This document shows positions 1 through 36,004 of a stretch of 36,004 nt of DNA, one piece after another; the first letter of the stretch is position 1; the number at the start of each line of letters is the position of its first letter. The stretch is from an uncultured Roseburia sp. (lineage in GTDB: Bacteria; Bacillota; Clostridia; Lachnospirales; Lachnospiraceae), in NCBI GenBank assembly GCA_947567625.1, contig CANONN010000035.1, positions 1 through 36,004 on the forward strand, written 5' to 3'. Below the pieces are notes generated by a model, which was not told the DNA's origin, ran no database searches, and saw only the letters and a program-made list of their open reading frames with translations. The translations under genes were made by a program, and so were the position numbers.

Positions 1-90
1 TACGCGTTCTTACGGACTTTGCAGCGAGTGCAAAGTCCTGAGCTGAACGGTTACGCCTTCGGCGTAACCGTTGAGCCTGCGGCTTCACAA
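1..90. repeat. Palindromic intergenic repeat, copy 1 (two hairpins)
   Basis: This stretch just downstream of acetate kinase holds two perfect hairpins. The first has arms GGACTTTGCA (14-23) and TGCAAAGTCC (29-38); the second has arms AACGGTTACGCC (46-57) and GGCGTAACCGTT (61-72) with a TTC loop. Positions 1-38 reappear, inverted and nearly identical, at about 4608-4643. The second hairpin could help end ackA transcription, but no T-run follows it on the minus strand, so I call it a repeat and not a terminator. The window edge may cut the element. Confidence 0.7.
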
Positions 91-1281
91 CTATTTCACC
101 AGCGCAACCGTCTCACGGGCAATTGCAAGCTCTTCGTTGGTGGGAATGACGCAAACTGTTACCTTGGAATCTGCCGTGGATATGGTCGCCTCATCGCCAT
201 GGACACCGTTCTTCTCCTCATCCACCGCGATACCCAGATAACCGAGATATTCCATGACCTTCTGGCGCACCAGCGGGCCGTTCTCACCGATGCCCGCGGT
301 AAACGCAATCGCATCCACCCCGTTCATAGCCGCAACGTAAGCGCCGATATATTTCGCCACACGGTAGCAGAATACCTCGATCGCGTTGGTCGCCAGCTCA
401 TTGCCGCTTTCATGTCCTGCCTCCAGGTCGCGGAAATCGCTCGAGAGCTGCGATAACCCCTGCACGCCTGATTTTTTATTTAATACGTTCATGACGCCCT
501 CAATATCGAGGTTTTCCTTTTTGGCGATAAATTCCATGATCGCCGGGTCGATATCACCGGAGCGCGTGCCCATGACAAGCCCCTCCAACGGCGTTAAGCC
601 CATGGAGGTATCGATACATTTGCCGTTTAACACGGCGCTGATGGACGCGCCGTTTCCAAGATGGGCAACAATCAGCTTGGAGTTATTGTAATCCATGCCA
701 AGATACTCGGCCAGCCGCTTGGACACAAAGCTGTGGCTCGTGCCATGGAAGCCGTATCTTCTGACCTTATATTTCTCATAATATTCATAGGGAAGCCCAT
801 AGAGGTAAGCCTTTTTCGGCATCGTCTGGTGAAATGCGGTATCAAACACGCCCACCATCGGCACGCCCGGCATGACCTCCTGGCAGGCTGCCACACCGAT
901 TAGGTTGGCCGGATTATGTAACGGCGCAAGGTCGTTGCACTCCTCCACTGCCTGCAAAACCTCATCGGAGATAACCACGGAGCAGGCAAACTTCTCGCCG
1001 CCGTGCACCAGACGGTGACCCACCGCGTCGATCTCGGAAAGGTCTTTGATCGCGCCGGTCTTATCGTTTACCATCGCTTTAATCACCAGCTCGATCGCCT
1101 GCTTGTGCGTCGGCATCGGCGCCTCCGTGATCTCCTTGTCCAAACCGGTCTTCTGGTATACCAGCCTTCCGTCAATGCCGATTCTCTCGCAGAGCCCCTT
1201 TGCCAGCACCGCCTCGCTCTCGGAATCGATCAGCTGGTATTTCAGTGACGAGCTTCCGCAGTTAATAACTAATACGTTCAT
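91..1281 (-). CDS. ackA: Acetate kinase
   Basis: Acetate kinase interconverts acetate plus ATP and acetyl phosphate plus ADP in the cytoplasm, the ATP-yielding last step of acetate fermentation. The 396-residue product has the family length and hallmarks: the N-terminal phosphate loop [30 protein letters not shown], the catalytic RYGFHGTSH block, [20 protein letters not shown] and FTAGIGENG near the C-terminus. An in-frame start 12 codons upstream (1317) exists, but the ATG at 1281 is preceded by GGGAGG and gives the canonical start [10 protein letters not shown] hairpin with arms CGCAGC and GCTGCG lies just before the ribosome site. The usual partner pta is absent from this window; the flanks are a small ORF and, divergently, tmcAL. 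Confidence 0.97.
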
Positions 1282-1365
1282 TTTTTCCTCCCTTTCCGCA
1301 GCGTTTTTGCTGCGCACTTCTTTCTTTTTTATTTTTAAATATTGCTGTCAAATACATTTAAACCG

Positions 1366-1539
1366 TCACTGCTGACTACTGATCAGCGGCGGCTGCTGAT
1401 ATAATTTTCGTTCAATTTGCTTACGCTCAATTGCGATCTGCTTTAAAGCTTTTTCATCATCCGTCACCGCTTCAATACGCTCCAAGATACTTAATTGGTC
1501 AAACAAATAGCAATTAATTTCTTTTTCGATTGTTGGCAT
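1366..1539 (-). CDS. Small hypothetical protein (57 aa)
   Basis: This is a short ORF upstream of ackA on the same strand. It begins with ATG at 1539, has a GCGGGGGA ribosome site about five bases upstream, and ends with TGA at 1366. The product starts MPTIEKEINCYLFDQL and is a charged, probably helical peptide rich in Glu, Lys and Ile with a Gln/Pro tail. I see no signal peptide, membrane segment or known motif. It ends 84 bases before ackA, so the two could share a transcript. The good ribosome site and amphipathic composition favour a real gene, but I do not recognise the family. Confidence 0.5.
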   Translation of the reverse strand: MPTIEKEINCYLFDQLSILERIEAVTDDEKALKQIAIERKQIERKLYQQPPLISSQQ

Positions 1540-1654
1540 ACACAATCCCCCGCTTTCTGTTTGCTTTTTTATCTGTGTTGCATTATGATAAGAAACGACA
1601 AACCAATTTGCCGTTTCCCATATAATTTTATTATAGCAAAAATGGCAAGAAGTG

Positions 1655-1735
1655 TAAAGCCTTCGGCTTCACTGTTACGGAATCCGCTCCATTTAAAGTT
1701 TGCCCATGGCAAAGGGACGGATTCCCGGCTATTTG
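1655..1735 (+). repeat. Palindromic intergenic repeat, copy 2
   Basis: The core is a nested hairpin: outer arms GGAATCCG (1679-1686) and CGGATTCC (1718-1725), inner arms TTTGCC and GGCAAA. A smaller hairpin, AGCC-TTC-GGCT, precedes it. The same arrangement occurs inverted at 4657-4723, where the arms differ but still pair. It lies in the 5' region of tmcAL, ending about 60 bases before its start codon, so it is probably transcribed with that gene. No ORF of its own is evident. Confidence 0.65.
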
Positions 1736-1795
1736 GCACGATTGGCTACATCCAGATGTGTTGATTCCCGGCAAATTTTTGAACAGAGGTGACCC

Positions 1796-3271
1796 ATGAA
1801 AATCGCAGGAATTATCGCAGAATACAATCCGTTTCACAACGGCCACGCCTACCAGATTAAGACGCTTAGGCAGGAAACCGGCGCCGACTATGTGATCGCC
1901 GTCATAAGCGGCGATTTCATCCAGCGCGGCGAACCCGCCATCATGGATAAATACGCCCGCGCCCGCATGGCGTTAATAAACGGCGTCGATCTCGTGATCG
2001 AACTGCCTGTGCTCTTTTCCTGCGCCAGCGCAGAGTATTTCGCCGCGGCCGGCGTCGCGCTCCTTACGGGCCTTGGCTGCGTCGACATGCTCTGCTTTGG
2101 CGCGGAAACCGACTGCCTCGCACGGCTCACCAAGATCGCCGAGCTTTTCACGGCACAGCCGGAGGGGTTTCGCACCGCGCTTCGCGCGGGGTTAAAAAGA
2201 GGGCTGTCCTTCCCCCAAGCGAGAGCCGCGGCTCTGGCAGATTACTGTTTTAAACAAGCCGCCCGTTTGCCTGGCATCAGCCGCAGCGAATTGGAAGAAC
2301 TTTTAGCGTCCCCGAATAACATTCTGGCGATCGAATATCTCAAAGCCATCAAACAGCTCTCCTCCCCCCTTGCGCCCTATGTGATAAAGCGGCAGGGAGG
2401 TGCCTACCACGACGGTGATATCAATCAAACCTACGCTTCCGCAAGCGCCATCCGCCGGCTGCTTTTGGCATCCTCTCCGGGCTTGCCGTCACCCACGGCA
2501 CATGCTGCGCAAAACGGCGGATTATCAGATTTGACACCGGACATGGCGCTTTGCGGCGCCATGCCGGCGAATGTGCTCTCTCTCCTCACGGAGTACGCAA
2601 GTGAAAACCCGCTTCTTAAGGCAGACGATTTCAGCCGCCCGCTGGGCTATCGACTGCTCGCCGGCGACGATCTCACCCGTTATGCCGACTGCGCGCCGGA
2701 GCTTGTAAGCCGCGTACAAAAAAATCTTTTTTCGTATCAATCCTTTACGGATTTTTGCTCCCTGTGCAAAAGCCGCGACATTACCTACAGCCGCGTCAGC
2801 CGCGCGCTGCTCCATGTGCTGCTTGGGCACACTGAAGCAGACTACAGACGCTACAAAGCGATCGGCTATGCGCCCTACGCGCGCATCTTGGGACTTCGCC
2901 GTGAGAACTTTGACGAGACGAAAAAGAGCGGCACATCGACTGCCACGCTTTTGCACACCATAAAAAAATCCGCCTCCCTGCCGCTCATCTCGAAGCTTGC
3001 CGACGCGCCAAAGCTGCTCTCCCCTTTGGCCATGCAGCTTTTGGAGAAAGATATTTTTGCCGCCCATCTCTATGAGCAGACAAAATATATGCGCAGCGCC
3101 GAGAACGCCGGGCCGAAACAACACTGCCGCACGAAATACGCCGGGGAAGCTGACTCCCACTCCCCCGCGAAATACACCGGACAAGCTGTCTGCCACTGCC
3201 GCACGAAATACGCCAAAGAGCCTGGCCACCGCTGCCACAGCGAATACACAAGGGAAATCGTAGTCGTCTAA
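1796..3271 (+). CDS. tmcAL: tRNA(Met) cytidine acetate ligase (TmcAL)
   Basis: TmcAL makes N4-acetylcytidine at the wobble base of elongator tRNA-Met from acetate and ATP through an acetyl-adenylate. The N-terminus carries the nucleotidyltransferase-fold signature IIAEYNPFHNGH (HNGH is the HIGH-type ATP motif), then VISGDFIQRGEPA and ELPVLFSCASAEYFAAAGV, characteristic of this family (formerly YlbM). ATG at 1796 follows an AGAGGTG ribosome site. At 491 residues it is longer than the roughly 400-residue family norm as I recall it; the excess includes a C-terminal tail of four imperfect 12-residue units rich in His, Cys and Lys-Tyr (residues 443-490). This is the only plus-strand gene in the first 23 kb, divergent from ackA and convergent with the purine genes. 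The ATP/acetate reaction is family knowledge; the tail is unexplained. Confidence 0.93.
   Translation: MKIAGIIAEYNPFHNGHAYQIKTLRQETGADYVIAVISGDFIQRGEPAIMDKYARARMALINGVDLVIELPVLFSCASAEYFAAAGVALLTGLGCVDMLCFGAETDCLARLTKIAELFTAQPEGFRTALRAGLKRGLSFPQARAAALADYCFKQAARLPGISRSELEELLASPNNILAIEYLKAIKQLSSPLAPYVIKRQGGAYHDGDINQTYASASAIRRLLLASSPGLPSPTAHAAQNGGLSDLTPDMALCGAMPANVLSLLTEYASENPLLKADDFSRPLGYRLLAGDDLTRYADCAPELVSRVQKNLFSYQSFTDFCSLCKSRDITYSRVSRALLHVLLGHTEADYRRYKAIGYAPYARILGLRRENFDETKKSGTSTATLLHTIKKSASLPLISKLADAPKLLSPLAMQLLEKDIFAAHLYEQTKYMRSAENAGPKQHCRTKYAGEADSHSPAKYTGQAVCHCRTKYAKEPGHRCHSEYTREIVVV
3122..3265 (+). repeat. 36-bp tandem coding repeats in the tmcAL 3' end
   Basis: Four imperfect 36-bp units run in frame here. 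Units 1 and 3 share the 20-mer CACTGCCGCACGAAATACGC, at 3122 and 3194, exactly 72 bp apart. Each unit codes for 12 residues around a Lys/Glu-Tyr core with flanking His, Cys, Arg and Gly. The array ends one codon before the stop, so its copy number could change without breaking the catalytic domain. Confidence 0.85.
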
Positions 3272-3283
3272 GACCAATTGCTT

Positions 3284-3311
3284 AACGCCGTGCAGCCGGG
3301 CGCCTGGCGTT
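3284..3311. terminator. Possible weak hairpin between convergent genes
   Basis: Arms AACGCC (3284-3289) and GGCGTT (3306-3311) enclose a GC-rich loop in the 39-base gap between tmcAL and the convergent purine gene. No proper T-run follows on either strand, so termination is only a possibility suggested by position. Confidence 0.25.
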
Positions 3312-4489
3312 TAGTGATGAAACAGGCGGATTCCGGTAAAGGCCATCGCCATGCCGTATTTATTGCAGGTGTCGATCACATGGTCGTCACGAATCGAACC
3401 GCCCGGCTGCGCCACATATTTTACGCCGCTTTTATGCGCGCGCTCAATGTTATCGCCAAACGGAAAGAACGCGTCGGAGCCAAGCGCCACATCCGTATTT
3501 TTATCCAGCCAGGCGCGCTTTTCTTCCGCGGTAAACACGGCCGGTTTCTCGGTAAAAATAGTTTCCCATGCGCCGTCGGCGAGCACGTCCATATAGTCCT
3601 CCCCGATATAGAGATCAATCGCGTTGTCCCTGTCGGCGCGCTTGATGCTGTCCCGAAACGGCAGCGACAAAACCTTGGGCGCCTGGCGAAGCCACCAGTT
3701 ATCCGCCTTATTGCCGGCCAGCCTGGTACAGTGGATGCGTGACTGCTGCCCTGCCCCGATGCCGATCGCCTGGCCGCCCTTGACATAGCATACCGAATTG
3801 GACTGCGTGTATTTTAACGTAATCATGGCAATCGCCAGATCGATCTTTGCCGCCTCCGGCAGCTCCTTATTCTCGGTCACTAGATTGTCAAAAAACGCCT
3901 CGTCGATCACCAGCTCATTTCTGCCCTGCTCAAACGTAATGCCGAACACTTCTTTGCGCTCGATCGCAGCCGGCACATAATCGGGATCAATCTCAATCAC
4001 ATTATAATTGCCGCCTTTCTTTGCCTTCAAAATGTCAAGCGCCTCGTCGGTATAGCCCGGTGCGATCACACCGTCCGACACTTCGCGCTTGATGACTAAC
4101 GCCGTCTCCCTGTCACAGACATCCGACAACGATATAAAATCGCCGAACGACGACATGCGGTCCGCGCCCCTCGCCCGGATATACGCATTTGCAAGCGGTG
4201 TAAACGCTACGTCCATATCGTCGACCCAGTAAATCTTCCGCTCCACTTCGCTGAGCGGCAGTCCGACAGCCGCCCCGGCCGGGGACACATGTTTAAAAGA
4301 CGTCGCCGCCGGAAGTCCCGTGGCGCGCTTTAACTCCTTTACCAGCTGCCAGCCGTTAAACGCATCCAAAAAATTGATGTAGCCCGGCTTTCCGCACAGC
4401 ACCTTGATCGGCAGCTCTCCCTCCTCCATGTAGATGCGCGAAGGCTTCTGATTTGGGTTACATCCGTACTTTAATTCCAGTTCTTTCAT
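3311..4489 (-). CDS. Monofunctional AICAR transformylase (PurH transformylase domain only)
   Basis: The enzyme transfers a formyl group from 10-formyl-tetrahydrofolate to AICAR to give FAICAR, the penultimate step of purine synthesis. The 392-residue product matches only the transformylase part of bifunctional PurH: the catalytic Lys-His pair is in SFKHVSPAGAA (K66, H67), followed by KYTQSNSV, GIGAGQQSRIHCTRLAG and a C-terminal GSIRDDHVI block. The N-terminal IMP cyclohydrolase domain of ordinary PurH is missing, and the start (ATG 4489, GAAAGG upstream) shows this is natural and not a truncation. The missing activity is supplied by the PurO-type gene 251 bases upstream on the same strand. 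The two genes are separated by palindromic repeats and may still be co-transcribed. Confidence 0.93.
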   Translation of the reverse strand: MKELELKYGCNPNQKPSRIYMEEGELPIKVLCGKPGYINFLDAFNGWQLVKELKRATGLPAATSFKHVSPAGAAVGLPLSEVERKIYWVDDMDVAFTPLANAYIRARGADRMSSFGDFISLSDVCDRETALVIKREVSDGVIAPGYTDEALDILKAKKGGNYNVIEIDPDYVPAAIERKEVFGITFEQGRNELVIDEAFFDNLVTENKELPEAAKIDLAIAMITLKYTQSNSVCYVKGGQAIGIGAGQQSRIHCTRLAGNKADNWWLRQAPKVLSLPFRDSIKRADRDNAIDLYIGEDYMDVLADGAWETIFTEKPAVFTAEEKRAWLDKNTDVALGSDAFFPFGDNIERAHKSGVKYVAQPGGSIRDDHVIDTCNKYGMAMAFTGIRLFHH

Positions 4490-4550
4490 AATATCGTTAC
4501 CATGCCTTTCTCTATTCGTGAATCACTTATCCTGCGCCGTAATACGCCAC

Positions 4551-4740
4551 GTGTAACAGTAAAGTCGAAAGCCAAACTGTTACCGTCCTGTGTAACATTC
4601 AGCCCAAGACTTTGCACTCGCTGCAAAGTCGTAAGAACGCATAATAGTTGGAATAAAATCCGGCCTCTTTGCCATAAGACAAACTTTAATAGGCCGGATT
4701 CCGTTACTATGAAGCCGAAGGCTGAATAGTTACGGTTCCG
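4551..4740. repeat. Composite palindromic intergenic repeat, copy 3
   Basis: The gap between the two purine genes is almost filled by hairpins. They are GTAACAGT/ACTGTTAC (4553-4583), GACTTTGCA/TGCAAAGTC (4608-4630), AATCCGGCCT/AGGCCGGATT (4657-4700) and AGCC-GAA-GGCT (4713-4723). Read on the minus strand, the 4608-4643 part matches copy 1 at 1-38, and the 4657-4738 part matches copy 2 at 1655-1735. It abuts the PurO stop codon. The composite shows that copies 1 and 2 are pieces of one larger element family. Confidence 0.75.
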
Positions 4741-5463
4741 TTACTTTTCGCTTCCGTTTTTATTGACAATCCGCGTCTCGTATGCGCCCGTCTCGATATC
4801 AATATAGCGCACAAACAGAGAGACTTTATTGTCCTCATTTAAGTTATCCCATATCCTTTTGGTAAAGCTGTCGATATCGCCTTCGATGCCGACCAGTGTC
4901 GGCTCCCCCTCAAAGCTTGGCAGCGGATTGCCGTCGCCCATATAGGTGTGGATAAAATGACCCTCGCCTGCCACGGGACTTTCGTAGGCAAACGTAAAGC
5001 GGTTGCAGGACTCTGGATTGCCGTTGCTGCTCTTTAAGATGGACATCGCATAATTGTACTGGCCGTCGCCGATATGCATGATACCGGAAATGCGCGGCGT
5101 ATAATTAGGCGCGTCCGGCTCAAACTCCCTGGTGCGCAGCGACTGCTCGAACGTCTGCTGCCTGTCCATCAGCTCGAAGATCGTGTCCGTCTGGTCGCCG
5201 TTTGTCACAATCGTCTTGTTTCCCATCACGCGCACCGGCGCATAGATCACGAGGCTTGGGTCGGTAAGCTTGGCCGGGTCAAACGCCTGCGTGCGGATGC
5301 CCTCGCCATCCTCCACAAAAATACGGTTTCTGCTGTTTTCGCTTCTGCCCATAATGAAATACGCCGTCACGGCATATTTCCCGTCCGAAGATTTGCCGAT
5401 GACGATTCCTCTTCCCGGATACGCATTGCCGGAAAGCTCCTTTTCTAAAGATACCTGTTTCAT
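4741..5463 (-). CDS. purO: IMP cyclohydrolase, PurO family
   Basis: The enzyme closes the ring of FAICAR to IMP, the last step of de novo purine synthesis. The 240-residue protein resembles the archaeal-type PurO family (IMP_cyclohyd) and not the PurH cyclohydrolase domain: it has a near N-terminal NAYPGRGI, then YFIMGRSENSRNRIF, a central YNYAMSILKSSNGNPESCNRF and a C-terminal RYIDIETG. The call rests on recalled family features, strongly supported by the neighbouring gene, which is exactly the transformylase lacking a cyclohydrolase domain. ATG at 5463 follows GAAAGGCAGG. It is the first of the two purine genes on this strand; nothing in the upstream 100 bases is a clear promoter. Confidence 0.88.
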   Translation of the reverse strand: MKQVSLEKELSGNAYPGRGIVIGKSSDGKYAVTAYFIMGRSENSRNRIFVEDGEGIRTQAFDPAKLTDPSLVIYAPVRVMGNKTIVTNGDQTDTIFELMDRQQTFEQSLRTREFEPDAPNYTPRISGIMHIGDGQYNYAMSILKSSNGNPESCNRFTFAYESPVAGEGHFIHTYMGDGNPLPSFEGEPTLVGIEGDIDSFTKRIWDNLNEDNKVSLFVRYIDIETGAYETRIVNKNGSEK

Positions 5464-5564
5464 ATCAATAACCTGCCTTTCTCAATAAACTGCAAACTCA
5501 AGCGCGCCCTAGTGCGTCGCTACTAGTATACTGGCCTGTTTCGGTGCGTGCCGCCAGCCAAACA

Positions 5565-6929
5565 TCAATTCTTAAAGCTGTGAATCGGCGCCGGTATCCT
5601 GCCCCCGCGATTGATAAAGTTATCACAGGAGAAGCGGTTGACCGGCATGATCGGCGCATAGCCGAAAAGCCCGCCAAACTCCACGGTATCGCCCACGCCC
5701 TTGCCGATCACGGGAATCAGCCTGGCCGCCGTCGTTTTCTGATTGACCATGCCAAGCGCCATCTCGTCGGCGATGATACCGGAGATCGTCGTCGCCTTCG
5801 TATCCCCGGGAATGGCAATCATATCAAGGCCCACCGAGCACACGCAGGTCATCGCCTCCAGCTTTTCCAGCGATATGGCGCCCGCCTGCACCGCGTCGAT
5901 CATGCCCTGGTCCTCGCTCACCGGGATAAATGCGCCGCTTAGGCCCCCGACATAGGAGGAGGCCATGACGCCGCCCTTTTTGACCTGGTCGTTTAGCATC
6001 GCCAGCGCCGCCGTAGTCCCCGGAGCCCCCGCATACTCCAGGCCGATCTCACACAGAATGTCCGCCACACTGTCGCCCACCGCCGGCGTCGGCGCCAGCG
6101 ACAAATCGACGATGCCAAACGGAATCCCCAAAAGCCGCGAGGCTTCCCGCGCCACGGTCTGACCCACGCGCGTCACCTTAAATGCCGTCTTTTTGATGGT
6201 CTCACAGAGCACCTCCAGATTTTCGCCGCGCACTTTCTCCAACGCCGCCTTCACCACGCCGGGGCCGCTGACCCCTACATTGATGATCGCGTCCGCCTCC
6301 GTGACCCCGTGAAACGCCCCGGCCATAAAGGGGTTGTCGTCCGGCGCATTACAAAATACGACCAGCTTCATGCAATCCACCGAATCGCGGTCTCTCGACT
6401 CTTCTGCCAGCCGTAGGAGAATCTCTCCCATCAGCTTCACCGCGTCCATATTGATGCCGGTTTTCGTGGACGCAAGATTGACGGAGCTGCACACGCGCCC
6501 GGTCGTGCTAAGCGCCTTTGGAATGGACTGAATCAACATCTCATCGGCCTTTGTCATCCCTTTGGAAACCAACGCCGAATACCCGCCGATCAGATTTGCC
6601 CCGACTTTTTCTGCCGCCCGGTCCATCGTTTGGGCGATAGTGACAAAATCTTCGGGCGAACGGCAGGCCGCACCGCCCACCAGCGCGATCGGCGTGACCG
6701 CGATGCGCTTGTTGACGATCGGAATCCCATACTCGCGCTCGATCTTCTCTCCCACGGATGCCAGATCTTTCGCTACGGCCATGATGCGGTTGTATATATT
6801 TTCGTTTAACTTCCGAAGATCGCTGTCGATACACTCCAACAGACTGATGCCTATCGTTATGGTGCGCACATCGAGATTGTCATGCTCCACCATATTGTTT
6901 GTCTCGTTTACTTCCCAGATATTAATCAT
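5565..6929 (-). CDS. UPF0210 (DUF711) family protein, PFL-like
   Basis: This 454-residue protein belongs to the conserved UPF0210/DUF711 family, whose biochemical role is not established. Family landmarks include the N-terminal [15 protein letters not shown], a middle [12 protein letters not shown] stretch, [21 protein letters not shown], the Gly/Ala-rich [13 protein letters not shown] and the C-terminal [10 protein letters not shown]. The length is typical for the family and no signal peptide or membrane segment is visible, so it is probably cytoplasmic. ATG at 6929 follows GGGAGG. It lies 37 bases downstream of the UPF0237 ACT-domain gene, a pairing conserved in many Firmicutes, which suggests the two products act together, possibly with the ACT protein as a ligand sensor. 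Confidence 0.9.
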
Positions 6930-6966
6930 GGATGCCTCCCAGTTTACATTTGCCCTGTATCTTTGT

Positions 6967-7251
6967 TTAAATTCGATGCATCATCTCAAAGATCTCCTCA
7001 CGCTGACACTTGATGGAAACGCCAATCTCCTCTCCGATCGCGTCCAAGCCCTTCTGGCAGTCGGCGAACGCCACTTTGGCCCCGTTCATGTCCACAATCA
7101 TCATCATATTAAAAAAGCCGGAAACGATCGTCTGTGAGATATCGAGTACGTTGACCTGATTCTCGGACAGATAGGTGCATACCCTGGCTATGATGCCGAC
7201 CGTATCCTTCCCTACTACTGTTATAATCGCTCTGTCTGCTGCGTTTTTCAT
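6967..7251 (-). CDS. UPF0237 ACT-domain protein
   Basis: This 94-residue protein consists of one ACT domain, a small fold that usually binds amino acids or related ligands. The start [17 protein letters not shown] is the typical first strand, Gly-turn and helix, followed by [15 protein letters not shown] and [11 protein letters not shown] as the second and third strands. ATG at 7251 follows GGAGG. It sits upstream of the UPF0210 gene with a 37-base gap. By analogy with other ACT proteins it may sense an amino acid for its partner, but the ligand cannot be read from sequence. Confidence 0.92.
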
Positions 7252-7311
7252 ATCGCACTAACCTCCATCCACTTATGTCTCCTTATCTTCTGCGTCTTTC
7301 AAAAAAAACTC

Positions 7312-8109
7312 TCATATGCAAATCAACTCCGACGGTGCGTCCCGCCTGGCAATCTGTATCGGAAAATCTGCCCCCCGGTATGGATTTTCTCCCATGGTGA
7401 TCTCTAACCGCACGGTCTCATAGGCAAGCTGTGGATAATTGTTCTCCTTGCTCAGATGCCCCAGCAAAATCGATTTGAAGTTATCGTGCAAAAGCTTGCC
7501 CAGCAGCTGCCCGCTGCGCTCGTTCGACAGATGCCCCAGCTCCCCCAGTATACGCCGTTTTAGCGGGTACGGATAACTGCCGGCCTGTAACATATGCACA
7601 TCATGGTTGGCCTCGAGAAGGATCGCGTCGAGATGCTGAAGCCTGGAAATGATCGCATCATCATATGTGCCCAGATCTGTGATTACGGCCATGCTTTTAT
7701 CCTCTCTGCTCATCTTGTAGGCAACCGGTTCCGCCGCGTCATGCGATATGGAAATCGGTTCGATCGTCATATCACCGATCTGAAAGGATACATCGGGTGT
7801 GACCGGATGAAACAGGCTTTCATCTACTTTTCCCACAGACTTTGTATGTAAAATGCCCCGCATCGTACCGGGCGTCGTGTAGATGGGGATGCCGTACCGC
7901 CTGGCCAAAACTCCCAGCCCGGCAATATGGTCAATATGTTCATGGGTGATAAGGATTCCCTGTATCTCCTCCGCCTTAAGCCCAATCCCTTGCAGGCCCT
8001 GTTCCACCCGCCTGCCGCTGATACCGGCATCCACCAGCAAGTGACAGCGATCGGTACCCGCATAGATACAGTTCCCGCTGCTGCCGCTTGCAATACTGCA
8101 TAGTTCCAT
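7312..8109 (-). CDS. walJ: MBL-fold hydrolase, WalJ/YycJ type
   Basis: This is a metallo-beta-lactamase-fold protein of 265 residues, the length of WalJ/YycJ proteins, some of which are reported as DNA exonucleases. The sequence shows the SIASGSSGNC start, the metal-binding THEHIDH motif, a downstream ISHDAAEPV histidine, the VITDLG aspartate, LLEANHD, and the late GHLSKEN histidine. In-frame ATGs exist at 8205 and 8121, but GGAG with a six-base spacer points to 8109, and the longer versions would run through a structured leader. It follows the FtsA-like gene and precedes the ACT/UPF0210 pair. Placement near polA fits a DNA-related role, but that is inference; B. subtilis walJ instead sits beside walRK. 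Confidence 0.88.
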   Translation of the reverse strand: MELCSIASGSSGNCIYAGTDRCHLLVDAGISGRRVEQGLQGIGLKAEEIQGILITHEHIDHIAGLGVLARRYGIPIYTTPGTMRGILHTKSVGKVDESLFHPVTPDVSFQIGDMTIEPISISHDAAEPVAYKMSREDKSMAVITDLGTYDDAIISRLQHLDAILLEANHDVHMLQAGSYPYPLKRRILGELGHLSNERSGQLLGKLLHDNFKSILLGHLSKENNYPQLAYETVRLEITMGENPYRGADFPIQIARRDAPSELICI

Positions 8110-8207
8110 AGTTTGCTCCATTTCTGCGCTGTTTTTTGCGCATATCGAGTTTGTGGCAAGCAACGCGCAGACACAAATCTCGCGATTGAAAATTTTAATT
8201 TTCAATC
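8110..8207 (-). promoter_or_regulatory. Three-hairpin 5' leader of walJ
   Basis: Read on the minus strand, three stem-loops follow each other between the FtsA-like stop and the walJ start. The first has arms GATTGAAAATT and AATTTTCAATC (8184-8207). The second has CGAG-A-TTTGTG pairing with CACAAACTCG. The third has TGCGC and GCGCA around an A-rich loop, next to the ATGGAG ribosome site. The same order, spacing and loop sequence occur before the ABC exporter at 23179-23275, with compensatory base changes in the stems. Confidence 0.7.
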
Positions 8208-8208
8208 T

Positions 8209-11200
8209 TTAGTCTCTCTCTTTCCAGCGAAGCTCGATCTTGTCGCCTTCCTTTAATTCGTCCGTATATTTTGCCTGGAAACCGTTGTGCAGGGTCACAA
8301 TCTCTCTCCCCCTCGCCTCCGAAAGGTCAAACTCATAGACGTCAAACACATTCACAAAAATGTATTCCTTCCTGCCCTTAAGTGTCACCGATTCCCCGTT
8401 GATAAAAATATGAAGTTCGGTGGCTTGCGCATCCGGCCGCTCGGTGGTTCCAGATTTATTCCCGCTATTGCCCGGTGCTTTGATTGCTTTTGCTGTCGGT
8501 GCTTCTATCCTTGCTTCCTGCCGTGACGGCGCCGATACGAACGGTTGTTTTACCGCTTCTGGCTTAGGCGCTTGCCACACGGACGACGGCTTCAACGCTT
8601 CCGGTTGCGCCTCCCGCCTCACGGACAACAGTACATTCTGCGGCTTCTCTGATTCTGGTTCCGCCTCCCGCCTCACGGATGCCGACACGGACGGCTTCTC
8701 TGCCGCCACCGGCGCTGCCAGTGATTCTATCTTTGATTCCTGCCACAATGGCGCCGACAGGGACGGCTGGTTTTCCGCTTCTGTCTTAGGCTCCTGGCTC
8801 ACTGGCGCTGATACCGGCGGCTGGTTCACGGTCTCTGGCTCTGCCTCTCGCCATACTGGCGCTGTTACCGACGGCTGGTTCTCTGTCTCTGGTCCCGCCT
8901 CTCGCCATACCGGCGCTGATACCGGCAGCTGGTTCACGGTCTCCGGTTCCGCCTCTCGCCATACTGACGTTGATACCGACGGTTCTCTCTCCGTCTCCGC
9001 CTGTGGCTCGCGCTTCACGGTTTCCGGCGATCGTTTCACGGTCTCCGGTTCCGCCTCTCGCCATACTGACGTTGATACCGACGGTTCTCTCTCCGTCTCC
9101 GCCTGTGGCTCGCGCTTCACGGTTTCCGGCGATCGTTTCACGGTCTCCGGTTCCGCCTCTCGCCGCACTGGCGCTGATACCGACGGCCGTTTCACGGTCT
9201 CCGGTTCCGCTTCTCGTCTGCCGGACGCTGGCGTCATCGCCGCTTCTGCCTCCACATCCCGCCGCATCGAATCCGGCGCCGTCGGCTGTTTTACTGCCCC
9301 TGGCTCTCTGCGATCTGCTTGCGTCGCCGCCGGCCGTGCCAAGCCCTGCCCGGACGCCCCCAAAGCGCCCGATTGCAGCATGGTGATCAATTCCTCAACA
9401 TTCCCCGGCTCCTGTTCACGCACCGGCTCTGCGGCAGGCGCCGCCGCGCTCTCTGCCTCCGGCTCTTTTTCCTGTTTGGCTTCCTGCTGCTCTTTCTCCT
9501 TTGCTTTCTGAATCATTCTGGCCCGCAGCTCGTCATGCAGCCGCTCCATATCCTCCAGAATCGATACGGCACTGCCGCGCGCCGCCGGCCCACGCTCTGT
9601 CTTACTTGCCGCCCCTCTCTCTTTGGCGCGGTCCTCGCGCCCTGTCGACTCCCGGGTTACACGCTCCCTCCTCGGCTGTCTCTCTTCCTGCTTTGTCCCC
9701 TTATCTTCGGGTTTCGGCGGCTCCTGTTTCACACGCCGCTCGGGCTGCGCGTTTAGCTCACGGCCGGTCAGCTTCTGTGTTTGCAGCGCTCCTGCCGCGG
9801 AGGCTCCCGAGATACCGTATGTCTTATACTCCTCCGGCAAATCCGGGTCCGTCACGATCTCCGCCAGCATACCGTTTAACGTTTCCGCCGCCTCGGCCGC
9901 CTGTTTTTGCACCTTTTCCAGCTCTTCCTGGGTCACGGCCGGCTGCGCCGTCTCCGGCGTCAAATCCCTGCGCCACTCGGCCGGCTCCACATAAGCGGCG
10001 CCGTAGGAGAGTACCACCCACTCAATACTAAAATTTTCATAGATCAACGTCTCAAAGGTCGCCGGACGATTATTGACCATGATCTCATGCTCGGTATCCA
10101 GCTCCACATCCATAAACTCCACCAGCTGCCCCACCGTATAGAAGCCTCTGGTCTCGATCTTGTCGTTTTCCTCGATCTGATAGGACGGCAGCTCCAGACT
10201 GCCGTTGACCTCCAAAAATCTTGGGCAGCGCACCACCTTGCCGTTGACGATAAACGCTACCGAAGCGCCGCTGTACTCCTCGAGCTGCTCTAGCGTACAC
10301 GCGGCGTCCTCCCCCTGTGTGGAGGGTTCTATTATAATATCGCTGTTCGGTTCCAACGGGGTATTGATATTGGCCGGACGGTCATTCATGAAAATAACCG
10401 CGGATTCTCCCGGCTTTCCTCTGACCACCCGCGTCGCACCGTCAACCGTAAACGAAAGCTCCTTTCCTCTCTTCGGGAACAAATCCTCATTCGGGAAACC
10501 GGCAGCCAGCGCCACATCCACCACGGTCAGCTTATTGTTGTCATATAATTTGACGCGCTCGCCGTTAAACCGCACCATGATAAAGCTGTTCTTCTGATCG
10601 AAATAATTGAGGCATATGCCGATCGGCGTCACCAAGAGAGGATCTTTCTCGATCTCCTCCTGCTCAAAAATGACCTCCTGCAGCACTTCCTCCCCGCGGA
10701 GCGCCACCCGTTCCTCGGGAAGATCGAGCTTTTGGGCCAGCTTTTCCGTATAGCCGTGTATTTTTCCGCCACCGCCGACGATAAATGTCGCGCTGACCGT
10801 CTTATCGCCGTTTAGCTCCTTGATCTTAGCCGCCACCTCGGTTGTCATTCTCTCGACCACCGGCTCGGTCAGCTCCCAGACATCCTCCGCCGGGATCGTG
10901 TGCTCGATCAGCATAATGTCCTTGTATACAATATCTTCTCCCTTACCGCTCGCGGCCTTGATGCTCTCGGCGGTCCTAAAATCCACGAGATAATTCTGCA
11001 CGATCAGCTCCGTGATCTCATCGCCGGCCAGCGGAATCATGCCGTAGGCAATGATGCTGCCGTCTCTGGTAATACAGATATCGGAGGTTCCCGCGCCGAT
11101 ATCGACAAGCGCGATATTCAGCAGGCGGAAATTCTCTGGAATCGCCACATTGATCGCGGCAATCGGCTCTAACGTCATGTTGGCGACCGACAGGCCCGCA

Positions 11201-11766
11201 AGCCCCACTGCGGCGTAGAGCCCGTCCACAACGTCCTCGGGCAGAAATGTGACGATGATATCCTCACTGATCACCTCCGCCTTGTGGGACTCTAAGCTCG
11301 AAAACGGTTCCCCGTTCAGATAATAGTGCATCACGGAATAGCCCACACAATAAAACTTATAGCGGGTATCGTTGTACTCTTTGAGCAAATCCTGCGCTTT
11401 TTCGATGCCCATCAGATCAAGTGTGTGGATATCTTCCCCGGTCACCAGCGTCTCCTCGTCAAACGCGTACTCGATATTCGTTGTCACCGTCTTAAGCACA
11501 CGCCCGGCAGCCGCAATGCACACCTCTGTCAGCTCCATCCCCAGCTGGGACTCGAGCTGTTCTTTGACCTTGCGAATCGTATTGCCCACCCGGCCGATAT
11601 CGTGAATCTGCCCGTCGAGCATGGCCCTGGTCTCATGCTCTCTCATATACTGCGCCACCACGATGAAATTATCGTCGATTCGGTAACCCACGGTTCCTAC
11701 CACATTGCGCGTTCCGATATCCAGGCCAAATACCAATGGCTCGTCCATAATTTTTTGTTCACTCAT
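8209..11766 (-). CDS. Very large FtsA-like cell division ATPase
   Basis: The first 400 or so residues form an actin-like ATPase of the FtsA/PilM group: phosphate loop FGLDIGTRNVVG, second phosphate loop ALVDIGAGTSDICI, adenosine loop FIVGGGGKIHGY, and an intervening SHS2-like stretch around FYCVGYSVMHYYLNG. FtsA tethers FtsZ at the membrane, but at 1185 residues this protein is almost three times the classical length. After the ATPase come several short beta-rich segments (about 400-590), a charged, coiled-coil-prone region (about 610-800), a degenerate 18-residue repeat array (about 850-1100) and a compact C-terminal domain (about 1118-1185). No classical C-terminal amphipathic membrane helix is evident. 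The ATG abuts the coaE stop and follows AGGAGAA, implying co-transcription. A role in division is inferred from the ATPase; the repeats are unexplained. Confidence 0.85.
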   Translation of the reverse strand: MSEQKIMDEPLVFGLDIGTRNVVGTVGYRIDDNFIVVAQYMREHETRAMLDGQIHDIGRVGNTIRKVKEQLESQLGMELTEVCIAAAGRVLKTVTTNIEYAFDEETLVTGEDIHTLDLMGIEKAQDLLKEYNDTRYKFYCVGYSVMHYYLNGEPFSSLESHKAEVISEDIIVTFLPEDVVDGLYAAVGLAGLSVANMTLEPIAAINVAIPENFRLLNIALVDIGAGTSDICITRDGSIIAYGMIPLAGDEITELIVQNYLVDFRTAESIKAASGKGEDIVYKDIMLIEHTIPAEDVWELTEPVVERMTTEVAAKIKELNGDKTVSATFIVGGGGKIHGYTEKLAQKLDLPEERVALRGEEVLQEVIFEQEEIEKDPLLVTPIGICLNYFDQKNSFIMVRFNGERVKLYDNNKLTVVDVALAAGFPNEDLFPKRGKELSFTVDGATRVVRGKPGESAVIFMNDRPANINTPLEPNSDIIIEPSTQGEDAACTLEQLEEYSGASVAFIVNGKVVRCPRFLEVNGSLELPSYQIEENDKIETRGFYTVGQLVEFMDVELDTEHEIMVNNRPATFETLIYENFSIEWVVLSYGAAYVEPAEWRRDLTPETAQPAVTQEELEKVQKQAAEAAETLNGMLAEIVTDPDLPEEYKTYGISGASAAGALQTQKLTGRELNAQPERRVKQEPPKPEDKGTKQEERQPRRERVTRESTGREDRAKERGAASKTERGPAARGSAVSILEDMERLHDELRARMIQKAKEKEQQEAKQEKEPEAESAAAPAAEPVREQEPGNVEELITMLQSGALGASGQGLARPAATQADRREPGAVKQPTAPDSMRRDVEAEAAMTPASGRREAEPETVKRPSVSAPVRREAEPETVKRSPETVKREPQAETEREPSVSTSVWREAEPETVKRSPETVKREPQAETEREPSVSTSVWREAEPETVNQLPVSAPVWREAGPETENQPSVTAPVWREAEPETVNQPPVSAPVSQEPKTEAENQPSLSAPLWQESKIESLAAPVAAEKPSVSASVRREAEPESEKPQNVLLSVRREAQPEALKPSSVWQAPKPEAVKQPFVSAPSRQEARIEAPTAKAIKAPGNSGNKSGTTERPDAQATELHIFINGESVTLKGRKEYIFVNVFDVYEFDLSEARGREIVTLHNGFQAKYTDELKEGDKIELRWKERD
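8933..9162. repeat. 102-bp tandem duplication within a degenerate coding minisatellite
   Basis: Two essentially identical 102-bp units lie here in tandem (for example CCATACTGAC at 8959 and again at 9061), coding for two identical 34-residue blocks of the FtsA-like protein. They belong to a longer array, roughly 8500-9240, of degenerate 54-bp units coding for about 18 residues of the form WREAEPETV-(N/K)-x-x-x-VSAPV. The period is a multiple of three, so the reading frame survives. Confidence 0.9.
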
Positions 11767-12390
11767 CTACGGTTCTCCTAATCGTTTATTTCTTAAAACT
11801 TGTTTTAATAACTGTTCAATCTGTTGGATACTTTCATCCACGGTGCCGTTATTATCAATGACCTGCGCACAATGACGCCGGTATTCCTCCGCTGGCAGCT
11901 GACTGTCCATCATCTGCCGCGCCTTTTCGGGGGAGTACCCTCTTGACGCCTTAAGCCGCGCCGCGCGGTTCTCCTCGCTCGTCTCAATATACCAGAGCTC
12001 GTCGCACAGCTCGTCGTAATGCTCTTCAATAAGCAGCGCGGCCTCCAACACCAGAAGCTCATGCTCGCCCGCCGCCCGCTCTTTTGCAAGCTGCCGCCGG
12101 ACATATTCCTTTACCGCCGGATGCACGATGTGATTGAGCCGCCCGCGCATCTCCTCCGAAGAAAATAATACCATAGCAAGCTTCGCCCTGTCAAAGCCGC
12201 CTTCCGGCAAAAAAACGTCCTGCCCCGCAAACTGCTCCCGCAGCTGCATGTAACAAGCCGTGCCCGGCTCCATCAGCGTGTGCGCAATCTCGTCTGCGAA
12301 CATCACCCGCACGCCGGGCTTCTTGTCCAGATAGCGCAAAATCTCTGATTTACCGGCGCCCACGCCGCCGGTTATGCCTATAAATACCAT
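11767..12390 (-). CDS. coaE: Dephospho-CoA kinase
   Basis: CoaE phosphorylates dephospho-CoA at the ribose 3'-hydroxyl with ATP, the last step of coenzyme A synthesis. The 207-residue product begins MVFIGITGGVGAGKSE, a P-loop typical of the family, and has FADEIAH, the NHIVHPAV lid-region motif, LLIEEHYDELCDELWYIE and the late VIDNNGT. A GTG nine bases upstream could extend it by three residues; I chose the ATG at 12390 because GGGAG lies eight bases before it. It sits between polA and the FtsA-like gene, whose ATG follows its stop codon directly. Clustering of coaE with polA is common in Firmicutes. Confidence 0.95.
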   Translation of the reverse strand: MVFIGITGGVGAGKSEILRYLDKKPGVRVMFADEIAHTLMEPGTACYMQLREQFAGQDVFLPEGGFDRAKLAMVLFSSEEMRGRLNHIVHPAVKEYVRRQLAKERAAGEHELLVLEAALLIEEHYDELCDELWYIETSEENRAARLKASRGYSPEKARQMMDSQLPAEEYRRHCAQVIDNNGTVDESIQQIEQLLKQVLRNKRLGEP

Positions 12391-12419
12391 CTCCGTCACT
12401 CCCGCACCATCGCTTCACC

Positions 12420-12445
12420 GCAAAACAAATCAAGATTTATTTTGC
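12420..12445. promoter_or_regulatory. Hairpin just after polA
   Basis: Arms GCAAAACAAATC (12420-12431) and GATTTATTTTGC (12434-12445) pair over 12 bases with one G-U type mismatch and a two-base loop, three bases past the polA stop. No T-run follows on the minus strand, so it may stabilise an mRNA end or space polA from coaE and need not terminate transcription. Its position right after a stop codon resembles the first hairpin of the walJ leader. Confidence 0.5.
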
Positions 12446-12448
12446 AAT

Positions 12449-15175
12449 CTACTTGGCTTCGTACCAGTCGCTGCCGCTGTGAATGTCAATCTCCAACACG
12501 ACCGCAAGCTCCGCGGCTCCCCGCATCTCCTCCGCAAGAATCGTTCTGACCGTCTCTTCTTCGCCCGGCGCTGTCTCCACCAAAAGCTCGTCGTGTACGG
12601 TCAAAATCAGCCGTGATTTTAAATCCTCTTTTAACAACCTGTCATGCACCCGTATCATGGCGATCTTGATGATATCTGCCGCCGTCCCCTGTATCGGTGA
12701 ATTCATCGCCACGCGCTCGCCGAACGAGCGCTGCATATAATTGCTGCTCTTTAACTCCGGCACCGGACGCCTCCTGCCAAACATCGTCGTCACATACCCG
12801 TGCGCCTTGGCCTGTGCCACAAGGCCGTCCAGGTAACCCTTGATCTTGGGATAGGTCTCAAAATAGCGCTCAATATAATCCGATGCCTCTTTGCGGCTGA
12901 TACTAAGGTCCTGGCTCAGCCCAAATGAACTGATACCGTACACAATCCCGAAATTGACGGCCTTGGCATTTCTGCGCTGCAAATCGGTCACTTCCTCAAA
13001 AGGTATGTGAAATACCTGGGACGCCGTGATGCGGTGAATATCCTGCGCCTGCTGATACGCCTCGATCAGCTTTTCGTCGCCGGACAGATGAGCCAGCACG
13101 CGCAGCTCGATTTGGGAATAGTCGGCGTCCACAAACACATAGCCCTTTTTCGGCACAAACGCCTTGCGAATCAGCCTTCCCAGCTCAATACGCATCGGAA
13201 TATTCTGAAGATTGGGCTCGGTGCTGCTAAGACGCCCTGTAGCAGTGATCGTCTGATTAAATGTCGTGTGTATCCTGCCGTCCGGCCCGATACATCCCAC
13301 CAGGCCGTCCGCGTAAGTGGATTTGAGCTTGGTGAGCTGCCGGTATTCTAAGATGTCAGCCACGATCGGATAATCGGGAGCCAGCCGCTCGAGCACCTCC
13401 GCCGCCGTGGAGTAGCCGGTCTTGGTCTTCTTGCCCTCCGGCAGACCAAGCTTTTCAAACAGGATAACCCCCAGCTGTTTGGGCGAATTGATATTGAACT
13501 GCTCGCCAGCCGCCTCATAAATCAGCGTCTCCAACTGCGCGATGCGCACCGCCAGCTTATCCCCATACTCTTTGAGCGCCTCGCCGGAAACGATAATCCC
13601 CTCCTGCTCCATATCGCAGAGCGTATAGACAAGCGGCATCTCAACCTCGCGAAACAAGCGCTCCATCCCGGACGCCTTTAGCTGCTCCTCTAACGGCGCA
13701 CAGGAGACGCATGCCACATACGCCTGATAGCAGACACACGTTAAAAATGCGTCCGGTTTTTCCTCAATAGCCTGGGAGTAGTTTAACTTCTCCAGCAAAT
13801 CCCTGCGCGAGGGAATCATTTGGCCGCAGTAATCCTTAGCGATGTCCTCATAGGGATATTCATTTTTGATCGGGTTGAGCAGATAGGCCGCGAGCACGCC
13901 GTCAAACATGCGCTCCATGGAACAATCCCCGGCATGGGTGCGCTCGATCAGCCCCATGAGCGGCAGCTGGGGTTTTAAATCCAGCGTGGCATAAACGGCT
14001 GCGCCGCTGTTTAAGAACAATTCCAGCAGCTTTTCTGAGGCCACCTCGTCATCGGCCTCCAGAAAACAGGTATCCTTCTCCCCCACAGAGACTGCAATGC
14101 CAAGGAACTTATGACTTTCCGCCGAACGCGCAAAGAGCGTCATCTGCCCGTCCTGTTCCATGTTGGCATCCCCCGCCGTCTCGGTCGGAACGATAAAAAA
14201 GCCGCATACCTTCCCGCGCAGGCCGCTTAACGCTTCCCGTATCTCTCTGCTGCCGGACACCCGCCGAAAATGCTCCTGCGCCTTGCTCCCCTGTGTCTCG
14301 ATGGCAAAGCGTCCCAGCAGCTGCTTAAACTCTAATCTCTTACACAACAAATAGGCTTCCTCTGTGTATAAATCGGAAACCTGCTCTATTCTTGCATTCT
14401 TCAATTCATAATCAATCTCGGCATCAATATCAATCGTTGCCAGCGTCTTGCTCATGACCGCGAGATCGTAGTGCTCTTTTAAATTCTTGCTCGCGCGCGG
14501 CGGTTTGATCTCGTCCACATGCGCATAGGCTTCTTCCACGCTGCCATAACGGGCAATGATCGCGGTCGCCGTTTTTTCGCCGATACCCGGGACACCCGGA
14601 ATATTGTCAGACGTATCTCCCATCAGCGCCTTGACATCAATAAATTGCTGCGGCGTCACCTGGTACTTTTCCTGCACTTCCCGCTCGTTATAGTCCTCAA
14701 TCTCAGTGCCGGTGCGTTTGGTCTTCGGAATCCTGATCTTAATCTTGTCCGTGGCCAACTGTAACAAATCGCGGTCGCCCGATACCACCGAGACAATCAG
14801 TCCTTCTCTCTCGCTTCGCTTTGCGATCGTTCCCAGCAAATCGTCGGCCTCGTAGCCGCCCTTTTCGATCACGGCCACTCCCATGGCGCGAAGCATCTCT
14901 TTCATCACCGGAACCTGCTCCCTAAGCTCGTCTGCCATCGGCTTTCTTGTGCCCTTGTAGTCCGCATACATCTTGTGGCGGAACGTAGGCTCCGACACAT
15001 CAAACGCTACGGTCAGATAGTTCGGCTTCTCTTCCTCGAGAATCTTAAACATGATATTTAAGAAACCGTACACCGCATTGGTGTGCAGCCCTTCGGAATT
15101 GGTCAAATCCGGTATCCCGAAAAAGGCGCGGTTTAATATGCTGTGACCGTCAATCAATACCAGCTTTTCGCCCAT
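12449..15175 (-). CDS. polA: DNA polymerase I
   Basis: DNA polymerase I fills gaps and removes RNA primers during replication and repair. The 908-residue protein has an N-terminal 5'-nuclease domain (about 1-290; LVLIDGHSILNRAFFG, EADDLLGT, VSGDRDLLQL, GDTSDNIPGVPGIGEKTA), a central domain in the 3'-5' exonuclease position (about 310-510), and a C-terminal polymerase domain with motif A DADYSQIELR, the O-helix region RRNAKAVNFGIVYG and motif C VHDELL. The central domain lacks the usual proofreading Asp-x-Glu (the sequence there reads VCGFFIVPTET), so it is probably inactive as a nuclease, as in several Gram-positive Pol I enzymes. ATG at 15175 follows GGAGG, 27 bases after the thioesterase gene. 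Confidence 0.97.
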   Translation of the reverse strand: MGEKLVLIDGHSILNRAFFGIPDLTNSEGLHTNAVYGFLNIMFKILEEEKPNYLTVAFDVSEPTFRHKMYADYKGTRKPMADELREQVPVMKEMLRAMGVAVIEKGGYEADDLLGTIAKRSEREGLIVSVVSGDRDLLQLATDKIKIRIPKTKRTGTEIEDYNEREVQEKYQVTPQQFIDVKALMGDTSDNIPGVPGIGEKTATAIIARYGSVEEAYAHVDEIKPPRASKNLKEHYDLAVMSKTLATIDIDAEIDYELKNARIEQVSDLYTEEAYLLCKRLEFKQLLGRFAIETQGSKAQEHFRRVSGSREIREALSGLRGKVCGFFIVPTETAGDANMEQDGQMTLFARSAESHKFLGIAVSVGEKDTCFLEADDEVASEKLLELFLNSGAAVYATLDLKPQLPLMGLIERTHAGDCSMERMFDGVLAAYLLNPIKNEYPYEDIAKDYCGQMIPSRRDLLEKLNYSQAIEEKPDAFLTCVCYQAYVACVSCAPLEEQLKASGMERLFREVEMPLVYTLCDMEQEGIIVSGEALKEYGDKLAVRIAQLETLIYEAAGEQFNINSPKQLGVILFEKLGLPEGKKTKTGYSTAAEVLERLAPDYPIVADILEYRQLTKLKSTYADGLVGCIGPDGRIHTTFNQTITATGRLSSTEPNLQNIPMRIELGRLIRKAFVPKKGYVFVDADYSQIELRVLAHLSGDEKLIEAYQQAQDIHRITASQVFHIPFEEVTDLQRRNAKAVNFGIVYGISSFGLSQDLSISRKEASDYIERYFETYPKIKGYLDGLVAQAKAHGYVTTMFGRRRPVPELKSSNYMQRSFGERVAMNSPIQGTAADIIKIAMIRVHDRLLKEDLKSRLILTVHDELLVETAPGEEETVRTILAEEMRGAAELAVVLEIDIHSGSDWYEAK

Positions 15176-15202
15176 GAAAATCCTCCACTCTCCTATAAAT
15201 AC

Positions 15203-15667
15203 TTATTGATCGGCATACTCAAAAAACTTTGTATCAATCTCCGGATAGGAGCGTTTTAAGGATATCGGTCTGCCGGAACGGCTTAAGAAACAGTGGGAGC
15301 TTCTGCCTGTCGTGCGAAGCTCTCCCGTCTTCTTGTCATACATACGGTACTCCACTTCCATCCTGATGCCGTTATACTTGACCAGCTTGGGTTCGATCAC
15401 GACCACATCATCGAAATGCACCATGCTGTGGTATTCGCAGGAGACGGAGAGCACCGGACTGATGATCTCCATAGCCTCCATCTCCTTATAAGACAATCCC
15501 ATCTGGTCCATCAGGTCCATGCGCGCCTCTTCCATCCAGCGGATATAATTGGAATGATGGATAATACCCATCTGATCGGTCTCATAATACTTGGCATGAT
15601 GCTCATAGGGACGTATGATTATATTTTCTACGTTTTTTCCGTAAACTTCAATCTGCTTGTCTGACAT
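15203..15667 (-). CDS. Hotdog-fold acyl-CoA thioesterase (YbgC/FadM type)
   Basis: This is a 154-residue single-domain 4HBT hotdog protein. The signature YYETDQMGIIHHSNYIRWMEEAR holds the catalytic-type Asp and the beginning of the central hot-dog helix; IISPVLSVSCEYHSMVHFDD and GRSSHCFLSRSGRPI are family-like strands. Such enzymes hydrolyse acyl-CoA thioesters; the natural substrate cannot be inferred. An upstream in-frame start at 15721 exists, but GGAGG before 15667 marks the likely start. It leads the cluster with polA and coaE, and the only convincing promoter nearby is just upstream at 15746-15774. Confidence 0.9.
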   Translation of the reverse strand: MSDKQIEVYGKNVENIIIRPYEHHAKYYETDQMGIIHHSNYIRWMEEARMDLMDQMGLSYKEMEAMEIISPVLSVSCEYHSMVHFDDVVVIEPKLVKYNGIRMEVEYRMYDKKTGELRTTGRSSHCFLSRSGRPISLKRSYPEIDTKFFEYADQ

Positions 15668-15701
15668 ATCAATCCTCCGTTTCCGCTTTCCGCAAGTGCA
15701 G

Positions 15702-15774
15702 ACACAACATATTGTGTCCACACCGGAAAAATTTCCCTATATCTAATTAAACCACACTCGGCAAAGAATTTCAA
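15702..15774 (-). promoter_or_regulatory. Promoter of the thioesterase-polA cluster with possible NrdR boxes
   Basis: On the minus strand, -35 TTGAAA (15769-15774) and -10 TTTAAT (15746-15751) are 17 bases apart. At 15702-15717 is the 16-bp palindrome ACACAACATATTGTGT, which fits the NrdR-box pattern closely. A weaker match sharing the CTATAT core lies at 15734-15749, leaving 16 bp between the boxes and overlapping the -10. NrdR is the ATP/dATP-sensing repressor of ribonucleotide reductase genes. The strong box and promoter are seen directly; NrdR control is inference. Confidence 0.55.
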
Positions 15775-15791
15775 CGCTCGTTTGTCAGAAA

Positions 15792-15830
15792 CCGTAACTA
15801 TTCAGCCGGGAATCAAACGGTAGTAACGGC
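15792..15830. repeat. Fragment of the palindromic intergenic repeat, copy 4
   Basis: CCGTAACTATTCAGCC at 15792-15807 is an exact match, inverted, to the start of the copy at 4657-4738. The adjoining CCGGGAATC (15806-15814) also matches copy 2 inverted. It lies between the 33-codon small ORF and the thioesterase promoter. This is a partial copy without the full hairpin. Confidence 0.55.
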
Positions 15831-15932
15831 TCAGTCTTCCATATACTCTATATAATCTGCCTCATTTGCAAACAAAATATAAGTCCCATTCACATATCCC
15901 ATGTAGCCTTCGTCCACATTATAGCCTTTCAT
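15831..15932 (-). CDS. 33-residue small protein
   Basis: This short ORF begins with ATG at 15932, nine bases after a strong GAAAGGAG ribosome site, and stops with TGA at 15831. The product, beginning MKGYNVDEGYMGYVNG, is acidic and full of Tyr and Gly, and ends in DYIEYMED. The pattern Gly-Tyr-Met-Gly-Tyr-Val-(Asn/Asp)-Gly resembles small hypothetical proteins I recall from other Lachnospiraceae, though I cannot verify this. The ribosome site is buried in a perfect hairpin (15939-15970). It lies downstream of yfhO on the same strand and could be read through from it or have its own promoter. The function is unknown. Confidence 0.62.
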   Translation of the reverse strand: MKGYNVDEGYMGYVNGTYILFANEADYIEYMED

Positions 15933-15938
15933 AAAAAT

Positions 15939-15998
15939 ACACTCCTTTCTTTTACTGCTGAAAGGAGTGTACTCTTTATACTGTACCATAATTGGTAC
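15939..15998 (-). promoter_or_regulatory. Ribosome-site-sequestering hairpin and upstream palindrome
   Basis: Arms ACACTCCTTTC (15939-15949) and GAAAGGAGTGT (15960-15970) pair perfectly over 11 bases around a 10-base loop. In the minus-strand transcript the 3' arm holds the ribosome site of the 33-codon ORF and the 5' arm is its anti-Shine-Dalgarno. Just upstream, GTACCATAATTGGTAC (15983-15998) is a 16-bp palindrome that could be an operator. No good -35/-10 pair is certain. Confidence 0.6.
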
Positions 15999-16069
15999 TT
16001 TTGTCGTCCAATTCGTTTTTTATACCCGATCATTTGCCGCTTCCCAGAGACAGCGCCTGCTCCGGCATC

Positions 16070-18655
16070 TTATTTGCGATATTTTTTAGGCACCTGCTTT
16101 TTGTTCCTTCGCGTGGACTTTTTATTTTTCCACACATATTTTTCCCAGAAAGCGCAAACTTTCTCCGTTGCCAACGCCACGAGATCTTTGCGGTATTTGA
16201 CGCTCCATATCTCAAGCAGCACAAACGCCAGCAGGCAGAGAATTGTCACAAAAAGCCCCGGCACGAATCCCGGCGTGCGGTATTTTAACCGTATCTCATA
16301 GTCGCCCTCGTCCAGATAAACGCTAAGGAACGCATCCCCAAAGCTCTCGGGCTCCACGGGTTCTCCGTCCACATAAAGCTTCCAGCCTTTTTCGTTGGCG
16401 ATGGAAAAGATCAGCCTTCCGGGCGACGTCACCGTGATATCGCCCTCCACGGTGGTATCGGTCAGTTTCGTAAGGTCCATCGTCTGGCTGCTAAGCGTCC
16501 GATATGCGGCCTCAAGCGCAGGCAAACTCATCCTGTATACCGTCATCGGAAGAATCTCATTCTCGGTATTTTTTATCCACACCGTGCTGCCCGCGCGGCA
16601 GTAACCCAAATCCAGCGTGTAGTTGTGAGAGACCTTGGAATAATCTCTCGTCCTTCCGTCACTCGTCTCGAGCGAGAGCTTGTCGATCGAGGTGGAATCA
16701 TATCTGGCATAATAATAGGCATCCTCTTCGATCTGAACTGTGGTCATTCCCTCGTCGTCAATCGAGGAGACCTGCGTAAACATGGGTTCCGCGGCTCCAA
16801 GCAAAGTAGCCAGCTCGTTTTGGATATCCATCTTGTTTTCTGTCTCGGAAGCCTCCCACTGCGCGATCACATCCTCGTTCATCACAAATCCCAACGGCAG
16901 GCTATAGCGGTTCTCATACAGGTAACTTTCGCCCTCAGTGCCAACCAGAGAAAGCAGCGGCCCTTCTTCTAGGCTGTTGTCTGCCAGCACATATTTGAGC
17001 GAAAGCATGGCCGACATTAGCGGCGTCGTACCGTTGCTGCAATAATAATTTTTTCCGCCCTCCATGCCGACTCTCTGGTAAAAATGGCTCACGTCCAGAT
17101 TCATCAGCGATGAAAACTGCGTCAGGGACGGATAGCCGTAAAGATTGGAATCATTTTTTGTCTTCCGCTCAAGCTCCTCCATCCGGTAAAAACCGCCGCC
17201 GTCCGCCTCATTGTCCAAAGCGGCGTCTTCGATCAGCAAATCGTATTCGTCCATGCGCGCCACATAAGAGGGGCGGTAGATCGTGCCGAATCCGGTATCG
17301 GCCATGTTGAGCGTAAGCTCCACGAGAGCCGTCGCGCCGCCGAGCGCCAGCATGATCACCGGTATCTTTTTTTGGCCGAGCATGGCCACCAACAGCAGCA
17401 GGAGATACCCCGCCAGCAAAAGGCCGGTGGCGTAAAAGGTTTTCTCTGTCATAAACTCGGTGTTCATCCGCGTGTAGGCTTCATACCAGAAAATCGCATT
17501 GACGACGGCCACAAGCACAAGATGCCACAGCTTGCTCTCCTTTATGCGCACGAGGGCCTCGTAGGAGAGCACCAGCAGCAGAAAGGCGTACAAAAACGTC
17601 TGTCTGGCCGGCAGGGAGTCCGGGAAATGCAGGCCGTGCCAGATAAAGTCCAGCTTATTATTGGAAAACCCGAGCACAAACAACAGCAAAAGCACCAGCC
17701 GCGGCGCTTTCTGCTTCCAGCTGATCTTACCGTGCAGAAAATAGAGCAGCACCAGCACACAGACGAATACGCCGCAGTAAATATTGGGCCAATGCCCCGT
17801 ACCGTTGTGAGTCTCCGTAAAGATCGCATGGCGCGCCAGCTCGTCAACGAGATTAAAATACCACTCCATGGTATCCGGGAACGAAATATTCTGGGAACCG
17901 CTCGCACCTAAGATAATCGCTTCCGGAATAATCAAAAGCGCTCCGGTGCCGCCCGCCAGCGCCGAGTACACGCCAAAGCGCGCCCAGGCCAAAACGCCGC
18001 TCTCCCGGTTCTCCAGCCATGTGATCAAAAACCAGAGGACCAAAAAGATACAAATTAAAATCGAGATATAATAATTGCTGACTATGCTGATCGCAAGAGT
18101 GATATAATACAAGCGAACTTTTCCCTCTTTCACCAGCTTTTCCAAGCCCAGGATAATCAAAGGAGCGAGCGCCATACAGTCCATCCACATAATATCCCAG
18201 GAGTAGGCCGCCGTAAACGCGCACAGCGCATAGGCGCTGCCGAGAACCGCAAGCAGCGGCGTATTTGTCTTATAGTGCTCTTTCATATAATAAGCAAACG
18301 AAAATCCCGAAAAAGCAATTTTAAAAAGAATCAGCACCGACATTAATTCAATCACATACTGCTGCGGGCAGAGCAAAATCAGCCAGTTGAGCGGGCTCGA
18401 CAGATAGTACGCGTACAGCCCGAGAAAGTCTGCGCCAAGCCCGATGCGCCACGAATAAAAGAAACTGCCGCCGTGACGCAGCTTATCCATCAATTCATAA
18501 AAAAACGGACAATATTGATGAAACATATCCATATGCAGCATACAATTGTCTCCAAACGGATAGATATCGCGCTTTGCGCATACGCCGATGGCAATCACCA
18601 ACGGCACGATAAACGCCGCGATCAACGGCAGCTTATTTTTTATCCTTTCTTTCAT
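16070..18655 (-). CDS. YfhO family multi-pass membrane protein
   Basis: This 861-residue membrane protein belongs to the YfhO family (GT-C-type fold), implicated in other Firmicutes in glycosylating wall polymers. After an N-terminal membrane helix (LIAAFIVPLVIAIGV) comes the family's extracytoplasmic acidic stretch DNCMLHMDMFHQYCPFF and GLGADFLGLYAYYLSSPLN, then about ten hydrophobic segments to roughly residue 450, a large extracytoplasmic beta-rich domain (about 460-790) and a last membrane helix (about 800-822) with a Lys/Arg-rich cytoplasmic tail. ATG at 18655 follows GGAGATTGTTGG. It begins 38 bases after the LtaS-like gene, so the two are very likely co-transcribed and may modify the same surface polymer. 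The substrate is unknown. Confidence 0.87.
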   Translation of the reverse strand: MKERIKNKLPLIAAFIVPLVIAIGVCAKRDIYPFGDNCMLHMDMFHQYCPFFYELMDKLRHGGSFFYSWRIGLGADFLGLYAYYLSSPLNWLILLCPQQYVIELMSVLILFKIAFSGFSFAYYMKEHYKTNTPLLAVLGSAYALCAFTAAYSWDIMWMDCMALAPLIILGLEKLVKEGKVRLYYITLAISIVSNYYISILICIFLVLWFLITWLENRESGVLAWARFGVYSALAGGTGALLIIPEAIILGASGSQNISFPDTMEWYFNLVDELARHAIFTETHNGTGHWPNIYCGVFVCVLVLLYFLHGKISWKQKAPRLVLLLLFVLGFSNNKLDFIWHGLHFPDSLPARQTFLYAFLLLVLSYEALVRIKESKLWHLVLVAVVNAIFWYEAYTRMNTEFMTEKTFYATGLLLAGYLLLLLVAMLGQKKIPVIMLALGGATALVELTLNMADTGFGTIYRPSYVARMDEYDLLIEDAALDNEADGGGFYRMEELERKTKNDSNLYGYPSLTQFSSLMNLDVSHFYQRVGMEGGKNYYCSNGTTPLMSAMLSLKYVLADNSLEEGPLLSLVGTEGESYLYENRYSLPLGFVMNEDVIAQWEASETENKMDIQNELATLLGAAEPMFTQVSSIDDEGMTTVQIEEDAYYYARYDSTSIDKLSLETSDGRTRDYSKVSHNYTLDLGYCRAGSTVWIKNTENEILPMTVYRMSLPALEAAYRTLSSQTMDLTKLTDTTVEGDITVTSPGRLIFSIANEKGWKLYVDGEPVEPESFGDAFLSVYLDEGDYEIRLKYRTPGFVPGLFVTILCLLAFVLLEIWSVKYRKDLVALATEKVCAFWEKYVWKNKKSTRRNKKQVPKKYRK

Positions 18656-18693
18656 CTTCCAACAATCTCCTTCCTCAGCCTGTGAAATTAATT

Positions 18694-20547
18694 TTAATAT
18701 TTGCCCTTCTCTTCAAACAATTGGTAGTACTGCATCCTCCGATACGCGGCGATGTTATCCTCCGCCGTATCAAGACTAAGCTCCGTTCCGGCCGCGTCCT
18801 TCAGCCGCATGGCAGAGATGATCGGATAGTCCTGCATAAAGTCCAGCAAAAAGCTCTGGTAATTGTTGGCGGGCAGCCCAACCCATTCGACTAGCTTCGC
18901 CGCCAGATAATTGGCGCTGGTGTCGGCCTGCCGCTTAGAATCCAGCTCATAATTTGCCCACATCAGATAGGGGACCTCATAGCGCTTCTTCATCTGTTCT
19001 TCGGTCAGCTGATTGCTGTCAATCCCCTGTAAGCCTAAGATCGGTCCGGCAATGACGTCGTTGGGCTGGTGGTCTCCGAAAAAGACAATCACCGTTTTCT
19101 CCTCCTGCGCCTCAAAATAGCGAATCAATTTTTCCAAACTTTGATCCGAGAGCTCGATCAGGGAAAGATACTGCTCCACCGGGCCGCTGTCCAGCCCGTT
19201 TACCTTGATCTCCGGGGTAAAATCCGGGAAATTCCCCTTATATCCTCCGTGATTTTGCATCGTTACATTAAACACAAACAGCGGGTTATCCCCTTTGTTT
19301 TCATATTCTTCTATAATCTTGTCCACACAGGCGTCGTCCGTAAGGTATTCGCGCACGGTCCGGCTCAGATCAAAATCGTTTTTGAAATAGCATTTCTGGA
19401 ATCCCATCAGAGGATAGACCTCTTTGCGCTCCCAGCCCGACGCCCGCCACGGATGCATCGCTACGGTGTCATACCCCATGGAATACAGATAACCCGGCAA
19501 TGCCAGTATTTCGTCATGGATATACTGCTGGTAGGGGACGCTGCCCTGCGGCAGAAAGGCCATCGTATTGCCGGTCAGAAATTCAAACTCCGTGTTGGCG
19601 GTATTGCCGCCCAAAACGGACACATTTAACATCCCCGTCACGGTGCTTCCCGACACGACGCTGTCAGGATTTTGCTGCAAGCTGTGGAAAAACGGCATAT
19701 AATCACGGTTTGTCTCGAAATCTCCCAGTACCGCCATGTCGGAAAATGCCTCGTTCATAATCACGATGATATTGGGAAACTCCTCTGTCTGCGGTTCGTC
19801 CGTCTCATAGGAGGCAAGCGTATCCTCCACCGTGTTTTTGTCATACCCTTGGGGCGTGTCCACCGACAGAAACGCCAGATTCATCACAAAATTCACCACG
19901 GTTCCATTATATCTTATCATCGTCCCCGGCACAAACAATTTGTTGTACAGCCGATGGCGGCTCTGAAAATCTTCCCGCTGCATCATACCGGCAAAAACCA
20001 CCAGCACAACGGAGCATACGAAAAGCGGCAACACTCTCAAAAGTGCAATCCTTGCGAGGGCACGTCCGGGGGACTGCCGCTCACAATACACCACATCCGT
20101 TTCCGAATAACGCCCTGCCCCTGCCGGATAGCGTCTGCCGATGCGCATTGGCAGCCAGTGCTCCGCCACAAGCAGCAGCAAAAAGGCGATCGTCACCACG
20201 ACCATCCGCCTGGTCGGCGTGAAGCTGTAATTGTCCGCCACACTGACGGCCGTCTTGAGCGAATAGAAATCCCACGGCACGATCGGATGGCCGCGGAAAC
20301 GCATGACATAGATGTTGGCAAGCCCATAGATCATCGCCGCCGCCGTCTCAATCCGAAGGGCGGCGCGAACGCTTCCGGTCAAGAATAAGAGTATCGCCGC
20401 CGCCAATTCAAACAAGATGATATTAAACAGCTGTGCCTTGGGCCTCACCTCGCCCAGCGGATTGTGAAGATAATATTCCATCAGGTAAAAAACGGCAATC
20501 GGCATCAAACATGCCACCAGCCAACGTATTGCTTTTTTCATCCTCAT
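18694..20547 (-). CDS. LTA synthase-like sulfatase-fold membrane protein
   Basis: The protein has about five N-terminal membrane helices (residues 8-190) followed by an extracytoplasmic sulfatase/alkaline-phosphatase-like domain. Metal and catalytic landmarks are IIVIMNEAFSDM (Glu ligand), GGNTANTEFEFLTGNT (candidate catalytic Thr in GNT) and FFGDHQPN (Asp-His ligands). LtaS enzymes polymerise glycerol phosphate from phosphatidylglycerol; related proteins transfer other phospho-groups, so the exact reaction is open. Three in-frame starts are possible (20559, 20547, 20541). I chose 20547 (617 residues) because GAAAGGCATG then lies nine bases upstream, as in purO, nrdD and gatB. It leads a two-gene unit with yfhO. 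Confidence 0.87.
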   Translation of the reverse strand: MRMKKAIRWLVACLMPIAVFYLMEYYLHNPLGEVRPKAQLFNIILFELAAAILLFLTGSVRAALRIETAAAMIYGLANIYVMRFRGHPIVPWDFYSLKTAVSVADNYSFTPTRRMVVVTIAFLLLLVAEHWLPMRIGRRYPAGAGRYSETDVVYCERQSPGRALARIALLRVLPLFVCSVVLVVFAGMMQREDFQSRHRLYNKLFVPGTMIRYNGTVVNFVMNLAFLSVDTPQGYDKNTVEDTLASYETDEPQTEEFPNIIVIMNEAFSDMAVLGDFETNRDYMPFFHSLQQNPDSVVSGSTVTGMLNVSVLGGNTANTEFEFLTGNTMAFLPQGSVPYQQYIHDEILALPGYLYSMGYDTVAMHPWRASGWERKEVYPLMGFQKCYFKNDFDLSRTVREYLTDDACVDKIIEEYENKGDNPLFVFNVTMQNHGGYKGNFPDFTPEIKVNGLDSGPVEQYLSLIELSDQSLEKLIRYFEAQEEKTVIVFFGDHQPNDVIAGPILGLQGIDSNQLTEEQMKKRYEVPYLMWANYELDSKRQADTSANYLAAKLVEWVGLPANNYQSFLLDFMQDYPIISAMRLKDAAGTELSLDTAEDNIAAYRRMQYYQLFEEKGKY

Positions 20548-20617
20548 TACAATTACCATGCCTTTCCAAATTAAATACGCTACTATTCTATCATACCAAT
20601 TTATATTTTACCACTAC

Positions 20618-20690
20618 AAAAAAAGAAATGCACAAACATTACTTTTTCTCTCCACTCTGCAAAGTAGAATCAAAAGTAAATGCTTGTGCA
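20618..20690 (-). terminator. Rho-independent terminator of nrdD
   Basis: On the minus strand, 41 bases after the nrdD stop, a long imperfect hairpin has arms at 20672-20690 and 20629-20646 (TGCACAAGCATTTACTTTT against AAAAGTAATGTTTGTGCA), with about 25 bases in the loop. It is followed by a T-rich run (20618-20628, read as TTTCTTTTTTT). This fits a strong intrinsic terminator separating nrdD from the LtaS-like gene. Confidence 0.78.
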
Positions 20691-20731
20691 CTCTGTCTAT
20701 ATTCCCGTTAAATTGCCCGTTTTTCTATTGT

Positions 20732-22894
20732 TTATAAATGAAGTACCCTGTCCTTGATTTCCTGCGTCCTGCCCTGATTCCAGAACTGCGTCCCGATATA
20801 GCCGCAGGTCCTGCGCGCGACGCTCATTTTATTCTGGTCTTTATTGCCGCAATTCGGACATTCCCAGATCAGCTTGCCGTCCGTGTCCGTGACGATCTTA
20901 ATCTCCCCGGAATAGCCACATTCCATACAGTAATCGCTCTTGGTGTTTAACTCCGCGTACATAATGTTTTCGTAGATATACTTCATCACAGAGAGCACGG
21001 CGTCGAGATTATCCTGCATATTCGGCACTTCCACATAGCTGATCGCACCGCCCGGAGACAGCTCCTGAAAGCGCGACTCAAACTTTAACTTGTCAAACGC
21101 GTTCATGTTTTCCGTCACATGCACATGATAACTGTTGGTAATATAATTTTTGTCCGTCACCCGCGGTATGGTGCCAAAACGTTTTTGCAGGCATTTTGCA
21201 AATTTGTATGTGGTAGATTCCAACGGCGTGCCATAGAGACTGAAATCAATATTGTGCTTTGCTTTCCATTTCGCGCAGGCATCGTTCAGGTAACGCATCA
21301 CCTTAAGCGCAAACTCGGTGCCCGCCGGCTCCGTGTGGGAAACTCCCATCATATAATAGGTACATTCGCACAGGCCGGCGTATCCCAGAGAAATCGTCGA
21401 ATACCCATTATAGAGCAGCTTGTCGATCTTCTCGCCCTTTTTCAAGCGCGCCAGCGCGCCGTTTTGCCAGAGAATCGGCGCCACGTCAGACGGCGTTCCC
21501 TTTAAGCGCTCATGCCTTGCCAGCAGTGCGCGATAGCACAGGTCGAGACGCTCATCCATCAGCTCCCAGAACTTTTTCATGTCTTTCCCGGAAGAACAGG
21601 CCACATCCACCAGATTGAGCGTGACCACGCCCTGGTTAAATCTGCCGTAAAATTTGAATTGATCGTTTTCATCTTTGTACACGGTGAGGAACGAACGGCA
21701 TCCCATACAGGTATAGCAGTTATCCTTTTTTAATTTTTTCATGATCTTTTCCGAGATGTAATCCGGCACCATGCGCTTCGCCGTGCACTCCGCGGCAAGC
21801 CTAGTCAAATACCAGTACTTGCTGCCCTCGTGGATATTGTCTTCCTCGAGGACATAAATCAGCTTCGGAAACGCAGGCGTGATATAGACGCCTTTTTCGT
21901 TTTTGACGCCGACGATACGCTGATGCAGCATCTCTTCGATCACCGATGCCAGATCGTCCCTAAGCTGCCCCTCCGGCACCTCATCCAGATACATGAAAAC
22001 CGTGATAAACGGAGCTTGTCCGTTGGTCGTCATCAGCGTGATTACCTGATATTGTATCATCTGCACGCCCTGATTGATCTCCCGCTTTACCCGAAGCTCC
22101 GCGATCTCATTGACCGTCGCCTCCTCCGGGGCAATGCCCACGGCCTCAAACTCGGCCCTCACCTGTCTGCGGAACTTCTCTCTGCTGACCTGCACAAACG
22201 GCGCTAAGTGCGACAGCGAAATACTCTGGCCGCCGTACTGCGAGCTGGCGATCTGGGCGATCGCCTGCGTGGCGATATTGCAGGCGGTAGAAAAACTCTT
22301 GGGACTGTCAATCATCGTCTCGCTGATCACCGTACCGTTCTGCAGCATATCCTCCAGATTTACCAGACAGCAGTTGTGCATATGCTGGGCAAAATAGTCC
22401 GCGTCGTGAAAATGAATCATCCCCTGTTCATGCGCTTCCACGATATCGGGCGGCAGCAGAAAGCGCCTGGTGATATCCTTGCTGACCTCCCCGGCCATAT
22501 AGTCGCGCTGTACGCTGTTGACCGTGGGATTTTTGTTGGAGTTTTCCTGTTTTACTTCTTCGTTATTACATTCCAAAAGGCTTAAAATCTGCTCATCCGT
22601 AGAATTGGACTTGCGCACCAGCTCTCGTTTATAACGGTAGGTGATATAATTGCGCGCCACATTAAATGCCTTCTGGCTCATGATCTGATTTTCCACCATA
22701 TCCTGGATTTCTTCCACACTCGGAGAGCGTTTCATATTCTCGCAGGCCCGCTCTACATTTTCCAGAATAATCTGAATTTTTTCTTCCGTGAGCTTCTCAT
22801 AATCAATCACACTGTCGTTGGCTTTGCGAATTGCCGCCTCGATTTTTACGATATCAAAGTTGTCCTCCGTCCCGCTGCGCTTAATGATCTTCAT
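20732..22894 (-). CDS. nrdD: Anaerobic (class III) ribonucleoside-triphosphate reductase
   Basis: NrdD reduces ribonucleoside triphosphates to dNTPs without oxygen, using a glycyl radical made by the radical-SAM activase NrdG. The 720-residue protein begins with an ATP-cone (about 1-95; IKRSGTEDNFDIVKIEAAIRKA), the allosteric dATP/ATP site. The catalytic barrel follows. Near the C-terminus four cysteines (C656, C659, C679, C682, in CMECG and CPNCG) form the zinc site, and RRTCGYIG holds the predicted radical glycine G698. ATG at 22894 has GAAAGGCATG upstream. nrdG is not adjacent: an LtaS-like gene follows a terminator. The promoter carries tandem NrdR-type boxes, so dATP-responsive repression is likely. 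Confidence 0.97.
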   Translation of the reverse strand: MKIIKRSGTEDNFDIVKIEAAIRKANDSVIDYEKLTEEKIQIILENVERACENMKRSPSVEEIQDMVENQIMSQKAFNVARNYITYRYKRELVRKSNSTDEQILSLLECNNEEVKQENSNKNPTVNSVQRDYMAGEVSKDITRRFLLPPDIVEAHEQGMIHFHDADYFAQHMHNCCLVNLEDMLQNGTVISETMIDSPKSFSTACNIATQAIAQIASSQYGGQSISLSHLAPFVQVSREKFRRQVRAEFEAVGIAPEEATVNEIAELRVKREINQGVQMIQYQVITLMTTNGQAPFITVFMYLDEVPEGQLRDDLASVIEEMLHQRIVGVKNEKGVYITPAFPKLIYVLEEDNIHEGSKYWYLTRLAAECTAKRMVPDYISEKIMKKLKKDNCYTCMGCRSFLTVYKDENDQFKFYGRFNQGVVTLNLVDVACSSGKDMKKFWELMDERLDLCYRALLARHERLKGTPSDVAPILWQNGALARLKKGEKIDKLLYNGYSTISLGYAGLCECTYYMMGVSHTEPAGTEFALKVMRYLNDACAKWKAKHNIDFSLYGTPLESTTYKFAKCLQKRFGTIPRVTDKNYITNSYHVHVTENMNAFDKLKFESRFQELSPGGAISYVEVPNMQDNLDAVLSVMKYIYENIMYAELNTKSDYCMECGYSGEIKIVTDTDGKLIWECPNCGNKDQNKMSVARRTCGYIGTQFWNQGRTQEIKDRVLHL

Positions 22895-22936
22895 AGATAC
22901 CCCATGCCTTTCCGTTTTATTCTACCATATTTTGTT

Positions 22937-23031
22937 CTTGCCCTGACTGCTGCAATGTAATCCGGCTCTTGCCCCGATGGTTGCGATACCTCATCCGGCT
23001 CTTGCCTGAATTGTTGCGATGTATCATCTAG
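22937..23031. repeat. Three tandem 31-33-bp repeats in the nrdD 5' UTR
   Basis: Three imperfect units, each starting CTTGCC (22937, 22968, 23001), are spaced 31 and 33 bases apart. Each carries a GTTGCGAT-like core and two end in ATCCGGCT. They fill the stretch between the nrdD promoter and its start codon, so they should be transcribed as leader RNA. I see no simple hairpin in each unit and no known riboswitch motif. Confidence 0.7.
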
Positions 23032-23079
23032 TATACAATATATTGTGGTTTTGTCAATACGCTTAACTATATTATGTAT
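23030..23079 (-). promoter_or_regulatory. nrdD promoter with tandem NrdR boxes
   Basis: On the minus strand, -35 TTGACA (23052-23057) and -10 TATACT (23030-23035) are 16 bases apart. Box 1, ATACAATATATTGTGG (23033-23048), overlaps the -10 and spacer. Box 2, TAACTATATTATGTAT (23064-23079), lies upstream of the -35. The boxes start 31 bp apart, leaving 15 bp between them, the tandem geometry reported for NrdR operators. Box 1 is a strong match and box 2 weaker. Confidence 0.8.
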
Positions 23080-23091
23080 GTTTTTTTATCA

Positions 23092-23121
23092 TTGACAGCA
23101 ACTTCCAAATTAGCGTATAGT
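23092..23121 (+). promoter_or_regulatory. Promoter of the ABC exporter operon
   Basis: On the plus strand TTGACA (23092-23097) and TATAGT (23116-23121) are 18 bases apart, upstream of the exporter genes and divergent from the nrdD promoter. The expected start site near 23128 would give a leader of about 145 bases, which contains the three-hairpin element. Confidence 0.65.
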
Positions 23122-23178
23122 TATAATATTAACATATCCGCAGAAAAAAACAACTGGATTTACGCGATTGGAGGACTA

Positions 23179-23275
23179 GTGTGAAAAATACCTTTTTCAC
23201 ACGCAAATTTGTGTCTGCGCGCACTTGTCACAAATTTGTTATGCGCAAAAAACGTGCGCAGAAATGGGGACTTTT
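23179..23275 (+). promoter_or_regulatory. Three-hairpin 5' leader of the ABC exporter
   Basis: Stem 1 has arms GTGTGAAAAA (23179-23188) and TTTTTCACAC (23193-23202). Stem 2 has AAATTTGTG (23205-23213) and CACAAATTT (23229-23237), extendable by further pairs. Stem 3 has TGCGCA (23242-23247) and TGCGCA (23255-23260) around an A-rich loop. The ribosome site GGGGA follows directly, with ATG at 23276. The element matches the walJ leader at 8110-8207 in order, spacing and loop sequence. Confidence 0.72.
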
Positions 23276-25024
23276 ATGTTAAAGACACTTGGGGCACAGA
23301 TCAGGGAGTTTCGACGCGATTCTTTGATCACACCCATTTTTATGGTACTTGAAGTGTGGATGGAAACGATTATTCCTTTTTTGATGGCGTCCATCATCGA
23401 CGACGGCGTCAGTGTCGGCAATATGCGCCACATATATACCGTCGGCGCCTGCATGGTCGCCGCCGCCTGTTTTTCGCTGTTTTGCGGCATCATGGGCGGC
23501 CGCTACGGCGCAAGGGCCTCGACCGGTTTTGCCCGCAATCTGCGAAAGGCCATGTACAAAAATATTCAGACCTTCTCCTTTTCCAATATCGACAAATTCA
23601 GTACGGCCGGGCTTGTGACGCGGCTTACGACAGACGTCACCAATGTCCAAAATGCGTACCAGATGATCTTGCGCATGTGCGTGCGCTCGCCGATCACTTT
23701 AATCTGCGCCATGGCCATGGCGTTTTTTATCAGTCCGCGCCTTGCCAGCGTCTATCTCGCCGCAGTCGTCGTCCTTGGCGTCATTCTCGCAATCATCACG
23801 GTGCGGGCGCACCATTATTTTATGGAAGCTTTTCCCAAATATGACGACCTGAACGCCTCCGTGCAGGAGAATGTCTCGGCGATCCGCGTCGTCAAAGCCT
23901 ATGTGCGCGAGGAACACGAGAAAAAACGCTTCACCGCCGCCAGCGACAATATCTGCCGGATGTTTTTGAAAGCGGAGCGCATCATCGCTTTCAACAGCCC
24001 CGTCATGCAGATTACCGTCTACAGCTGTATCCTGATCATCAGCTGGCTCGGCGCCAAAATGGTGGTGGGCAGCAGCCTTACCACCGGCGAGCTGATGAGC
24101 CTTCTTACCTATTGTATGAATATCATGATGAGCCTGATGATGCTGTCCATGGTATTTGTCATGATCACCATGAGCATCGCCAGCGGCAGGCGCATCTGCG
24201 AAGTCCTGGAGGAAAAGAGCGATATCGTAAACCCCCAAAACCCGGATTTTTGTGTGCCGGACGGCAGCATTACCTTTGAGCATGTCACGTTCCGCTACAA
24301 TAAGACTTCGGCAAGGCCGGTACTGGACGATATCAACCTCGCCATACATTCCGGCGAGACCATCGGCATCATCGGCGGCACCGGAAGCTCCAAATCCTCC
24401 CTGGTAAACTTAATCAGCCGCCTCTATGATGTATCAGACGGCAGGGTGCTTGTCGGCGGCAAGGATGTGCGCACTTATGACCTTGACACGCTGCGCAATG
24501 AAGTCGCGGTCGTCCTGCAAAACAACGTCCTCTTTTCGGGCACCATCTATGAAAACCTGCGCTGGGGCAAAAAAGACGCCACGGACGAAGAGTGCAAGCG
24601 CGCCTGCCGTCTCGCCTGCGCCGACGAGTTTATCGAGCGTTTTCCCGACGGCTACAACACCTATATCACACAGGGCGGCTCCAACGTCTCCGGCGGTCAA
24701 AAACAGCGCCTGTGCATCGCGCGCGCCCTCTTAAAGCAGCCGAAAATACTGATTCTCGACGACAGCACCAGCGCCGTCGATACCGCCACGGACCAAAAAA
24801 TCCGCCGCGCCTTTTTGCAGGAGATTCCAGATACTACCAAGCTGATCATCGCCCAGCGCATCGCCTCCGTGCAGGAGGCAGACCACATTATCGTGCTGGA
24901 AAACGGGACGGTCAACGGCTTTGGGACGCACGAGGAATTACTGGCAGAAAACGCAATCTACCGCGACGTCTACGAGTCGCAGACCGGCGGCAGCAGAGAC
25001 TTTGACGAGGGAGGTGCGGCATAA
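23276..25024 (+). CDS. Heterodimeric ABC exporter, subunit with degenerate ATPase site
   Basis: This is a half-size ABC exporter: a six-helix membrane domain (about 1-300) fused to an ATPase domain (about 325-582). Walker A GGTGSSKSS (about 366), signature NVSGGQKQR (about 471) and Walker B ILILDDSTSAVD (about 491) are visible. The catalytic Glu after Walker B is Asp, and the switch His is Gln (IIAQRIASV), marking the degenerate-site subunit of a TM287/288-type pair. An upstream ATG at 23225 would extend it through the hairpin leader; GGGGA before 23276 favours the shorter 582-residue form. Its stop overlaps the next ATG by one base. The substrate is unknown; multidrug or lipid export is typical. 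Confidence 0.93.
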   Translation: MLKTLGAQIREFRRDSLITPIFMVLEVWMETIIPFLMASIIDDGVSVGNMRHIYTVGACMVAAACFSLFCGIMGGRYGARASTGFARNLRKAMYKNIQTFSFSNIDKFSTAGLVTRLTTDVTNVQNAYQMILRMCVRSPITLICAMAMAFFISPRLASVYLAAVVVLGVILAIITVRAHHYFMEAFPKYDDLNASVQENVSAIRVVKAYVREEHEKKRFTAASDNICRMFLKAERIIAFNSPVMQITVYSCILIISWLGAKMVVGSSLTTGELMSLLTYCMNIMMSLMMLSMVFVMITMSIASGRRICEVLEEKSDIVNPQNPDFCVPDGSITFEHVTFRYNKTSARPVLDDINLAIHSGETIGIIGGTGSSKSSLVNLISRLYDVSDGRVLVGGKDVRTYDLDTLRNEVAVVLQNNVLFSGTIYENLRWGKKDATDEECKRACRLACADEFIERFPDGYNTYITQGGSNVSGGQKQRLCIARALLKQPKILILDDSTSAVDTATDQKIRRAFLQEIPDTTKLIIAQRIASVQEADHIIVLENGTVNGFGTHEELLAENAIYRDVYESQTGGSRDFDEGGAA

Positions 25025-26961
25025 TGGCTGACAGCGAAAAAGATTTAAAGAACGTAAAAGAAGTGCGCGGCCCCGGCGGCAGGCGGATGGGAGGCCCGCG
25101 CCCGAAAATCAAACATCCCGGCAGGCTGCTCATGCGCCTGCTGCGCTATATCTTCCGCCACTACGGCTTTGCCTGCATTTTAGTGGTAATTTGCATTGTG
25201 GTCTCGGTGCTGGCGAGCGTACAGGGCACCTGGTTTACCAAAACCTTAATCGACGATTACATACTGCCGCTGCTCTCACAGGATACACCGGATTTTGCCC
25301 CTCTGGCCCACGCAATCGGGCGGGTTGCCTGCTTCTATCTCATCGGCGCTGCTGCCGCCTACGCGCAGACCCGCATCATGGTGAGTGTCACGCAGGGCAC
25401 GCTGCGCAGCTTAAGAAACGATCTCTTTACCCACATGGAGGGGCTGCCGGTCCGCTACTTTGACACGCACGCCCACGGCGATATCATGTCCATCTACACC
25501 AACGACATCGACGCCCTGCGCCAGATGATCAGCCAGAGTATGCCGCAGTTATTAAACAGCGTGATCACGATTGTGAGCGTTCTGTTCAGTATGATACGCC
25601 TGAATGTCCCGCTGACCCTGCTCTCACTGGCGATGGTGGGCGTCACGCTCTATGCGACCAAGAAAGTCGGCTCCCTAAGCGCCCGCTTCTTCGTCGCACA
25701 GCAAAAGGATATCGGCGCGCTCAACGGTTATATTGAGGAAATGATGAATGGGCAGAAGGTCGTAAAGGTCTTTACGCACGAAGAAGAGAGTATGGCAGAA
25801 TTTAACGAACGAAACGACCAGTTATTCCGCAGCGCCGACAACGCCAACAAGTTCGGCAATATTTTAGGGCCAATCAACGCGCAGGTGGGCAATATCAGCT
25901 ATGTGCTCTGCGCTGCCGCCGGCGGCGCCTTAGCCTTAAGCGGGCTCGGCGGCTTTACACTCGGCGGGCTTGCCAGCTTTTTGACCTTCAACAAGAGTTT
26001 CGGCCAGCCGATCAATCAGCTCAGTATGCAGATCAACAATATCGTCATGGCGCTCGCCGGCTCGGAGCGCGTTTTCTCGCTGTTGGATGAGACGCCGGAG
26101 ACAGACGAGGGATATGTTACCCTGGTTCGCGCCAAAAAAGAAGACGGCATTTTAAAGGAAACAAACGAGCGCACCGGAATGTGGGCCTGGAAGCACACGC
26201 ACCAGGCGACCGGCGAAATCGAATATAAAGAATTAAAGGGAGATGTCGTGTTTGACGATGTGGATTTTGGCTATGTGCCGGAAAAGATCGTGCTGCACAA
26301 CGTCGATCTTTTCGCCACCCCGGGACAGAAAATCGCTTTCGTGGGCTCCACGGGTGCCGGGAAAACGACGATTACCAATTTAATCAATCGCTTTTACGAT
26401 ATTCAGGACGGCAAAATCCGCTATGACGGCATCAATATCAATAAAATTAAAAAGGCCGACCTGCGCCACTCTCTTGGCATCGTATTGCAGGACACCCATC
26501 TGTTTACCGGCACGGTCATGGAAAATATACGCTACGGCAAGCTGGACGCCACAGACGATGAGGTAATGGCGGCGGCCAAACTCGCCAATGCCGACACGTT
26601 TATCGGGCAGCTGCCGGACGGCTATCAGACCATGCTCACCGGCGACGGCGCCAACCTAAGCCAGGGGCAGAGACAGCTCCTCTCGATCGCGCGCGCCGCG
26701 ATCGCCGACCCTCCGGTGCTGATTTTAGACGAGGCCACAAGCTCCATCGACACCCGGACGGAAAAGATTGTGCAGGAGGGCATGGACGCGCTGATGCGCG
26801 GCAGAACCACGTTCGTGATCGCCCACCGTCTCTCCACCATCCAAAACAGCGACTGCATCATTGTGCTCGAGCAGGGGCGCGTGATCGAGCGCGGGAACCA
26901 TGCGCAGCTCTTAGAACAGAAAGGCAAGTATTACCAGCTTTATACCGGAAAGACCGCATAA
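25024..26961 (+). CDS. Heterodimeric ABC exporter, catalytic subunit
   Basis: This is the 645-residue partner of the preceding subunit. It has a Lys/Arg/Gly-rich cytoplasmic N-terminus (about 1-35), a six-helix membrane domain (about 40-345), a 50- to 60-residue charged linker absent from the partner, and an ATPase domain. Walker A is GSTGAGKTT (about 440), the signature is NLSQGQRQL (about 544, with Gln for the usual second Gly), Walker B VLILDEATSSID (about 565) has the catalytic Glu, and the switch His is present in VIAHRLSTI. So the active site is formed by this Walker region and the partner's intact signature. The TAATG junction indicates translational coupling. It ends three bases before a convergent gene, leaving no room for an intergenic terminator. 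Confidence 0.94.
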   Translation: MADSEKDLKNVKEVRGPGGRRMGGPRPKIKHPGRLLMRLLRYIFRHYGFACILVVICIVVSVLASVQGTWFTKTLIDDYILPLLSQDTPDFAPLAHAIGRVACFYLIGAAAAYAQTRIMVSVTQGTLRSLRNDLFTHMEGLPVRYFDTHAHGDIMSIYTNDIDALRQMISQSMPQLLNSVITIVSVLFSMIRLNVPLTLLSLAMVGVTLYATKKVGSLSARFFVAQQKDIGALNGYIEEMMNGQKVVKVFTHEEESMAEFNERNDQLFRSADNANKFGNILGPINAQVGNISYVLCAAAGGALALSGLGGFTLGGLASFLTFNKSFGQPINQLSMQINNIVMALAGSERVFSLLDETPETDEGYVTLVRAKKEDGILKETNERTGMWAWKHTHQATGEIEYKELKGDVVFDDVDFGYVPEKIVLHNVDLFATPGQKIAFVGSTGAGKTTITNLINRFYDIQDGKIRYDGININKIKKADLRHSLGIVLQDTHLFTGTVMENIRYGKLDATDDEVMAAAKLANADTFIGQLPDGYQTMLTGDGANLSQGQRQLLSIARAAIADPPVLILDEATSSIDTRTEKIVQEGMDALMRGRTTFVIAHRLSTIQNSDCIIVLEQGRVIERGNHAQLLEQKGKYYQLYTGKTA

Positions 26962-26964
26962 AGC

Positions 26965-27207
26965 CTACCATTTTTGATAAGGGCAGGCGGCGTGCTCTGC
27001 CGCCGCCCGCAGCTCCACATAGCAGCCGCAGGCGCCGCAGATCCCCTGATTGAGATAACGGCACGCTTTACAGACCGAAAGCCTGCTCTCATAGCAGGCT
27101 TCCGGCGCGCGGTCGGCCGCCTTGATGGCGGGCTTATATTTTTCTATCATGTTTTTGTACGCCTCCGCCATCTCGCGCCGCAGACATTTCTTGCAGACTG
27201 TTTTCAT
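26965..27207 (-). CDS. Small cysteine-rich protein, DUF6171-like
   Basis: The 80-residue product begins MKTVCKKCLRREMAEAY and contains three Cys clusters: CKKC near the N-terminus, CKAC in the middle, and ICGACGCYVELRAA followed by a late CP. The spacing suggests one or two zinc or iron-sulfur sites. The layout agrees with what I recall of the DUF6171 family of Firmicutes, whose function is not known. ATG at 27207 has only a weak GTGGAA ribosome site; an in-frame start at 27237 also exists. It lies 60 bases after the arabinofuranosidase gene on the same strand and is convergent with the ABC exporter. Confidence 0.72.
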   Translation of the reverse strand: MKTVCKKCLRREMAEAYKNMIEKYKPAIKAADRAPEACYESRLSVCKACRYLNQGICGACGCYVELRAAAEHAACPYQKW

Positions 27208-27267
27208 TGCATTTCCACTTTCTATCGACCGGATCACAATTCCCAGACCAATGATCAGACATGGCCT

Positions 27268-28770
27268 TTATTTTAGCCGCAATTCCAACACACTGTTGGC
27301 GGGAATCGTAAGCGTAAGCCCCCGCCCGTTCATCTCATAAGCCGCAAAGTCCTGCTCCGCCACGATATCGGGCTGCTCAAACGTATTGTAAGCGTGCATG
27401 TCCCGATGCGCGACGATCTTTGCCTCTTCCACCCGGTAACCGTCCTTTGCCAGCTGTATCTCAAGGTTTTCTTCCGCGTCCGCGGACAGATTGCCGACCG
27501 TGATGGTAAGCGCTCCGTCTTTGCCGCAGGAAACCGACTCCGTGAGCTTAGGCACGCGCCACTCGCCGACGCCAATCGCATCGTTGTCCGTTAGACTGCT
27601 CTCCACCAAGTCGGCGTCCTGATGGTGGCGGTACATGTGCATCACATGGTAGGTCGGGGTCTTAATCATCTTCTCCCCCTCGGTCAGCAGCACGGACTGG
27701 ATGACATTTACCATCTGCGCTAAGGCCGCCATCTTGACACGGTCACAGTGTTTGTTAAATATGTTTAGGGTGATGCAAGCCACCAGGGCGTCGCGCACCG
27801 TATTCTGCTGGTAGAGAAATCCCGGGTTTGTGCCCGGCTCGCAGGAGTACCACGCCCCCCACTCGTCCACGGCCATGCCGATTTTTTTGTCCGGGTCATA
27901 AGTATCCATGACGGCCGCATGGCGGGTGATCAGCTCGTCCATATAAAGCGCTTTCTTTAAGGTCTTATACCACACTTCCTCGTCAAAATCCGTCGCGCTT
28001 CCCTTGATATCCCACCCCTCCGGGTGTACATAGTAGTGCAGAGACAGGTAATCCATAAACCCGTGCGCAAATTCGCCGTGGTCATAACATGTTTTCAGTA
28101 CACGGTCGGTCCAGAAATAATCGGCGACGTTGGCCCCGCAGCACACCTTTTTGATCGGATGAGCGGCGTCATAATTGCGCACAAACGTCTGGTATCTGCG
28201 GTATTCGTTGGCGTAATGTTCCGGCGTCATGTTGCCGCCGCAGCCCCAGTTTTCGTTTCCCACGCCAAAATAGTCTACAGTCCAGGGCTTTTCGCGTCCG
28301 TTGGCCGCGCGCAGGTCCGCCATCGGGGATACGCCGTCAAAGGTCAGGTATTCCACCCACTCCGACATCTCCTGCACCGTGCCGCTGCCCAGATTGCCGT
28401 TGATATAATTCTTACAGCCCAGCTGGCGGCAGAGCTCCATAAACTCATGCGTGCCGAAGCTGTTGTCCTCGAGCACGCCGCCCCAGTTGGTGTTGATCAT
28501 CTTCTTGCGCTTTTCTTTGGGGCCGATGCCATCCTTCCAGTGATACTCGTCCGCAAAACAGCCGCCCGGCCAGCGCAGCATCGGCACTTGAAGCTCGCGC
28601 AGCGCCTCCACGACGTCGCGGCGCATACCGTTTTCATTGGGAATCGCAGAGTCCTCGCCCACATAGATTCCCTCGTAGATTCCTCTCCCGAGATGCTCGG
28701 AAAAGTGTCCGTACACCTCCGGCTCAATGTGGCCGGTTTTGTGTTCCTCGTTGATATATAATTTTGCCAT
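27268..28770 (-). CDS. Intracellular alpha-L-arabinofuranosidase, GH51
   Basis: GH51 enzymes remove terminal arabinofuranosyl residues from arabino-oligosaccharides by a retaining mechanism. The 500-residue product has the family length, a (beta/alpha)8 barrel up to about residue 370 and a C-terminal beta-domain. Key blocks are the N-terminal [36 protein letters not shown] with the acid/base E173, and [10 protein letters not shown] with the nucleophile E303. No signal peptide is present, so it acts in the cytoplasm on imported oligosaccharides. ATG at 28770 follows TGAGGTGAT. No transporter or other arabinose gene lies nearby; the neighbours are gatB and the small Cys-rich protein. Confidence 0.96.
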
Positions 28771-28907
28771 AAATCACCTCATACCCGCAGTATATTTATT
28801 CATGATCTGTATATCCCCTTCCAGACTTGCGCGGGTTCTAACCCAGAAAGGAATGACAAAACGGTTCTCTTTCAAATATCGCGCCAAAAGGTTCTTCGCA
28901 CACCCCA

Positions 28908-30341
28908 TCACGAAAGCAACTCTTTTATGATCTGATTTACCATGCCGGGATTTGCCTTTCCCTTCATGGCTTTCATGGTCTGGCCGACCAAAAATCCGAT
29001 CGCTTTTTCCTTGCCGTTGTGATAATCCTCCACCGACTGCGGGTTGTCCTTGATAATCTGTTCAATTGTCGTGCGCAAAAGCCCCTCGTCATTGACCGTC
29101 TTTAAGCCCTTTTCCTCCACATAGCGCTCGGGGTCGATATCTTCTTTGAATACCAGCTCAAACACTTCTTTCGCCACGGTGTTGGTGACGGCTCCTGCAT
29201 CCGCAAGGTTGACGATTTTCGCCAGATTGACCGGGGAAAATGTGATCTGGTCAGGGTCCATATTGTTGTCCTTTAAAAGACGCATCGTCTCCACCATCAG
29301 CCAGTTGGATACTTTCTTGGGCTTGTTGCAGATCGCTGTGGCCGCCTCGAAAAGATCGGCCAGCTTTTTATCGCCGGTTAATATCTCGGCGTCGTAAGCC
29401 GGGAGCCCGAACTCCTCCTGGTAGCGCGCCATTTTCTCGGTGCGCATCTCCGGCTGGCGCGCCTTTACCCTGGCAATCCAGTCGTCGTCTATGACCACCG
29501 GCACCAAATCCGGCTCCGGGAAATAGCGGTAATCCTGCGCGTCCTCTTTTGAGCGCATCGCATGGGAAGTCTCTTTATTGTCGTCCCAGCGCCTGGTCTC
29601 CTGCACGACTTTTTCTCCCGCCTCAATCAAGTCAATCTGGCGCGCACGCTCTCCCTCGATCGCTCTCGCGATCGCGCGGAACGAGTTTAGATTTTTCATC
29701 TCGGTGCGGGTGCCAAACTCCTCCGCTCCCGCCTCCCGGACCGACAGGTTGACGTCCGCGCGCATCGAGCCCTCATTTAACTTACAGTCGGACGCCCCCA
29801 GGTACTGGATAATCAGGCGCAGCTTCTCCAGATAAGCGATCACTTCGTCGGCAGACCGCATATCCGGCTCAGAGACGATCTCAATCAGCGGCACGCCGGA
29901 GCGGTTAAAGTCGACGACGGACACATCCTCCCACTCGTCATGCACGAGCTTGCCGGCATCCTCCTCCATATGAATCTCATGGATACCAATTGTCTTTTTG
30001 CCGTGCTCCGTCTCGATCTCGATGCCGCCGTTGCGGCAGATCGGCAGATACAGCTGCGAAATCTGGTAGTTTTGTGGATTGTCGGGATAAAAATAGTTTT
30101 TTCGGTCAAATTTGTTGTGACGCGTAATCTCACAGTTTGTCGCAATGCCCACGGCCATCGCATACTCCACCACCTGCCTGTTTAGAACGGGCAGGGAGCC
30201 GGGCATGCCGGTGCACACCGGACAGGTGTGGCTGTTTGGCTTTCCCCCAAACTCCGTGGAACAGGAACAGAAAATCTTTGTCTTTGTCGCCAGCTCCACA
30301 TGGACTTCCAGACCGATAACGGTTTCATATTCTTTGCTCAT
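28908..30341 (-). CDS. gatB: Asp-tRNA(Asn)/Glu-tRNA(Gln) amidotransferase subunit B
   Basis: GatB binds the mischarged tRNA and its kinase-like cradle phosphorylates the Asp or Glu side chain before amidation with ammonia from GatA. The 477-residue product starts YETVIGLEVHVELAT, continues with KIFCSC and HTCPVCTGMPGSLPVLN (zinc-site cysteines), MEEDAGKLVHD, the SGVPLIEIVSEPD block, ETRRWDDNKETSHAMRSKE, DYRYFPEPDL and a C-terminal YqeY-like tail ending NPGMVNQIIKELL. ATG at 30341 has GAAAGGCATG upstream. It is the last gene of the aspS-gatC-gatA-gatB set, but 426 bases of hairpin-rich repeats separate it from gatA. Confidence 0.97.
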   Translation of the reverse strand: MSKEYETVIGLEVHVELATKTKIFCSCSTEFGGKPNSHTCPVCTGMPGSLPVLNRQVVEYAMAVGIATNCEITRHNKFDRKNYFYPDNPQNYQISQLYLPICRNGGIEIETEHGKKTIGIHEIHMEEDAGKLVHDEWEDVSVVDFNRSGVPLIEIVSEPDMRSADEVIAYLEKLRLIIQYLGASDCKLNEGSMRADVNLSVREAGAEEFGTRTEMKNLNSFRAIARAIEGERARQIDLIEAGEKVVQETRRWDDNKETSHAMRSKEDAQDYRYFPEPDLVPVVIDDDWIARVKARQPEMRTEKMARYQEEFGLPAYDAEILTGDKKLADLFEAATAICNKPKKVSNWLMVETMRLLKDNNMDPDQITFSPVNLAKIVNLADAGAVTNTVAKEVFELVFKEDIDPERYVEEKGLKTVNDEGLLRTTIEQIIKDNPQSVEDYHNGKEKAIGFLVGQTMKAMKGKANPGMVNQIIKELLS

Positions 30342-30427
30342 TTTATTTTCATGCCTTTCTGAACCTGTCAGCTGCTATATACAGCCACAGGCACCATATT
30401 TGCGGATGAACATTGATCGTTTCCTTA

Positions 30428-30757
30428 TTACAGCGCGAATAAAAGCAGTTTCGCTCTTCTCACGCTAACCCCCATGTCGCGGCTCTGCCGCGACTCAAAT
30501 CGAGATGAATAAACGCAACGCCATACATGGCGTTTTTTTGGCGTTTTTCTGCGTGAAACATAGTATATCTTGGCGAAACGCCCTCTGGCGTGAGCCTTAG
30601 ATGTACTTTTCACGCTAACCTCCATGTCGCGGCCTTGCCGCGACTCAAATCCGCGCGGAGAATCCCCTGTTTTCGGGGATTCTCTGGTGTGAGATTAGAA
30701 CTTCTTCACGAAGCAGCCTCTGCTGCGAGTGATTAGAAGTTCTTCTCACACTACACT
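30428..30757. repeat. Hairpin-dense composite repeat between gatA and gatB
   Basis: Two 40-bp direct repeats (30461-30500 and 30611-30650), exactly 150 bp apart, match at 37 of 40 positions, and each contains a GTCGCGGC/GCCGCGAC hairpin. Between and beside them lie AACGCCA/TGGCGTT followed by a T-run (30517-30539), GAGAATCCCC/GGGGATTCTC (30658-30684), and a nested hairpin of about 65 bases (30687-30751) with arms GTGTGAGA/TCTCACAC and AGAACTTCT/AGAAGTTCT. A 65-codon ORF on the minus strand spans 30428-30625, but it is made almost wholly of repeat sequence, so I do not call it a gene. Confidence 0.8.
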
Positions 30758-30767
30758 CGCTATAATA

Positions 30768-32228
30768 TCACATGGCAACAGGACTGTGCTCATATGTTCT
30801 GGTACGTTCATATGCATATGCCGCGCGGATTATATTATTTTCTTTGAAACAGTCGCCGATCAGCTGCAAACCGATCGGAAGCCCCGCGCGGTCCGTCCCG
30901 CAAGGCAGGGAAATCCCCGGCAGCCCTGCAAGGTTGACGGAAATCGTATAGATATCCCCCAGATACATCTTAATCGGGTCGCCGAGCGACTGCCCAATTT
31001 TTGGCGCCGTCGTGGGCGCCGCAGGCCCCAGTATCACATCATATTTTGCAAACGCTTTGTCAAACTCCTGTTTGATCAGCGCCTTGGTGCGCAGCGCTCT
31101 CAGGTAGTACGCGTCATAGTAGCCGCTGCTGAGCACAAAGGAGCCGAGCATGATTCTGCGCTTCACCTCCGCCCCAAAGCCCTCGGAGCGCGATTTTTTG
31201 TACATATTGTGCAATCCCTCATAGTCCTTTGTCCGATAACCGTATTTTACGCCGTCGAACCGTGCGAGATTTGAACTGGCTTCCGCGCAGGCAATGATAT
31301 AATAAGCCGGAATCGCGTATTCCACCAGTCCAAGGTCAAACTCTTCCACGATAGCGCCTTTTTCCTCAAGCGCCTTTGCCGCAGCAAGAACCGCCTCCTT
31401 CACCTCCGTATCGAGCCCCTCGCCGAAGTAATCCCTGGGAATACCGATTTTGAGCCCTTTGACGTCGTCGACCAGCGCCTCCGTAAACTGATAGGATTCC
31501 CGCCAAATCGAGGTGGAATCCTTATTGTCATAGGAAGCGACCGCCTCCAGCAGCGCGGCGCAGTCCGTCACATCCTTCGCCACCGGCCCGATCTGGTCCA
31601 GAGACGAACCGTATGCGATCAGGCCGTAGCGGGATACGGTGCCATAGGTCGGCTTGAGCCCGGTAACGCCGCAAAATGAGCTCGGCTGGCGGATGGAGCC
31701 GCCCGTATCCGACCCCAGGGCCAGAGAACACTCTTCCGCGGCCACCGCCGCACAGGAACCGCCAGAGGAACCGCCCGGCACATGCTCTGTGTTCCAGGGA
31801 TTTCTGGTGACACCGTAGGCGGACGTCTCCGTAGTGCTTCCCATGGCAAACTCATCCATATTGGTCTTGCCGATGACCACCATCCCGGCCTCTTTGAGGT
31901 TTTGCACCGCCGTAGCCGTGTAAGTCGGCATAAAATTGCTCAGTATCTTGGAAGAGCAGGTCGTAAGCAGCCCTTCCGTGCACATATTGTCTTTGACCGC
32001 CGCCGGCACGCCCGCAAGCGGCCCGCGCAATGTGCCGTCGTCTATCTTTCGCTGCACCTCTTTCGCGGCCAACAGTGCCCCCTCTTTGTCCACCGTGACA
32101 AAGCTGTGAACCATGCCCTCTCTCTTCTCGATCGCCTCCAGTGCGGCCGTCACCGCCTCCGTCACCGACACTTCTTTTGCTTTTATTTTCCTGCCAAGCT
32201 CTGCGGCAGTTAAACTCATCAAATCCAT
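30768..32228 (-). CDS. gatA: Asp-tRNA(Asn)/Glu-tRNA(Gln) amidotransferase subunit A
   Basis: GatA is the amidase that frees ammonia from glutamine or asparagine for the GatB reaction. The 486-residue product carries the amidase-signature triad at the usual positions: K79 (VPAAVKDN), S154 (PGGSSGGS) and S178 (SDTGGSIRQP). FVTVDKEG near the N-terminus and the C-terminal LPCGTDRAGLPIGLQLIG also fit the family. The first ATG (32228) follows GAGGGCAAG and is preferred over a second ATG three codons later. It lies 30 bases after gatC. Downstream, a 65-base hairpin begins 16 bases past its stop, where the other genes of the operon would normally follow closely. Confidence 0.97.
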   Translation of the reverse strand: MDLMSLTAAELGRKIKAKEVSVTEAVTAALEAIEKREGMVHSFVTVDKEGALLAAKEVQRKIDDGTLRGPLAGVPAAVKDNMCTEGLLTTCSSKILSNFMPTYTATAVQNLKEAGMVVIGKTNMDEFAMGSTTETSAYGVTRNPWNTEHVPGGSSGGSCAAVAAEECSLALGSDTGGSIRQPSSFCGVTGLKPTYGTVSRYGLIAYGSSLDQIGPVAKDVTDCAALLEAVASYDNKDSTSIWRESYQFTEALVDDVKGLKIGIPRDYFGEGLDTEVKEAVLAAAKALEEKGAIVEEFDLGLVEYAIPAYYIIACAEASSNLARFDGVKYGYRTKDYEGLHNMYKKSRSEGFGAEVKRRIMLGSFVLSSGYYDAYYLRALRTKALIKQEFDKAFAKYDVILGPAAPTTAPKIGQSLGDPIKMYLGDIYTISVNLAGLPGISLPCGTDRAGLPIGLQLIGDCFKENNIIRAAYAYERTRTYEHSPVAM

Positions 32229-32258
32229 CTTGCCCTCATTTCTGCAACTAAATTTCTA

Positions 32259-32552
32259 CTATATAATAGTTTTTGGCACCTCAAAGCCGCCGTTTCTCTG
32301 AAGAGGCGCATTGGCCAGCGTCATGCTGCTGCCGTCCTCATCGGACGGGACGTCCTCACGGAACACATTGCTGACCGGAAATACATGGGACATAGGCGCT
32401 ACGCCGGATACATCCAGCTCGTTTAGCTTGTCGATATAGTCAAGCATTTCACCCATATCTTTTTTGGCGCGCTCCCTCTCTTCCTCGGACAGTTCCAGTT
32501 TTGCAAGAATACCTACATATTCAATTGTCTCATCACTGATTATATTTTCCAT
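32259..32552 (-). CDS. gatC: Asp-tRNA(Asn)/Glu-tRNA(Gln) amidotransferase subunit C
   Basis: GatC is the small subunit that wraps around and stabilises GatA and GatB. The 97-residue product has the family's N-terminal helices (ETIEYVGILAKLELSEEER), the MLDYIDKLNELD segment and the extended GVAPMSHVFPVSNVFREDVP belt, with ANAPLQRNGGFEVPKTI at the end. It starts 15 bases after aspS and ends 30 bases before gatA, so the three genes are clearly co-transcribed. Confidence 0.97.
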   Translation of the reverse strand: MENIISDETIEYVGILAKLELSEEERERAKKDMGEMLDYIDKLNELDVSGVAPMSHVFPVSNVFREDVPSDEDGSSMTLANAPLQRNGGFEVPKTII

Positions 32553-32567
32553 ATTTCCCTCACACTT

Positions 32568-34313
32568 TTAGTCCCTTACTTTGATATGCGTCTCGCGCAG
32601 CTGCTGCTCGGTCACTTCCCCGGGCGCGCCGCACATTAAATCCTCGGCATTGCCGTTCATCGGATATGCGATCACCTCGCGGATATTCTCCTCGCCGCGC
32701 AGCAGCATAATCATGCGGTCAATGCCCGGCGCCATGCCGGCATGCGGCGGCGCGCCAAACTGAAACGCATGGTAGAGCGCGCCAAATTTATTCTTTAATA
32801 CGTCCTCATCGTAGCCCGCGATCTCAAACGCCTTTACCATAATCTGCATGTCATGGTTGCGGACCGCGCCGGAGGATAACTCGACGCCGTTGCACACGAT
32901 ATCGTACTGATACGCCAAAATATCCAGCGGATCCTTGGTATTTAACGCCTCAAGGCCGCCCTGCGGCATGGAAAACGGATTGTGCGTAAAGCCGATTTTC
33001 TTGGTCTCCGGGTCTCTCTCATACATCGGGAAATCGTTGATATAGCAGAACCGGTACGCATTTTTTTCCAGTAAATCGAGTTTTTCTCCGAGCTCGGTCC
33101 GTATCATGCCGGCAAAATACGCGGCGCGCTCCTCCTTGTCAGCCATAAAAAAGATGGTATCTCCGATTTCCAGCCCCGCGAGTGCACGAAATTCCTCTTT
33201 GCAGTCATCCGGGATAAATTTGTCGATCGGCCCCTTGTAAGAGCCATCCTCCAAAACCTCCAGATAACCAAGCCCTCCCATGCCAATTCCGGTCGCAAAT
33301 TTTAATAATTTCTCATGGAAGCCTTTGGACATATCGGCGTGCACTTTGACCGCGCGAACCGTCTTTCCGATAAACGGCTTAAACGTACATTTCTGGAAAA
33401 ACTCTGTGACATCCATGATACGCAGCGGATTTCTCAAATCCGGTTTGTCGGTGCCAAATTCGAGCATCGCCTGCTTGTAACTGAAAATCGGATACGGAGC
33501 CTTTGTCACGGCCGCCCCCTCCGGCGCAAATTTTTCAAATGCTGCCGAGAGCACTTCCTCTCCCACCGCAAACACGTCCTCCTGGGTCGCAAAGCTCATC
33601 TCAAAATCAAGCTGATAGAACTCCCCCGGCGAGCGGTCCGCCCGCGCATCTTCATCGCGGAAGCAGGGCGCAATCTGGAAATATTTGTCGAACCCGGACA
33701 CCATCAAAAGCTGTTTGTACTGCTGCGGCGCCTGCGGGAGCGCATAAAACTTACCCTTAAATTTTCTCGACGGCACGATATAGTCTCTCGCGCCCTCCGG
33801 CGAAGACGCGCACAGAATCGGCGTCTGAATCTCCAAAAATCCCATCTCGGCCATTTTTTCCCGCAGGAAAGAAATCACTCTCGAGCGGAAGATGATGTTG
33901 TCTTTGACTTTTTTATTTCTCAGGTCGAGATAGCGGTATTTTAAACGCACGTCTTCTCTGACTTCCCTGCTTGTCTGAATTTCAAAGGGCAGCGCCTTGT
34001 ACACCTCGCCCAGGATATCAATTTTGTGGGCCTCAAGCTCAATGGTACCGCTCGGGATTTTGGGGTTATAGGTCTCCTCATCCCGCTTTTCGATCAGTCC
34101 CTCTATGGAGAGCGCCTGCTCTTTGTGAATCCCCTTTAATAACTCGCCGTCCCGGATTACCACCTGCATCACCGCATACATATCCCTGAGATCGACAAAG
34201 GATACGCCTCCATGGTCGCGGATATTTTCTACCCATCCCGCCACGCGCAGCTCCTTTCCGATATCCTGTTCTGACACCTGGTTTAGTGTGACGTCTCTGT
34301 AAATATTTGCCAT
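32568..34313 (-). CDS. aspS: Aspartyl-tRNA synthetase, probably non-discriminating
   Basis: AspRS attaches aspartate to tRNA-Asp; non-discriminating forms also charge tRNA-Asn for amidation by GatCAB. The 581-residue bacterial-type enzyme has an N-terminal OB anticodon domain (about 1-110), class II motif 2 (FRDEDARADRSPGEFYQLD), the bacterial GAD insertion (about 280-420) and motif 3 (GMAPGIDRMIMLL). H34, in IRDHGGVSF, corresponds by motif to the His reported as a relaxed-specificity marker in Pseudomonas AspRS, where E. coli has Leu. This, plus direct linkage to gatCAB 15 bases downstream, supports the non-discriminating call. The reading frame stays open upstream to 34553, but that extension crosses the T-box; GGAG before 34313 gives the start MANIYRDV. 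Confidence 0.96.
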   Translation of the reverse strand: MANIYRDVTLNQVSEQDIGKELRVAGWVENIRDHGGVSFVDLRDMYAVMQVVIRDGELLKGIHKEQALSIEGLIEKRDEETYNPKIPSGTIELEAHKIDILGEVYKALPFEIQTSREVREDVRLKYRYLDLRNKKVKDNIIFRSRVISFLREKMAEMGFLEIQTPILCASSPEGARDYIVPSRKFKGKFYALPQAPQQYKQLLMVSGFDKYFQIAPCFRDEDARADRSPGEFYQLDFEMSFATQEDVFAVGEEVLSAAFEKFAPEGAAVTKAPYPIFSYKQAMLEFGTDKPDLRNPLRIMDVTEFFQKCTFKPFIGKTVRAVKVHADMSKGFHEKLLKFATGIGMGGLGYLEVLEDGSYKGPIDKFIPDDCKEEFRALAGLEIGDTIFFMADKEERAAYFAGMIRTELGEKLDLLEKNAYRFCYINDFPMYERDPETKKIGFTHNPFSMPQGGLEALNTKDPLDILAYQYDIVCNGVELSSGAVRNHDMQIMVKAFEIAGYDEDVLKNKFGALYHAFQFGAPPHAGMAPGIDRMIMLLRGEENIREVIAYPMNGNAEDLMCGAPGEVTEQQLRETHIKVRD

Positions 34314-34362
34314 TTTAATCTCCATTCCTGCGCACTCCCTGCGCATATTATGTTTGTGTGTC
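34314..34362 (-). promoter_or_regulatory. Partial copy of the hairpin leader before aspS
   Basis: Read on the minus strand, the last part of the aspS leader holds CACAAAC followed by TATGCGCA, a GGGAG loop, TGCGCAG and AATGGAG, ending at the start codon. This repeats the third stem and ribosome site of the walJ and ABC exporter leaders. As in both of those, an in-frame ATG lies exactly 12 bases before the chosen start. Stems 1 and 2 are not recognisable here. Confidence 0.55.
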
Positions 34363-34423
34363 CGCACCCTGGACGGATGCTGCTTTCTCCTAAATAGAAA
34401 TCCAGAGGAATTTCCTATATGAG

Positions 34424-34719
34424 AAAAACCCCGGGATACGAAACATTGTATCCCGGGGCGAATAAATCTAACTAGAATATCCGCGGTACCACCCGCTTTG
34501 AAATCCGTCCCTTGCGGACGTCTTTCCACTTCCTCATGCTTAACGCGCATCACGTACCGGCCTACCGTCTGTCTTTCACAGATACCTTACCGCACACATT
34601 CGACCGGTCAGCTCCAGAGTGTTCCCGCTTTCTCCTCCTGCGAACGGTGTTCTCAGTCGGTGACACCGTATTCCTGTCGCTCTCTGAAAAAAGGAGTCTC
34701 TTTCTTCGCCTTTTGCTAT
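34424..34719 (-). ncRNA. T-box leader of the aspS-gatCAB operon
   Basis: T-box RNAs bind a specific uncharged tRNA and then block a terminator. The minus-strand leader shows the T-box sequence GGTGGTACCGCGG (34481-34493). It is followed by a terminator with arms CCCCGGGATAC (34429-34439) and GTATCCCGGGG (34448-34458) and a T-run (34424-34428). Upstream are the AGAGAGC distal Stem I motif and CTCTGGAG. The specifier codon is not certain: AAC (34621-34623) lies just before CTCTGGAG, while GAC occurs at 34656-34658. The class is clear; the tRNA sensed could be tRNA-Asn or tRNA-Asp. Confidence 0.9.
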
Positions 34720-34725
34720 TCTTAT

Positions 34726-34754
34726 CTTATACCATATCGACCAGGAAAATACAA
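34726..34754 (-). promoter_or_regulatory. Promoter of the T-box-aspS-gatCAB operon
   Basis: On the minus strand TTGTAT (34749-34754) and TATAAG (34726-34731) are 17 bases apart, placing the start site near 34719, just before Stem I of the T-box. The operon leader would then be about 400 bases long. Confidence 0.6.
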
Positions 34755-34799
34755 GTGGTTTTAAGAATTTTTTCCATCATTTTGCCTTTCCCTGTTTCA

Positions 34800-34958
34800 T
34801 TACTTTACTTTGATTGTGATAGTTTTTGTCGTGAAATATGCTTTATATTTTTTATTTACTGATACAGACATTTTCACTTTAATTTTATAGGAGCCCTTCT
34901 TTGTTCCTTTTTTACAGTGATTTTTCCAGAAGATGCGGAAAACTTAATATTCTTATTT
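34800..34958 (-). pseudogene. Frameshifted 3' remnant of an Ig-like surface-protein gene
   Basis: Reading the minus strand gives NKNIKFSASSGKITVKK in one frame, then GTKKGSYKIKVKMSVSV and on to TKTITIKVK and a TAA stop at 34800 in another. The two join seamlessly if one A is restored to a run of six A's at about 34907-34912. The joined text closely resembles the last repeat of bacterial Ig-like (Big-type) surface proteins common in Lachnospiraceae. No start, signal peptide or further repeats are visible upstream, so only a decayed 3' end of about 50 codons remains. It is not part of any current ORF. Confidence 0.6.
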
Positions 34959-34982
34959 GGGTAGAAAAGGACATATTTTATC

Positions 34983-34996
34983 GCCTGCCGGCAGGC
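34983..34996. terminator. Possible hairpin after the acylphosphatase gene
   Basis: GCCTGCCGGCAGGC is a perfect 14-bp palindrome, 30 bases past the acylphosphatase stop on the minus strand. It has almost no loop and is followed by an A/T-rich stretch without a clean T-run, so its role as a terminator is only a guess. Confidence 0.25.
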
Positions 34997-35025
34997 TCTA
35001 TCACAGGGATATCCGGGCAGAATGG

Positions 35026-35304
35026 TCATCTGATATGAAAGCCGCCCACATCCTCCCGCGGTGGCATCTGTTTGCGCACGATATCTTCTATGCGGATGTA
35101 ACTGCCCTGATTGATCAGCTCCAGCATTTTTTGAATCTGCAAGTTTGTGCCCTGCACTTCCATCTCCACGGTTCCGTCCCACTCATTGCGCACCCACCCG
35201 CTGACAGCGAGATTGTCCGCCACGTATCTGGCGCGATAGCGGAACCCCACGCCCTGCACCTGTCCATAGATTTTTAAATGCCAGCGGACTATTTCTTCGT
35301 TCAT
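35026..35304 (-). CDS. acyP: Acylphosphatase
   Basis: Acylphosphatase hydrolyses carboxyl-phosphate bonds of acyl phosphates such as acetyl phosphate or 1,3-bisphosphoglycerate. The 92-residue product has the family length and both active-site residues: R22 in YGQVQGVGFRYRA and N40 in GWVRNEWDGTV. The ATG at 35304 follows GGGAGG. It sits between the LMW phosphatase gene (114 bases upstream on the same strand) and a decayed surface-protein remnant. A link to acetate metabolism through acetyl phosphate is possible but not specific. Confidence 0.95.
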   Translation of the reverse strand: MNEEIVRWHLKIYGQVQGVGFRYRARYVADNLAVSGWVRNEWDGTVEMEVQGTNLQIQKMLELINQGSYIRIEDIVRKQMPPREDVGGFHIR

Positions 35305-35418
35305 TTTGAAATCCTCCCACCGCCAAAAACGAACGTCATCTTTTTGCCATTCACAATACGATGCGCTCCGTTTTTTACGGCTCCCACTCTAAGATTTGTC
35401 TGCTTTTTCTTTTTCAGT

Positions 35419-35886
35419 TTATGGTACAATCTTTTCTTTTTTCTTCAAGTATTCCAGTAATGCTTGACACCCGGCCAGCACGTCCTCATATGTTTTGTCG
35501 AAATCGCCGGTAAACCATGGGTCCGCCACCGAAGCGCTGCTGCCGGTAAATTCGAGCAGCTTATGAATTTTGTCGCTGCGTTTTCCACAGATGCGCTCCA
35601 TATTGCGTATGTTTTCATCGTCCATTCCGATCAATAGGTCGTATTTTTCCAGATCTTCTTTTTTCATTTGTGTGGCGCGATGCGGTACAAGCGGAATGCC
35701 TAACTGTTTTAATTTGCCTACCGTTCCATAGTGGGGCGGATTGCCAATCTCCTCTCTGCTGGTGGCCGCGGAGGCGATCTGGAATTGGTCGCTGCAATGC
35801 TGGGTTTTTACTAAATGGGTCATGACGCTCTCGGCCATGGTGCTGCGGCAGATGTTGCCGTGGCATATAAATAATATTTTTATCAT
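35419..35886 (-). CDS. Low-molecular-weight protein tyrosine phosphatase
   Basis: This is a 155-residue cytoplasmic phosphatase of the LMW-PTP/arsenate-reductase-like family. The N-terminal P-loop CHGNICRS (Cys8, Arg14 from the chosen start) follows a MIKILFI strand; the general-acid Asp is in the late VADPWFTGDF, and YDLLIGMDDENI is a family segment. An ATG at 35895 would add three residues, but GGAG is then only two bases away; from 35886 it is 11 bases, and the start MIKILFICHG is typical. The substrate is unknown; members act on phosphotyrosine proteins, sometimes of capsule biosynthesis. Three hyphenated palindromes lie upstream. Confidence 0.92.
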   Translation of the reverse strand: MIKILFICHGNICRSTMAESVMTHLVKTQHCSDQFQIASAATSREEIGNPPHYGTVGKLKQLGIPLVPHRATQMKKEDLEKYDLLIGMDDENIRNMERICGKRSDKIHKLLEFTGSSASVADPWFTGDFDKTYEDVLAGCQALLEYLKKKEKIVP

Positions 35887-35902
35887 GGTTTCCATATCTC
35901 CT

Positions 35903-35999
35903 TATATCTCGGTATATCTTGGTTTTTCCTTATGTTTTCAAGGTTTTCTCTCTGACCTCAAAAACTCTATACCTCGTATATCTTACCATACCTCGGTAT
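35903..35999. promoter_or_regulatory. Cluster of three related palindromes upstream of the LMW phosphatase
   Basis: Three similar short inverted repeats occur in about 100 bases: TATATCTCGGTATAT (35903-35917), TATACCTCGTATA (35968-35980) and ATACCTCGGTAT (35988-35999). They share a TAxxTCGGTAT-like core. Such clusters can be repressor or activator sites, but no -35/-10 pair is clear and the window ends here, so other genes may be involved. Confidence 0.35.
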
Positions 36000-36004
36000 A
36001 TTTT

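Follow-up and report, generated by a model that had tools for sequence, protein, structure and literature searches.

Mobile elements that spare their host usually choose intergenic DNA, terminators or tRNA genes. The REP/RAYT and IS200/IS605-derived palindromic elements have hairpin ends, lack inverted terminal repeats and insert strand-specifically. Rickettsia palindromic elements are mobile, insert without destroying the gene and sit inside reading frames, and group II introns are large self-splicing retroelements. In Thermosynechococcus elongatus, group II introns are inserted between two start codons of the intron ORF (PMC2882425, available text). In Streptococcus pneumoniae, the BOX, RUP and SPRITE elements are small structured interspersed repeats that are thought to be parasitic, are co-transcribed with genes and likely affect expression; in addition, a BOX element is located between T-box leaders (PMC3049150, available text).

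Here, we analysed a window of 36,004 nucleotides (the whole stretch of DNA under study) from an uncultured Roseburia sp. of the Lachnospiraceae, in which two leaders precede a walJ-like gene and an ABC exporter gene. The leaders are very probably copies of a family of nonautonomous mobile elements that target the Shine-Dalgarno (SD) sequence and restore the ribosome-binding site (RBS). Landing in the few bases between the RBS and the start codon, with the RBS left in place, is an unusual safe harbour. The element differs from the REP/RAYT and IS200/IS605 elements in its SD target and in the absence of a Y1 transposase from its own and several other carrier genomes, and from the Rickettsia elements in lying between the SD and the start codon. 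Its kind is known, namely the small structured interspersed repeat represented by BOX, RUP and SPRITE, and like these it is small, interspersed and highly structured (PMC3049150, available text). However, no counterpart was seen in the Lachnospiraceae element for the terminal inverted repeats of BOX and RUP, which pair with each other; the SD target and the restoration of the RBS are features of this element that the available text of PMC3049150 does not report for the three pneumococcal repeats. Like MITEs (e.g., MITEAba12; PMC6382973), it is short, nonautonomous and multicopy, but the terminal inverted repeats that MITEs have (PMC3049150, available text) were not seen. It also resembles the T. 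elongatus group II introns in being inserted at a translation start, although those are found at one kind of host ORF (PMC2882425, available text). What is new is where it inserts, between the SD and the start codon, together with its sense orientation and the RBS rebuilt behind it. The literature searched gave no description of a Lachnospiraceae repeat with an SD target, which is weak evidence of absence.

Two leaders and their repeat family

The first-pass annotation had described two leaders with the same three stems in the same order, and both were found where it had placed them, with the same three-hairpin layout. The gene name walJ comes from that annotation, and the basis here is the Pfam domains. 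The features of the window are as follows, with scores against covariance model R1 (for copies 1 and 2, window search with filters off).

7312 to 8109, minus strand: walJ-like gene of the metallo-beta-lactamase fold (265 aa; PF12706, PF00753), downstream of copy 1
8110 to 8118, minus strand: RBS/spacer GAGCAAACT from copy 1 to the walJ start codon (ATG at 8109-8107), with the +9 spacing seen in 139 of 204 copies
8119 to 8207, minus strand: copy 1, GATTGAAAATT subtype, with stem 1, stem 2 with the TCTGCGCG loop, stem 3 and an AAATG end; 103.2 bits, E 2.6e-20; site empty in 29 of 29 relatives examined
8208 to 8225, minus strand: native SD-like stretch GGAAAGAGAGAGACTAAA, located in the terminal part of the upstream ORF; copy 1 joins after it
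23166 to 23178, plus strand: native SD stretch GATTGGAGGACTA directly 5′ of copy 2, from the sequence and comparison with relatives
23179 to 23266, plus strand: copy 2, GTGTGAAAAAT subtype; 93.9 bits, E 2.5e-18; its 88 nt are identical to L016, L017 and L018 of the same genome
23267 to 23275, plus strand: RBS/spacer GGGACTTTT from copy 2 to the exporter start codon at 23276; GGACT is common to spacer and 5′ flank, and the relative L344 has GGAGGAACTTTATG without the element
23276 to 25024, plus strand: ABC exporter gene (Pfam ABC_membrane and ABC_tran), downstream of copy 2
34322 to 34347, minus strand: putative degenerate 3′ half of the element (hairpin 3 and AATGG) before aspS (ATG at 34313-34311); 16 bits

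It should be noted that R1 was trained on copies from the same genome, both window leaders among them: the training set comprised 28 of 35 parsed copies, the other seven being five from a divergent subtype that lacks stem 3 and two partial ones. The predicted fold gave three hairpins in both leaders, with z-scores of −3.76 and −4.63 against dinucleotide shuffles; over all folded sequences (both leaders, the aspS half and two relatives), z ranged from −2.65 to −7.2. A chance resemblance of the two leaders is so improbable, given their E-values and the hundreds of further copies, that it can be dismissed. Upstream of the exporter, at 22960-23025, there is also a 33-nt repeat in two tandem copies that are 79% alike.

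A 113-base query returned 60 match pieces in the 3.42-Mb draft genome. Merging 35 of these 60 pieces with 30 places found by R1 gave at least 47 distinct places, some of them partial, and this number is a lower bound. Five 123-nt copies are identical letter for letter, as are four 88-nt copies (including copy 2), and their flanks are unrelated; the family was thus amplified recently in this genome. Such dispersed and near-identical copies are expected of a small nonautonomous interspersed mobile repeat.

The subtypes share one layout: stem 1 is GTGTG, GATTG, GGTTG or GAGTG, each with its own complement, followed by stem 2 with a variable foot and by stem 3. Extra hairpins are nested inside the loops of some copies. 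For instance, L029, L031, L036, L037, L040 and L052-L054 carry nested palindromes of the AAAGCCATAATGGCTT type in loop 2 or of the AATGCGAACGTCGTTCGCAAT type in hairpin 3, which gives the impression that smaller palindromes inserted into the loops of the element. A conserved GTG-TGA mini-ORF at the 5′ end was considered and rejected, since the GATTG subtype does not have it. Meanwhile, eight copies of genome G040 (L232, L235, L236, L237, L238, L240, L242 and L245) have another hairpin directly 5′, of the GATTCCGC/GCGGAATC or TTGCGGC/GCCGCAA type with variants, that ends in CAT(G) and an SD-like stretch. It is probably a second hairpin-RBS repeat family stacked upstream of the element.

The results of the species distribution showed that the family is patchy within Lachnospiraceae. 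At E 0.01, there were matches in 27 of 117 genomes, the Roseburia genome included (25 of 63 of the genus, one of the family and one, weak at E 0.002, of the order; at most 34 candidates scored per genome), and six of the 25 same-genus carriers had weak matches only (E 3.6e-4 to 0.0024). With at most 10 candidates scored per genome, 24 of 397 genomes matched across the family, again including the Roseburia genome, which was the single match in a class-wide draw of 391 genomes. Among the matches listed (at least 80 named loci), the record titles were mostly Lachnospiraceae bacterium, and further titles were Roseburia, Acetatifactor, Parablautia, Hungatella, Eubacterium/Eubacteriaceae, Clostridiaceae, Clostridia and plain bacterium.

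A known RNA family was rejected: in the window and eight loci, nothing reached the gathering threshold of Rfam 15, and the best weak match (E 2.1) was on the opposite strand. Carriage by phages or plasmids was also rejected, the exact pattern being present in 0 viral contigs and 0 plasmids. In a phage collection, 18 records matched; all are human faecal contigs titled 'Bacteriophage sp.' that carry no annotation, and they may be of bacterial origin.

The compensatory changes noticed in stems 1 and 2 were confirmed and are found again in many other copies, and the conserved structure with covariation holds for all three stems. In 60 copies from relatives, 97.4% of cells were paired, with 128 double-changed cells against 38.1 in shuffles, and sliding the alignment lowered the pairing to 27-61%. 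There was no excess of further pair types in these copies (27 against 26.3), and an earlier measure, pairs changed on both sides, gave 7 against 5.2, a value reached by 69 of 500 shuffles. These 60 copies (59 distinct) came from model hits and their alignment was fitted to the model, while the changes are legible in the raw sequences; at least three of the sites (L317, L319 and L321) are also among the named loci. The named loci were otherwise kept out of the covariation evidence because their search pattern prescribes portions of stem 2, loop 2 and stem 3. In addition, stem 3 switches from TGCGC/GCGCA to a TGCCC/GGGCA type in four copies of one subtype (L282-L285).

Covarying structure is also a trait expected of a cis-regulatory leader RNA. 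The three stems would fit a host RNA of the riboswitch or attenuator type, marking a regulon and controlling translation through a choice of partner for the SD-adjacent arm, either in hairpin 3 or in loop 2. In many copies, some 7-11 nt of loop 2 (TCTGCGC) are complementary to the 3′ arm before the RBS (GCGCAGA); this pairing and stem 3 would be mutually exclusive. Its energy is matched across copies (−16.71 against −15.82 kcal/mol, with 0 of 200 shuffles as strong; 117 of 141 copies parsed, 86 distinct combinations). Some copies retain stem 3 alone and others the loop-2 pairing alone, so a switch between the two pairings is possible. However, the loop-2/3′-arm covariation showed no excess over shuffles, and the hairpin-3 control of the energy test likewise gave 0 of 200, so that relatedness may explain the matching.

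Position between the Shine-Dalgarno sequence and the start codon

The element lies in the direction of the gene, in the arrangement SD, element, SD, start codon. Among 234 distinct copies (kept from 247), an ORF of at least 60 aa, or 40 aa if cut by the end of the stretch, begins 4-23 nt behind the element in 204, while the other 30 are not followed by an ORF of 60 aa or more. In an earlier set, 120 of 136 copies had an ORF behind them; at random positions the count was 1284 of 6950 (18.5%), and on the opposite strand it was 9 of 139. Of 232 copies, 172 had an SD-like 4-mer in the 14 nt 5′ of the element; in four windows lying further upstream, the counts were 33, 50, 41 and 38. The left flank also varies by subtype: in one copy set, TA precedes GTGTG (6/6) and AA precedes GATTG (9/9), with exceptions elsewhere. 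Furthermore, in 157 of the 226 copies usable for this count, an open frame on the same strand terminates no more than 150 nt upstream, and thus many copies are inside likely operons.

The first-pass annotation had pointed to an in-frame ATG 12 bases before the likely start in the two leaders and in a third copy before aspS. This ATG is real in all three, but over the 204 copies the family keeps the distance and not the frame: the offset is +9 (in frame) in 139, +8 in 26 and +10 in 16. The fixed distance therefore looks like RBS spacing rather than a used upstream start, and in the alignment with 29 relatives the walJ start is the second ATG.

The downstream genes share no pathway; they are not functionally related, and the element is not kept at the same genes. 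When 30 of 37 downstream proteins were scanned, 26 matched Pfam families of diverse functions, among them two aminoacyl-tRNA synthetases, transketolase, transaldolase, shikimate kinase, DeoC, AIR synthase, four ABC proteins and a DNA methylase. In the Roseburia genome, the folded leader precedes class II and class I aminoacyl-tRNA synthetase, transketolase and RpiB genes. Two copies of this genome (L027, 488-596 and 1498-1586) stand before neighbouring transaldolase and transketolase genes.

The predicted accessibility from the SD to the ATG, computed on 100 of 161 copies, was barely higher with the element (0.556) than with shuffled elements (0.513; higher in 64 of 100) or with upstream DNA in its place (0.524). 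The SD is thus not clearly sequestered in the predicted fold, and the slightly more open stretch is in line with a near-neutral insertion. The suggestion of a regulatory RNA controlling translation starts was not substantiated: besides the unrelated functions of the genes, the insertions are confined to particular lineages, the SD shows no clear sequestration, and the family holds constant neither the frame nor the upstream ATG. Many relatives also have no copy of the element at all, and a host cis-regulatory RNA is an unlikely reading of the family. Nevertheless, an effect of the element on translation is possible. A folded leader before tens of unrelated genes may change translation and mRNA stability genome-wide, and the filled and empty sites are a natural series for measuring such an effect.

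Filled and empty sites, junctions and candidate movers

The idea that the leaders might be mobile was borne out by the many near-identical copies, the patchy distribution, the empty orthologous sites and the tandem stacking. The walJ site has no element in 29 of 29 same-genus relatives examined (of 60 with a match); in most of them only a few bases separate the end of the upstream gene from the walJ ATG, and TGGAAAGAG likewise forms the end of this gene in 15 of 28 relatives compared. The exporter site is likewise without the element in 23 of 23 relatives examined (of 56 with a match at E 1e-150), many of which have a promoter-like TTGACA...TATAA and a plain SD of the AAGGATGTGA or AAGGAAGTGA type. 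Meanwhile, nine and six copies were examined in the sister genomes G006 and G043, respectively, five of them common to both. The remaining four G006 sites are empty in G043, where the DNA is continuous through the site at 93-94% identity; for example, G043 has GGAGGGAAACTATG and G006 has AAGGGAAA-element-GGGAAAGTATG. One of these four, L230, is a 5′-truncated copy, so its empty G043 partner could be a deletion. The sixth G043 site was not found in G006. The presence of both occupied and empty orthologous sites is expected of an interspersed mobile repeat.

The element is about 75-135 nt long (about 90 in the window), with three hairpins. No terminal inverted repeats were seen by eye, the 5′ ends being GTGTGAAAAA or GATTGAAAAT and the 3′ end GCGCAGAAATG. 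It lies in one orientation, just 3′ of an SD and before the start codon, and either its 3′ end carries an SD-like tail (GGGGATTT or GGAGAAAA) or a duplicate of the target SD and spacer comes after it; thus, the gene would keep an RBS at the normal distance. Recent copies of the Roseburia genome have a near-constant 3′ tail, GGAGAAAATT or GGGGATTTTT, up to the ATG.

The duplication set kept 195 of 247 copies (the input was 141 earlier copies and 60 copies), and 11 of the 195 with tandem-like 5′ flanks were set aside. A fixed-offset test (141 of 187 kept as distinct, with intact ends and enough flank) was weak, and a variable-length test was used instead. In 21 of 184 copies, 6 nt or more of the 5′ flank recurred exactly and right behind the element (8.5 expected, with 0 of 1000 shuffles reaching this count), and in 12 of 184 the repeat was 7 nt or longer (2.9 expected); orthologous copies were counted individually here and in the shuffles. 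The duplications are thus variable in length (6-9 nt) and present in a minority of copies. They were clearest in the G006/G043 clade (5 of 11, one orthologous pair among them), and in the Roseburia genome alone they were no more frequent than in shuffles. Either the target was duplicated and partly overwritten, or insertion went through an SD-like core common to element end and target. Both schemes put an SD at each end and thereby allow tandem copies; a new SD that is hit again would give the observed stacks, such as L017, L305 and L308. In the orthologous copies L217 (G043) and L224 (G006), the duplicated flanks are out of step (AGGAAAAA twice and AGGAGAAA twice), which would reflect either independent insertions at one SD or concerted change.

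A single-strand element of the IS200/IS605 or RAYT/REP-like type, with subterminal hairpins as the recognition sites of a Y1 transposase and insertion 3′ of a short SD-like target, would account for hairpins at both ends without terminal inverted repeats, the one orientation, the subtype-linked left flank and the likeness of the 3′ end to the target. However, IS200/IS605-type elements are not known to duplicate their target, and it is duplicated in some copies here. Y1 transposases occur in 10 of 25 same-genus carriers, but PF01797 is about as common in genus members without an element match (12 of 38), and it had no match in the Roseburia genome (a draft, 93% complete) or in G006, G043, G040, G046, G032 and G059. 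A Y1 mover, which does not track the element, was therefore rejected, and the single-strand reading is improbable, slightly more so than the regulatory one.

Alternatively, a structured RNA could have been inserted at the SD in mRNA sense and copied by a reverse transcriptase. The sense orientation, the RNA-type covariation and the 6-9 nt duplications are compatible with such RNA-mediated spread, and PF00078 is present in 14 of 25 same-genus carriers, with two matches in the Roseburia genome. However, the domain is about as frequent in genus members without the element (16 of 38) and had no match in the carriers G059, G040, G043, G046 and G032. A reverse transcriptase was thus also rejected as the mover, and we consider this route less probable still than the single-strand one. 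The drafts are incomplete, and a past moving enzyme may have been lost.

For an SD-targeting and RBS-restoring element, we infer that an enzyme acting in trans moves it and that its insertion has a nearly neutral effect on the gene. The likeness between element end and target suggests that this enzyme recognises an SD-like sequence. It is conceivable, though we hold it at somewhat less than even chances, that the machinery recognises the SD itself through the SD-like sequence at the element's own end, and that each insertion recreates the RBS and the next target. If so, such an element could spread through operons one gene after another with little harm to the host, while the RNA fold it carries would serve as a portable module of translation initiation.

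The partial copy before aspS

A third, partial copy had been proposed before aspS, and this was upheld in part. It has a perfect hairpin 3, AATGG and a few bases that resemble the last part of stem 2; stem 1 is missing, and the score of 16 bits (E 0.14 with R1) is below that of the antisense of the copy 2 palindrome (22.5 bits). The pattern TATGCGCA-N2..14-TGCGCAGNAATGG occurs at seven places in the genome and the reversed pattern at none. On these grounds, the aspS copy is best called a weak, putatively degenerate 3′ half of the element.

In addition, there is a T-box leader before aspS at 34451-34715 (minus strand; E 1.2e-12, 60.4 bits), which the default Rfam scan missed because its score is below the gathering threshold. 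The degenerate half sits between this T-box leader and the aspS start codon.
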